In this document: piece after piece, positions 1 to 54,582 of the stretch
Numbering within the stretch: position 1 is the first letter of the stretch
Layout of the letters: every line of letters starts with the position of its first letter
Assembly (NCBI RefSeq): GCF_001937195.1
Contig: NZ_MSDO01000013.1
Span: 1-54,582, forward strand
DNA from: Salinicola socius
GTDB lineage: Bacteria > Pseudomonadota > Gammaproteobacteria > Pseudomonadales > Halomonadaceae
Length of the DNA: 54,582 nucleotides
Reading direction: 5' to 3'
Program-made: the position numbers and the translations under genes
The notes under the pieces: model-generated
Told to the model about the DNA's origin: nothing
The model's database searches: none
What the model saw: the letters and a program-made list of their open reading frames with translations, nothing else

Positions 1-59
1 TTTAGAGCGCCACGTTGACATCGTGGAGGTCAGCGGTTCAAATCCGCTTGGTCCTACCA
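1..59 (+). tRNA. tRNA-Val (anticodon GAC), 5' end outside window
   Basis: This is the 3' part of a tRNA gene. The anticodon arm has stems CCACG and CGTGG around loop TTGACAT, giving anticodon GAC at 17-19, which reads valine codons. The T arm (AGCGG, TTCAAAT, CCGCT) and the 3' acceptor strand follow, with discriminator A and an encoded CCA ending at 59. The D arm and 5' acceptor strand lie upstream of the window. A strong terminator follows directly, so this is the last gene of its transcript. Confidence 0.93.
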
Positions 60-66
60 GATTCGA

Positions 67-93
67 ACCCCGAGCCTTGTCTCGGGGTTTTTT
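67..93 (+). terminator. Rho-independent terminator of the tRNA transcript
   Basis: Stem AACCCCGAG pairs with CTCGGGGTT around a short CCTTGT loop and runs into a T-tract. It sits 8 bases after the tRNA-Val 3' end. Confidence 0.9.
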
Positions 94-446
94 GTGCTCG
101 TCAGTTTCCTTTCGATGCTCCCTGTCCCATTTCCCTTTGAGGCTCCCTGCCCAACGCCGGATCACCTTTGCGGGATTTCTCGGTCTTCCGGACTGGCGAG
201 TAATGTTGGATTTCGAACAGGACATACAGTAGATCCGGTTTTTATGATTGGCATTATTGCCGGGAGATAAGCGTCCAGCGTTGGACATTAGTGGCTAAGA
301 CTAAGGTTTTAAGCGTTTTAAACTCAGTAAAATCAAATCATTAAAATTTTAAAAATCCCTCCAGGGCGTTCTCCTTTCTTCGTCGTATATCTTTATGAAA
401 CGGGTGTTCTAGGATGCTCGAAAGAGAAAAGGGAACGGCGCCACCC
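94..446 (+). promoter_or_regulatory. Upstream region of the glycerol transporter operon
   Basis: No gene is credible in this stretch. It holds two short inverted repeats: GGCA-TTAT-TGCC at 250-261 and GTCCA-GCGT-TGGAC at 273-286. After them comes a sharply AT-rich tract (about 295-360) with repeated TTTTAA words, including TTTTAA-GCG-TTTTAAA at 307-321. This is the likely promoter and operator region for the glp operon, but no unambiguous -35/-10 pair could be chosen. Such operons are often controlled by a GlpR-type repressor; no glpR lies in the window. Confidence 0.4.
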
Positions 447-1544
447 ATGTCATTACAACTCCATAACGTGACACTGTCGGTGCGGGGCGAGACGTACATC
501 GATGATGCCAGCCTGACCCTGGAACCGGGGTCATTCAACGTGTTGCTGGGACACACGTTGGCGGGCAAGACGACCTTGATGCGACTGATGGCGGGCCTGG
601 ACATGCCCGACAAGGGGTCGGTACATCTCGGTGGCCGGGACGTGACCCATCTGCCGGTTCGCCGACGCAATGTCTCGATGGTTTATCAGCAGTTCATCAA
701 CTACCCCACATTGACCGTCTTCGACAATATCGCCTCGCCGCTCAAGCAGGCCAAGGTGTCCCGGCAGGAGATTACCCGGCGAGTCGAGGAAACGGCTGCA
801 ATGCTCGGGATTCAGCACCTGCTGGGACGCTATCCGCAGGAGCTCTCGGGTGGGCAGCAGCAGCGCACGGCGATGGCCAGGGCATTGGTCAAGGATGCGG
901 ATCTGGTGCTGTTCGATGAGCCTCTGGTCAATCTCGACTACAAGTTGCGCGAGGCGCTGCGCGTCGAGATGCGCAAACTGTTCGAATCGCGCAACACCAT
1001 CGCGGTGTACGCCACCACCGAACCCGCAGAAGCGCTGGCACTGGGCGGCACGACGACGCTGCTGCACCAGGGGCGGATCGTCCAGAGCGGGCCCAGCGGC
1101 GACGTCTATCGCCATCCGCGGAACCGTGAAGCCGCCACGTTGTTTGGCGAGCCACCGATCAACCTGATGCCGATGACGGTCGAGGGAGGCGAGTGCCGGA
1201 TCGCCGATCAGCGCCAGCCGCTGCCTGAAGCGTGGCGCAATCTACCCGACGGCGATTATCAGGTCGGTATCCGGCCTCATCACTGGTCGCTTCAGCCGAT
1301 TCCGGAAGCGGCGTTTCGTCTGCCGGTCGTCGTGCGTATCGCCGAGATCAGCGGTTCCGAAACCTTCCTGCACCTGTCGCATGATCGGATCGACCTGGTC
1401 GCGCACCTGGCCGGGATTCATGAGTTCGGCGTGGATCAGGCGCTGGATGTTCACGTCGCTTGCCGACAACTGTTCGTATTCGAGCCGGGTGGCGATCTGG
1501 TGTTGTCGCCGTTCTCGTTGCGGCCAACGCTTGCGAGCGTTTGA
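447..1544 (+). CDS. glpS: Glycerol ABC transporter ATP-binding protein GlpS
   Basis: One of two ATPases that would power glycerol import at the cytoplasmic face of the inner membrane. About 365 residues. The Walker A region (residues 35-43) reads GHTLAGKTT. The signature LSGGQQQR and Walker B VLFDEP are intact, followed by a C-terminal MalK-like regulatory domain. The region RRNVSMVYQQFINYPTL strongly resembles GlpS of rhizobial glpSTPQUV operons (from memory). An in-frame ATG exists at 414, but homologues begin near the MSLQL start at 447, which has an AAGGGA about 13 bases upstream, so 447 was chosen. It is first in an operon with glpT, glpP, glpQ, glpU and glpV. The name must not be confused with unrelated E. 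coli glp genes. Confidence 0.85.
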   Translation: MSLQLHNVTLSVRGETYIDDASLTLEPGSFNVLLGHTLAGKTTLMRLMAGLDMPDKGSVHLGGRDVTHLPVRRRNVSMVYQQFINYPTLTVFDNIASPLKQAKVSRQEITRRVEETAAMLGIQHLLGRYPQELSGGQQQRTAMARALVKDADLVLFDEPLVNLDYKLREALRVEMRKLFESRNTIAVYATTEPAEALALGGTTTLLHQGRIVQSGPSGDVYRHPRNREAATLFGEPPINLMPMTVEGGECRIADQRQPLPEAWRNLPDGDYQVGIRPHHWSLQPIPEAAFRLPVVVRIAEISGSETFLHLSHDRIDLVAHLAGIHEFGVDQALDVHVACRQLFVFEPGGDLVLSPFSLRPTLASV

Positions 1545-1556
1545 GGAGAATCCTAT

Positions 1557-2669
1557 ATGGCGGAAATTCGCCTCGAGCAGTTGGCGCACAGCTACCATCG
1601 CGCCCCTTCGCAACCCGGTGACTACGCGCTTCGACGAATGGATCACGTCTGGGAGCAGGGTGGCGCCTACGCGCTGCTGGGCCCCTCGGGCTGCGGCAAG
1701 AGCACGCTGCTCAACATCATCTCCGGGCTGTTGGCGCCTTCGGAGGGCCGCGTGCTTTACGACGGCAAGTCGGTCAACGATCTCACTCCGCAGGATCGCA
1801 ATATCGCCCAGGTTTTCCAGTTCCCGGTGGTCTACGACACCATGACGGTTCACGAGAACCTGGCGTTTCCACTGCGCAACCAGGGACAGTCCCGCGAGCG
1901 CATCGATGACCGAGTGAGAGAGGTGGCCGAGGCTCTGGAGATCGAGTCGCTGCTGGCTCGAAAGGCGCGGAACCTGACGGCGGACGAGAAGCAGAAGGTA
2001 TCGATGGGACGTGGGCTGGTACGTGACGACGTGGCGGCAATCCTGTTCGACGAGCCGCTGACGGTGATCGATCCGCAGCTCAAGTGGCGGCTGCGGCGCA
2101 AGCTCAAGGAGATCCATCAGCGCTTCAACGTGACGATGGTCTACGTCACCCATGACCAGTTGGAGGCGTCCACCTTCGCCGACAAGATCGCGGTGATGTA
2201 CGAGGGGCAGATCGTGCAGTTCGGCACGCCGCGAGAGCTGTTCGAGAACCCGCAGCATACCTTCGTCGGCTACTTCATCGGCAGTCCCGGCATGAATCTG
2301 CTCGACATCGCGTTGGGCGAGACGGGGCTCGAGTTCGACGGGCGAACGCTTGCGGTGGCCGATTCGATCGTCGCTCGACTTCGGGATCGCGAAGGCGGGC
2401 GCCTGCAGCTCGGCATCCGGCCGGAGTTCGTGCAGCTGGTGGCGCCGGAGAGTGCGGTCCTGCAGGGATATGTCGATCTGGTTCAGGACCAGGGCACCTT
2501 CAAGATCGTCGACGTGCGCCTGGACACGCCCTCGGCACCGGTGGTCAAGGCGAGGTTAGGGGAGGAAGTGATCGTTCCGGAGGGGCGCACCGGCGTGCAC
2601 TTCCCTGAAACCTGGCAGCGCTTCTACGTCGACGACCGGCTGGTGGAGATCACGCATGAAACCCTATAA
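1557..2669 (+). CDS. glpT: Glycerol ABC transporter ATP-binding protein GlpT
   Basis: Second ATPase of the importer, 370 residues, expected to pair with GlpS. Walker A is GPSGCGKST and Walker B is AILFDEP. The ABC signature is altered: the position of LSGGQ reads LTADEKQ, followed by KVSMGRGLVR. This deviation is also typical of GlpT in rhizobial operons, as I recall, so the two nucleotide sites of the dimer are probably not equivalent. GAGGAG lies just upstream of the ATG. The gene follows glpS after 12 bases and overlaps glpP by 14 bases. It is unrelated to the E. coli glycerol-3-phosphate antiporter of the same name. Confidence 0.85.
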   Translation: MAEIRLEQLAHSYHRAPSQPGDYALRRMDHVWEQGGAYALLGPSGCGKSTLLNIISGLLAPSEGRVLYDGKSVNDLTPQDRNIAQVFQFPVVYDTMTVHENLAFPLRNQGQSRERIDDRVREVAEALEIESLLARKARNLTADEKQKVSMGRGLVRDDVAAILFDEPLTVIDPQLKWRLRRKLKEIHQRFNVTMVYVTHDQLEASTFADKIAVMYEGQIVQFGTPRELFENPQHTFVGYFIGSPGMNLLDIALGETGLEFDGRTLAVADSIVARLRDREGGRLQLGIRPEFVQLVAPESAVLQGYVDLVQDQGTFKIVDVRLDTPSAPVVKARLGEEVIVPEGRTGVHFPETWQRFYVDDRLVEITHETL

Positions 2670-3519
2670 CAACAAGGCCTGGTGGCTGGTACTGCCGGTA
2701 TTCGTGCTGGTCGCCTTCAGCGCCATCATTCCGATGATGACGGTGGTCAACTACTCCGTCCAGGACATCTTCGATCCGAGCACGCGCTACTTCGTGGGTA
2801 CCGAATGGTATCGGGAGATTCTGGCGGATCCGAGGCTGCACGATTCATTGCTGCGCCAGTTCATCTACTCGTTCTGCGTACTGGCCATCGAGGTGCCGCT
2901 CGGCATCGTCGTCGCGCTGTCGATGCCACGCCGCGGGTTGGGCGTGCCGTTCAGTCTGATTCTACTGTCACTGCCGCTGCTGGTGCCGTGGAACGTGGTG
3001 GGAACGATCTGGCAAATCATCGGACGGGAGGATATCGGTCTGTACGGCTGGATTCTCAACAGCCTGGGGCTCGACTACAACTACGCCTCCAATCCGCGGG
3101 ACGCCTGGATCACCGTGCTGGTGATGGACGTCTGGCACTGGACCTCGCTGGTAGCGCTGCTGTGCTATTCCGGGCTGCGCTCGATTCCGGACGTCTACTA
3201 CCAGGCGGCGAGGATCGATCGCGCCTCCCACTGGGCGGTGTTCCGCTTCATCCAGTTGCCGAAGCTCAAGAACGTGCTGCTGATCGCGGTCATGTTGCGC
3301 TTCATGGACAGCTTCATGATCTATACCGAGCCGTTCGTGCTCACCGGTGGCGGGCCGGGCACGGCCACGACCTTCCTCAGCCAGACGTTGACCCAGATGG
3401 CGCTTGGCCAGTTCGATCTGGGCCGTGCCGCGGCGTTCTCGCTGATCTACTTCCTGATCATTCTGCTGGTGACCTGGGTGTTCTATACCGCCATGACGCA
3501 TAACGACAACAAGGAATGA
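2656..3519 (+). CDS. glpP: Glycerol ABC transporter permease GlpP
   Basis: Inner-membrane permease, 287 residues, with about six hydrophobic helices (near residues 9-35, 69-90, 98-122, 152-176, 203-228 and 258-280). The loop that contacts the ATPases is recognisable as QAARIDRASHWAVFRFIQLP, a variant of the EAA motif of carbohydrate-type (MalF-like) permeases. Assignment to glycerol rests on the flanking GlpS/GlpT, the DUF2160 protein and GlpV, because permease sequence alone does not define substrate. The start overlaps the end of glpT, which suggests translational coupling. Confidence 0.82.
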   Translation: MKPYNNKAWWLVLPVFVLVAFSAIIPMMTVVNYSVQDIFDPSTRYFVGTEWYREILADPRLHDSLLRQFIYSFCVLAIEVPLGIVVALSMPRRGLGVPFSLILLSLPLLVPWNVVGTIWQIIGREDIGLYGWILNSLGLDYNYASNPRDAWITVLVMDVWHWTSLVALLCYSGLRSIPDVYYQAARIDRASHWAVFRFIQLPKLKNVLLIAVMLRFMDSFMIYTEPFVLTGGGPGTATTFLSQTLTQMALGQFDLGRAAAFSLIYFLIILLVTWVFYTAMTHNDNKE

Positions 3520-3526
3520 CGCCGCC

Positions 3527-4327
3527 ATGAGACTGCGCAAGAGCCTGGTGATGCTGGTCTATCTGCTGTTCGTGCTGGTGCCGATCTACTCGCTCGTCAA
3601 CATGTCGTTCAAGTCGAATCGGGAAATTCTCGGTGGTCTGACGCTCTGGCCCACCGCCCCGACACTGGACAACTATCGTGTCGTTTTCACCGAGCCGACC
3701 TGGTACACGAGTTATCTCAACTCTCTCAGCTATGTCTCGATGAACATGCTGATTTCGTTGCTGGTCGCGTTGCCGGCCGCCTATGCGTTCTCGCGCTATC
3801 GCTTCCTGGGCGACAAGCACATGTTCTTCTGGCTGCTGACCAACCGGATGGCGCCGCCAGCCGTGTTTCTGCTGCCATTTTTCCAGCTTTACTCGGCGGT
3901 AGGGCTGTTCGATACGCCGATCGCGGTGGCACTGGCGCACTGCCTTTTCAACGTGCCGCTGGCGGTGTGGATTCTCGAGGGTTTCATGTCATCGGTGCCC
4001 AAGGAGATCGACGAAACCGCGTATATCGATGGCTATACCTTCCCCAAGTTCTTCATCCGGATCTTCCTGCCGATGATTCGGCCCGGCATCGGGGTCACGG
4101 CGTTTTTCTGCTTCATGTTCTCCTGGGTCGAACTGCTGCTGGCGCGAACGCTGACGTCGGTCGATGCCAAGCCGATCGTGGCGCAGATGACCCGTACGGT
4201 TTCGGCGTCAGGCATCGACTGGGGCGTGCTGGCGGCCGCGGGCGTCGTCGCGCTGTTACCCGGCATCGCCGTGATCTATTTCGTGCGCAACCACGTGGCC
4301 AAGGGCTTCGCCCTGGGTCGCGTCTGA
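3527..4327 (+). CDS. glpQ: Glycerol ABC transporter permease GlpQ
   Basis: Second permease subunit, MalG-like, 266 residues. It has an N-terminal helix, several further membrane helices and an EAA-type loop (KEIDETAYIDGYTFPKFFIR) that should dock on an ATPase subunit. It starts 8 bases after glpP; AAGGA at the end of glpP can serve as ribosome binding site. It would form the translocation channel with GlpP. It is unrelated to the E. coli periplasmic phosphodiesterase GlpQ. Confidence 0.82.
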   Translation: MRLRKSLVMLVYLLFVLVPIYSLVNMSFKSNREILGGLTLWPTAPTLDNYRVVFTEPTWYTSYLNSLSYVSMNMLISLLVALPAAYAFSRYRFLGDKHMFFWLLTNRMAPPAVFLLPFFQLYSAVGLFDTPIAVALAHCLFNVPLAVWILEGFMSSVPKEIDETAYIDGYTFPKFFIRIFLPMIRPGIGVTAFFCFMFSWVELLLARTLTSVDAKPIVAQMTRTVSASGIDWGVLAAAGVVALLPGIAVIYFVRNHVAKGFALGRV

Positions 4328-4355
4328 TCCGCCTGGCCAGAGAGAGGGGAATCGT

Positions 4356-4628
4356 ATGGGCTGGATGGCCTGGACACTACCGACGGCATTGTTCTTTGCG
4401 GGAATCGCGTTGCTGCTGGTGGCGATGACGGTGTGGCAGACCGTATCCCCCGGGCGAGAACGCAAGGGCTTCCTGCCGCTGACGACATCGCGCGGCGATC
4501 GGCTGTTCATCGGCCTGCTCGCATCGGCCTACGGCCATTTGCTGGTTCTGGCACTCACCGACTGGCCGCTCTGGGTCGCGACCGCGATCTGCGCGACAGG
4601 CATGGCAATCATCATGAAATGGGGGTAA
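4356..4628 (+). CDS. glpU: Small integral membrane protein, DUF2160 type (GlpU position)
   Basis: A 90-residue protein with about three hydrophobic segments (near residues 5-25, 45-65 and 67-85) and a short basic loop (RERKGF) between the first two. Small membrane proteins of this type sit between glpQ and glpV in rhizobial glycerol transporter operons, where the gene is called glpU and has no established function. AGAGAGGGG lies before the ATG. It probably accompanies the transport complex, but its role is unknown. The symbol is assigned by position and family resemblance. Confidence 0.7.
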   Translation: MGWMAWTLPTALFFAGIALLLVAMTVWQTVSPGRERKGFLPLTTSRGDRLFIGLLASAYGHLLVLALTDWPLWVATAICATGMAIIMKWG

Positions 4629-4710
4629 CGCATCGACCAGGGATCATCGTTCTTCATCGGATAGCGCCACGACAGCAAACGGACGAAGGATAACAAAGAG
4701 GGTTAACGCC

Positions 4711-6459
<1,749 letters not shown>

Positions 6460-6518
6460 ACGACGCCTCGGTTTTGACCTGTAACACCAACGTTTCGCGT
6501 CGCCAGGGCGGCGACTTC

Positions 6519-6546
6519 ACCGCCGGCTTTCCGGCGGTTTTTTTTG
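6519..6546 (+). terminator. Terminator of the glp transporter operon
   Basis: Perfect 8-bp stem ACCGCCGG/CCGGCGGT with a CTTT loop, followed by an uninterrupted run of T. It lies 60 bases after the glpV stop. Confidence 0.92.
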
Positions 6547-6636
6547 TGTGTCATTCCGGCTATTCGGTTAACTTGGGCCGGCCTCAGGACTTTTCGTGGA
6601 GCGACAGATAACATTGGCGTATAGCTGGAGTGAAAC

Positions 6637-7470
6637 ATGTCACTGAACTCGCTTTTCGAACACATTCATCAGTTACCTAGCGTACCTGCCGTGGTCACCG
6701 AGCTGATCGCCAGTCTGGACAATGACAGGATCAGTGTTCACCGGGTGTCGACCACCATTCGCAAGGATCCCAGCCTGAGCCTGAAACTGCTGCGCTCGGC
6801 CAATTCCGTGCGATACGGCGTGGGTCGAAACGTGGCGACGATCGACGACGCCTTGCTGCTGCTGGGCTTCGATCGCGTGCGCACCCTGGTCATCGCTTCG
6901 GGCATGGTCGGCATGCTCAAGGAAGTGCCGGGTCTCGACCGCCAGGCGTTCTGGCGCGAGTCGTTCATGGTAGCCAACCTCAGTCGCACGATCGTCCGGC
7001 ACAGTCAGTTGGCGGATCTGGCCCCGGAGACTGCCTTTACCTGTGGCATTCTTCATCACGTGGGTTCGGCGTTGATGCATATCGGTCATCCCGACACGAT
7101 GCAGCGGATCGATGTGCTGGTCGCTCAGGGCGCACCGAGAGCGGAGCTGGAAGCCAATCAGTTCGGTTATACCTTCAGTGAGGTGGGCGCCGAGCTGGGA
7201 CGTCGCTGGCGTTTCCCCGAGACCATCTGCCATGCCTTGACGTATCAGGGCAAGCCGTTGGCGTCGGTCCCTTTTTCGCCCTACGCTGCCGCCGTCCATC
7301 TGGCGATCGGTCTCTATCACAATATCGCCAGCGGACGTCGGGAAGAGCACGCCCTGGGGGAGATGCCGCGGGAGATCCGTCGTCCGCTGGCGTTGGATCT
7401 GCTTTCGCTCTACGAGGATATCCTGCAGATCATGCGCACCGATGATGAGCTGGGCGTGTTCCTCGATTGA
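6637..7470 (+). CDS. HDOD domain signalling protein
   Basis: A 277-residue cytoplasmic protein consisting almost entirely of an HDOD domain (about residues 8-210), with the family hallmarks LPSVPAVVTELI at the N-terminus and KDPSLSLKLLRSANS. In the degenerate HD motif the sequence reads ILHHVGSALMHIG, so the aspartate of a catalytic HD pair is replaced. HDOD proteins are generally non-enzymatic scaffolds in signalling. No GGDEF, EAL or receiver domain is attached. It stands alone between the glp terminator and the converging msrC gene; partner and signal are not evident. Confidence 0.8.
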   Translation: MSLNSLFEHIHQLPSVPAVVTELIASLDNDRISVHRVSTTIRKDPSLSLKLLRSANSVRYGVGRNVATIDDALLLLGFDRVRTLVIASGMVGMLKEVPGLDRQAFWRESFMVANLSRTIVRHSQLADLAPETAFTCGILHHVGSALMHIGHPDTMQRIDVLVAQGAPRAELEANQFGYTFSEVGAELGRRWRFPETICHALTYQGKPLASVPFSPYAAAVHLAIGLYHNIASGRREEHALGEMPREIRRPLALDLLSLYEDILQIMRTDDELGVFLD

Positions 7471-7515
7471 GCCTGACCTTCTGCACTCGGCCACCCCGAT
7501 ACGGCCTCGTCGTAT

Positions 7516-7989
7516 TCAGCGGCGCGGAGCGCTCGCAGTCAGGTCGCTGGCATCAATGAACACCCGACACAGGCGCTCGATACCGGCCTGATCTTCGCGA
7601 CTGAAGCGTGCCGGTACGGGGCTGTCGATATCCAGCACACCCCACAGGTCGTCGGCGACGACGATCGGCACCACCAGTTCGGAACGCGAGGCGGCATCGC
7701 AGGCGATATGGTCCGGCACCGCGTGGACATCGTCGACCCGCTGCGTCTGGCGCGAGCGGGCCGCGGCGCCGCAGACCCCTTTGGAAAACGGGATCGGATT
7801 GCAGGCCGGCAACCCCTGGAAGGGGCCGAGGATGAGCGTCTCGGGCTGGCGCTGGAGATAGAACCCGACCCAGTTCAGCTTCTCGAGCGTCTGCATCAGG
7901 AAGGCGCTGGTCTGGGCGGCGTTGGTCAGCCAGTCGCGCGTATCCAGCAGCGCTGTCAGCTGGCGCTCGAGGGAATCGTAGTCGGTCAT
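7516..7989 (-). CDS. msrC: Free methionine-(R)-sulfoxide reductase (GAF domain)
   Basis: Reduces free methionine-R-sulfoxide to methionine with electrons from thioredoxin, in the cytosol. 157 residues, a single GAF domain. The three functional cysteines are present at residues 63, 73 and 97 (PACNPIPFSKGVCG and IACDAASRSE). Their spacing of 10 and 24 matches the E. coli enzyme (84, 94, 118). Downstream of it on the minus strand lies the HDOD gene (converging); upstream lies the terminator of the metNIQ genes. Adjacent placement to a methionine importer is functionally consistent, but the genes are separated by a terminator. Confidence 0.9.
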   Translation of the reverse strand: MTDYDSLERQLTALLDTRDWLTNAAQTSAFLMQTLEKLNWVGFYLQRQPETLILGPFQGLPACNPIPFSKGVCGAAARSRQTQRVDDVHAVPDHIACDAASRSELVVPIVVADDLWGVLDIDSPVPARFSREDQAGIERLCRVFIDASDLTASAPRR

Positions 7990-8034
7990 CGTGGGCTCCT
8001 CGAAAAAATGAACGGAAAAAGATCAACTGCAAAA

Positions 8035-8063
8035 CGAAAACCAGCGCCCTGGGCGCTGGTTTC
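8035..8063 (-). terminator. Terminator downstream of metQ
   Basis: Read on the minus strand, ACCAGCGCCC pairs with GGGCGCTGGT around a minimal loop, followed by TTTTCGTTTT. It separates metQ from msrC. Confidence 0.85.
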
Positions 8064-8110
8064 GTGATGATCATGATGTCTGGCTTGTCACGTCGGTGAC
8101 GCCGCCGCGA

Positions 8111-8911
8111 TCACTTCCAGCCGGGAACGGCACCACCCTTGAACAGCTCCTGGGCCTTGTCGGCAACCGCGTCTGACTGGTACGCCTTGACCAGCTCCTG
8201 AATCTCCTTGCGATCCTGGTCGCCGCCACGCACGACGATCAGATTCACATAGGGCGAGTCCGGTCCTTCCTTGATCAGTGCATCATCCAGTGTCAGGCCC
8301 GCGGGCTGCGTGAAGGTGCTGTTGATGAAGGCCATGTCGACGTCCTGCAGAATGCGCGGCATCTGGGCGGCCTCGATCTCCTTGAACGAATAGTCATGCG
8401 GGTTCTCGGTGATGTCGATCGGCGTCGCTTCCAGATTCCCGTCATCGTCGAGCGTGATCAGACCCTGCTTGTCCAGCAGAATCAGCGAGCGGCCTTCGTT
8501 GGTCGGATCGTTGGGCACCGCGATCGTCGCGCCGTCAGGCAACGCGTCGATGCTGTCGTACCTGGCGGAATAGGCGCCGATCGGATAGACGAACGTCTTG
8601 CCGGCCACGGCGAAGTCATAGCCGCGATCGTTGACCATCGAGCGCATGTACGGCTCGTGCTGGTAGGCGTTGGCATCCAGGCTGCCGTCGGCAAGTGCGG
8701 CGTTCGGCGTGACGTAGTCGGTGAACTCGATGATCTCGACATCGAGGCCGTACTTGTCCTTCGCGACCTGCTTTGCCACTTGCATGACATCGGTCTCGGG
8801 GCCGGCCATGGTACCGACCTTGATGGCATCGTCGGCGGCATGCGCAGAACCGGAAACCAGGCCGAGACTCAGTGCAGCGGCGCTCAGCGTGCGGGTCAAT
8901 GAAATCGACAT
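8111..8911 (-). CDS. metQ: Methionine ABC transporter substrate-binding protein MetQ
   Basis: Periplasmic methionine-binding protein, 266 residues, NlpA/MetQ family. The family core is visible in IKVGTMAGPETDVMQVAKQVAKD and in LDANAYQHEPYM (quoted in parts). Unlike E. coli MetQ, the leader (residues 1-25, ending AHA before ADD) contains no cysteine, so there is no lipobox and the protein should be a soluble periplasmic protein released by signal peptidase I. It lies 135 bases after metI on the same strand; the gap is AT-rich enough to hold an additional promoter and includes the palindrome ATTAG-T-CTAAT at 9017-9027. Confidence 0.88.
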   Translation of the reverse strand: MSISLTRTLSAAALSLGLVSGSAHAADDAIKVGTMAGPETDVMQVAKQVAKDKYGLDVEIIEFTDYVTPNAALADGSLDANAYQHEPYMRSMVNDRGYDFAVAGKTFVYPIGAYSARYDSIDALPDGATIAVPNDPTNEGRSLILLDKQGLITLDDDGNLEATPIDITENPHDYSFKEIEAAQMPRILQDVDMAFINSTFTQPAGLTLDDALIKEGPDSPYVNLIVVRGGDQDRKEIQELVKAYQSDAVADKAQELFKGGAVPGWK

Positions 8912-9046
8912 TTGGCGAGTTTCTCCCTGATGAAGTGATGGTAGGACGCGCGTGGCGCACTCGATGATCGCCGAAATATAACGGAATAACGACGATCACG
9001 GTAATTCATTCTGGTTATTAGTCTAATCCGTGGAGGGGGACCGTGC

Positions 9047-9700
9047 TCACTTGTGATCGCTTTTGCGAACCAGATAGTCCCCGAGGCTCTGAAACAGTTG
9101 CACCATGACCACGAGCACGACCACGGTGATCAGCATGACGGTGGGGTTGAAGCGGTTGTAGCCATAGCGAATGCCCAGATCACCAAGGCCACCGCCCCCC
9201 ACGGCACCGGCCATGGCGGAGTAGCTGACCAACGCCACAAGGGTGATCGTCAGGCCGTTGATGATACCGCCACGGGCCTCCGGCAGCAGCACCTTCATGA
9301 TGATCTGCATCGGCGTTGCTCCCATCGACTGCGCAGCCTCGACCAGGCCGGGCGAGACCTCGTTCAGCGCGCCCTCGACCAGTCGCGCGACGAACGGAAT
9401 GGCGGCGATGGTCAGCGGCACGGCGGCGGCATTGGTGCCGATGGAGCTGCCGACGATCATGCGGGTGAAGGGAATGATCGCCACCAGCAGGATGATGAAC
9501 GGTACCGAGCGGCCGACGTTGGTGACGATCCCGAGCACCGTGTTGACCACCGGCTGCGCCAGGATCTGGCGCGGCCGCGTCACGTAGAGCAGCACCCCGA
9601 GCGGGACGCCGGCCAGCGCCGACAGAATGCCGGCGACGGCAACCATGTAAAGTGTCTCCAGCGTGGACTGCCAGACGAGATCAATCAGTGCGCTGGACAT
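9047..9700 (-). CDS. metI: Methionine ABC transporter permease MetI
   Basis: Inner-membrane permease of the methionine importer, 217 residues with about five membrane helices. The ATPase-contacting loop reads GLVEAAQSMGATPMQIIMKV, typical of MetI. The start at 9700 was preferred over an upstream in-frame codon at 9727 because GGAGGT lies 8 bases before it and because family members begin near MSSALIDLVW. It overlaps the end of metN by 20 bases, indicating a tight operon. Confidence 0.9.
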   Translation of the reverse strand: MSSALIDLVWQSTLETLYMVAVAGILSALAGVPLGVLLYVTRPRQILAQPVVNTVLGIVTNVGRSVPFIILLVAIIPFTRMIVGSSIGTNAAAVPLTIAAIPFVARLVEGALNEVSPGLVEAAQSMGATPMQIIMKVLLPEARGGIINGLTITLVALVSYSAMAGAVGGGGLGDLGIRYGYNRFNPTVMLITVVVLVVMVQLFQSLGDYLVRKSDHK

Positions 9701-10724
9701 GGCCCAGTACCTCCACATGCAGGTCAAAGGATTCGAGCGTTGCCAGGGCCTGCCGGGTCTGCGAGGCGCTGCCCATCAATTCGGCGATCATCAGTCCCAG
9801 CGTACGGCCCTGTATGGACTCGACCTTGGCCTGCAGAATACTGACATCGATGCCATGTTCACGGGCCAGCCGCGAAATCAGTGGGGTTGCCACGCTATCG
9901 CCGGAGAACGTCAGCCGCACCACGGGATGCGTGCTCTCGCCGGATTCCGGTTCGAGGCGTTCGATCAGGGCCTGCGGCGCTTCCAGCTTGAGGAAGTCGT
10001 TCAGGAAATCCCGCCCCAACTGGGTGCCGGGGGCCGTAAAGAAGTCGCCGACGTCGGCATCTTCCACCAGGCGTCCGTCGGATATCAGACCGACGCGATG
10101 GCAGATCGTCTTCACCACTTCCATCTCGTGAGTGATCAGCAGAATGGTGAGTCCCAGGCGTTGATTGATCTCCTGCAGCAGCGTCAGGATCGATGCCGTC
10201 GTCTGCGGGTCGAGCGCCGAGGTTGCCTCGTCACACAGCAGCACCTTGGGTTGGCTGGCCAGGGCGCGGGCAATCGCCACGCGCTGCTTCTGACCGCCAG
10301 ACAACTGGGCCGGATACTGCGCCGTCTTGTCCGCCAACCCCGTCATCTCCAGTAGCGGCAACACGCGTTCCCGAATGGTCTGACGGGATTGCCCCATCAG
10401 CTCCAGCGGCAAAGCGACGTTGTCGTAGACGGTACGATTGGTCAGCAGGTTGAAGTGCTGAAAGATCATGCCGCACTGATGTCGTGCCTGGCGTAGGGCG
10501 GCGGCGTCCATGGCAGTCAGTTCCTGCCCGTCGATGACGACGCGGCCGGCTGAGGGGCGCTCGAGGAGATTGACGCAGCGGATCAGGGTCGATTTGCCGG
10601 CGCCGGAGAGGCCAATGACGCCGTGAATCGTGCCCTTGGGTACCTGCAGGTCGATATCTTTCAGCGCCTGCACGGCACCGGGCCCGCTGCCGTAGGTTTT
10701 GGAAACGTTGTCCAGTGAGATCAT
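9681..10724 (-). CDS. metN: Methionine ABC transporter ATP-binding protein MetN
   Basis: ATPase of the methionine importer, 347 residues. Walker A GLSGAGKST is at residues 38-46, the signature is LSGGQKQR and Walker B is VLLCDEATSALDP. The C-terminal about 80 residues (from near PVVRLTF) form the NIL domain that binds methionine and inhibits transport in E. coli MetN. It is first of metN-metI-metQ. A possible -10 element, TATACT on the minus strand at 10831-10826, lies about 100 bases upstream, without a convincing -35. No SAM riboswitch or clear MetJ box was seen. Confidence 0.92.
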   Translation of the reverse strand: MISLDNVSKTYGSGPGAVQALKDIDLQVPKGTIHGVIGLSGAGKSTLIRCVNLLERPSAGRVVIDGQELTAMDAAALRQARHQCGMIFQHFNLLTNRTVYDNVALPLELMGQSRQTIRERVLPLLEMTGLADKTAQYPAQLSGGQKQRVAIARALASQPKVLLCDEATSALDPQTTASILTLLQEINQRLGLTILLITHEMEVVKTICHRVGLISDGRLVEDADVGDFFTAPGTQLGRDFLNDFLKLEAPQALIERLEPESGESTHPVVRLTFSGDSVATPLISRLAREHGIDVSILQAKVESIQGRTLGLMIAELMGSASQTRQALATLESFDLHVEVLGHVQRTD

Positions 10725-10943
10725 TGGGCGTATCGGAAGCGTCTGTCTGGGTTCGGGAGGCGGCGGGGCAGTTCGGCGCGCCGTCTGGGCGTCATCGGCG
10801 ACGGCCCCGCGTCGATGAGCGCGCTAGTATACGGATCTCGTCGGGTCAGAGCGACCGCTGGCGCCGGGCCGTGTCGCGAGATACCGTAGGCGACGATGGC
10901 AGCTTGCCGCCACACGGTTTCTCCCCGGTGACAGCTCTCTGCC

Positions 10944-11006
10944 TCAAAGACTCGGGACGCTGTTTCAAAGGCTCGAGACGCTGTTTCAAAGGCTCGAGAC
11001 TGTGTT
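10944..11006 (+). repeat. Three 21-bp degenerate tandem repeats before rutE
   Basis: Units at 10944-10964, 10965-10985 and 10986-11006 each begin TCAAAG and contain CTCGRGAC followed by a TGTT end. Units 1 and 2 differ at two positions. A partial fourth copy (TCAA) follows. The array occupies the part of the metN-rutE gap just upstream of the rutE ribosome binding site. The rest of the 317-base gap (10725-10943) holds no recognised gene. Confidence 0.85.
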
Positions 11007-11041
11007 TCAACGACACTTTTTAGACAACAAGGAGAAACGCG

Positions 11042-11632
11042 ATGCTGCCATCACTGGATGACCAGGCGCTGAACCAGCTTTTTCTGGAAGCGCATACCCA
11101 TAATGCCTGGCAACCTCGGGAAATCACCGAGGAGACCCTGCGCCAGCTCTACGCGCTGGTCAAGATGGGGCCGACCTCGGCCAATTGCTGTCCGGCACGC
11201 TTTGTCTTCGTCCGCTCGACCGCGGGCAAGGACAAGTTGTTACCCTGCGTCTCTTCCGGAAATGCCGACAAGACGGCGACGGCGCCATGTACGGTGATCG
11301 TGGCCTACGACAAGCGCTTCTACGATCAGTTGCCGATGCTGTTCCCGGTTGCCGACGCCAAAAGCTGGTTCACCGGGAGCGAAGCCTTCGCCGAACAGAC
11401 AGCGCTACGCAACAGTTCGATGCAGGCCGGTTATCTGATTCTGGCGGCGCGCGCCATGGGACTGGATACCGGGCCCATGTCCGGATTCGACCCCGAGGCA
11501 CTGGATGATGCCTTTTTCGCCGGTACCGATTGGACGGCCAACTTGCTGATCAACCTGGGTTACGGTGACGAGTCCGGCGTCAAGCCGCGCCTGCCGCGTC
11601 TGGCGTTCGAAGACGCTTGCCAACTGGCTTGA
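11042..11632 (+). CDS. rutE: Malonic semialdehyde reductase RutE (nitroreductase family)
   Basis: Reduces malonic semialdehyde from uracil breakdown to 3-hydroxypropionate, detoxifying the end product of the Rut pathway. 196 residues, the same length as E. coli RutE. It shows the FMN-binding nitroreductase pattern [16 protein letters not shown] near residue 42 and a C-terminal [10 protein letters not shown] region. AAGGAG lies before the ATG. Unlike E. coli, where rutE is inside rutABCDEFG, here it stands apart, on the other side of rutR from rutABCDF. It may be co-regulated or expressed separately; no RutR palindrome was seen directly upstream. Confidence 0.88.
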
Positions 11633-11661
11633 CCGGCGGACCAAAGCATCGACTCTGCCGT

Positions 11662-11700
11662 ATGGAACCCGCTCGACCGGTGGCCTCGGGCGGGTTCCAT
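11662..11700. terminator. Long hairpin between converging rutE and rutR
   Basis: ATGGAACCCGC and GCGGGTTCCAT form a perfect 11-bp stem around a 17-base loop. No T-tract follows on either strand, so it is only a probable bidirectional terminator. Confidence 0.5.
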
Positions 11701-11731
11701 CGCAACCCCCAAAGTGCCGTCCAACGCCATT

Positions 11732-12397
11732 TCAGATTGCTGCCTGTCGCGGCAGCAAACCGCCCAGCACGATGCGCTGAATATTGTCGACCGTGGCTTC
11801 GAAGAAATCGGGGTCGGCCAGCGTCTTGCCGGAAATTGCCTCGATCTGTACGGCGAAATCGGCGTAATGCTGCGTGGTACCCCACAGCAGATAGATCAGA
11901 TGATGCGGGTCGACCGGCAGCAGCTTGCCGCCAGCGATCCAGTGCTCGATGACCTTCGATTTTTCCTCGACCAGCGCGCGCAAGTCTTGCTGCAGCTCTT
12001 CCTTCAGCAGTGGCGCGCCCTGAATCATCTCCAGGCAGAACAGGCGCGACTCCTGCACGTGATCCCTCGACAGCTCGACCTTGATCCGAATGTAGTGACC
12101 GATCGCCGCCTCCGGGGTCTGGTCGGCGTCAATGGCGCGTATCGGTTCCAGCCAGGTATTCAGAATCTGTTGCAGGACCGAGACGTAGAGCTTTTCCTTG
12201 GACGGGAAGTAATAGAGCAGATTGGTCTTGGAGACGCCCGCCTGGTCGGCGATGGCGTCCAGGCTGGCGCCGCGCAGGCCGAACTGGGAAAACAGCGTCA
12301 GCGCCGCATCGCGAATGCGTTGCTTGCGGGCTTCGCTGGCAGCGGCGCGGCCCGGGTTGGAGACGGCGGTGGGAGCCGCGGGCGTGATTGGCATCAT
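11732..12397 (-). CDS. rutR: TetR-family regulator RutR
   Basis: Uracil- and thymine-responsive regulator that in E. coli represses the rut operon and affects pyrimidine synthesis genes. 221 residues. The TetR helix-turn-helix is at about residues 46-65 with the signature KTNLLYYFPSKE. The C-terminal ligand domain includes LWGTTQHYADFA, as in RutR. It lies convergent to rutE and divergent from rutA. A palindrome resembling the E. coli RutR site is found at 12633-12648 in the rutR-rutA intergenic region, so it could control both directions. Confidence 0.9.
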   Translation of the reverse strand: MMPITPAAPTAVSNPGRAAASEARKQRIRDAALTLFSQFGLRGASLDAIADQAGVSKTNLLYYFPSKEKLYVSVLQQILNTWLEPIRAIDADQTPEAAIGHYIRIKVELSRDHVQESRLFCLEMIQGAPLLKEELQQDLRALVEEKSKVIEHWIAGGKLLPVDPHHLIYLLWGTTQHYADFAVQIEAISGKTLADPDFFEATVDNIQRIVLGGLLPRQAAI

Positions 12398-12632
12398 GGT
12401 CGTCCTGACAAACGAATCCCTGAATGGCGTGCCGACCCGCCTTGCAAGGGCGTTGGATCACGGCCATTGCAGGGGGGAACAATCGTTCGGCACTTTACCA
12501 CGCCGGTTCGAGGCTGACGTCATTGACCTGAAAGCACTGCTTCGGCCAGCGATGAGTGCCTGGCAAGGCGCACCGAATCTGCGCGAATCTGCCATTCCCT
12601 GCGTCATTTTCGCGCACCTTGTTCTTATGACG

Positions 12633-12648
12633 TGGACCATTTGGTCTG
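12633..12648 (+). promoter_or_regulatory. Probable RutR operator
   Basis: The sequence TGGACCATTTGGTCTG contains the perfect core GACCA-TT-TGGTC and agrees with the E. coli RutR consensus (TTGACCA-2-TGGTCAA) in all central positions. It lies between divergent rutR and rutA, about 55 bases upstream of the sigma-54-type promoter. Confidence 0.75.
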
Positions 12649-12702
12649 CCGGTGTTTCATCGTCTTGTCCCAAGTCGTTGAAAGCGGATCAGGAACGTTG
12701 CG

Positions 12703-12719
12703 TTGGCACGACAGTTGTT
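12703..12719 (+). promoter_or_regulatory. Sigma-54-type promoter of rutA
   Basis: TTGGCACG-ACAG-TTGTT matches the -24/-12 pattern (TGGCACG-4-TTGCW), with the invariant GG separated by 10 bases from GT in place of GC. Transcription would start near 12730, about 80 bases before rutA. In E. coli the rut promoter is sigma-54 and NtrC dependent. Two GCGCACC half-sites at 12568-12574 and 12612-12618 are weak candidates for activator binding. The rest of 12398-12811 holds no gene. Confidence 0.7.
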
Positions 12720-12811
12720 AGAGGGATATCAGGCGTTGGGCCGCCGCTGGTCAGCAACCTCCCGGTGAGCGACAGACCGACAACGATATCCATGACGACG
12801 GGGAATGACTC

Positions 12812-13915
12812 ATGCAACTGGGCCTCTTTATTCCTATCGGTAACAACGGCTGGCTGATTTCCGAGAATGCGCCGCAGTACATGCCGAGCTTCGAACTCAA
12901 CAAGGCGGTGACCCAGAAGGCCGAGAGCTACGGCTTCGAGTTCGTGCTGTCGATGATCAAGCTGCGCGGGTTCGGCGGCAAGACCGAGTTCTGGGAGCAC
13001 GCGTTGGAGTCATTCACCCTGATGGCGGGGCTGGCGGCCGTGACCTCGAAGATCAATCTCTACGCTACCGCGGCGACATTGGTGATGCCGCCGGCGATTA
13101 CCGCGCGCATGGCGGCGACCATCGATTCGATCGCCCCGGGACGTTTCGGCATCAATCTGGTGACCGGCTGGCAGAAACCGGAATATAGCCAGATGGGAAT
13201 GTGGCCGGGGGACGATTACTTCGCCAGGCGCTACGCCTATCTCGACGAGTACACCACGGTGCTGCGGGATCTGCTGGAAACGGGTCACAGCGATCTGAAG
13301 GGCGACTTTTTCCAGATGGATGACTGTCGCCTGAGTCCGCGTCCGGAGCAGGGCGTCAAGATCGTCTGCGCCGGCCAGTCGAGTGCCGGCATGGCCTTCA
13401 CCGCCAAGCACGCCGACTACAGCTTCTGCTTCGGCAAGGGACTGAATACGCCGGCGGCGTTCGCCGATACTGCCGCGCGCCTCAACGCGGCGGGCAGGGA
13501 ATCCGGGCGCGATATCGCTTGCTACGTGCTGTTCATGGTGATCGCCGACGAGACCGACGAAGCGGCCATGGCACGCTGGGAGCATTACAAGGCGGGTGCC
13601 GATCAGGAGGCGCTCGACTGGATGGCCGACCAGGGCAGTCAGGACAAGAGTTCGGGCAAGGATACCAACGTGCGCCAGATGACCGATCCGACATCGGCGG
13701 TCAACTTCAACATGGGCACCCTGGTCGGCTCCTACGCCAATGTCGCGCGGATGCTCGACGAGATCGACACCGTCGAGGGCGTCGGCGGCGTGATGCTGAC
13801 GTTCGATGACTTTCTGGCAGGTCTGGATATCTTCGGCAGGCGCGTGCAGCCGTTGATGAAGACTCGAATGGATGTCCTCAACGCGCCGGGCGAAACGGCC
13901 GAGGTGGCGAAATGA
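12812..13915 (+). CDS. rutA: Pyrimidine monooxygenase RutA
   Basis: Flavin-dependent enzyme of the luciferase-like family that opens the uracil ring with oxygen to give a ureidoacrylate-type product, using reduced FMN from RutF. 367 residues. Family landmarks include [15 protein letters not shown] at the N-terminus, [15 protein letters not shown] near residue 110 and [13 protein letters not shown] near the end. GGGGAATG precedes the ATG. It is the first gene of the operon and its stop overlaps the rutB start (ATGA). Confidence 0.93.
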
Positions 13916-14697
13916 GCGGACTCAAGCAGACGCCGGTGGTGCGTCGTGGCGGTGACGGCGTCAATGACGAGATCGTGCTGGCCGGTCGGCCGGAGGCGAT
14001 CGCGATGCCGTGCTCCGAGACGGCATTGATCGTCGTCGACATGCAGAACGCCTATGCCACTCGGGGTGGCTACCTCGATCTGGCCGGTTTCGATGTCACC
14101 ACCACCGGGCCGGTCATCGAGCGAATTGCCAAGGCGATCAAGCTGGCGCGCGCGGCGGGCATCCAGGTGATCTTCTTCCAGAATGGCTGGGATGCCGAGT
14201 ACGTCGAGGCCGGCGGCCCGGGGTCTCCCAACTGGCACAAGTCCAATGCACTGAAGACCATGCGTCAGCAACCCGAGTTGAAGGGACAGCTGCTGGCCAA
14301 GGGTACCTGGGATTACGCGCTGGTCGACGCACTGAAGCCTCAGTCTGGAGACATCGTGCTGCCGAAGCCGCGCTATAGCGGGTTCTTCAACACGGCGCTG
14401 GACAGCATCCTGCGTTCGCGGGGTATTCACCACCTGCTGTTCACCGGCATCGCCACCAACGTGTGCGTCGAGTCGACGCTACGTGATGGCTTCTTCCTCG
14501 AATATTTCGGCACCGTGCTGGAGGACGCGACCTATCAAGCCGGCCCGCCTTCGGCACAGAGCAGCGCCATCTTCAATATCGAAACCTTTTTCGGCTGGGT
14601 ATCGAGCGTCGACGCCTTCGAGGACGCCTGCGCGGCGCTAACCGACGCCCGGCAGCCACACGCTTCACCCATGACTTCAGCAGCAGCAGGAGAGTGA
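13912..14697 (+). CDS. rutB: Ureidoacrylate amidohydrolase RutB
   Basis: Hydrolyses the ring-opened product to 3-aminoacrylate and carbamate, releasing the first nitrogen of uracil. 261 residues with the isochorismatase-like fold. The catalytic triad is visible as Asp43 in VVDMQNAY, the lysine in [10 protein letters not shown] and the cysteine in [11 protein letters not shown]. It overlaps rutA by 4 bases, and the rutC start follows within 3 bases of its stop. Confidence 0.93.
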
Positions 14698-14699
14698 TC

Positions 14700-15086
14700 A
14701 TGCCCAAGACGAGTGTCATTCCCGCCGGTTCCGGTGCCCCTCTGGCCCCGTTCGTCCCGGGTAGCCAGGCCGATAACATCCTTTACGTTTCCGGCACTCT
14801 GCCGTTCGACAAGGACAATAACGTGGTTTACGTCGGTGACGCTGCGGCCCAGACCCGTCACGTGCTGGAACTCATTCAGAGCGTGATCGAGACCGCCGGT
14901 GGCAGCATGAATGACGTCACCTTCAACTCGATCTTTCTGCGCAACTGGGAAGACTATGCGGCGATCAACGCGGTCTACGCAGAATTCTTTCCCGGCGAGA
15001 AGCCGGCGCGTTACTGCATCCAGTGCGGGCTGGTGAAGCCGGATGCGCTGATCGAGATCGCCTCGATCGCGCATTTGCCTCACTGA
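14700..15086 (+). CDS. rutC: 3-aminoacrylate deaminase RutC (RidA family)
   Basis: RidA/YjgF-family protein, 128 residues, exactly the E. coli length. Later biochemical work assigns 3-aminoacrylate deamination to RutC, giving malonic semialdehyde and ammonia. The conserved arginine (Arg104 in [10 protein letters not shown]) and glutamate (Glu119) that hold the substrate carboxylate and water are present. The ATG at 14700 was chosen over an in-frame GTG at 14694 because AGGAG lies 8 bases before it and [10 protein letters not shown] matches family N-termini. Confidence 0.93.
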
Positions 15087-15122
15087 CTCGTTGGCTGACG
15101 CCTTGCCGGAAGGAACTCGTCA

Positions 15123-15896
15123 ATGCACTACGAAATACTGGGACGCACGGAGCCCGATGCCCCGACGATTCTGCTCTCCGCGGGCTTGGGTGGCGCCGGT
15201 CGCTTCTGGGAGCCGCAACTGGCTGCACTGGAGACGACACACCGGGTGGTGATCTATGACCACCTCGGTACGGGCAAGAGCCCTGCCGAGCTGCCGAGCG
15301 GCTACGCGATCGATGATATGGCACAGGAAGCGCTGGCCTTGCTCGACCGGTTGAACATCGAGCGCGTCGATTTCATGGGCCATGCCCTGGGTGGTCTGGT
15401 CGGGCTGCAGATGGCGCTGCTGGCGCCGGCCCGGCTGGGTCGGCTAATCGTGATCAATGCCTGGAGTCGTGTCGATGTCCAGAGTGAGCGCTGTTTTCGG
15501 GTACGCCTGGCGCTGCTCCAGGACAGCGGGGCCGAAGCGTATCTGCACGCGCAGCCACTGTTTCTCTATCCCGCCGACTGGCTGTCCGCCAACCACGAGC
15601 GGCTGCTGGCCGAAGAGGCTCACGCGCTCGCGCATTTTCCGGGCGCGCATAACGTGCTGGCACGCATCGGAGCGCTGTCGGCCTTCGACATCGACGCGAG
15701 GCTGGGGGAGATCGCCACGCCCACGCTGGTGATCGCCTCCCGGGACGATCTGCTGGTGCCGTACCCGCGCTCGGAGCGGCTCGCCGAGGGGCTGTCCGAC
15801 GCGCGGCTGGCGGTATTCGACTACGGCGGACACGGGCTGACGGTGACCGTGCCTGACTCGTTCAACGCCTCGGTAGCGCGATTCCTGGCAACCTGA
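15123..15896 (+). CDS. rutD: Alpha/beta hydrolase RutD
   Basis: Putative aminoacrylate hydrolase accessory of the Rut pathway, thought to speed removal of 3-aminoacrylate. 257 residues. The nucleophile elbow reads GHALGG (residues 86-91), with alanine at position 88 where active serine hydrolases have serine. E. coli RutD also has GHALG, so the loss is a family trait and not decay. GGAAGGA lies before the ATG. The gene sits between rutC and rutF in the operon. Confidence 0.9.
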   Translation: MHYEILGRTEPDAPTILLSAGLGGAGRFWEPQLAALETTHRVVIYDHLGTGKSPAELPSGYAIDDMAQEALALLDRLNIERVDFMGHALGGLVGLQMALLAPARLGRLIVINAWSRVDVQSERCFRVRLALLQDSGAEAYLHAQPLFLYPADWLSANHERLLAEEAHALAHFPGAHNVLARIGALSAFDIDARLGEIATPTLVIASRDDLLVPYPRSERLAEGLSDARLAVFDYGGHGLTVTVPDSFNASVARFLAT

Positions 15897-15946
15897 TCAC
15901 CGCTTTGATGGCTTGAGCGGCAGCGGTGAGGGAGAGGAGAGATTTG

Positions 15947-16489
15947 ATGATGACCTCGTTACAGAAACCTGAATACGACGTGGAAGCGCTGAGTGCCGTT
16001 TTGCCATCGGCATTTCGCGAAGCGATGTCGCGATTGGCGGCCGCGGTCAACGTGGTGACCACCGATGGCCCGGCCGGGCGCGCCGGTTTCACGGCGTCGG
16101 CCGTATGCAGCGTGACCGACGAACCGCCGACGCTGCTGGTCTGCATCAACCGGCGCGCTTCGGCCTATCCCTCTTTTGCTGACAATCCGGCGCTTTGTGT
16201 CAACGTGCTGAGTGCCGACCATCAACAGGTTTCCAATACCTTTGGTGGCAAGACGCCCATGGCGGAACGCTTCGCGCAGGCGGACTGGACGACACGCGAG
16301 ACAGGGGCTCCGGTACTGGCGAATGCGCTGGCACATTTCGAATGCCGGATCGGCCAGCGCGTGGCGGTTGGCACCCACGACGTGTTGTTCTGCGAGATCG
16401 TGGCGATGTCGACCTGCGACGAGAGCCAATGCCTGCTCTATTTCGACCGCCAGTATCACCAGTTGCCGCGGCTGGCCCCCGGCGGCTGA
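15947..16489 (+). CDS. rutF: FMN reductase RutF
   Basis: NADH-dependent flavin reductase that supplies reduced FMN to RutA. About 180 residues, flavin-reductase-like split barrel. Family sequence is visible in [30 protein letters not shown] and FCEIVAM. An upstream GTG at 15926 is in frame, but its first codons overlap a good ribosome binding site (GAGAGGAGAG), so the ATG at 15947 was chosen; the ATG at 15950 is equally possible. A 19-bp repeat array follows shortly after its stop. Confidence 0.9.
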
Positions 16490-16504
16490 GCGGCAACCGT
16501 ATCG

Positions 16505-16618
16505 TCATGATCTATCGAGACCGTCATGAGTTATCGGGCGCGTCATGACCGACTTGGAATCTCATGACCCATTTGGAACTTAATGAACCACTTGGAACTT
16601 AATGAACCACTTGGAACT
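16505..16618 (+). repeat. Six 19-bp tandem repeats between rutF and the permease gene
   Basis: Units start at 16505, 16524, 16543, 16562, 16581 and 16600. The last two are identical (TAATGAACCACTTGGAACT), the fourth differs slightly, and similarity falls steadily toward the first, which keeps mainly TCATGA. A partial seventh (TCCTGACCCC) follows. The array starts 15 bases after the rutF stop and ends 40 bases before the next ATG. Confidence 0.92.
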
Positions 16619-16658
16619 TCCTGACCCCCAGGGGTCGCCACGGGATCGGAGACACACA

Positions 16659-18173
16659 ATGACAATATCCGCTTCTCGCATGGTCGAACGTGACGGCAGG
16701 ATCGAGCTCAGCCTCGGCGATGACGTCCGCGATAGTGCCTGTTTCAATCACGATATCGCGCCGACGACGGCCAGCGAACGTACCTGGTCGAAATGGAATA
16801 TCGCCGCGCTCTGGGTCGGGCTCTCGATCTGCGTACCGACCTATACCCTGGGTGGCGTACTCACCGCCTATTTCGGGCTGAGTGTGCTCGAAGCCTTGGT
16901 CGCAATTCTGCTGGCCAACGTGATTCTGTTGATTCCGCTGACGTTGAACGCCTTTCCCGGAACCCGCTACGGCATTCCGTTCCCGGTAGTGCTGCGTTCG
17001 TCGTTCGGCATTCGCGGCTCGAATGTTCCTTGCCTGATCCGCGCGCTGGTCGGTTGTGGTTGGTTCGGCATCCAGACGATGTTCGGCGGCCTGGCGATTC
17101 ATCTGCTGCTATCCGCGATCGTGCCGCCGTGGCAATCGCTGGGCGGCTGGGGGCAGGTTCTCGGTTTCTTCATCTTCGCGGCGATGAATCTCTGGGTGGT
17201 GATTCGCGGTGCGGAGTCGATCAAGTGGCTCGAGACACTGTCGGCGCCGTTGCTGTTGCTCGTCGCCATCGGATTGATGGTATGGGCGCTGCCGCACGTT
17301 TCGCTGAGCGAGTTGATGGCGCAGCCACCGTCGCGACCGGCAGGCGCATCGGTGACGACCTACTTTCTGTCGGGACTCACGGCGATGGTCGGTTTCTGGG
17401 CGACGCTATCGCTGAACATTCCGGACTTCAGCCGTTTCGCCAAGAGCCAGAAGGATCAGATCGTCGGCCAGATCATCGGGCTTCCGTTGACCATGTTCTT
17501 CTTCGCCGCGCTGGGGGTGGTGATGACGGCGGCGTCGGCGTCGCTGGTCGGGGAGACCGTCTCCGATCCGGTCACGCTGATCGGTCATATCGATAGCCCC
17601 GTCTGGGTATCGATCGCCATGGTGTTGATCGTGATCGCCACGATCTCGACCAACACGGCGGGTAATATCGTCTCGCCGACGAATGACTTCCAGAACATCG
17701 CCCCCAAGTTGATCAACCGCACGGGTGGCGTGCTGTTGACCGGATTGGTCGGTACCTTGCTGATGGGTTATGACCTGCTGCACAAGGCAGGGGTCATCGT
17801 CTCCGACGTGACGCTGGAAAGTCTCTATTCCAATTGGCTGCTGGGGTATTCGAGCCTGCTGGGGCCGATCGCCGGGATCATGGCGGTGGATTACTTCCTG
17901 ATCAAGCGCCAGCGTCTGGACGTGGTCGCGCTCTACCGCGATGACGGTCGCTATCCGACGATCAACGTGGCCGGCTTCATCGCCTTCGGCGTACCGGTGG
18001 TGCTGACACTGATATCGTTGATCACGGGGCTGTGGCAGTGGTTCTACGACTACGGCTGGTTTACCGGCTCGCTGTTGGGCGCAATGATCTACTACATCGC
18101 CGGCAAGACGCTGGATCGTTCGCGTGATGCGCCCTGCGACATCCACACCGCGGATTCCGCTTCGGTGGGTTGA
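16659..18173 (+). CDS. NCS1 family nucleobase/cation symporter
   Basis: Inner-membrane transporter, 504 residues with about twelve membrane helices, of the NCS1 family (cytosine, uracil, allantoin and hydantoin permeases). Typical features are the N-terminal SKWNIAALWVGLSICVPTY, PFPVVLRSSFGIRG and NIPDFSRFAKS. The position at the end of rutABCDF suggests it imports uracil or thymine. In E. coli this role belongs to RutG, which is from the unrelated NCS2 family. GGAG lies 9 bases before the ATG at 16659; an upstream in-frame start at 16602 lies inside the repeat array and is unlikely. The exact substrate cannot be read from sequence. Confidence 0.87.
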   Translation: MTISASRMVERDGRIELSLGDDVRDSACFNHDIAPTTASERTWSKWNIAALWVGLSICVPTYTLGGVLTAYFGLSVLEALVAILLANVILLIPLTLNAFPGTRYGIPFPVVLRSSFGIRGSNVPCLIRALVGCGWFGIQTMFGGLAIHLLLSAIVPPWQSLGGWGQVLGFFIFAAMNLWVVIRGAESIKWLETLSAPLLLLVAIGLMVWALPHVSLSELMAQPPSRPAGASVTTYFLSGLTAMVGFWATLSLNIPDFSRFAKSQKDQIVGQIIGLPLTMFFFAALGVVMTAASASLVGETVSDPVTLIGHIDSPVWVSIAMVLIVIATISTNTAGNIVSPTNDFQNIAPKLINRTGGVLLTGLVGTLLMGYDLLHKAGVIVSDVTLESLYSNWLLGYSSLLGPIAGIMAVDYFLIKRQRLDVVALYRDDGRYPTINVAGFIAFGVPVVLTLISLITGLWQWFYDYGWFTGSLLGAMIYYIAGKTLDRSRDAPCDIHTADSASVG

Positions 18174-18276
18174 ATACGCAGACCGATTGGCGGCGGCGGC
18201 TTGAAAGGCAGAAAGGCCACCCACTCGGGTGACCATCAACGTTGAACACCCCCTTTTAGCCAGACTGCCTCGGGAG

Positions 18277-18293
18277 ACCGGCGCACCGGTTTT
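18277..18293 (+). terminator. Weak hairpin with T-run after the NCS1 permease gene
   Basis: ACCGG-CGCA-CCGGT is followed by TTT. The stem is only 5 bp. A second weak stem, GGCCACCC/GGGTGACC with one mismatch, lies near 18215-18234. The gap 18174-18457 otherwise holds a possible -10 box, TAGAAT (18379-18384), for riboflavin synthase. No FMN riboswitch sequence was recognised. Confidence 0.35.
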
Positions 18294-18457
18294 CGGGAAT
18301 CCATCGGTGCATTGAATGGCGGCCAGCCAGGGTCGGCCGAAGAGGGCGTCAATGTCATGGCAAACGCCAGCGGCGTGCTAGAATTCTCGTTCTTGTTGCC
18401 CGCCGAGCGTGTCTGTCATCGGTGGATAGCCATTCGTCCAGGCCAGGAGAGCGGTTG

Positions 18458-19066
18458 ATGTTTACGGGGATCGTGCAGGATGTGGGAACCGTGATAGCGA
18501 TCGAGGAACGTGAGCAGTTGCACACCCACGTGGTATCGATGTCGCCGGCAATGCGCGAGGGTCTCGCGTTGGGCGCCTCGGTCTCCCACAACGGTTGCTG
18601 TCTGTCGGTGACGGCCATCGAGGGAGAAAACGTTAGCTTCGATCTGATGCGTGAAACACTTCGCCTGACCAATCTCGGCGATCTCGCCGCCGGCGGCAGA
18701 GTCAACCTGGAGCGGGCGGCGCGTTTCGGCGATGAAATCGGCGGACATTCGATGTCCGGGCATATCATGGGTATGGCCAAGCTCGTCGAGATCGACGAGG
18801 CGCCCAACAATCGCCGGCTGTGGTTCGAGCTGCCGGTGGAACTGGCCCGGTTCGTGTTCGACAAGGGCTACATCGGCATCGACGGAATTAGCCTGACAGT
18901 GGGAGGCGTCGAGGCCGGGCGCTTCTGCGTCAACCTGATCCCCGAAACACTGGCCAGAACGACGATCGGTGAACGGGTGCCGGGGGATAGGGTCAACATC
19001 GAGATCGATCCACAGACTCAGGCCATCGTCGAGACCGTGGAGCGCGTGCTGGCCAATCGCGGCTGA
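18458..19066 (+). CDS. ribE: Riboflavin synthase alpha subunit
   Basis: Converts two molecules of 6,7-dimethyl-8-ribityllumazine to riboflavin and the pyrimidinedione. 202 residues made of two lumazine-binding repeats (about 1-97 and 98-195). The family start [10 protein letters not shown] and the second-repeat landmark [12 protein letters not shown] are present. AGGAGAG lies before the ATG at 18458, which is preferred over an in-frame start at 18422. The gene is also called ribC in some species. It is not next to other rib genes here; it lies between the rut cluster, whose enzymes need flavin, and the salvage genes. Confidence 0.93.
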
Positions 19067-19226
19067 AAGAACCTTTAGCGGCCCCGGGCGTCACGACATC
19101 GCAGGCATTGCCACAGGTCGCGCCGTGGCGTTGGCTTGGGTAACATGGGCGCCTTTGCGCCAGGATTTATCGCTCCGCGATTTCTCGTTCTTCGGTGCGC
19201 CGTGTTCGGTCAATGGAGTTTTTTCG

Positions 19227-19778
19227 ATGAGCAGCAGTATCTATGGCGACTATATCAAGTCGGTCATTCGCACCGTGCCCGATTGGCCTCAGCCCGGTGT
19301 CAATTTTCGTGATATCACACCCCTGCTCCAGAACAGTGCCGCCTTTCGCAAGTTGATCGACAGCTTCGTGCATCGCTATCAGGAACTGGAGGTTGACGCG
19401 GTTGCCGCGATCGATGCACGCGGGTTCATCGTCGGCGCGCCGCTGGCCTACGAGCTGGGCTGCAGCTTCGTGCCGGTGCGCAAGAAGGGCAAGCTACCGT
19501 TTCGAACCATCAGCGAAACCTACACGCTGGAGTACGGCGAATCGACGGTCGAGCTGCATGCCGACGCCTTCCGCGAGGGTGACCGTATCGTGTTGATCGA
19601 CGATATCATCGCCACCGGCGGGACCATGCTGGCGGCGGCGTCGCTGATTCAGCGCAGTGGTGGTCATGTCGTCGAGACGGCGACCATCCTCGACCTGCCT
19701 GAACTGGGCGGCTCGGCCAAGATCCAGGAGGCCGGATACAGCGTTTTCTCGGTCTGCAGCTTCACCGAAGACGAGTAG
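19227..19778 (+). CDS. apt: Adenine phosphoribosyltransferase
   Basis: Makes AMP from adenine and PRPP in purine salvage. 183 residues. The PRPP-binding motif is [12 protein letters not shown], and the substrate region [15 protein letters not shown] is typical of Apt. The start at 19227 ([10 protein letters not shown]) was chosen because family members begin about ten residues before the [13 protein letters not shown] motif, which is present here; the longer in-frame extension runs back into ribE. It is first of four same-strand salvage and repair genes (apt, gpt, ung, upp). Confidence 0.93.
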
Positions 19779-19816
19779 CACTTCTGCACCAACACCCGCA
19801 GCGCAACGAGAGGCCC

Positions 19817-19838
19817 GCCGCCATCGCCCGATGGCGGC
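19817..19838 (+). other. Hairpin between apt and gpt
   Basis: GCCGCCATC-GCCC-GATGGCGGC forms a 9-bp GC-rich stem ending 24 bases before the gpt ATG. There is no T-run, so it may be an mRNA-stabilising or attenuating structure and not a terminator. Confidence 0.45.
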
Positions 19839-19861
19839 CCGATCCAAGAGTGGGACCCGCC

Positions 19862-20350
19862 ATGACCGACAATCGTTATCAGCATCACTTCACCGTTTCC
19901 TGGGATCAACTTCATCGCGATGTCCGGTCGCTCTGTCACCAGCTCGTCGAGCGTGATTTCAAGGGTATCGTCGCAATCACGCGTGGTGGATTGATTCCGG
20001 CGGCGTTGATCGCCCGCGAGCTGGATATTCGTCTCATCGACACGGTCTGCATCAAGAGCTATGACGAACAGGCCCAGGGTAAGCTTGATGTGATGAAGGG
20101 CGTCGACCACGACGGCGATGGCTGGTTGCTGGTCGACGATCTGGTGGATACCGGCAAGACCGCTCGGGCGGTGCGCGAGATGCTGCCCAAGGCGCACTTC
20201 GTCACCGTCTACGCCAAGCCCGAAGGGCGTCCACTGGTCGACCAGTATCTGACCGAGGTGGCTCAGGATTGCTGGATCGAGTTCCCATGGGATCTTGGGC
20301 ATGCCTATGTCGAACCGCTGGTGAACCAGATTCGCTCGCCGAAATCCTGA
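19862..20350 (+). CDS. gpt: Xanthine-guanine phosphoribosyltransferase
   Basis: Salvages xanthine and guanine to XMP and GMP with PRPP. 162 residues, close to E. coli Gpt (152). The PRPP-binding motif is [13 protein letters not shown], and the purine-binding end includes CWIEFPWD, characteristic of XGPRT. The ATG at 19862 ([10 protein letters not shown]) was chosen; an in-frame start at 19850 falls nearer the upstream hairpin. A second purine salvage enzyme, hpt, lies at 32744 in this window. Confidence 0.9.
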
Positions 20351-20369
20351 TCGAATACGGAGCGAGCCC

Positions 20370-21059
20370 ATGTCCCGGTCACCGTTACCCGATAGCTGGA
20401 ACGCCTGCCTTGGCGAAGAATTCAGCGCCCCCTACATGCAGACGCTGCGCGCCTTTCTCGCCGAAGAAAAAGCGGCGCACAAGATCATCTATCCTCACTC
20501 CTCCCACTGGTTTCGTGCCTTCGAGTTGACACCGCTGGAACAGGTCAAGGTGGTGATACTGGGGCAGGATCCCTATCACGGCCCCAATCAGGCACACGGA
20601 CTCTGTTTTTCGGTACGCCCAGGCGTGCCGACGCCTCCTTCCTTGCAGAATATCTACAAGGAGCTGGCTACGGATGTCGGCACCGCGCCGGTCAATCATG
20701 GTTTTCTCGAAAGCTGGGCGAGCCAGGGCGTGATGCTGATGAACAGCGTCCTGACGGTGGAGCAGGGCAACGCCGGTTCCCATCGCAATCGTGGCTGGGA
20801 AACCTTCACCGATCGCGCCATTCAGGTGATCAATGAGCATTGCGACGGCGTCGTCTTTCTACTGTGGGGAAGCTACGCCCAGAAGAAAGCGAGTTTCGTC
20901 GACCGCACCCGGCATCTGGTGCTGCATGCGCCGCATCCGTCACCGCTTTCGGCGCATCGCGGCTTCTTCGGCACGCGCCATTTCTCGCAGGCCAACACGT
21001 TTCTTCAGCAGCGCGGCGCGGCGCCCATCGACTGGCAATTGCCGTCTAGCGTCGCCTGA
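20370..21059 (+). CDS. ung: Uracil-DNA glycosylase
   Basis: Removes uracil from DNA, starting base-excision repair. 229 residues, family 1. The catalytic water-activating motif GQDPYHG (near residue 66) and the leucine-loop motif [13 protein letters not shown] near the C-terminus are intact. It starts 20 bases after gpt and is followed by upp, so the uracil it frees can be recaptured as UMP by the next gene product. Confidence 0.95.
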
Positions 21060-21116
21060 TCGGCATCGTCTCGCGTACAATATCGGCGTTTCCTCCATTC
21101 TACGAAGGCGCCGATC

Positions 21117-21746
21117 ATGAGTGTGCATGCGATCTCCCATCCCCTGGTCAAACACAAGCTTGGACTGATGCGGGCCGCCGATATCAGCACCAAGAGCTTT
21201 CGTGAGCTGGCCTGTGAAGTGGCCAAGCTGCTGACCTACGAGGCGACTCAGAACCTGGAGATGGAACCGGCGACGATCGAGGGCTGGAACGGCTCGCCGA
21301 TCGCCGTCGAGCAGATCAAGGGCAAGAAGGTCACCATCGTGCCGATTCTGCGTGCCGGCCTGGGCATGCTCGACGGGGTCACCGACCTGATCCCCAGCGC
21401 GCGTATCAGTGTCGTCGGGCTCTACCGTAACGAAGAGACCCTGGAGCCGGTGCCCTATTTCGAGAAGTTCGTCAGCGATCTGGACGAGCGCCTGGCGATC
21501 GTCATCGATCCGATGCTGGCGACCGGCGGCTCGATGGTGGCGACGCTGGACATGCTCAAGGAGCGAGGTTGTCAGCAGATCAAGGTCATCGTGCTGGTGG
21601 CGGCGCCGGAAGGGATCGAGCGTGTACAGAAGGCCTACCCCGACATCGAGATCTACACGGCCTCCGTCGACGAGCGACTCGACGAGAATGGCTATATCGT
21701 GCCAGGGCTGGGTGATGCCGGCGACAAGATATTCGGTACGCGGTGA
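21117..21746 (+). CDS. upp: Uracil phosphoribosyltransferase
   Basis: Makes UMP from uracil and PRPP. 209 residues, close to the E. coli length (208). Landmarks are [12 protein letters not shown] at the N-terminus, the PRPP site [11 protein letters not shown] and the uracil-binding C-terminal [16 protein letters not shown]. The stop overlaps the GTG start of mobA by 4 bases, tying the salvage genes to the molybdenum cofactor genes in one transcript. Confidence 0.95.
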
Positions 21747-22405
21747 TCGACCGCTCCGATGTGACAGGCGTGCTGTTGGCCGGCGGTCGCGGGCAGCGCA
21801 TGGGTGGCGTCGACAAGGGCTGGGTGAGTCTCGACGGTGTTCCCCTGGTTCAGCAGGCTTTGCAACGTCTCGCGCCTCAGGTTGGCGGTATCGTCATCAG
21901 TGCCAATCGCCATATCGATCGCTATCGGCGGCTGGGGTATCCCGTCGTCGTGGATTCATTGCCTGACTATCCGGGGCCATTGGCCGGCGCGCTGGGTGCA
22001 CTGCACCACGTTGCCACGTCCTGGATACTGTTGGCACCCGTGGACATGCCGTGGCTGCCTGCCGACCTGCTGAGCCGGCTCTCGAATGACCTTGGTGAGT
22101 CCGATATTGCGGTCGCCCACGACGGCGAACGTCTCCAGCCACTGGTCGCGCTGATACGGAGTTCGCTGGTCGAGGATTTGGCGCAATGGCTGGATGCGGG
22201 GGGCGGCAAGGTCGTCGGCTGGTACGCGCGTCACCGCTGGTGCCAGGTCGATTTCTCCGATCGGAGCGCGCAGTTCGTCAATCTGAACACCCCGGAAGCG
22301 TGTGAGCGGGCCGAGCGACATCGGCCGGGTTCCATCATATCGAGGCAAGAGGCGCCCGCGCAGGATCGGAGCGCGGGGCGCGGCGGAGAGAATCTGGATG
22401 AGTGA
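21743..22405 (+). CDS. mobA: Molybdenum cofactor guanylyltransferase MobA
   Basis: Transfers GMP from GTP to molybdopterin to form the MGD cofactor of DMSO-reductase-family enzymes. 220 residues with a Rossmann-like nucleotidyltransferase fold. The signature [16 protein letters not shown] is at residues 11-26, and [14 protein letters not shown] carries the metal-binding aspartate. It starts with GTG, overlapping the upp stop (GTGA), and overlaps mobB by 8 bases. The last about 30 residues are arginine-rich and not conserved. Confidence 0.9.
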
Positions 22406-22973
22406 CGCCGCCAGCGCGATCGTCTGTGACATCCCCCTCCTGGGTATTGCCGCCTGGAGCGGGACCGGCAAGACCACGCTGCTGGAGGCGCTGCTGCCTC
22501 GGCTGCGCGAACGGGGCTGGCCGACGGCGGTCATCAAGCATGCCCATCACGATTTCGATGTCGATAAACCTGGCAAGGACAGCCATCGCTTGCGCGAGGC
22601 GGGAGCGACCCCCATGGTGGTGGCTTCCGGCCGTCGTTTCGCGCTGATGATGGAAACCCCTGGCCAGCAGGAACCCGATCTGGCGCTGCTGGTAGCACAG
22701 GTTGCGGCCTTGAAGCCCGCGCTGATTCTGGTCGAGGGATTCAAGACATGGCCCATTCCCAAGCTGGAGTTGTATCGTGGCAGTCAAGATCGGCCGCCGG
22801 CAGCGGGGGGCGACCCCTGGGTCCAGGCCTTGGCCTACAAGCCTGCAGAGTTGTCTGTCGTGACGCTCGAGACTTTACCTTCGACGGTCAGGCAGCTGAA
22901 TCTGGATGATCTCGAAGAGATTCTCGACTGGATGATCGACTGGGCAAGTCGCCAGCAAGATATACAGCGCTGA
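22398..22973 (+). CDS. mobB: Molybdopterin-guanine dinucleotide biosynthesis adapter MobB
   Basis: GTP-binding adapter that assists MobA. 191 residues. The P-loop reads AWSGTGKTTL near residue 20, and the family region VIKHAHHDFDVDKPGKDSHR follows. The ATG at 22398 lies within the end of mobA (overlap ATGAGTGA), so translation is probably coupled. An in-frame start at 22302 would lie wholly within mobA. Confidence 0.9.
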   Translation: MSDAASAIVCDIPLLGIAAWSGTGKTTLLEALLPRLRERGWPTAVIKHAHHDFDVDKPGKDSHRLREAGATPMVVASGRRFALMMETPGQQEPDLALLVAQVAALKPALILVEGFKTWPIPKLELYRGSQDRPPAAGGDPWVQALAYKPAELSVVTLETLPSTVRQLNLDDLEEILDWMIDWASRQQDIQR

Positions 22974-23103
22974 ACCGCCAGCTATGTTTGTTCGAATCTT
23001 CCGTCTCGTTTGTCCGCTTCTGTCGAGGGAAGGCGGGCATGAATGCGACGGTCGCACTACACTTTATGCTTGATTCAATGATCGGAAACGAGGCGAATTC
23101 AAC

Positions 23104-23934
23104 ATGACGCTCACGCATCTCAACGCGCGTGGTGAAGCGCACATGGTCGATGTCGCCGATAAGCAGGAGACGCGGCGCGAAGCGCGAGCTCGCGGTGCCG
23201 TTCATATGCAGGCTTCGACCCTGGCATTGCTGTCCGAAGGCGGATTGCCGAAAGGTGATGTTCTGGCCACGGCGAGGATCGCCGGGATTCAGGCTGCCAA
23301 GCGCACCCACGAACTGATTCCGCTCTGCCATGCGCTGGCGCTGTCGAAGGTCACCGTCGAATTTACCCTGGATGCGGAACACGACTGTGTTCACGTCGAG
23401 GCGTTCTGTCGGCTCAATGGCCGGACCGGCGTCGAGATGGAAGCGTTGACGGCTGTCTCGGTGGCGTGTCTGACGCTATACGACATGTGTAAAGCGGTCG
23501 ACAAGGGCATGACCATCGATGGGGTTCGGCTGGAAGAAAAGCGCGGCGGACGCTCGGGAGAATGGCTGCGCGAGACGGCGCCCGAGTCGACGCAGCGTCC
23601 AGAGAATGAGGCACCGGAAGAAGCCATCGAACCGTCATCGATGGGGTTGATCGATCCTTCCGGCGCGGTATCGACAGCAAGCGATCTCAAGGTTCAGTTT
23701 CTGGCCGAGCTGCGTGAAAGATTCGAGATGCCCGAGATCTTGCTGAGTTGGGACCAGCTCCCGTCTCATGATATCGCCGGGGTCAAGCTAGCCCTGATCA
23801 ACCAGGATCCGAAGTTCAAGGCGCTGCAGAACCAGCGTGTGCTTTGCGCCCGCAATGACGCCATGTGCCAGGATGGGGCGGCCATTGTGCGGGGGGATCG
23901 GATCGCATTCTTTCCGCCGGTTACCGGCGGTTGA
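23104..23934 (+). CDS. moaCD: MoaC-MoaD fusion (cPMP synthase and molybdopterin synthase small subunit)
   Basis: A 276-residue protein joining two molybdenum cofactor steps. Residues 1 to about 158 are MoaC, which forms cyclic pyranopterin monophosphate (cPMP). The catalytic region [10 protein letters not shown] (127-136) and [10 protein letters not shown] are intact. Residues about 159-192 form an acidic, proline-rich linker. Residues about 193-276 are MoaD, the sulfur carrier of molybdopterin synthase, ending in [13 protein letters not shown]. The terminal Gly-Gly needed for thiocarboxylate formation is exactly at the protein end, so MoaD should be usable. MoaE follows 16 bases later. In most bacteria moaC and moaD are separate. 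The continuous frame through a composition-biased linker argues against a sequencing error. Confidence 0.9.
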
Positions 23935-23950
23935 ACGAGAGGGGATCGTC

Positions 23951-24412
23951 GTGAGGATTGCCATCAACGTACACGATGCACGCTTCGATGCCGAAGTTGA
24001 GCAGCAGCGGCTGACGGCAGGGCGGTCCGATGTCGGTGCCGTCGTCAGCTTTACCGGCCGGGTAAGGGATTTCAACGAGCGCCCGGATGTCACCGCACTG
24101 ACTCTGGAACATTTCCCCGGGATGACCGAGAAGGCGCTGCATGAGATTGCCCGGGAAGCCGGGGAGCGCTGGGCGCTTCAGGGCGTGACTATCATTCATC
24201 GTATCGGGCGTCTCGAGCCGGGAGATGCCATTGTCCTGGTCATGACTGCCAGCGCGCATCGTCGCGCGGCGTTCGAGGCATGTGATTTCATCATGGACTA
24301 TCTGAAAACGCGGGCCCCTTTCTGGAAAAAAGAGCATACCGACCATGGCTCTTACTGGGTGTCCGAACGACAAAGCGATCGCGAGGCTGCGGATCGCTGG
24401 GAGCATTCATGA
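23951..24412 (+). CDS. moaE: Molybdopterin synthase catalytic subunit MoaE
   Basis: Inserts two sulfurs, delivered by MoaD thiocarboxylate, into cPMP to give molybdopterin. 153 residues. Landmarks are [36 protein letters not shown] and the active-site lysine region [12 protein letters not shown]. The GTG start at 23951 was chosen because GAGGGG lies just upstream and [13 protein letters not shown] fits the family N-terminus. Its stop overlaps the moaA ATG by 4 bases. The partner MoaD is carried on the preceding fusion protein. Confidence 0.92.
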
Positions 24413-25398
24413 CCGCTTTGATCGACAAGTTCTCGCGCCAGGTTCGCTACGTGCGAATCTCGGTGACGGATCGGTGTGATTTTCGCTGTGTCTACTGCAT
24501 GAGCGAAGAGATGACCTTCTTGCCAAGGGCTCAGGTGCTGTCTCTGGAAGAGCTGCATCAGGTCGCTCGTGCGTTCTCCGAACTGGGCGTGGAGAAGATA
24601 CGCCTGACCGGCGGCGAGCCGTTGGTACGCAAGGGTATCGATGATCTGGTTGCGGGTATCGGGGCGCTGCCGGGGCTCAAGGACTTCTCCATGACCACCA
24701 ACGGTGCGGGGTTGCGCAAGCATGCTGAAGCGCTGCATCGCGGCGGAATGACGCGTCTCAACGTCAGCCTTGACTCCCTGAATGGGGAGCGCTTTCGCCA
24801 GCTCACGCGGACCGGGGACCTGAACAAGGTCATCGATGGTATTCACGCAGCCCAGGATGCCGGCTTCGAGAAGATCAAGCTCAATGCGGTCATTCTCCGC
24901 GGTCGCAATGACGATGAAGTTCTGGATCTGGTGGACTTCGCTCGCGATGAGCATCTGGATATCAGCTTTATCGAGGAAATGCCGTTGGGCGATGTGTCGG
25001 ATCACTCACGGGGGGAGACGTTCTATTCAAGCGATGATGTGCAGAAAGAGATCGAATCCCGCTATGCGCTGATGCCGTCGACGGAGACAACGGCGGGCCC
25101 CTCGCGCTACTTCCGCATGGCGGATAGTGCCAGTCGCATCGGTTTTATCTCCCCCCATAGTCATAATTTCTGCAGCACCTGCAATCGAGTCCGTGTCACC
25201 GTCGAAGGGCGTCTGTTGCTGTGTCTGGGCAATGAGCATTCTGTCGATCTACGTGGGACTTTGCGCCGCTATCCTGGCGATCTGACACCGCTCAAGGAGC
25301 AGATTGTCGCTGCCATGGATTTGAAGCCGGAACGTCATCACTTTACGACCGACGGTGATGTGCAGGTCGTGCGGTTCATGAATATGACAGGTGGTTGA
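24409..25398 (+). CDS. moaA: GTP 3',8-cyclase MoaA
   Basis: Radical SAM enzyme that starts molybdenum cofactor synthesis by cyclising GTP. 329 residues. The N-terminal 4Fe-4S motif is CDFRCVYC (residues 23-30), the SAM-binding [10 protein letters not shown] follows, and the C-terminal cluster motif is CSTCNRVRV with a third cysteine in LLLC. The C-terminal Gly-Gly needed for function is present. The gene ends the mobA-mobB-moaCD-moaE-moaA group. In E. coli a molybdenum cofactor-sensing RNA precedes moaA; here moaA overlaps moaE and no such leader is possible. Confidence 0.94.
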
Positions 25399-25437
25399 AT
25401 TGCTATTTCTCTAATCCGGCGCCAGTTTGTTCTGGAT

Positions 25438-25466
25438 AAAGGCACGCGAATGACGCGTGCCTTTTT
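25438..25466 (+). terminator. Terminator after moaA
   Basis: AAAGGCACGCG pairs with CGCGTGCCTTT around an AATGA loop, with a T-run. It lies 40 bases after the moaA stop. Confidence 0.93.
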
Positions 25467-25477
25467 GATTTAATTTC

Positions 25478-25505
25478 TTGCCAAAAAGGATGGTGAGAAT
25501 ATACT
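25478..25505 (+). promoter_or_regulatory. Promoter of the H-NS-like gene
   Basis: TTGCCA (25478-25483) and TATACT (25500-25505) are separated by 16 bases, in an AT-rich stretch between the moaA terminator and the next ATG. Transcription would start near 25512. Confidence 0.55.
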
Positions 25506-25557
25506 TTCATCAAAACAAGCGGTGTGAGCCGTAATGAAATCTGGGAAGGAGAGGACG

Positions 25558-25848
25558 ATGTCCACCGAATCATTGGAGCGCATCGCTCGAAACAAGAATG
25601 TCGCGCGGGCTGCTGCGCGTCAGCTGAGCATGGAGCAGCTGCATAAGCTCTCTGAAGTCATCAGCGAAGTGATCGAGCAGAAGCAGGAAGAAGATCATGA
25701 GCGCCTCAAAGAAGAGGCTGACAAGCAGAAGAAGTTGGCCGAGATTCGGGAAGCCATGAACAATGCCGGATTGTCGATGGACGACCTGGTAGGCGAGCAG
25801 CCCCGGAAGCGTCGTGGGCGTCCGCCGAAGAATGCCAACAAAGGCTGA
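25558..25848 (+). CDS. Small H-NS-like nucleoid protein with C-terminal AT-hook
   Basis: A 96-residue protein. Residues 1-78 are helical and highly charged, and resemble the N-terminal oligomerisation region of H-NS (a leading helix, then SMEQLHKLSEVISEVIEQ and a coiled coil ending NNAGLSMDDLVGE). The usual H-NS DNA-binding domain with its QGR-type loop is missing. In its place is a short basic tail, RKRRGRPPK (about 83-91), which has the RGRP core of an AT-hook. It probably binds the minor groove of AT-rich DNA and oligomerises. GGAAGGAGAGG precedes the ATG at 25558. A monocistronic transcript is indicated by its own promoter and a terminator downstream. Confidence 0.72.
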   Translation: MSTESLERIARNKNVARAAARQLSMEQLHKLSEVISEVIEQKQEEDHERLKEEADKQKKLAEIREAMNNAGLSMDDLVGEQPRKRRGRPPKNANKG

Positions 25849-25960
25849 ACCCGGTATCCATGCGCCAAGGCATGTCCGGTATCGTTGTCGAAAGGCATGT
25901 CCGAGATCGTTGTCGAAAGACATGTGCGATATTGGCGAAAGGCAGGCTGATCCGGTGTCG
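25841..25960 (+). repeat. 25-bp degenerate tandem repeats overlapping the end of the H-NS-like gene
   Basis: Units start at 25841, 25867, 25892, 25917 and 25939, with lengths 26, 25, 25, 22 and a partial copy. Units 2 and 3 differ at only two or three bases (AAGGCATGTCCG start, TCGTTGTCGA end). Unit 1 begins AAGGCTGAAC and includes the stop codon of the upstream gene. The last unit, AAGGCAGGCTGATCCGGTGTC, resembles unit 1. The array lies between the stop codon and the terminator, so it is transcribed as 3' UTR. Confidence 0.88.
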
Positions 25961-25970
25961 GCCTCGTGAC

Positions 25971-26005
25971 AAAAGCGCGTCTGTCATCCAACAGGCGCGC
26001 TTTTT
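25971..26005 (+). terminator. Terminator between the H-NS-like gene and the RNase J gene
   Basis: AAAAGCGCG pairs with CGCGCTTTT, supported by an inner CTGT/ACAG pairing, followed by T. The A-run on the 5' side allows function on both strands for these converging genes. Confidence 0.85.
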
Positions 26006-26019
26006 CATTGGCCGACGGT

Positions 26020-27708
26020 TCAACGAGAATGAACCGAGCGGACCTCGTATTCCGGCTGGGGGTCGGCGGGCATCAACTGAAGGTGAATTTCCGGTAGCGC
26101 GGGCAGGCGCTCTCGTAACCAGTCGCGCAAGGGGCCGAACAGCTGCTGACGAAGTTGCAGCAGCGTCTCTGCCGGTATGGTGTCTATTCGTTCATCCAGC
26201 CAATCGGCTAGCGAGTCCTCATCCAGGGGAAGAGCTATTTCGCTGTCCCACAGCAGTCGACCGATACGAGTCCAGCCTGTCTCGGTGGGCAGTACATTCA
26301 GGGCAATCGACAACGAGTGGGAATGCTTGCGAGCCGATACGGGTTGTGTGGGATCGCCGGCGCGCGCGCGCGATCCAATCAACTGCGGTCTCAGGTGGTG
26401 CTGGGTTCTGACAACCAGCGTTTCCGCCTCCAGGGCCAGAACGGTGCCGTTCCTGACCAGATGGGGCACGTGAATGCCGAGATCTGCCGCCAGTTCACGA
26501 TGCGCTTCCTGATGCGACGCTTCCCCGTGAACGGGCAATAATAGTTTCGGTTTTAACCAGCGATAGAGCTGGCGCAGTTCTTCTCGAGCGGGATGCCCCG
26601 AGGCGTGCAGGGCCGGGTCGGTGTGCTCATCGTGCACGTTGACACCGAGCCGCTTGAAGCCGGCCTTGAGTCGTTCGATCTGGCGCTCGTTACCGGGAAT
26701 GGCTCGGGCCGAGAAAATCACGTCGTCCTGTGGTTGCAGATCCAAGGCGGGGTGTCTGCCCTGGGCCATCCGCGATAGCGCCGAGCGCGGCTCCCCCTGA
26801 CTCCCGGTGGCGATGATCAGCACCTCTTCGGGATACAGGTAGCCCAGATCGTGCGTCGGCACTCGAGGCGGGAAATCATCGAGATACCCCAGCTGAAGAG
26901 CGATCGACACCATCCGCTCCATCGAACGGCCAAGCAGGGCCACTCGGCGCCCGCTGCGTTCGGCGATCCCGCCCAGCGCCTTGATACGGGCGATATTGCT
27001 GGCAAAACAGCTGACCACGACGCGACCCCGGCAGTTCTGGATGACCGCCTCCAGCGCGCTGGCAGCTTCCGTCTCGCTGCGCGAATGGCCTTCGACGTCG
27101 GCGTTGGTCGAGTCGGCCACTACCAGATCGACCGGAGCCAGGGTCTCAAACTGGCTGGCGGACAGCGGGGCGCCGATAAGCGGGCGTTCGTCGAGTTTCC
27201 AGTCGCCGGTATGCAGAACGCGATGGCGTGGGGTGACGAGGGAGAGCGCGCAGCTTTCCGGTATCGAGTGCGTCACCGGCAAGAAAGTGACTTCGAAAGC
27301 GCCGGACGTCACGCAAGTGCCCGGTTGAACAGGCTTCAGCGCATCGGTCCTGAGCCCCTGCTCGATGAACTTGGCCCGCAGCAGCTCAATGGCCAGCGGG
27401 GTGGCATAGACCGGACAATTCCAGCGGGGCCAGATCCAGGCCAGTGCGCCCAGATGGTCTTCATGACCATGGGTGATGAAGACGGCGGAGGGGCTCATCG
27501 CGTGGGCTGCGAGGTGTTCGACATCGGGAATCTGGAGGGGCTGATCCGGCAGGTCCTGTCGGATCATCATGCCGCAGTCGACGGCGATCCAATCGCCGTC
27601 ATAGCCATAAAGCGACAGATTCATGCCGATCTCTCCGCAGCCGCCCAGCGGATGGAACAGCAACGGTGGATAGGTGCGGGGGCGTATCTGCGCGCGCGGA
27701 CGGAACAT
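26020..27708 (-). CDS. RNase J-type ribonuclease (metallo-beta-lactamase, beta-CASP)
   Basis: Predicted RNA-processing nuclease, about 562 residues, with the two-part MBL/beta-CASP core and a C-terminal extension. The zinc-binding motif THGHEDHLGAL, the next histidine in PVTHSIPES, the aspartate in HTGDWKLDE, and the C-terminal HASGHP and PVHGE motifs are all present, so it should be active. Family members cut RNA as endo- and 5' exonucleases. Upstream in-frame starts exist at 27714 and 27768; 27708 was chosen because AAGG lies 6 bases before it. It is divergent from purU. RNase J is common in Firmicutes and less usual in Gammaproteobacteria, where RNase E dominates. Confidence 0.82.
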   Translation of the reverse strand: MFRPRAQIRPRTYPPLLFHPLGGCGEIGMNLSLYGYDGDWIAVDCGMMIRQDLPDQPLQIPDVEHLAAHAMSPSAVFITHGHEDHLGALAWIWPRWNCPVYATPLAIELLRAKFIEQGLRTDALKPVQPGTCVTSGAFEVTFLPVTHSIPESCALSLVTPRHRVLHTGDWKLDERPLIGAPLSASQFETLAPVDLVVADSTNADVEGHSRSETEAASALEAVIQNCRGRVVVSCFASNIARIKALGGIAERSGRRVALLGRSMERMVSIALQLGYLDDFPPRVPTHDLGYLYPEEVLIIATGSQGEPRSALSRMAQGRHPALDLQPQDDVIFSARAIPGNERQIERLKAGFKRLGVNVHDEHTDPALHASGHPAREELRQLYRWLKPKLLLPVHGEASHQEAHRELAADLGIHVPHLVRNGTVLALEAETLVVRTQHHLRPQLIGSRARAGDPTQPVSARKHSHSLSIALNVLPTETGWTRIGRLLWDSEIALPLDEDSLADWLDERIDTIPAETLLQLRQQLFGPLRDWLRERLPALPEIHLQLMPADPQPEYEVRSVHSR

Positions 27709-27890
27709 CGGCATCCTTAAAGGGTGAAATCTGGTTTCACTATAAGTCATGCGTCTCGACCCGCTCAAACTCGTCGAGGCGGTGGCTGGCCTCCGCGGTT
27801 GCGTTACAATGCCGCTTTCGTCGAAGCGGCGGGCCGCGCCGGGTCATGCCGGGGATGATCCGTCATCCGGAATCGTCCTTTAGAGCGGCT

Positions 27891-27972
27891 TTCGAACCAG
27901 CGCGTGTTTTCGAGTCACCGCACAAGTTCGTGCCACCGCGTATTTCCGAGTCAGAGAGTGTTACCGAGAGCC
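27891..27972 (+). repeat. 17-18-bp degenerate tandem repeats immediately before purU
   Basis: Units start at 27891, 27909, 27927, 27944 and 27962 with the shared pattern TTCGAGTCACCGCGTGT (variants). About four full units and one partial unit run directly into the purU ATG, so the array forms the end of its 5' untranslated region. The rest of the RNase J-purU gap has one short inverted repeat, GGATGA-TCCG-TCATCC at 27853-27868. Confidence 0.75.
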
Positions 27973-28821
27973 ATGCCGCACAATTACCGTTTGATCGTTT
28001 CCTGCCCCGACCGCGTGGGCATCGTCTCGCGCGTATCGGGATTCATCGCTGCCCAGGATGGCTCGATCGTCGAAGCCAGTCAGCATTCCGATCTGGATAT
28101 GGGGCGATTTTTCATGCGCTACGACATTCAGTCCAATGCGCTGAGCGCCGACGCGTTCCGTGAGGCGTTCGCTCCCATCGCCGACGAGTTCGAGATGACC
28201 TGGCGACTGAGTGACACCGGCCGGCGTCCGCGGGTGGTGATCATGGTGTCGCGGGAATCCCACTGCCTGGTCGATCTGCTCTATCGCTGGTCCGCCGGTG
28301 AGCTCGACTGCGATATTCCCTGCGTGATCTCCAACCATGAAGACCTGCGCGCCCTGGTGGCGTGGCACGGTATACCGTTTCACCACGTGCCGGTCGATCC
28401 CGAAGACAAGGCTTCCGCTTTCGCCCGGACCGAGCGTCTGATCGAAGCGGCCGAAGCCGACTGCGTGGTGCTGGCGCGATACATGCAGATCCTGCCACCG
28501 GATATCTGCCAGCGTTATGCTGGGCGGGTGATCAATATCCACCACAGCTTTTTGCCGTCGTTCGCCGGCGCCAAACCCTATCATCAGGCCTTCGAGCGTG
28601 GCGTCAAACTGATCGGTGCGACCTGCCACTACGTTACCGAAGAGCTCGATGCCGGGCCGATCATCGAACAGGACATCCAGCGCGTGTCGCACTGCCATAC
28701 GCCACAGGATCTGGTGCGGCTGGGGCGTGACGTGGAAAAGGCGGTGCTGTCACGGGGCCTGCGCTGGCATCTGCAGGACCGCGTGCTCATTCACGGCAAC
28801 AAGACGGTGGTGTTCTCGTGA
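27973..28821 (+). CDS. purU: Formyltetrahydrofolate deformylase PurU
   Basis: Hydrolyses 10-formyltetrahydrofolate to formate and tetrahydrofolate, balancing one-carbon pools. 282 residues. The N-terminal ACT domain (about residues 5-85, starting YRLIVSCPDRVGIVSRVSGF) is followed by a formyltransferase-type domain with INIHHSFLPSF and the catalytic aspartate in VTEELDAGPI. The ATG at 27973 (MPHNYRLIV) fits homologues; only a weak GAGAG precedes it, inside the last repeat unit. The gene stands alone, convergent to dinB. Confidence 0.93.
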   Translation: MPHNYRLIVSCPDRVGIVSRVSGFIAAQDGSIVEASQHSDLDMGRFFMRYDIQSNALSADAFREAFAPIADEFEMTWRLSDTGRRPRVVIMVSRESHCLVDLLYRWSAGELDCDIPCVISNHEDLRALVAWHGIPFHHVPVDPEDKASAFARTERLIEAAEADCVVLARYMQILPPDICQRYAGRVINIHHSFLPSFAGAKPYHQAFERGVKLIGATCHYVTEELDAGPIIEQDIQRVSHCHTPQDLVRLGRDVEKAVLSRGLRWHLQDRVLIHGNKTVVFS

Positions 28822-28852
28822 GCGTGTTTGCTTGACCAGCGCCGACCGGAGC

Positions 28853-29968
28853 TCAGGGTAGGCGCGTGCTGGGCGCATCGAGGTCGTCGAACAACCCCAA
28901 CTGGTGATGATCCGGTTCCGGCATCAGGCGAACACCCACGCCCAGCAATCTGACGGGACGTTCTCCCCGATGCCAGGCGCTCTCCAGCAGTTCGTGAAAG
29001 CGCGCGTGAATGATGCCGGTGGCTCCCGTCTCCTGGGTGGTGCTGGCGAAGTCGTTGAACCGGACTTTGACGAACTGTTTGGCGATGGCTGGATCTCCGT
29101 GCCGCGCCAGGCGATCGTGGAGTTTCTCGATCAACGGCGCCAACGCCTGATGGCAGCCGGCAAGGTGGGGGAGGTCATGGTCGTAGGTGGTTTCGACACT
29201 GACCGATTTTCGCTCGCGGGAGACGTTGACCGGCCGATCATCGATGCCGTGGGCGAGTTCGTGAAGTCTTCGGCCGAACTTGCCGAACTGATCCAGCAGC
29301 CGGTCCAGCGGCTGAATGCGCAGGTCGCGGCAACTGGCGATCCCCAGGGCGTCGAGTTTGGCCGCCGTTGCGGGGCCGACACCGTGAAGCTTTTTCACCG
29401 GCAGATCGGTGATGAATGACTCCGTCCGTTCCGGCGGAATCACGAACAGACCGTCAGGCTTGTCCCAGTCACTGGCGATCTTGGCGAGAAACTTGTTGGG
29501 CGCGGCACCTACGGAAATGACGATTCCCGTTCTCGCGAGCGCTTCCTCCTTGAGCCATCGGGCCATCCAGGTGGCGCTGCCCTGGAACCGAGACACTTGC
29601 GTGACGTCGAGATAGGCTTCGTCGAGAGACAGCGGTTCGACCAGTGGCGTCAGCTCGTGGAAGATGGTCTGGATCTGTCGCGAGACCTCTCGATACTTGT
29701 CGAAGTCGGGTGAAATCACCTTCAGCTGGGGACACAAGCGCAAGGCGCGCGCCGTGGGCATCGCCGAGTGTACGCCGAACTTGCGGGCCGGGTAGTTGCA
29801 GGTGGCGATCACACCGCGGCGATCGGCGCTTCCCCCGATCGCCAGCGGCACACCCTGCAGAGAAGGGTCGTCGCGAATCTCCACGGCCGCGTAGAAGCAG
29901 TCGCAGTCGGCGTGCAGGATCTTGCGCACGGGGTCGGACACTGACGACTCAGTGGAGGCCCGAGCCAT
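28853..29968 (-). CDS. dinB: DNA polymerase IV
   Basis: Error-prone Y-family polymerase for translesion synthesis. About 371 residues. The catalytic acidic residues are visible in [12 protein letters not shown] near residue 20 and in [10 protein letters not shown], and the helix-hairpin-helix region reads [15 protein letters not shown]. The ATG at 29968 was preferred to an in-frame GTG at 29974. The start lies inside the end of lexA (20-base overlap), so dinB is co-transcribed with its own repressor gene and should be SOS-inducible through the lexA promoter. Confidence 0.94.
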
Positions 29969-30596
29969 TGCCACCGCGAATGACGCCGACTCCCAATCCT
30001 TCGATTTCCAGATGCTGAAGTTCGAGATCGATCACGATCGGCTCGAAATCGGCGTTTTCGGCGATCAACGTGACGCGGCTGCCCTCGCGCTGAAAACGCT
30101 TGACGGTGACATCGTCATCCAGTCGTGCCACGACGATCTGCCCATTGCGTATTTGCTGGGTCCGATGCACGGCGAGCAGGTCGCCATCGAAGATGCCGGC
30201 ATCCTTCATCGAGAGCCCGCGTACGCGCAGGAGATAATCGGCGCTGGGGGAGAAGTAGTCGGCCGGCAGCGGGCAGTAGCGGTCGATATGTTCGGTCGCG
30301 AGAATCGGGCTGCCGGCAGCGACGCTACCGATGATCGGCAAACCGGACGACTGAGGCTCGGCGGGCTCGGATTCGTTGCCACTGGCCGGCAGGCGAATCC
30401 CGCGAGACGTTCCGGGGATCATGCGGATGACGCCTTTCCGGTCCAGCGCTCGCAGGTGTTCCTCGGCAGCGTTGGGGGAGCGAAAGCCCAGCGCTCGGGC
30501 GATCTCGGCTCGCGTTGGCGGGTAGCCGAACTCGGCCATCGTCTTGACGATGAAGTCATAGACAGTCTGCTGCCGTGCGGTGAGCGGTCTCGCCAT
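29949..30596 (-). CDS. lexA: SOS repressor LexA
   Basis: Represses DNA-damage genes until RecA-stimulated self-cleavage. 215 residues. The winged helix-turn-helix (about residues 1-68) is followed by the cleavage site Ala94-Gly95 in SVAAGSP. The catalytic Ser129 (GLSMKDAG) and Lys166 are separated by 37 residues, as in E. coli (119/156). GGGAGAG lies before the ATG. Two LexA-box-like palindromes are found 112-144 bases upstream. It heads the lexA-dinB pair and is divergent from psrA. Confidence 0.96.
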
Positions 30597-30707
30597 TGGG
30601 TCTCTCCCGGGCCTGTGTCATCGATCTGATTGGTGCGAGCCTGCTTGAATCGCCAGGCGCTTTCTGACCGTCTGCCAGGTTCATGCGGGCCCGGCAAATG
30701 GTCAGGC

Positions 30708-30740
30708 GTGTTCATGCATACAGGCTGGAATTGTATCCAG
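30708..30740 (-). promoter_or_regulatory. Two adjacent LexA-box-like palindromes upstream of lexA
   Basis: Box 1 (30708-30723) read on the minus strand is CTGT-ATGCATGA-ACAC, one base off CTGT-8-ACAG. Box 2 (30725-30740) is CTGG-8-CCAG on the plus strand, a perfect-armed variant. Their centres are 17 bp apart, similar to the paired boxes at E. coli lexA. They fit autoregulation. Confidence 0.55.
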
Positions 30741-30836
30741 TCATTGTCGGTGAGGGAAGTGCCTTTCGGCTCGAGTTGGCGGGGTGGTGACCCCGACCCG
30801 ACGAATTGGCGGATTGTGCCTCTCGTCACGGAATGA

Positions 30837-30857
30837 TTAGAATCATAATCGTTCTAA
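30837..30857 (+). promoter_or_regulatory. Inverted repeat and promoter region of psrA
   Basis: TTAGAA and TTCTAA are separated by 9 bases, and inner AT pairs extend the symmetry. The left arm overlaps a possible -10 (TAGAAT, 30838-30843) with TTGTGC (30814-30819) as -35 at 18-base spacing. The position 28 bases before the psrA ATG fits autoregulation by a TetR protein. The sequence does not match the published Pseudomonas PsrA consensus as I remember it. Confidence 0.45.
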
Positions 30858-30885
30858 GTTGTTGTTCTCTGGCGCGAGGTAAGAC

Positions 30886-31554
30886 ATGGCCCATTCCGAC
30901 ACCGTTACTCGTATTCTCGATACGGCGGAGGTCCTTTTTGCCGAAAAGGGTTTCGCTGAAACCTCGCTGCGCAACATCACGACGCGAGCCAAGGTCAATC
31001 TGGCTGCCGTGAATTATCATTTCGGTTCCAAGAAATCGCTGATCCAGGCGGTGTTCGCCCGCTATCTCGATCCGTTCTCGCAGCGCTTGAACGCGGCACT
31101 CGATGGGCTGGAGTCGCGCTACCAGGGCAAACAGGTGCCTCTCGAGGTGCTGCTGGAGCAACTGGCCGTCAGCGTTCTGGAGGTGCCGGGCGAACGCAAC
31201 AGCCTCAAGGTTTTCATGAAATTGCTGGGCCTGGCGTATGCCCAGGCGCAGGGCCATCTCCGGCGCTATATCCAGGAGCACTACGGCGAAACGTTTCGCC
31301 GGTTCGTGGCGTGCCTGCGCCTGGCAACGCCGGATCTTCCGGATGCCGAGCGTTTCTGGCGTCTGCATTTCATGCTGGGCACGGTGGTCTTCACGCTTTC
31401 GGGCCTGGACGCGTTGCGAGATATCGCCGATAGCGAGTACCAGGAGCACATGTCGGTTCGGGAGCTGATCCGGCATCTGCGGCCCGTCGTGGTAGCCGGC
31501 ATGCAGGCGCCGCTGCCGGCATCGCTGGAGGGGATCGACGCGGCCGTGGAGTGA
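30886..31554 (+). CDS. psrA: TetR-family regulator PsrA
   Basis: Regulator that in Pseudomonas senses long-chain fatty acids and controls beta-oxidation genes and rpoS. 222 residues. The N-terminal helix-turn-helix domain (ERILDTAEVLF-like start, then VNLAAVNYHFGSKKSL) and the C-terminal GLAYAQAQGHLRRYIQEHYG strongly resemble PsrA. Its neighbours agree: in Pseudomonas psrA is also beside lexA and near nagZ. GAGGT lies before the ATG. An inverted repeat at 30837-30857 is a candidate operator for its own control. Confidence 0.87.
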   Translation: MAHSDTVTRILDTAEVLFAEKGFAETSLRNITTRAKVNLAAVNYHFGSKKSLIQAVFARYLDPFSQRLNAALDGLESRYQGKQVPLEVLLEQLAVSVLEVPGERNSLKVFMKLLGLAYAQAQGHLRRYIQEHYGETFRRFVACLRLATPDLPDAERFWRLHFMLGTVVFTLSGLDALRDIADSEYQEHMSVRELIRHLRPVVVAGMQAPLPASLEGIDAAVE

Positions 31555-31640
31555 GTCGGTCCCTCTGGCGGCCGGCTGGCTCTGTCATGCAGCAGCGGTG
31601 TCGTCTAGAATCGGGCGCTCAATGGTCTCAGGTGTTTGCT

Positions 31641-32657
31641 ATGACTCAACCTCTCGGTCCGGTCATGCTGGATGTGGAAGGGACTCATCTGCGTGATGAG
31701 GAGCGGCAGTTGATTGCTCGCGCGGAGGTCGGCGGCGTGCTGCTGTTTGCCAGAAATACGCCGGACGTCGCCACCACCCGGACGCTGATCGGGCAGATTC
31801 GTGAATGCCGCCCCGACATTCTGGTGGCGATCGACCAGGAAGGTGGCCGGGTACAGCGTTTGAAGGAGGGGGTGACGCAGATTCCCTCCATGGCAACGCT
31901 GGGTCGGCAATTCGCCGAGTCTCCCGAAGCGGCATTGACGCTGACCCAGGACACGGGCTGGCTCCTGGGCATGGAGATGGCGGCCTGTGGCTTCGATGTG
32001 ACCTTTGCGCCGGTTCTGGATCTCGACGATGACCGCTCTCCGGCCATCGGTTCGCGGAGTTTTTCTCCGGATCCGGAGGTGGTCACGGCATTGGCTGGTG
32101 CGTTCATCGAAGGGCTTCACGAAGCGGGGATGGTCGCGATCGGCAAGCATTTCCCCGGGCACGGCGGGGCTCGCCAGGACTCCCACTTCAAGGTGGCGGA
32201 AGACCCCCGCTCGCTGGCGGAGCTGCGCGAGCACGATCTGGTTCCTTTCGCCAGGTTGGCCGGCAAGCTGGATGGCATCATGCCGGCGCATGTCATCTAT
32301 TCCGCCTTCGACGACCGCCCGGCCGGCTTCTCGCCCAGTTGGCTCGGCATGTTGCGCGAAGAGCTGGGATTCAAGGGCGCAATCTTTTCGGATGACCTGA
32401 CCATGGCCGCGGCACATGCTGCCGGGTCGCCCAGCGAGCGGGCCGAGGCCGCCTGGAATGCGGGATGTGACATGGCCGTGATCTGCAATGCCCCCGAGGC
32501 TGCCCGAGAGGTCGTCGCGGCCTCTGAAGGCCGTCAGGCGCCGCGGATCGCCAAGTTGCGCTACGCGCGGGCGCGTCCCAGTCTGGAATCGTTGGGCGCC
32601 ATCGCCCGGTGGCGACGCGCCCACGTTCGTCTCGAGGCGCTCAGCCAATCCGAGTGA
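31641..32657 (+). CDS. nagZ: Beta-N-acetylhexosaminidase NagZ
   Basis: Cytoplasmic GH3 glycosidase of cell-wall recycling that removes N-acetylglucosamine from anhydro-muropeptides; in many bacteria its products influence AmpC beta-lactamase induction. 338 residues. Landmarks are DQEGGRVQRL, the general acid/base loop KHFPGHGGARQDSH and the nucleophile aspartate in FSDDLTMAAA. The ATG at 31641 (MTQPLGPVML) fits homologues; an in-frame start at 31551 overlaps psrA. A possible promoter, TGTCAT-17-TAGAAT (31583-31611), precedes it. Confidence 0.94.
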   Translation: MTQPLGPVMLDVEGTHLRDEERQLIARAEVGGVLLFARNTPDVATTRTLIGQIRECRPDILVAIDQEGGRVQRLKEGVTQIPSMATLGRQFAESPEAALTLTQDTGWLLGMEMAACGFDVTFAPVLDLDDDRSPAIGSRSFSPDPEVVTALAGAFIEGLHEAGMVAIGKHFPGHGGARQDSHFKVAEDPRSLAELREHDLVPFARLAGKLDGIMPAHVIYSAFDDRPAGFSPSWLGMLREELGFKGAIFSDDLTMAAAHAAGSPSERAEAAWNAGCDMAVICNAPEAAREVVAASEGRQAPRIAKLRYARARPSLESLGAIARWRRAHVRLEALSQSE

Positions 32658-32691
32658 TGGATACCGGGCGCCGTTTCCTGTCTATTCCGGT

Positions 32692-32725
32692 GGCGGCAGA
32701 TCGATGAATCTGCCGCCGCTCTTTT
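32692..32725 (+). terminator. Terminator after nagZ
   Basis: GGCGGCAGAT pairs perfectly with ATCTGCCGCC around CGATGA, followed shortly by CTTTT. It ends about 20 bases before hpt, so hpt may depend on read-through or on a promoter in the same region. Confidence 0.75.
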
Positions 32726-32743
32726 CATGGTGAATCGTAAACG

Positions 32744-33316
32744 ATGACTCAAGTCTCACCGATCGATGCGCTGAGCTCGATGCAGGATATCATGGACAAC
32801 GCCGATTGCCTGATCGATCAGACCCAGGTCGAGCAAGCCCTGGATCGCATGGCTGCCGATATCACGCGCGACCTGGGTGACAAACTGCCGGTCTTCTACT
32901 GCGTCATGAATGGCGGTCTGATTACCACGGGCCATCTGCTGACGCGGCTCGGATTTCCGCTGGAGGTCGATTATCTTCACGCCACTCGCTATCGCGGCGG
33001 CATTCGCGGTGGCGAGCTGTTCTGGCGCGTGTCGCCGGAAGTGCCCATGGCGGGCCGTCATGTGGTGATCGTCGACGACATTCTGGATGAAGGGGCGACG
33101 CTGGCGGCGATCCTCGAGTATTGCCGCCAGGCCGGCGCGGCAAGCATTTCCACCGCAGTGCTGGTCGACAAGCGCCACGATCGCAAATCTTCTCCCGACC
33201 TCAAAGCGGACTACTGTGGTCTGGAAGTCGTTGACCGTTACGTGTTCGGCTTCGGCATGGACTACAAGGGATATTGGCGCAACGCGCCGGGCATCTTTGC
33301 GCCCAAGGGGCTGTGA
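32744..33316 (+). CDS. hpt: Hypoxanthine-guanine phosphoribosyltransferase
   Basis: Salvages hypoxanthine (and guanine) to IMP/GMP with PRPP. 190 residues. The PRPP motif is VVIVDDILDEGATLA, and the purine-binding C-terminal region contains VDRYVFGFGMDYKGYWRN. It is somewhat divergent from E. coli Hpt and resembles the enzyme encoded after nagZ in Pseudomonas. The stop codon is embedded in the first unit of a tandem repeat array. Confidence 0.88.
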   Translation: MTQVSPIDALSSMQDIMDNADCLIDQTQVEQALDRMAADITRDLGDKLPVFYCVMNGGLITTGHLLTRLGFPLEVDYLHATRYRGGIRGGELFWRVSPEVPMAGRHVVIVDDILDEGATLAAILEYCRQAGAASISTAVLVDKRHDRKSSPDLKADYCGLEVVDRYVFGFGMDYKGYWRNAPGIFAPKGL

Positions 33317-33391
33317 CCAGGGGCTGTGACCAGGGGCTTGTGACCAAGCGGCTTTGATTAAGGGACTTGTGACCAAGAGGCTTGTGGCCAT
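33307..33391 (+). repeat. 13-15-bp degenerate tandem repeats overlapping the hpt stop codon
   Basis: Units at 33307-33319, 33320-33332 (both GGGGCTGTGACCA), 33333-33347 (GGGGCTTGTGACCAA), 33348-33361, 33362-33376 and 33377-33391. The first unit contains the last two sense codons and the TGA stop of hpt, and the second is its exact copy. The array fills most of the gap between hpt and the converging ppsR. Confidence 0.92.
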
Positions 33392-33450
33392 GCGTCTCGC
33401 CCCTTGCCTGGGCTATCCCGGTCGAGCCGCCTGCCACGCTTTCGGCCCGC

Positions 33451-34284
33451 TCAACGCGGGCTGAATCGTCTCTGAAGACCGGTCTCGTTCATCATTCGCG
33501 TCGAAATCTCCTCGATCGAAAAGCGCGTGGTGTCGATGTAGGAAATATTGTGGCGCCGATAGAGTGCTTCCGCCTGGCCGATCTCCTGCATGCACTGGTC
33601 CATCGAACAGTAACGGCTGTCGGGACGGCGTTCGGTTCGAATCGCCGACAGTCGGCGTGCGTCGATGGTCAAGCCAAACAGCTTGTGACGATGTCTGGAC
33701 AGCGTCGGGGGCAGGTTGAGAATGCCGTTCTCGTCCAGATCGTCCTCGGTCAGCGGATAGTTGGCCGCGCGAATGCCGAACTGCAGCGCCAGGTAGAGCG
33801 AGGTGGGTGTCTTGCCGCACCGGGAGACACCGATCAGGATGACGTCTGCTTCCTCGTATTGATGCGTGCGTGCGCCGTCGTCGTTGTCCAGCGCGAAATT
33901 GACCGCCTCGATCCGATGCATGTAGACGTCGTCGCGGCCGATCGCATGCGTGCGGCCGACGGTGTAGGTCGAATGGGTCTCCAGTTCCACCTCGAGCGGA
34001 GCGAGAAAGGTGGAAAAGATATCGACCTTGAACGCCGATGACTGCGAAACGATATCGCGAATCGCCTGGTCGACGATGGTGTCGATGACGATGGGGCGAA
34101 TGCCGTCGCGCTCGGCGGTGGCCTCGATGATGCCGACCAGCGAGCGTGCCTTGTCGAGCGTGTCGATATACGGCTTGGTGACCTGGATGAAGTCTGTATT
34201 CTCGAACTGGGAGAGCAGGCTGCGACCCAGGGTTTCCGCGGTAATGCCGGTGCCGTCGGAGATGAAGAAAGCGGTGCGGGGCAT
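33451..34284 (-). CDS. ppsR: PEP synthase regulatory protein (kinase/pyrophosphorylase)
   Basis: Bifunctional regulator that inactivates PEP synthase by ADP-dependent phosphorylation of a threonine near its catalytic histidine and reactivates it by phosphate-dependent removal. 277 residues, DUF299 family. The N-terminal [19 protein letters not shown] and the P-loop [15 protein letters not shown] (near residue 153) are diagnostic. It is divergent from ppsA, its target, across a 274-base gap with a strong inverted repeat. Confidence 0.94.
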
Positions 34285-34380
34285 GGCGTTCCATCCGTGT
34301 TTGTCGAACGGCTATTGTCGATCGAAATCTCCGCTGCGGGCAACTCGTTGACTTTGCGGACGCCGCGCCGGTCTCGCCGA

Positions 34381-34415
34381 CTACAGGAATCCCGGAAAAC
34401 GCGGAATTCCTGTAG
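34381..34415. promoter_or_regulatory. Perfect 10-bp inverted repeat between ppsR and ppsA
   Basis: CTACAGGAAT (34381-34390) and ATTCCTGTAG (34406-34415) are exact reverse complements with a 15-base centre that adds three more pairs (CCG with CGG). It lies 97 bases from the ppsR start and 144 from the ppsA start. It could be an operator for both genes or a leader hairpin of one. It is not a Cra/FruR site. Confidence 0.6.
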
Positions 34416-34558
34416 TAATACTCCAAACCCTACGCCCTTAAACTTGTGGCTAAGCCCAAAGTCGCCTGTTAGCTTCTGGCTCCATCGAGGTGCAGCGGGA
34501 TGCGCCATGGGCAAAAGAAGATGGCCAGTGAACCTTGGCCGGACGAGACCACCAGGAG

Positions 34559-36937
34559 ATGACTTTGGAACCGTTCATCATCACGTTCGAGCAACTGGGA
34601 ATGTCCGACGTCGAGCGCGTCGGCGGCAAGAACGCCTCGCTGGGGGAGATGATCTCCAATCTGGCGGATGCCGGTGTCACCGTGCCGGGTGGGTTCGCGA
34701 CCACGGCGCACGCCTATCGCGAGTTTCTGGCCCATGACGGGTTGAATGATCGCATCAACGCCGAGCTCGCCAGGCTCGATGTCGACGACACCGAGTTGCT
34801 GGCCAAAGTGGGCGCGAAAGTGCGTCAGTGGGTGATTGATACGCCGTTGCCGCCAGCTTTCGAAAGTGCGCTGGCCGATGCCTATCAGACTCTGCAAGCC
34901 AGGCATCCCAATCTCAAGGTGGCGGTACGTTCGTCGGCAACGGCGGAGGATCTGCCCGATGCATCGTTCGCGGGCCAGCAGGAAACCTTCCTCAATATCG
35001 ATGGTTTCGACAACGTCAAACGGGCGGTTCATGAGGTCTTCGCCTCGCTGTTCAACGATCGTGCCATCTCCTACCGCGTGCACCGCGGCTACGCTCACGA
35101 GAATGTGGCTCTCTCTGCCGGGGTGCAGAAGATGGTGCGTTCCGAGACCGCCTCGGCCGGCGTGATGTTCACGCTGGATACCGAATCGGGCTATCGTGAT
35201 GCGGTCTTCGTGACCGGTGCCTGGGGGCTGGGCGAGACGGTGGTGCAGGGCGCGGTCAACCCCGACGAGTTCTACGTCCACAAGCCGACGCTGGCGGCAG
35301 GCAAGCCGGCGGTGCTGCGGCGTACGCTGGGGTCCAAGAGAATCAAGATGGTCTATACCGATGACGCCGCCGCAGGTCGATCGGTCAAGACCGTCGACGT
35401 GGCTCACGCGGATCGTCAGCGCTTCTGCCTCAGCGATGACGACGTCATGGATCTGGCGCGTCAGGCCGTGACCATCGAGAAGCACTATGGTCGGCCGATG
35501 GACATCGAGTGGGCCCGCGACGGCGATGATGGCAAGCTCTATATCGTTCAGGCGCGACCGGAAACGGTGGTGTCGAATCAGCAAGTGGGCTCCCTCGAGC
35601 GGTTCACGCTCAAGCACAAGAGTCGCGTACTGGTCGAGGGTCGCGCCATCGGGCAGCGCATCGGTCAAGGCAAGGTCAAGCTGGTGGGATCGCCGGAAGA
35701 GATGCACAAGGTGCAGCCTGGCGACGTACTGGTGACCGACATGACCGATCCGGACTGGGAGCCGATCATGAAGCGGGCTTCCGCGATCGTGACCAACCGC
35801 GGCGGGCGCACCTGCCATGCGGCGATCATCGCTCGCGAGCTGGGTATTCCCGCGGTGGTGGGCTGTGGCGATGCCACCACGTTGCTGGAAGACGATGTCG
35901 AAGTGACGGTTTCCTGTGCCGAGGGCGATACCGGCCATGTCTATCAGGGCAAGCTCGAGTTCGAGTGTCAGACGACCAGCGTCGATGGCATGCCCGAGAT
36001 TCCGTTCAAGATCATGATGAACGTCGGCAACCCCGACCGAGCCTTCGCCTTCGCGGGACTGCCCAACGACGGCATCGGACTGGCGCGTCTGGAGTTCATC
36101 ATCAACCGCATGATCGGAGTCCATCCGCGAGCATTGATGGACTACGACAAGCTCTCCAGCGACCTGCAGCAGACCATCGACCTGCGTACGGCGGGCTACG
36201 CCGATCCGGTCAGTTTTTATGTCGATCGCCTCGTCGAGGGCATCTCGACGCTGGCGGCTGCGTTCTACCCCAAGCGGGTGATCGTGCGGCTGTCGGATTT
36301 CAAGTCCAATGAATACGAGAACCTGATCGGGGGCAAACTCTACGAGCCGGGTGAAGAGAACCCGATGCTGGGCTTCCGCGGTGCATCACGCTATATCTCT
36401 GACGATTTCCGCGCCTGTTTCGAGCTGGAATGTCGGGCCCTGAAGCGTGTTCGCGACGAGATGGGGCTCACCAATGTCGAGATCATGGTGCCGTTCGTGC
36501 GCACCCCTGCCGAAGGCAAGGCGGTTGTCGATCTGCTCGAGGCCAACGGCCTCAAGAGCGGCGAAGCGGGGCTGAAGATCATCATGATGTGCGAGCTGCC
36601 CTCGAATGCGCTGCTGGCCGACGAGTTCCTCGAGCACTTCGACGGTTTCTCCATCGGCTCCAACGATCTGACGCAGCTGACGCTGGGGCTGGATCGGGAT
36701 TCCGCAATCATCGCGCACCTTTTCGATGAGCGTGATCCTGCCGTCAAGAAGCTCCTGTCGATGGCGATTCAGGCTTGCAAGGCGCAGGGCAAGTACGTAG
36801 GCATTTGCGGTCAGGGTCCATCGGATCACCCGGAACTCGCCAAATGGCTGATGGAGCAGGGTATCGATTCCGTCTCCCTGAATCCGGATGCCGTACTCGA
36901 GACCTGGTTCATGTTGGCGGGTGAGACCCTGGGCTGA
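34559..36937 (+). CDS. ppsA: Phosphoenolpyruvate synthase
   Basis: Converts pyruvate and ATP to PEP, AMP and phosphate in gluconeogenesis. 792 residues, the E. coli length. The N-terminal ATP-grasp domain ([15 protein letters not shown], then [20 protein letters not shown]) is followed by the swivelling domain with the phosphohistidine in [17 protein letters not shown] (about residue 420) and the C-terminal PEP/pyruvate barrel ending in [11 protein letters not shown]. The threonine two residues before the histidine, the target of PpsR, is conserved. The ATG at 34559 fits homologues although AGGAG abuts it without spacing; an in-frame TTG lies at 34535. Confidence 0.95.
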
Positions 36938-36967
36938 GCCTCACCCCCACGACACGTTTCCGAGTCG

Positions 36968-36997
36968 GCCGGCGCGATACATTCGCGCCGGCTTTTT
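36968..36997 (+). terminator. Terminator of ppsA
   Basis: GCCGGCGCG pairs with CGCGCCGGC around ATACATT, followed by TTTTT. Confidence 0.93.
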
Positions 36998-37011
36998 CGT
37001 GCCGTCGATAG

Positions 37012-38826
37012 TCAGGAACGCAGCCAGTTGCGCAGTTTGACCAGCAGCAGCTCACCGTCGGACATCCCGCGGCGCTCCTCGAGAATCCGGGTCAATGCTT
37101 CGGGGCGATCGGTGATGATGTTGTCGACGCCCATATCCAGATAGCGTGACATGTCGCCGATGTCGTTGACGGTCCATACCGCGACACCGCGGCCGCTGTC
37201 ATGGATGGTTCGCAGCAGACTCGGCGTCGCCTGCGTGTGGCGCAAGCCGATGATATCGGCGTCCGTCGTGTTCAGTGCGCCGGGCAGCACGAACTGCAGA
37301 AAGAGCGTGGTGCGCATGTCGTCGTCGAGTCCCTTGACCATCTCTATGACACCGGGAGACAGCGACGCGATGACGGCATGATCCGTCATCCGGCTGGCTT
37401 TCAGTTGGGCGAGAACCTGGCGGGCCAGCTGCTCGGCGGTCCCGGGCGTCGGCTTGAGCTCGACATAGAGCCCGATACGATGTTTCGCGTTGTCGAGAAT
37501 CTGCTGGAAGGTGGGAATGCGTTCACCGACAAAGGCGTCGCCGAAGTAGGAGCCCACGTCGACCTGCTCGATCTCCTCGAGCGTCATGTCGCTGATATTG
37601 CGATCGACGCCGGTCAGCCGGCTGAGGTTGTTGTCGTGGGAGACGACGACCTCGCCGTCACCGCTCAGACGCACGTCGAGCTCCAGATAGTCGGCGCCGT
37701 CGACGATGGCCTGGTTCATGGCCGCCAGCGTGTTCTCCGGCGCGACCAGCGAACTCCCGCGATGGGCGGTAATGGTGACATGATCGTTGATCTCGAAGCC
37801 GTGCAGTATCCATCCCGCCTGGCCCAGCGCGAACACCAGTAGCAGGATTTCCGCGCCCCAGGCGATGACCCCGGAGCGTTGCGGTATGGCAGCGGAGCGA
37901 AATACTGCCACGCGTCCGATGGCACGGTGATAGAGCGTGATGACCAGCATGCTGTTGGCCGCGATACCCAGAAAGGTCAGCGCGATCGTGGTGACGATAT
38001 AGAGCGCCAGATAAGCCAGCATGGCCGGTACCAGCACGCTGTTGCGCTCGGGCAGCTGACCCAGCAGCGCACTGCCCAGTGCATTGAAGCCGAGGGTGAA
38101 GACGATCGGAATGGCGATCACCAGCAGGGCGATGCCGACCACCAGCAGCGCCATGCGGAAACGCCGGCCTTGGGTCAGCTCGCGGCTACGTTCCAGGGCG
38201 GCAATTGGCTTCAAGCCTTCCAGCATCATCGAGGGCAGAGCCAGGAACCAGCGAAAATAGAGGGCGGCGCTCAGCAGTACGAGAACCAGGAGGATGGGCG
38301 TGGCGATCGCAACAAAATCCCACAGCACTGGCGGTTTGAGATGAATCAGAATGTAGGGTTCGATATCGCCCAGCATCGCGTGGTACAGATGCGCGAGTCC
38401 GATGGCAAACGGCGCGGCAAGCAGCAGGTGACTGCCGACCTGAAGGAAAGTCAGCGTCACCAGGGCTGGAAAACGGCGCAGTACGTCCCACAGCGAGCCC
38501 ATGGCCACGCGATAGCGGTTGCCGGCCGGACTCGAGACGACGAGCATCATTCCGGCCTGCTGGAGAAAAATCACCAGAAAACTGAGCCCCACGGCCGCGA
38601 GCAGCCAGATCAGACCCCACGGCGACAGCGCGACATCGAGGATCTGACCGTTGCTGAGCACCGGTCGGCCGATACGATGGAGCAGGCCGGAGAGGGTGTT
38701 GGCCGACAGCGGCACCCATACCGCCGAGGCCAGCAGGGTAAAGAATAGATGGAACGCGATCAGCGAGCGCAGGTGGGCGCGAATCTGGCGTGCGATATCC
38801 TGAATGAGCGGTCGGGGAGCTAGCAT
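37012..38826 (-). CDS. Membrane-anchored glycerophosphodiester phosphodiesterase
   Basis: About 604 residues. The first about 340 hold multiple membrane helices of the type found in membrane-linked glycerophosphodiesterases. The C-terminal about 240 residues are a GDPD domain with the catalytic HRG (TAHRGSSLVAPENTLAA), metal-binding ELDVRLSGDG and VVSHD. It probably splits glycerophosphodiesters to glycerol-3-phosphate and an alcohol at the membrane. The start at 38826 (MLAPRPLIQD) was chosen; an in-frame ATG at 38898 adds 24 polar arginine-rich residues and lies about at the expected transcription start. It converges on ppsA. Confidence 0.82.
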   Translation of the reverse strand: MLAPRPLIQDIARQIRAHLRSLIAFHLFFTLLASAVWVPLSANTLSGLLHRIGRPVLSNGQILDVALSPWGLIWLLAAVGLSFLVIFLQQAGMMLVVSSPAGNRYRVAMGSLWDVLRRFPALVTLTFLQVGSHLLLAAPFAIGLAHLYHAMLGDIEPYILIHLKPPVLWDFVAIATPILLVLVLLSAALYFRWFLALPSMMLEGLKPIAALERSRELTQGRRFRMALLVVGIALLVIAIPIVFTLGFNALGSALLGQLPERNSVLVPAMLAYLALYIVTTIALTFLGIAANSMLVITLYHRAIGRVAVFRSAAIPQRSGVIAWGAEILLLVFALGQAGWILHGFEINDHVTITAHRGSSLVAPENTLAAMNQAIVDGADYLELDVRLSGDGEVVVSHDNNLSRLTGVDRNISDMTLEEIEQVDVGSYFGDAFVGERIPTFQQILDNAKHRIGLYVELKPTPGTAEQLARQVLAQLKASRMTDHAVIASLSPGVIEMVKGLDDDMRTTLFLQFVLPGALNTTDADIIGLRHTQATPSLLRTIHDSGRGVAVWTVNDIGDMSRYLDMGVDNIITDRPEALTRILEERRGMSDGELLLVKLRNWLRS

Positions 38827-38948
38827 GGCGTCGAGGCGGCGTTCCTTCCTGGATCGAGTGGTCTCGGCGGTGAATGATGACGCATGACAGAGCGTCATAG
38901 TGTTGTCTTCAACCCGTCATATATGCAAGTTGGTGCCGCATGCCGGCA

Positions 38949-38974
38949 ACGGAAAGGCCGCCCGAGGGCGGCCT
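38949..38974 (-). terminator. Terminator of the outer-membrane protein gene
   Basis: On the minus strand AGGCCGCCC-TC-GGGCGGCCT is a perfect 9-bp stem followed by TTTCC. It lies 26 bases after the stop of the barrel gene. Confidence 0.75.
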
Positions 38975-38999
38975 GGAGGCGACAGTCGAGACGGGCCGT

Positions 39000-39596
39000 C
39001 TAGAATTGCCAGCCCACCGAAGCGGTATAGGTATCGATTTGATAGTCGCTATCGAAATCATAGCGTTCATACTCGGTGCGCAGCAGGAGGTGTTGGTAAT
39101 GGAACTGGACACCACCGCCATAGACCGGATCGATACCGTCATTGTCATCGAGATCGCCTGAGGTGGCGCCGAGGTTGCCGCTGGCATCCGTTTCCCATCT
39201 GGCCATCCCCGCCTTGGCGAAAAGCTCGAAGCCGGCGCCGACCGGTAGCTTGCCGACAAGACTGAGACCGTAGGCCTTGCTCTTGAGATCGACAACGTTG
39301 CCGCCGCGAATCAGGTTGGCCTCGCCCAGGTCGGTGTAGAAAGCCTCGGTGGCGAAGTAGCGGTTGTACTCGTAGCCGACGAAAGCCTTGTAGACGCTGT
39401 CATCATTATCGACCCGGTAGGTTTCACCGCCGGCGCCGGCGAACTTGCCGATGTCGCTGTCGCTACCCTGTACCTCGCCGTAGCCGCCGCCGATACCGAG
39501 ATAGAGGCCGTCGGCGTTGGCGGCCTGTGCCGCCGGCGCAGCGAGTACCAGTGGCGATAGCGCGACCGGCAGCGCCATCCAAGCTTGAATCCTCAT
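39000..39596 (-). CDS. Outer-membrane beta-barrel protein (OmpA-like fold)
   Basis: About 198 residues. A signal peptide spans residues 1-25 (MRIQAWMALP start, cut after AQA before ANADGLY). The mature part alternates polar and hydrophobic residues in strands such as GLYLGIGGGYGEV, YKAFVGYEYNRYFATEAFY and YTASVGWQF, ending in a terminal phenylalanine as required for barrel insertion. The size suits an eight-stranded barrel of the OmpA/OprF N-domain type without a peptidoglycan-binding domain. AGGAG lies 7 bases before the ATG at 39596. Function cannot be specified. Confidence 0.8.
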   Translation of the reverse strand: MRIQAWMALPVALSPLVLAAPAAQAANADGLYLGIGGGYGEVQGSDSDIGKFAGAGGETYRVDNDDSVYKAFVGYEYNRYFATEAFYTDLGEANLIRGGNVVDLKSKAYGLSLVGKLPVGAGFELFAKAGMARWETDASGNLGATSGDLDDNDGIDPVYGGGVQFHYQHLLLRTEYERYDFDSDYQIDTYTASVGWQF

Positions 39597-39765
39597 GGTC
39601 GATCTCCTGTTGTTGGGCCTGGGTGGGGACTTGTCGGCCGTACATGTCTTGCCGCTATCCCTCGAGAGAGCGCCACGAGAATAGCGAACAGCGTTTGATG
39701 ATGGATAGGACTCTAATTTCAGCCTTCGAGGGAAGCAAGGATTACCGCCACTTGCTATGACGAGC

Positions 39766-39797
39766 ACAAAAAAACGCCCCACATCAGCGGGGCGTTT
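39766..39797 (-). terminator. Terminator of acnB
   Basis: On the minus strand AAACGCCCC pairs with GGGGCGTTT, followed by a seven-base T-run. It lies 43 bases after the acnB stop. Confidence 0.92.
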
Positions 39798-39839
39798 CGG
39801 TGACCTCTTCATGAAGCTGCGAGCATCGGAAGAGACGTA

Positions 39840-42443
39840 TCAGGCTTCCTGGGCGACCGGAATGACGGTAGCGGCCGCTTTCTGGAAGTCCTCTATCTCA
39901 TGGAAGTTCAGGTAGCGGTAGATTTCCCCCGCCATGGCATTGAACTCGCCCATGGTAGCTTTGTATTCCTCGACCGTTGGCAGGCGGCCCTCGACGGCGG
40001 CAATCGCCGCAAGTTCTGCCGATGCCAGATAGACATTGGCACCGTCGCCCAATCGGTTGGGGAAGTTGCGCGTTGAGGTGGATACCACGGTGGATTTCGG
40101 CGCCACACGTGCCTGGTTGCCCATGCAGAGAGAGCAGCCCGGCATCTCCATGCGCGCGCCAGCCTTGCCGTAAATGCCGTAGTAGCCTTCCTCGGTCAGC
40201 TGATGTTGATCCATCTTGGTCGGCGGCGCAAGCCACAGCCGTGTTTTCAGGCTGCCAGGAGGCTGTTTTTCGAGCAATTTCCCGGCGGCACGGAAGTGAC
40301 CGATGTTGGTCATGCAGGAGCCGATGAAGACTTCGTCGATCTGTGTACCGGCCACTTCGGAAAGTAGGCGGGCGTCGTCCGGATCGTTGGGGGCGCACAG
40401 CACCGGCTGGTCGATCTCGGCCAGATCGATCTCGATCACTGCGGCGTATTCGGCGTCGGCATCGGCGCGCATCAGGCTGGGGTCGGCCAGCCATGCTTCC
40501 ATGGCTTCAATGCGGCGTTCCAGCGTGCGGCGATCGCCATAGCCTGCGCTGATCATCCACTTCAGCAGCGTGACGTTGGAATTCAGATATTCCGTGACGC
40601 GATCCTCTCCCAGCGTGATGGTGCAACCGGCGGCACTGCGCTCGGCGGAGGCGTCCGAGAGCTCGAACGCCTGCTCGGCGGTGAGATCCTCGAGACCTTC
40701 GATCTCCAGGATGCGACCGGAGAAGATATTTTTCTTGCCGGATTTGGCGACGGTCAGATGACCGCTCTGGATCGCGTGATAGGGAATCGCGTGGACCAGG
40801 TCGCGCAGGGTGATGCCGGGTTGACGCTCGCCCTTGAAGCGAACCAGAACCGATTCCGGCATGTCCAGCGGCATGACGCCGGTAGCCGCAGCGAAGGCCA
40901 CCAGACCCGATCCGGCGGGGAAGGAGATGCCCAGCGGGAAGCGGGTATGGGAGTCACCGCCGGTGCCGACCGTATCCGGCAGCAGCATGCGGTTGAGCCA
41001 GGAGTGGATGATGCCGTCGCCGGGACGCAGAGACACGCCCCCACGATTCATGATGAAGTCGGGCAGGGTGTGATGCGTTTCGACGTCGACCGGCTTGGGG
41101 TAGGCAGCGGTGTGGCAGAAGGACTGCATCACCAGATCGGCCTGGAAGCCGAGGCACGCCAGGTCCTTGAGCTCGTCGCGAGTCATCGGTCCGGTAGTGT
41201 CCTGCGAACCGACGGTGGTCATCTTCGGCTCGCAGTACATGCCGGGGCGAACGCCATCCATGCCGCAGGCCTTGCCGACCATCTTCTGGGCCAGGGTGAA
41301 TCCCTTGCCGGTATCGATCGGCTGTTCCGGCTTGCGGAAGATGTTCGAGCCCGGCAGGCCAAGTTCATTACGGGCCTTTTCGGTCAGGCCGCGACCGATG
41401 ATCAGCGGAATACGGCCGCCGGCGCGCACTTCATCGAGAATGACCTGGGTCTTGAGTGCGAAGGTGGAAACCACTTCGTCGCTATCGTGACGGGTCACTT
41501 TGCCTTCGTAGGGGAAGACGTCGATCACGTCGCCCATTTCGAGCTTGTCGACGTCCATTTCGATCGGCAGGGCGCCGGCATCTTCCATCGTGTTGAAAAA
41601 GATGGGCGCGATCTTGCCGCCGAAGCAGAAACCGCCTGCGCGCTTGTTGGGCACGTACGGAATGTCGTCGCCGAAGAACCACAGCACCGAATTGGTAGCG
41701 GACTTGCGCGAGGAGCCGGTGCCCACCACGTCCCCGACATAGGCCACCGGGAAGCCTTTCGCCCTGACCGCTTCGATCTGTGACATCGGCCCTTTGGAAC
41801 CGGCGACTTCCGGCTCGATGCCTTCGCGGGGGTTCTTGAGCATGGCGTTGGCATGCAGCGGGATGTCCGGTCGTGACCAGGCGTCCGGCGCCGGCGAGAG
41901 ATCGTCGGTGTTGGTTTCGCCCGGCACCTTGAACACCGCGATGCTGATCTTCTCGGGCAGTGCCGGCCTGGCCAGGAACCACTCGGCATCGGCCCAGGAT
42001 TCGACCACGCGCTGCGCGATCGCATTGCCATTCTTGGCGCGTTCGGCGACATCGTGGAAGGCATCGAACATCAGCAATGTGTGCTTCAGCTGTTCGCCGA
42101 CTTCCTGAGCCAGTTCGCTGTCATCGAGCAGTTCGACCAGCGTGGCGATGTTGTAGCCGCCCTGCATCGTTCCCAGAAGCTTGACCGCGTGAATTCTGTC
42201 GATCAGCGGTGAGCTCGCTTCACCCTTGGCGATAGCGGTGAGGAACCCTGCCTTGACGTAAGCGGCTTCATCGACGCCCGGCGGCACGCGATCGGTGATC
42301 AGTTCGAGGAGAAACGCCTCTTCGCCAGCTGGCGGCTGCTTCAGCAGCTCGATCAGCTGGGCAGTCATTTCGGCGTTCAACGGCTTCGGTGGCACGCCCT
42401 CCAGGGCGCGCTCCTCGACATGTTGGCGGTAAGCTTCAAGCAC
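39840..42443 (-). CDS. acnB: Aconitate hydratase B (bifunctional with 2-methylisocitrate dehydratase)
   Basis: Isomerises citrate and isocitrate in the TCA cycle; AcnB also handles 2-methylisocitrate. About 867 residues (E. coli 865). The N-terminal HEAT-like domain, the swivel domain with [20 protein letters not shown], and the 4Fe-4S cysteines in [11 protein letters not shown] and CSLCMGNQ are present. The GTG start at 42443 ([12 protein letters not shown]) aligns with known AcnB N-termini and has GAGG 9 bases upstream; an in-frame ATG at 42458 adds five residues. A 5' leader of about 100 bases is expected. Confidence 0.94.
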
Positions 42444-42550
42444 GGTGGAGAGCCTCATCTAGTGTTAGAGCCCGCATGAGCAATGCGTTTTCCCGGTCGC
42501 CGGAAGGGGGGATTCCCGTCGACCGAGATCGGCTGCGGTGGGCGCAGCGA

Positions 42551-42579
42551 AGTCTACGTGAAACTGTCGACAATGTTAA
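42551..42579 (-). promoter_or_regulatory. Candidate acnB promoter
   Basis: On the minus strand TTAACA (-35, 42579-42574) and TAGACT (-10, 42556-42551) are spaced by 17 bases. The remainder of the 42459-42852 gap holds no recognisable gene and no obvious promoter for miaE. Confidence 0.45.
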
Positions 42580-42852
42580 GAAGCCGCTGGTGATCGGCTT
42601 TGCGGCGGGTATGTGCGTAGCAAGTCAATGCCACCATGGTCGGGAAAATGGCTATCGAAGTCTGATCCTGCAGGCGCTACCATGACGCCATGCTTCATCG
42701 AATCCACTCTGATTCAACGCATCGAGCCAGGCGAACCGCTCCCCGCGCCGCGAATCGCCCTGGGGCGGCCCCGGCCTATCGATGCTATCGGGTGTCTCCT
42801 GTCCTCACTTCACGCGCTCGACAGTCACCTGTCGACCGCTCGACTAACGCCC

Positions 42853-43515
42853 ATGCCGACCGAACCCATGACGAATTGCCCCGATCCCGCCACCGACGAT
42901 CTGCTGCCGGTCGAGCTGCTCGACTTTCTGCCGTGTAACACCCCGCAGCGCTGGATAGACGCGGCGCTGGAGAATCCGGCGCTGCTGCTGATCGACCACG
43001 CACAGTGCGAGAAGAAAGCGGCGTCGACCGCCATGAGTCTGATGTTTCGTTACGTCGACCGTCCGGAGCTGTTGACCAAGATGTCGCAGCTGGCCCGTGA
43101 AGAGCTTCTGCACTTCGAGCAGGTCGTCGGGCTGATGCAGGGGCGGGGCATCGATTATTCCCATATTCCGGCGTCGCGCTACGCCGAGGGGCTGCGCGAG
43201 CACGTGGCGCGCGAGGAGCCCCAGCGCCTGATCGATATCCTGATCGTCGGCGCGTTCATCGAGGCGCGCTCGTGTGAGCGTTTTGCCAGGCTGATCCCCC
43301 ATCTCGACGAGTCTCTTGCCAGGTTCTATCGCTCGCTGGTGCGATCGGAAGGACGGCATTTCGAGGATTATCTGGGGCTCGCGGAGCGCTATGCCGGCAA
43401 GGCCTTCGTCGCGGAGCGGGTGGCCCGCTTCGCAACCCACGAGCAGGCGTTGATTGAAGGCGAAGATGCCATGTTTCGCTTCCATAGCGGCGTGCCGGCA
43501 GCGCGGGATCATTGA
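42853..43515 (+). CDS. miaE: tRNA-(2-methylthio-N6-isopentenyladenosine-37) hydroxylase MiaE
   Basis: Di-iron enzyme that hydroxylates ms2i6A37 in tRNAs reading UNN codons. About 220 residues. The metal ligands are visible as the glutamate in HAQCEKKAAS, the pair in REELLHFEQV, the glutamate in IEARSCERF and the pair in SEGRHFEDY, the ferritin-like arrangement of MiaE. The start is uncertain: ATGs at 42853 and 42868 have no clear ribosome binding site, and a longer frame back to 42613 looks non-coding. It depends on upstream modification by MiaA and MiaB, not in this window. Confidence 0.88.
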   Translation: MPTEPMTNCPDPATDDLLPVELLDFLPCNTPQRWIDAALENPALLLIDHAQCEKKAASTAMSLMFRYVDRPELLTKMSQLAREELLHFEQVVGLMQGRGIDYSHIPASRYAEGLREHVAREEPQRLIDILIVGAFIEARSCERFARLIPHLDESLARFYRSLVRSEGRHFEDYLGLAERYAGKAFVAERVARFATHEQALIEGEDAMFRFHSGVPAARDH

Positions 43516-43658
43516 GCCGCGGACTCGCGCCACTGCACGTTGCCGAGCTGCGGCCGTACCGATCGACTGAGCGGGTCGGGTACGGCCATCTCGCGAGTGA
43601 TCGTCGGACGGCTGCATCTTGACTGGATGCTGCAACTCTCACCGGACAATGGAAACCC

Positions 43659-46600
43659 ATGAACCCAGGTCGAGCCACAACAACAATCGCGCTCTTTGGA
43701 CATTTCAGTTATCAGCAGGATGAGCGGACCCTGACGCAGTTCAGCTACGATAAAGTGAAGGCGCTGCTGGTTTACCTGCTGATGCAGGAAACGCCGGTCA
43801 GCCGTGCCTCACTGGCGGAAATGCTGTGGCCGGATCAGGGCGTCAAATCCGGGCGGACCAATCTTCGCCATGCCTTGCACTGCCTGCGTCATAGCCTGGG
43901 CGATCTTGCCGAGTCATCCCTCTCCGTCACCCGCCAGACGATCGCCTTCGATCTGCCGACGTCCGTGGCCTGGGATCTGCGCGCCGCAGACGGCTTGCTT
44001 CACCAGCCGCCGACCGTGGCGACGCTGGAACAGCTGCTCGATCATTATCGCGGCGATCTGCTGGAGGAGCTGCATCTGGGGCAGTGCGTCGTTTTCCAGC
44101 AATGGCTGGTGCGCACGCGAGGCGAGTGGCGCCAGCGCTTGATCGAATATGCCGAGCGAGTGCTCGAGACCGCCTCGGCATTACCCGAGGCGCTGCTGCG
44201 GACCCTGATCCATCGCCTCCCCGGCTACGGCCCTTTTCACGAGCGCCTGGTTCGGCAGCTCGCCGAGCACGGGCAGTTCGCCGCCGCCCGCGAGCAGTTC
44301 AACGCCTTCCTTCAGCACTTGGCGCTGTCCGGACAGCAGCCCGAGCCCGGTTTTCTGCAGTTGGCGAGATTCTGGTCGGAAGTGCCGGCGCAGGGATTGG
44401 CCGGCACCGACTGGTTGAGTCAGGCGGGTTGCTCCGTTTCACGCGGGGCGCAGAGGGAGGCGGCGGGCTACTCCGCGGAAGATATCGACTACCGGCAGAT
44501 CACGGTGATGGCGATTGCGCTGCGACCGGTGGATGCCGGCAACGATCTCGGCCGGGCGCTCGCCTGTCTGAAAGCGCAGGGGCAGCTGTTTCAATGGCTG
44601 GAAACCCAGTGTCGTCACTTGGGTGGTTTCTGGCAGGCGGCCGTGGGAAGCGGGGTCGGTCTGGCCTGTTTCGGCACCCACGGGCCCACCCACCAGTTGG
44701 CCGAGTTGGTGGCACTTTTCGAGCACTGCCGACAGGGTCTGGCGCGTGAACTCGATAGCGTCTGGGAAGGTGACGACTCGCCACCGCGCTTCACCCTGAC
44801 GGCGGGGCTGGATAGCGGTCGCGTGATCTGGTTGCCCGAGCGGCAGTCGATCGATCCATTTGGTGACGTGACTCAGGTGGCGTTGGCCATGATGGTGGCC
44901 GCGCAGAGCAGTGAACTCGTGATCTCACTCAATGCCAGTCAGCATCTGCCACCCGCGTTCGATCTTCAGTCGCGGCTGACGCCCCGTTTGATCAGCAGCG
45001 ACGGACGCGTTCAGCGGCGTGGCCTGGTGCTTGGGGTGGAATCGGCGGGACGCGAGGCCTTGCCGCCCAGTCTGATGGGGCGCGAGTCGGAGTTGCGTCA
45101 GCTGCGAGACGCGCTGGCTCGGGTCTCCCTGGGGTTGCGTCAGAGCCTGCTGGTGCTAGGGGATACCGGCATCGGCAAGTCCGCGTTGATGATTCATTTT
45201 CGGGAGTCTCTCCAGCATGAAGACGTCGCGGTGTTCTGGCGTCCCACGACTCGGCTATCCAGTCAGAGCTCGTACGGCCTGGTCCAATCGCTGCTTCGCT
45301 GGTATCTGGAGCGGGAGCCTGACGGCGAAGCGCTCGGTGCATTGATCGATCGGACGGTTGCGCTGAAGAAAATCGGGAGCGAGCGCCGGCAGTTGCTGAT
45401 CGATGTGCTGGGTCGCGAGCCGCTGGCGCGCGAGGATGCCGACGAAGCCGTGGAGCTGGTCACGCAGTTGGTCCAGGCGCTGATCCTCGAGATGACCGCG
45501 TCGCGCCGGCCGTTGGTGATCATCGTCGATGACCTGCAGTGGCTGGATGAACCCTCGCTCAAGGTGTTGCAGAACCTCCAGGCCAGACTGCCGATTCATA
45601 CCGCCTCGTTGCTGATCGCCTCGCATCAGAACCGGGAGGTGCCATCGGTCAGATTGAACTGGGATCAACAGGTGATGCTGGCACGCCTCGATGCACGCCA
45701 GGCCGCGGACATGCTGGACTATCTGGCTCGACGCCATCGTCTCAAGCTCGGGCCAAGACTGCGCGAACAGTTGATCGAACGGTGCGAAGGCGTCCCCCTC
45801 TATCTGCAGGAGATCTGTCGTCGGCTGGAGATCGATCGGCGCGAGGGCCGGCGGCTGGACGTCGACAGTCTGCCGAGCGGGCTGCTGGGGCTGTTGGCGA
45901 GTCGCATCGATCAGTTGCAGGGTGATCGGCAGGTTGCGCACATGGCGGCAACGTTTGGTCGCCAGTTCGAAGCGGGCATGTTGGGCGACTGTCTGGAAGC
46001 CAGCGACGGTGCGCTCAAGGTCGCGCTGGAGCAGATGCGGCGGTTGGAGATCATCGAACCCTGCGAGACCCATCCCTACGACTTTCAGTTCACCCACCCG
46101 CTGCTGCAGGAAGCGGCCTATCTCTCCTGCCCGCAGGACGTCCGTGTCGTGCTGCATCAGCGGGTGGTGGAAGTGATCGAGTCCCGCTACCCCGCCTGGA
46201 TCAGCCGTCATCCGGGGGATTTCGCCGAGCATCTTCGACGCGGGGGAGATCCGGCTCGCGCTGCCCGCTATTTCGAGATGGCGGCTCGTGGCGGGCTCAA
46301 GGTGAGCGCCAATCGCACGGCCCTGAAGATGGCGGAATCCGGCCTGGCTTGCCTGAACGAAGGTTCCGCTGGTGGCGCCGAGCGTCAGATCAGTCTGCTG
46401 ACAGTGAAGGGGCAGGCCTGCTATGCGCTGGAAGGACATGGTTCGCGGGCGGCGCACGAGAGCTTCATTCAGGCGCAGAAAATGTGGCAGGGCTCGGTGC
46501 TGGATGACGAGGAGGCCGATGATCAGGCGTTTCTGGTGACCTGGGGGCTGTGGGTGGGCGCGAGCCAGCGTCACGCCAATCGCGACGCGGAATCTCTGGC

Positions 46601-47561
46601 CGCGCAGCTGCGCGAGCTCGCCCAGCGCATCGATGATGTGCGCTATCAGCGCCTGGCGCTTTATGCCCGAGCCCATGGGGAGTACTGGAGCGGTCAGGTA
46701 TCGCTGGCCTATGAACACCTCGATCAGATCGATCCGCTGAACCAGCCGATGGTACTGGAGTGGTTGCCCTACTCCGATCACCCTCAGGTGGCGGCAGCCT
46801 GCTACCAGAGTTGGGCACTGTGCCTGCGTGGCGATTACCGCCGCGCGGAACAGCAGATGGAAGCCGCCATCCGGCTGGCGGAATCCGTTCGTCATCCTGG
46901 GTCGCTGGCCATGGCCCTGATTTTTGCCGCCTCGCTCTATCGTCAGCTCGGGCATATTCATCTCGCAACCGAGCGTGGCAGGCGTGCCCATGAAATGACC
47001 CGCACGGCGGACCTGCAGCGCTGGCACTGGGAGGCCGACTGCGTTCTCGGATGGAGTCAGTCGCTGGCGGGGGAGCCCCAGGGCTTGCAGCGCATCGAGT
47101 CCAGCGTCGCCCGGCTGAGCGAGCTGACCGGTCGCGAGCCCCACCAGCGCCCGTTCCTGTGGTACGGAGACGCCTGCCTGGCGCTCAATGACGTTGCGCG
47201 CGCAGTGGCGTATCTGGAGCCGTGTCTCCACCAGGCACGGACGCGGCGTTCGTTGATGATGCCGCAGATAGCGTTGCAGATGGCTCGCGCCAGGCATCGC
47301 TTGGGGGATGACATGCAGCGCGTGGCGGACCTGATCGAAGAAGCCAGAAGCTGGTCCCTCGAGGCAGGCAGTGCGCACATGGAGTTGAAAAGCCTGGAGA
47401 TGTGGCTCTCCCTGGTCGATCCAACCGATGGCGAGAAGCAGAAAGCGCTGCGCTATCGGCTGGGAGAAGTGGCACTGTCCGATGCTCCGGTTCTGACTCG
47501 CTGGCGAACGCTGCTGGACAATGTCAGCGCCACGTCTCGTACGCCGGACTATCAGCTATGA
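43659..47561 (+). CDS. Large multidomain regulator: BTAD-like DNA-binding region, degenerate cyclase domain, P-loop ATPase, TPR
   Basis: A 1300-residue protein. Residues 1-100 resemble a winged-helix output domain (YDKVKALLVYLLMQE, then LAEMLWPD and NLRHALHCLRHSL), and about 105-225 a BTAD-like helical region. Residues about 278-460 match a class III nucleotide-cyclase homology domain (RQITVMAIALRP; GDVTQVALAMMVAAQ), but the metal-binding aspartate expected in the first strand is absent (ALRPVD), so it is probably catalytically dead. A STAND-like ATPase follows with Walker A GDTGIGKS (501-508) and Walker B LVIIVDDLQWLD (619-630). The C-terminal about 450 residues look like TPR repeats. It may act as a signal-gated transcription regulator, but ligand and target genes are unknown. 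It starts 143 bases after miaE. Confidence 0.78.
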   Translation: MNPGRATTTIALFGHFSYQQDERTLTQFSYDKVKALLVYLLMQETPVSRASLAEMLWPDQGVKSGRTNLRHALHCLRHSLGDLAESSLSVTRQTIAFDLPTSVAWDLRAADGLLHQPPTVATLEQLLDHYRGDLLEELHLGQCVVFQQWLVRTRGEWRQRLIEYAERVLETASALPEALLRTLIHRLPGYGPFHERLVRQLAEHGQFAAAREQFNAFLQHLALSGQQPEPGFLQLARFWSEVPAQGLAGTDWLSQAGCSVSRGAQREAAGYSAEDIDYRQITVMAIALRPVDAGNDLGRALACLKAQGQLFQWLETQCRHLGGFWQAAVGSGVGLACFGTHGPTHQLAELVALFEHCRQGLARELDSVWEGDDSPPRFTLTAGLDSGRVIWLPERQSIDPFGDVTQVALAMMVAAQSSELVISLNASQHLPPAFDLQSRLTPRLISSDGRVQRRGLVLGVESAGREALPPSLMGRESELRQLRDALARVSLGLRQSLLVLGDTGIGKSALMIHFRESLQHEDVAVFWRPTTRLSSQSSYGLVQSLLRWYLEREPDGEALGALIDRTVALKKIGSERRQLLIDVLGREPLAREDADEAVELVTQLVQALILEMTASRRPLVIIVDDLQWLDEPSLKVLQNLQARLPIHTASLLIASHQNREVPSVRLNWDQQVMLARLDARQAADMLDYLARRHRLKLGPRLREQLIERCEGVPLYLQEICRRLEIDRREGRRLDVDSLPSGLLGLLASRIDQLQGDRQVAHMAATFGRQFEAGMLGDCLEASDGALKVALEQMRRLEIIEPCETHPYDFQFTHPLLQEAAYLSCPQDVRVVLHQRVVEVIESRYPAWISRHPGDFAEHLRRGGDPARAARYFEMAARGGLKVSANRTALKMAESGLACLNEGSAGGAERQISLLTVKGQACYALEGHGSRAAHESFIQAQKMWQGSVLDDEEADDQAFLVTWGLWVGASQRHANRDAESLAAQLRELAQRIDDVRYQRLALYARAHGEYWSGQVSLAYEHLDQIDPLNQPMVLEWLPYSDHPQVAAACYQSWALCLRGDYRRAEQQMEAAIRLAESVRHPGSLAMALIFAASLYRQLGHIHLATERGRRAHEMTRTADLQRWHWEADCVLGWSQSLAGEPQGLQRIESSVARLSELTGREPHQRPFLWYGDACLALNDVARAVAYLEPCLHQARTRRSLMMPQIALQMARARHRLGDDMQRVADLIEEARSWSLEAGSAHMELKSLEMWLSLVDPTDGEKQKALRYRLGEVALSDAPVLTRWRTLLDNVSATSRTPDYQL

Positions 47562-47649
47562 TCACGGCCGACAGCCATGACCATGGCCGAGGAAAGCATC
47601 GTCGTCGCGAGCGGAGGGGTGGGTTACGGCGAGCATGGCCGTGACCAAT

Positions 47650-47680
47650 AACGCCCGGCTCGATGTTCGAGCCGGGCGTT
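47650..47680. terminator. Strong hairpin between the large regulator and lpxH
   Basis: AACGCCCGGCTCGA pairs perfectly over 14 bp with TCGAGCCGGGCGTT around TGT. No T-run exists on either side, but the position between converging genes suggests a shared terminator. Confidence 0.6.
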
Positions 47681-47745
47681 GGTGTCAGACGAACCGCGCT
47701 ATTGGCATTGGATGACCGGTTTTCGCTCGATCGATGCCGGGACGT

Positions 47746-48468
47746 TCAGATCGCGAATGACTCGAGCGTCAACTCGTCGCCTTCCACTCTCAACTGCCAG
47801 CCCACGCCAGGGCGCCAGTCGCCGATCACGTAGCGCTTCGCAGCTTCTTCACCGACACGCAGGTCATGGACGGCCGGTCGGTGGGTGTGACCATGAATCA
47901 TGATCCTGACATCGTGAGTCTGCATGAGCTCGATGACGGCATCGGGCGTGACATCCATGATGTCTTCGGCCTTGTTGGTGTTGGCCTCGCCGGACTGTTC
48001 CCGCAGTTTCATGGCCAGCGCCAGACGCTCCTCGACCGGCATTGCCAGGATCTGGGCTTGCCAGGCTGGGTTGCGCGCCTGCTGGCGGAAAGCCATGTAG
48101 GCCTCGTCACGCGTACACAGACTGTCGCCATGCAACAGCAGGACGCGCTGGCCACCCAGCTCCACCACCGTCGGGTCGTCGAGCAGCGCACAGCCGCTGT
48201 CGGCCGCGAACGACTCGCCGATCAGAAAGTCCCGGTTGCCATGCATGAACGCCAGCCGCGTGCCGGCTTCGGCGCAGGCCCTGAGCTCGGCAATGATCTG
48301 CTGCTCGAAATCCCCGCGGTAGTCGTCGCCGATCCAGGCTTCGAATAGATCGCCGAGAATGGTCAGCGACGAGGCCTGTCGGGCCGGCCCGCGCAGATAG
48401 TCGATGAATCCCTTGGCGATGTCGGGCTGAGAGGGGTGGAGGTGGAGGTCGGCAATCAGCAGTTGCAT
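47746..48468 (-). CDS. lpxH: UDP-2,3-diacylglucosamine diphosphatase LpxH
   Basis: Fourth step of lipid A synthesis: cleaves UDP-2,3-diacylglucosamine to lipid X and UMP at the inner membrane surface. 240 residues (same as E. coli). The calcineurin-type metal motifs are in order: IADLHL, GDLFEAWIGDD, HGNRDF, HGDSL and HGHTHRP. It is followed upstream on the same strand by ppiB after a 91-base gap. Confidence 0.95.
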   Translation of the reverse strand: MQLLIADLHLHPSQPDIAKGFIDYLRGPARQASSLTILGDLFEAWIGDDYRGDFEQQIIAELRACAEAGTRLAFMHGNRDFLIGESFAADSGCALLDDPTVVELGGQRVLLLHGDSLCTRDEAYMAFRQQARNPAWQAQILAMPVEERLALAMKLREQSGEANTNKAEDIMDVTPDAVIELMQTHDVRIMIHGHTHRPAVHDLRVGEEAAKRYVIGDWRPGVGWQLRVEGDELTLESFAI

Positions 48469-48559
48469 GCGAAAGATCGTTCCTGTCGGTGGTCAGGCTT
48501 GGCGCGCAGACGGGCTAGGATCGCCGGCTTCTCGTCGAAGCCTGACCGGTATTGAAGGA

Positions 48560-49054
48560 TCAGGCCGTGACTTCGGCACGTTCGATGATGACGTCATCCG
48601 CCGGAACATCGCTGTGCATGCCGCGACGCCCGGTGGCGACCTGGCGGATGTTGTCGACCACTTCCATGCCATCGACGACTCGACCGAAAACGCAGTAACC
48701 CCAGCCCTGCACGCTCTTGTCGCGGTGATTGAGGAAATCGTTGTCGCCCACATTGATGAAGAACTGTGCGCTGGCCGAGTGCGGATCCTGCGTGCGCGCC
48801 ATGGCCACCGTGCCTTTCTGGTTGGTCAGGCCGTTGTCGGCTTCGTTGTCGATCGTGGCGCGGGTCGGTTTCTGTTCGAAGTCGGTGTCGAAGCCGCCGC
48901 CCTGAACCATGAATCCATCGATCACGCGGTGAAACAGGGTGCCGTCGTAGTGGCCTTCCTTGACGTACTGCTCGAAATTGGCGGCCGTCTTGGGGGCTTT
49001 TTCGAAGTCGAGTTCGAGCGTGATGGCGCCGTGGTTGGTGTGCAAAACGATCAT
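48560..49054 (-). CDS. ppiB: Peptidyl-prolyl cis-trans isomerase B (cyclophilin)
   Basis: Cytoplasmic cyclophilin that speeds prolyl isomerisation during folding. 164 residues with no signal peptide. The catalytic core [15 protein letters not shown] and the [10 protein letters not shown] motif are present. It is divergent from glnS. ppiB beside glnS and cysS is a common arrangement in Pseudomonas and relatives. Confidence 0.95.
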
Positions 49055-49090
49055 CGGAGATCCTGAGCGATTCTGGGCTGTCGTAAGATG

Positions 49091-49130
49091 GCGGCCGGCT
49101 TGTCGCCGGCCGCGGGCGTCGCGCTATAAT
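49091..49130 (+). promoter_or_regulatory. Candidate glnS promoter with overlapping hairpin
   Basis: The -10 box TATAAT (49125-49130) is perfect. The best -35 (TTGTCG, 49100-49105) is 19 bases upstream. It lies in the loop of a perfect 9-bp inverted repeat, GCGGCCGGC-TTGTC-GCCGGCCGC (49091-49113), which may be an operator site. glnS starts about 100 bases downstream. Confidence 0.55.
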
Positions 49131-49238
49131 AGCGGTTTTGGGCCGTCGGGAGAAACCGCTGTCCGCGCGTGTTAACCTGCCGTTATCAGGGCCGTACCGC
49201 TGCCCACTCATCCGAATTACAGAGGTTGCCTGCATTCC

Positions 49239-50978
49239 ATGAGCGTCGAAAGCAACACGAACGCCGAGAGCCCCAACGCCAGTTCCGAAGCCCAGCCAGG
49301 TGCCGAGACCCAGCAGGGGGGGCCGAATTTCCTGCGTAACCAGATTCGTGACGAGATCGAGTCGGGGCGGGCCACGACGATCGTGACCCGCTTTCCGCCG
49401 GAGCCCAACGGCTTTCTGCATATCGGCCACGCCAAGTCGATCTGGGTCAATTTCGGCCTGGCGGAACAGTTCGGCGGGCGCTGTCATCTGCGTTTCGACG
49501 ACACCAACCCGGCCAAGGAAGAGCAGGCTTACATCGATGCGATCCAGGAAGATATTCGCTGGCTCGGTTACGAATGGAGCGGAGCGGTACGTTTCGCCTC
49601 CGACTACTTCGATCAGCTCTATGCCTGGGCCCAGCATCTGGTGCGTGAAGGCAAGGCGTACGTCGACGACCTCTCGCCGGATGAGATTCGCGAGTACCGC
49701 GGCACCCTGACGGAACCGGGCCGCCCGAGCCCGTATCGCGATCGTGGCGTCGAAGAGAACCTCGATCTGCTCGAGCGCATGCGACTGGGCGAGTTCGCTG
49801 AAGGCAGCAAGGTGCTGCGTGCCAGGATCGACATGGCCGCGCCGAACATCAATCTGCGCGATCCGATTCTCTACCGTATCCGCCACGCGCATCACCATCA
49901 GACCGGTGACGCCTGGAAGATCTACCCGTCCTACGATTTCACCCACGGCCAGTCCGATGCGATCGAGGGCATCACGCATTCGCTGTGTACGCTCGAGTTC
50001 GAGGACCATCGGCCGCTGTACGAGTGGTTCCTGGCCCAGCTGCCGGTGCCGTCCAAGCCCCGGCAGACCGAATTCGCGCGGATGAACGTCAACTATACGG
50101 TGACCTCCAAGCGCAAGCTAAAGCTGCTGGTGGACCAGGACGTGGTCGATGGCTGGGATGATCCGCGGATGCCGACGATCTCCGGATTGCGTCGCCGTGG
50201 CTACACGCCGGCGTCGCTGCGCAAGTTCTGCGACATGACCGGCGTCAGCCGGGCCGCCAACGTGGTCGATATCGCGATGCTGCATTTCGCGATCCGCTCG
50301 GATCTGGAGGACAACGCGCCGCGAGCGATGTGTGTCCTCAATCCGCTGAAGGTGGTTCTGACCAATCTCACGGCGGATCACGACGAGGTCTTCGAGGTGC
50401 CGGGGCACCCGGCGCGTGAGGATATGGGAACACGCCGACTGCCGCTGACCCGCGAGATCTGGATCGATCGCGAAGACTTCATGGAAGAGCCGCCCAAGAA
50501 GTTCTTCCGTCTGGCGCCCGGCAAGGAAGTTCGCCTGCGCAATGGCTACGTCATTCGTTGCGACGAGGTGATCAAGGGCGACGATGGCGAGATCGATGCG
50601 CTGCACTGTAGCGTCGATTTCGACACGCTGGGCAAGAACCCGGAAGGGCGCAAGGTCAAGGGCGTCATCCATTGGGTCAGCGCGGAACATGGCGTCCCCG
50701 TCGAAGTGCGGCTTTACGACAATCTGTTCCTGGATGAAGCTCCGGATCGCGATAAGGACGCCGACTTCCTCGATCATCTCAACCCCGACTCGCTGGTCAC
50801 GGTGACCGGCATTGCCGAACCGGCGCTGGCGAATATCGAGCCCGAGGCCCGCTATCAGTTCGAACGGGTCGGCTACTTCTGTGCCGACCGCCACGCCTGT
50901 CGAGATGGCAAGCTGGTGTTCAATCGCACGGTGGGGCTCAAGGATAGCTGGGCCAAGATTCAGAAGAAGCAGGGCTGA
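49239..50978 (+). CDS. glnS: Glutaminyl-tRNA synthetase
   Basis: Charges tRNA-Gln with glutamine. 579 residues, class I synthetase. The HIGH motif is in [11 protein letters not shown] (about residue 58), followed by FDDTNPAKE, and the KMSKS-type motif is VTSKRKL (about residue 290), where E. coli has VMSKRKL. The first about 28 residues are a polar, low-complexity extension before [11 protein letters not shown]. It is followed by cysS after 10 bases. Confidence 0.96.
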
Positions 50979-50988
50979 GGGGTAGAGC

Positions 50989-52389
50989 ATGAGCGCGCTG
51001 GAGATCTACAACACGCTGACGCGACGCAAGTCGAGGCTGGAGCCGATCGAACCGGGCAGATTGCGCATGTATGTCTGCGGGATGACGGTCTACGACTACT
51101 GCCATCTGGGTCATGCGCGGGTCATGGTGGCGTTCGACGTGATCACGCGGTGGCTGCGTCAGACCGGGCTGGACGTGACCTACGTTCGCAACATTACCGA
51201 TATCGACGACAAGATTCTCAAGCGCGCGCAGGAGAACGGCGAATCGATATCGGCACTGACCGAGCGCATGATCGACGCCATGCACGAAGACGAAGCGCGT
51301 CTTGGCGTGCTGCGGCCGGATGCGGAGCCGCGGGCGACTGGCCATATCCCGGAGATCGTGGCGATGATCGAGCGTCTGATCGCGGGCGGCTATGCCTATG
51401 CCGCCGACAATGGCGACGTCTACTATCGCGTCCGCCGTTTCGCCGATTACGGCAAGCTCAACAATCGTAATCTCGACGACATGCGTGCCGGCGCGCGCGT
51501 CGATGTCGACGAGCACAAGGAAGATCCGCTCGACTTCGTGTTGTGGAAAGCGGCCAAGCCGGGCGAAGACAGTTGGTCTTCTCCCTGGGGCGAAGGGCGG
51601 CCGGGCTGGCATATCGAGTGCTCGGCGATGTCGACCTGCTGCCTCGGCGAGACTTTCGATATCCATGGCGGCGGGCCGGATCTGACCTTTCCGCATCACG
51701 AGAACGAGATCGCCCAGAGCGAGGCGGCGACCGGGAAGCCTTACGTCAACGTTTGGATGCATGCCGGCGCAGTGCGGGTCAATCACGAGAAGATGTCCAA
51801 ATCTCTGGGCAATTTCTTCACGATCCGCGAGGTGCTGGAGGTGCACGACCCTGAAGTCGTGCGCTACCTGCTGGTTGCCAGCCACTATCGCAGCCCGATC
51901 AACTACGCTCCTGAGTCGCTGAGCGAGGCGCGCAAGTCGTTGGAGCGCTTCTATCATGCGCTCGACGGGGTCGAGTTGCTTCATGGCGATGTCGAAGGCA
52001 TCTACGCCGAACGGTTCTCGGCGGCGATGAGCGATGACTTCAATACGCCGGAAGCGCTGTCGGTGCTGTTCGACATGGCGCGCGAGATCAATCGGCTGCG
52101 CGATGTCGAACCGGCTCATGCCGGGGCGCTGGGCCAGGAGCTCAAGCGGTTGGCAAGCGTGCTGGGGTTGCTCGAGCGGGAACCGGCCGTTTTCCTCAAG
52201 GCTGGCGCGAACGACCTGCCGCTGAGCGAGGCCGAGATCGAGTCACGAATCGAGGCGCGGGCGGTGGCCAAGGAGAACCGGGATTTCGCCGAGGCTGACC
52301 GGATCCGTGATGAGCTGGCGGCATTGGGCGTGGTGCTGAAGGATTCCCGCGAGGGGACGCGCTGGGGGTTCGAGGCGCCGCCGGCGTGA
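50989..52389 (+). CDS. cysS: Cysteinyl-tRNA synthetase
   Basis: Charges tRNA-Cys. 466 residues, class I synthetase. The zinc cysteine and HIGH motif appear in [17 protein letters not shown], further zinc ligands are in WHIECSAMS and FPHHENE, and the KMSKS motif is [10 protein letters not shown]. The short glnS-cysS spacing and a terminator after cysS indicate a two-gene operon. Confidence 0.96.
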
Positions 52390-52434
52390 TGCGATCCCGT
52401 CTTCGGAATACTCTCGAGGCGACGTTCTCGAAAT

Positions 52435-52464
52435 GACAAACCCCGCCAACTGGCGGGGTTTGTC
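52435..52464. terminator. Bidirectional terminator between cysS and mtnN
   Basis: GACAAACCCCGCCA pairs over 14 bp with TGGCGGGGTTTGTC around AC. The stem-embedded AAA and TTT give partial T-runs on both strands, fitting converging genes. Confidence 0.8.
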
Positions 52465-52500
52465 GTTCTGAAAGGGACAATGGCAAGTGAACCGTGGAGG

Positions 52501-53205
52501 TTATTGCGCGGCCAGCCTGGCGATGATGGCATCGACCATCTGGGCCGAATGCGTTGCCGCCCGTTCCAGAAAGGCGTCGAAGGAGAGCTCTGACTGCTTG
52601 CCGGCGATGTCCGACAGCGCCCGGATGACCACGAACGGGCATTCGAACAGATGGCAGGTCTGGGCGATGGCCGCTGCTTCCATTTCCACGGCGAGCATCT
52701 GGGGGAAATGCGAGCGCACGGCGTCGACGCGTGCCGGGTCGGACATGAAACTGTCGCCAGTACAGATCAGCCCCTCGTGAACACGCAGGTCGCCGAGCTT
52801 CTCGATGCACGCGCGAGCGGTCTCGATCAGCCTGGTATCGGCGGCGAAGCCTGCCGGCATGCCGGGCACCTGGCCCATCTCGTAGCCGAAGGCCGTGACG
52901 TCGACGTCGTGATGGCGGACTTCGCTGGAGATGATGACGTCGCCGACCTCTAGGGACGCGCCGAAGCCGCCCGCGGAGCCGGTATTGATGATCGCGTCCG
53001 GGCGGTAATGGGTCATCAGCTGCGTCGCGCCCACGGTGGCGTTGACCTTGCCGATGCCGGACTGGAGCAGCACGATCTGAAGACCGTGGCGCCGACCGCA
53101 ATGAAAAGTGCCCCCCGGATGGTGTTCGATGCGGGCGTCGTCCAACTGAGAGGCGAGCAGGGCGACTTCCTGTTCCATGGCGCCAATGATGCCGAGAGTC
53201 TGCAT
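52501..53205 (-). CDS. mtnN: 5'-methylthioadenosine/S-adenosylhomocysteine nucleosidase
   Basis: Hydrolyses methylthioadenosine and S-adenosylhomocysteine, releasing adenine. 234 residues (E. coli 232). The family start LGIIGAMEQEVALL, the substrate region VEMEAAAIAQTC and the catalytic aspartate in IRALSDIAG are present. The freed adenine can be salvaged by apt at 19227. It converges on cysS. Confidence 0.94.
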   Translation of the reverse strand: MQTLGIIGAMEQEVALLASQLDDARIEHHPGGTFHCGRRHGLQIVLLQSGIGKVNATVGATQLMTHYRPDAIINTGSAGGFGASLEVGDVIISSEVRHHDVDVTAFGYEMGQVPGMPAGFAADTRLIETARACIEKLGDLRVHEGLICTGDSFMSDPARVDAVRSHFPQMLAVEMEAAAIAQTCHLFECPFVVIRALSDIAGKQSELSFDAFLERAATHSAQMVDAIIARLAAQ

Positions 53206-53316
53206 GCGGCAGTCCTTCCGTGGGTCGGTGAGAGGTATCGGTGATCCGAGCTTGCGATGCGAGGCAGTCGGACATTCGCGCTATCGACCGCGGTCCTGAC
53301 GACGATTCTCGCTACG

Positions 53317-54174
53317 TTACTGGGCGTCGTGGAGCCCGGCCGCCTGCAGTGTGTTCTCCAGCAGCGTGGCGACGGTCATCGGTCCGACGCCGCCCGGCAC
53401 CGGCGTGATCCAGCTGGCGCGCTCGGACGCGGTGGCGAAATCGACATCGCCCACCAGCGAGCCATCTTGCTGACGGTTGATGCCGACATCGATGACGATT
53501 GCACCCGGCTTGATCCAGCGGCCGTCGATCAGGCCGGGCTTGCCGGTGGCGACCACCAGCAGATCGGCTTGCCGCACTTTATCCTCGAGACCCTGAGTGA
53601 AGCGATGACAGATCGTGGTGGTGCAGCCGGCCAGCAGCAGCTCCAGTGCCATCGGCCGACCGACGATGTTGGACGCGCCGACGATGGTGGCATCTAGGCC
53701 TCTCAGCGAGATCCGGCTCTCTTCGAGCAGCGTGATGATGCCCTTGGGGGTGCACGGGCGAAGCAGTGGCAGTCGCTGTGCCAGTCGACCCAGATTGTAG
53801 GGATGGAAACCATCGACGTCCTTGTCCGGACGAATGCGCTCCAACAGCGGGTTGGCATCGAGATGCTCGGGGAGCGGCAGCTGCAGCAGGATGCCGTCAA
53901 CGGCCGGATCGGCATTCAGTCGATCGATCAGGGCTTCCAGGTCGTGTTGCGAGGTGGTGGTCTCGAGCCGGTGGCTGAAGGAGACAATGCCCGCGTTCTC
54001 GCAAGCGCGATGCTTGTGGCTGACGTAGACCTCGGAGGCCGGGTCATGCCCAATCAGAATGACGGCCAACCCCGGGCGACGGAGCCCGCGCTGGGTTCGA
54101 TGCTCCACGTCGACTTTCACCCGATTGCGGATTGAGCCGGCAATGGCCTTGCCATCGATCAACTGAGCGGTCAT
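53317..54174 (-). CDS. folD: Methylenetetrahydrofolate dehydrogenase/cyclohydrolase FolD
   Basis: Bifunctional enzyme interconverting methylene-, methenyl- and 10-formyltetrahydrofolate with NADP. 285 residues. The catalytic lysine is in [14 protein letters not shown], and [11 protein letters not shown] and the nucleotide-binding [17 protein letters not shown] are conserved. The PGGVGPMT signature lies near the C-terminus. The 10-formyl product is the substrate of PurU at 27973. The 54175-54420 gap holds its promoter and that of the tRNA genes. Confidence 0.95.
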
Positions 54175-54228
54175 CGACTTTCCTTTCTGAGTCCTGAGGG
54201 TGCCGGTAGCGGACCGACGAAGCGGGCA

Positions 54229-54256
54229 ATTTTCGCACGCTTGGCGATGCAGTCAA
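54229..54256 (-). promoter_or_regulatory. Candidate folD promoter
   Basis: On the minus strand TTGACT (54256-54251) and GAAAAT (54234-54229) are spaced by 16 bases, about 55 bases before the folD ATG. Confidence 0.4.
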
Positions 54257-54341
54257 CGTAAGCTGAAGCGTAAGTGGAATTTGGTACCGGTTTTGGCCTT
54301 TCTGCCGATCGGGTCAATCGACGTTAAGTGCACGTAAAGGC

Positions 54342-54369
54342 TTGACCCGACAGAAAGGATCCGTAGAAT
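54342..54369 (+). promoter_or_regulatory. Promoter of the tRNA-Pro/tRNA-Arg operon
   Basis: TTGACC (54342-54347) and TAGAAT (54364-54369) are spaced by 16 bases, followed by a GC-rich start region (ACGCAGCGC), as is usual in stable RNA promoters. The -35 is also the right arm of an inverted repeat, GGGTCAA (54311-54317) with TTGACCC (54342-54348). Confidence 0.7.
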
Positions 54370-54420
54370 ACGCAGCGCATCGAAGGGCTCGTAGAGTCAT
54401 CGGGCATGACAGACGTCTTA

Positions 54421-54497
54421 CGGGGTATAGCGCAGTCTGGTAGCGCGCCTGCTTTGGGAGCAGGATGTCGGGGGTTCGAATCCCTCTACCCCGACCA
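54421..54497 (+). tRNA. tRNA-Pro (anticodon TGG)
   Basis: A complete 77-base tRNA. Acceptor stem CGGGGTA pairs with TACCCCG, the anticodon arm is CCTGC-TTTGGGA-GCAGG with TGG at 54455-54457, and the T-loop TTCGAAT and encoded CCA are present. It is followed 44 bases later by tRNA-Arg. Confidence 0.96.
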
Positions 54498-54541
54498 CGA
54501 CGTCGCGTTCATGTTGATGAAAATGCAGCCGGTATTGGAAT

Positions 54542-54582
54542 GCGCCTATAGCTCAATCGGATAGAGCAACGGCCTTCTAAGC
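54542..54582 (+). tRNA. tRNA-Arg (anticodon TCT), 3' end outside window
   Basis: The 5' part of a tRNA: acceptor strand GCGCCTA, D arm, and the anticodon loop CTTCTAA following the stem strand CGGC, with anticodon TCT at 54576-54578. The window ends in the anticodon stem. A tRNA cluster starting Pro-Arg is typical of this position in related bacteria. Confidence 0.9.

Follow-up and report, generated by a model that had tools for sequence, protein, structure and literature searches.

A gene that joins MoaC and MoaD in one reading frame across the Halomonadaceae

Salinicola socius carries, between mobB and moaE, a single open reading frame that encodes both MoaC and MoaD, and this raises the question whether the two proteins are genuinely made as one chain and, if so, what this means for the synthesis of the molybdenum cofactor (Moco). 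We analysed a window of 54,582 nucleotides, by which we mean the whole stretch of DNA under study (contig NZ_MSDO01000013.1 of assembly GCF_001937195.1), in which the frame runs from ATG to TGA without a stop and translates into 276 residues (Table 1). A preliminary description, made from the letters alone, had read it as a complete MoaC and a complete MoaD in one uninterrupted frame, and translation, Pfam profiles and predicted folds all bear this out. The full 136-position MoaC model of Pfam (PF01967) aligns with residues 14 to 149 (E 2.6e-57; 193.1 bits at a cut-off of 27) and the NCBIfam model TIGR00581 scores 218.4 bits, above its cut-off of 141.5, while the ThiS/MoaD model of Pfam (PF02597) covers residues 198 to 276 (E 6.7e-8; 33.4 bits at a cut-off of 22.5). 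The MoaD half stays under the NCBIfam equivalog cut-offs (36.0 of 66.15 bits for TIGR01682 and 37.8 of 94 bits for PRK11130), and we call it MoaD because of its fold, its Gly-Gly end, its being the sole copy and its place beside moaE rather than because of an equivalog score. Three NCBIfam models for bifunctional MoaC proteins (PRK03604, PRK14499 and PRK14500) align with the MoaC part alone and remain under their cut-offs; the profile matches include no NCBIfam model for a MoaC-MoaD fusion, which marks a gap in annotation.

Table 1. Coordinates of moaCD, its parts and its neighbours in the window
Feature	Position	Strand	Remarks
mobA-like NTP transferase	21743..22405	+	profile match
mobB	22302..22973	+	frame as listed; true start possibly further in
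moaCD (MoaC-linker-MoaD fusion gene)	23104..23934	+	276 aa, ATG start, TGA stop
MoaC domain, residues 1-154	23104..23565	+	Pfam core 23143-23550; fold match 4pyd/1ekr
linker, residues 155-194	23566..23685	+	40 aa, net charge -7, predicted disordered
MoaD domain, residues 195-276, terminal Thr-Gly-Gly	23686..23931	+	Pfam and fold match
moaE, MPT synthase large subunit	23951..24412	+	153 aa from GTG 23951, start inferred; PRK10678 193.6 bits, cut-off 175
moaA, GTP 3',8-cyclase	24409..25398	+	TIGR02666 372.7 bits, cut-off 284.05

An AlphaFold2 monomer model predicts both domains mostly at pLDDT >90 and residues 169 to 187 at <50. Foldseek pairs the predicted MoaC half with 4pyd_C, the MoaC of E. 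coli (TM 0.95 by target), and the MoaD half, a beta-grasp fold, with E. coli MoaD as found in molybdopterin synthase (1fm0_D; TM 0.87 by target) and in the MoeB-MoaD complex (1jwb_D; TM 0.82). K50, H76, E111, E113, D127 and K130 are identical in all 66 aligned fused sequences, E111 and E113 being conserved active-site residues of MoaC. In our reading of the sequences, K50, H76, D127 and K130 match by position Lys62, His88, Asp137 and Lys140 of Mycobacterium tuberculosis MoaC2, which contact GTP (PMC3602415). The same 66 of 66 sequences keep both C-terminal glycines of MoaD.

The fused gene lies between mobB and moaE in the order mobA, mobB, moaCD, moaE and moaA, with the moaA start overlapping the moaE stop by 4 nt, and moaE directly follows the fused gene in all 82 distinct loci. 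An RNA scan of the window gave two tRNA matches only and thus no Moco riboswitch. Across the whole genome (100% complete; 4.17 Mb in 156 contigs), MoaC has one match, which is the fusion, and the ThiS family has two, the fusion and a 66-residue ThiS with what looks, by reading, like a thiazole synthase (ThiG) frame immediately behind it. A profile search of this genome found no free MoaC and no free MoaD; as its sole MoaC and sole MoaD, the fusion must therefore supply both functions. The ThiF family likewise has two matches, the stronger one in a 257-residue frame as expected of MoeB. It had been suggested that the thiocarboxylate end of the fused MoaD remains free for activation of the MoeB type, and the invariant Gly-Gly together with this MoeB-type gene is what such activation would call for.

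There are seven matches at six loci to the molybdopterin oxidoreductase family, so that the cell presumably makes and uses the cofactor. This family also includes members without the cofactor, such as NuoG, but going by gene content the genome probably needs Moco. Loci L196 and L200 (G000:C90:41162-42814), which belong to the same genome, hold a frame of this family with one in-frame TGA; this could, as a guess, be a selenocysteine formate dehydrogenase.

Within the genus of the window, all 18 genomes (its own included) match residues 1 to 276 in one frame without a stop. In the salt-loving GTDB family Halomonadaceae, 267 of 275 genomes have a match, and the fused frame runs unbroken to residue 276 in 259 of these 267 (150, 80 of 80, 7, and 22 of 24 with a match, summed over the family listings), with all 22 genera that have matches represented among the fused genomes. 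G260, G262, G263, G268, G270 and G272 are taken as fused from a single match each (E 1e-91 to 1e-95). A stop between the two parts in close relatives would have spoken for two genes, and the family frames examined hold none beyond two broken copies, in G113 and G266, whose genomes are both only about three quarters complete. The first of these (L121/L138; G113:C11:263126-263933) has a frameshift just after the linker in a genome that is 76% complete, and this may be real or an assembly error; in G266, the fused copy lies in three pieces. Eight family genomes are without a MoaC match (G156 to G159, G181, G189, G243 and G274), and as some of them are 95% to 99% complete, they may have lost Moco synthesis. 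We had also considered a sequencing error or an accident of a single genome, which we reject given the genus and family counts.

Among named loci (the best 80 of 587), the two parts are fused in nine of nine Halomonadaceae and in none of the other 71, a number of which lack a moaD within the stretch examined. The fused proteins of Litchfieldella xinjiangensis (L040) and Halomonas jincaotanensis (L041) recur unchanged in two family genomes, which identifies family f1 of our samples as Halomonadaceae. In an order sample of 390 genomes, three fused genomes from another family (f37, genus g81) appear among the matches listed, and in f37 itself (116 genomes) the fusion is present in 10 of 11 genomes of g81 and in none of 99 other genomes with a match. 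Samples of the class (369 genomes) and the phylum (398) gave no fusion outside Halomonadaceae among the matches listed, so that the answer to how widely the fusion occurs, a question left by the preliminary description, is nearly all of the family genomes with a match and, among the samples and matches listed, only g81 of f37 beyond it. The matches listed are the best of 360 for the order, 241 for the class (E up to 1e-40) and 251 for the phylum (E up to 1e-45), and low-scoring genomes beyond them possibly carry the fusion as well. One draft genome of f37 with 3% contamination has two different full-length fused copies (G717:C11 and G717:C63).

We think it quite probable that the fusion acts as one bifunctional protein, with a MoaC hexamer bearing tethered MoaD arms that MoeB charges and MoaE uses. 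In molybdopterin synthase, the C-terminus of MoaD reaches into MoaE as a thiocarboxylate. The C-terminal glycine of MoaD has a role in this enzyme (PMC8832034), and MoaC structures are hexamers built as trimers of dimers (PMC3602415). The MoaC half of the fusion would convert the MoaA product to cPMP, presumably in such a hexamer, and each subunit would bear a MoaD with free Gly-Gly end on a disordered arm of 21 to 86 residues across the family. MoeB would adenylate the tethered MoaD, a sulfur donor would then form the thiocarboxylate, and the charged MoaD would dock, presumably without any cutting, into MoaE, the product of the next gene, to yield molybdopterin from cPMP. With its six MoaD arms, one hexamer could bind as many as three MoaE dimers, and cPMP would thus be produced beside the enzyme that uses it, near the exit of MoaC.

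The functional interpretation offered earlier, that fusion places cPMP production next to molybdopterin synthase and forces equal amounts of the two proteins, is partly supported. Proximity and a 1:1 ratio of MoaC to MoaD do follow from a single chain, provided that it stays whole and neither domain is degraded, while any channelling of cPMP would go a step further. The precursor cPMP is reported to be relatively stable and to diffuse, even from cell to cell (PMC9370521), so proximity may bring little benefit. For plants, a multienzyme complex has been suggested since MPT is sensitive to oxidation (PMC9370521, figure legend).

The linker, whose borders at residues 155 to 194 were set by HMM and lie within a few residues of those first proposed (158 and 193), had been called acidic and rich in Pro, Glu and Ser, a fitting description for this protein. 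We compared linkers over 82 distinct fused proteins (84 fused loci, two of them identical to others) and found a median length of 31 residues with a range from 21 to 86, and of 24 to 64 within the genus of the window. They are rich in Ala, Ser, Glu and Pro with a median net charge of -2 (compared to -7 in the window protein), and within the genus their mean identity is 0.37, as compared to 0.88 for MoaC and 0.62 for MoaD. On sequence grounds, this poor conservation is compatible with a simple tether and equally with an arm that has a function. The frame nevertheless stays open through many changes of linker length, and this breadth of lengths with only two of 267 family copies broken argues that continuity is selected. 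The longest linker, of 86 residues in a 324-residue frame, contains tandem QPSAA / QPNAV repeats in frame (L122; G168:C10).

A peptide starting with IVT is found in the linkers of 30 of the 82 proteins, followed nine residues on by E-V in 25 of these 30, with PIVTG.G..GEVS.G.RC...PC as its fullest form. Since its codons differ freely at silent sites, what is conserved is the protein sequence and not the DNA. Carriers are of the Halomonas, Vreelandella, Billgrantia and Litchfieldella type (e.g., L035 with its match at 4001-4798, L037, L040 and L041), and none of the 18 members of the genus of the window has the peptide. In a second monomer model, that of the Vreelandella protein L035 with the peptide, residues 159 to 179 have pLDDT <50 and the peptide is predicted to be unfolded.

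The same linkers bear on whether the chain survives intact. If a cell protease cut it in the linker, free MoaC and free MoaD would result and the fusion would merely set their synthesis at 1:1. The length and predicted disorder of the linker probably make it accessible to proteases, and MoaD-MoaE fusions elsewhere are reported to need cleavage by JAMM proteins (PMC8832034, PMC11237513). In those fusions, however, the C-terminus of MoaD is blocked, a reason that falls away where MoaD comes last. We also see no common cleavage site by eye in linkers that are as divergent in sequence and length as those of the genus, and the one conserved linker peptide is missing there altogether, which leaves cutting as an unlikely explanation.

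Free MoaD might also arise from a second, internal start in the linker, that is, from a nested gene, at least in some genera. We compared Shine-Dalgarno energies of internal sites near MoaD (in a 25-codon window) with those of moaC starts, moaE starts and negative windows inside moaC, and the internal median of -3.6 kcal/mol is close to the negative control (-3.8) and far from moaE starts (-9.5), with moaC starts at -5.6. Seventeen of the 82 proteins are without any start codon in the 25-codon window, and the best site of the window's gene scores +0.1. Some sites are stronger, as the best tenth of internal sites reaches -9.4 kcal/mol compared to -6.4 for controls; of the eight sites at -9.4 or better, seven lie in IVT-peptide proteins and one (L016) in the genus of the window. 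Two codons past GE[V/I] of the IVT peptide, 13 of 30 proteins have a start-type codon (ATG, GTG or TTG), which is GTG in eight of eight cases where it encodes a valine after GEV (Shine-Dalgarno -5.3 to -12.3). The remaining 17 of 30, however, have no start-type codon there, and Shine-Dalgarno-like stretches of equal strength lie upstream of non-start codons as well (e.g., CTG in L041 at -11.9 and ATT in L122 at -10.8), so these stretches come from the peptide's own codons. Nor is GTG preferred at the valine of GEV (10 of 25, vs 309 of 713 valines in these genes). We therefore regard a nested start as very unlikely overall: going by codons and ribosome-binding sites, it would be no feature of the window or the family as a whole, and some genera with the IVT peptide may have one.

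With one uncut bifunctional chain as the reading that we prefer, the next question is how it came about. The fusion would have replaced two adjacent genes like the moaC and moaD of relatives, in which moaD often starts inside or right after the stop of moaC. We examined 63 separate neighbouring pairs, i.e., 66 non-fused rows minus L137, L140 and L141 as pieces of one broken halomonad copy, and found a 4-nt overlap in 35 and a 1-nt overlap in nine, while ten are in the same frame, eight of these with 0 to 12 nt from stop to start. As separate pairs so often overlap or share a frame, a merger of translationally coupled genes is the likely path. Seven genomes of the order sample (G285, G447, G467, G321, G327, G486 and G505, among the matches listed) match residues 1 or 3 to 276 in one frame with at least one stop, i.e., as neighbouring in-frame genes. 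Loci L044, L043, L046, L048 and L056 likewise keep the two genes in one frame, separated by at least one stop codon or by a short gap, an arrangement that comes near to a fusion.

Such arrangements could have led to the fusion by a neutral route, in which an ancestor lost the stop between the coupled genes and a harmless joined form was kept with no gain from proximity. This addresses why the fusion exists and does not exclude a bifunctional protein. The same-frame pairs and the seven order genomes just described fit such a history, as do a linker that resembles a tolerated tether and the reported diffusibility of cPMP. Against it speaks how firmly the joined form is held, unbroken in nearly all matching family genomes and all 22 matching genera with breaks in just two copies, each from an incomplete genome, and retained in g81 as a second genus. 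Long retention is yet no proof of advantage because a return to two genes would require a stop as well as a new start, and we consider the neutral route plausible, though we lean against it.

Trees say little about the number of origins. A MoaC-only tree (93 rows) has three changes between the fused and the separate state, which are weakly supported, and a MoaC+MoaD tree (106 rows) has four, with the broken halomonad copies L121 and L137 coded as separate. For this reason, an AU test that rejected one fused clade (p 2.3e-5) is invalid and was set aside. In a reduced MoaC+MoaD tree without L121 and L137 and the long branches L081, L051, L161, L158, L077, L100, L056 and L048, one branch divides 42 fused rows (of 82, the family part having been thinned beforehand) from 54 separate ones with an SH-aLRT of 70. 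These sequences allow for a single origin followed by transfer into the second family, and an SH-aLRT of 70 is too low to claim it.

Returning to the bifunctional protein, we can tentatively imagine, as a rather doubtful extension, a molybdopterin factory in which a hexamer, having recruited as many as three MoaE dimers with its six MoaD arms and possibly being cross-linked to further hexamers, forms cPMP, sulfurates it twice and hands it on in one assembly, and in which the linker peptide of Halomonas/Vreelandella/Billgrantia-type genera would be an extra docking site. Physical coupling of the early steps of Moco synthesis is hard to test with separate proteins, and a natural fusion across a family with a free sulfur-carrier end offers a ready-made system for comparing a linked with a split form.

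Fusions of Moco enzymes are already known as a kind, and the pairing of MoaC with MoaD appears new in that we found no report of it. It had been called unfamiliar from the start, and indeed no title or abstract opening returned by our literature searches names it, nor do the parts of PMC6147048 available to us; the sole match to the string 'MoaC-MoaD', in an excerpt of PMC6249292, denotes neighbouring genes of Pseudomonas. Compared to stand-alone MoaC (PF01967, TIGR00581; E. coli 1ekr/4pyd), the fusion shares the full domain, the fold and the active-site residues and adds a C-terminal MoaD on a linker, and compared to stand-alone MoaD (PF02597; 1fm0 chain D), it shares the beta-grasp, the Gly-Gly end and the moaE neighbour, with its N-terminus joined to MoaC. 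Other fusions of MoaC have other partners, as in the NCBIfam models for MoaC-MoaB (PRK03604), MoaC-MOSC (PRK14499) and MoaC-MobA (PRK14500) and in MOCS1A-MOCS1B, a MoaA-MoaC fusion (PMC3602415) that also joins MoaC to a pathway enzyme. For Archaea, MoaD-MoaE, MoaD-MoeB, MoaC-MoaE, MoaC-MoaB and MoaC-MoaC fusions are described (PMC11237513), and in the last three MoaC is joined to a pathway enzyme or to itself, the partner in these accounts never being MoaD.

Fusions of a sulfur carrier to a partner from its pathway are likewise familiar, such as MoaD-MoeB of Thaumarchaeota, ThiS-ThiG, and possibly MoaD-aldehyde ferredoxin oxidoreductase, which is mentioned along with MoaD-MoaE (PMC1779556), but the partner and the order differ from those of MoaC-MoaD. 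The closest comparison is the MoaD-MoaE fusion of Deinococcus (DR2607) and some Thermoproteales, in which MoaD is likewise joined to a Moco enzyme. There, MoaD comes first with its C-terminus blocked, and cutting by JAMM proteins is reported to be needed, whereas in MoaC-MoaD the carrier comes last with its end free and this need does not arise. If the halomonad fusion works uncut, a MoaD fusion need not be cleaved, contrary to what has been reported for MoaD-MoaE.
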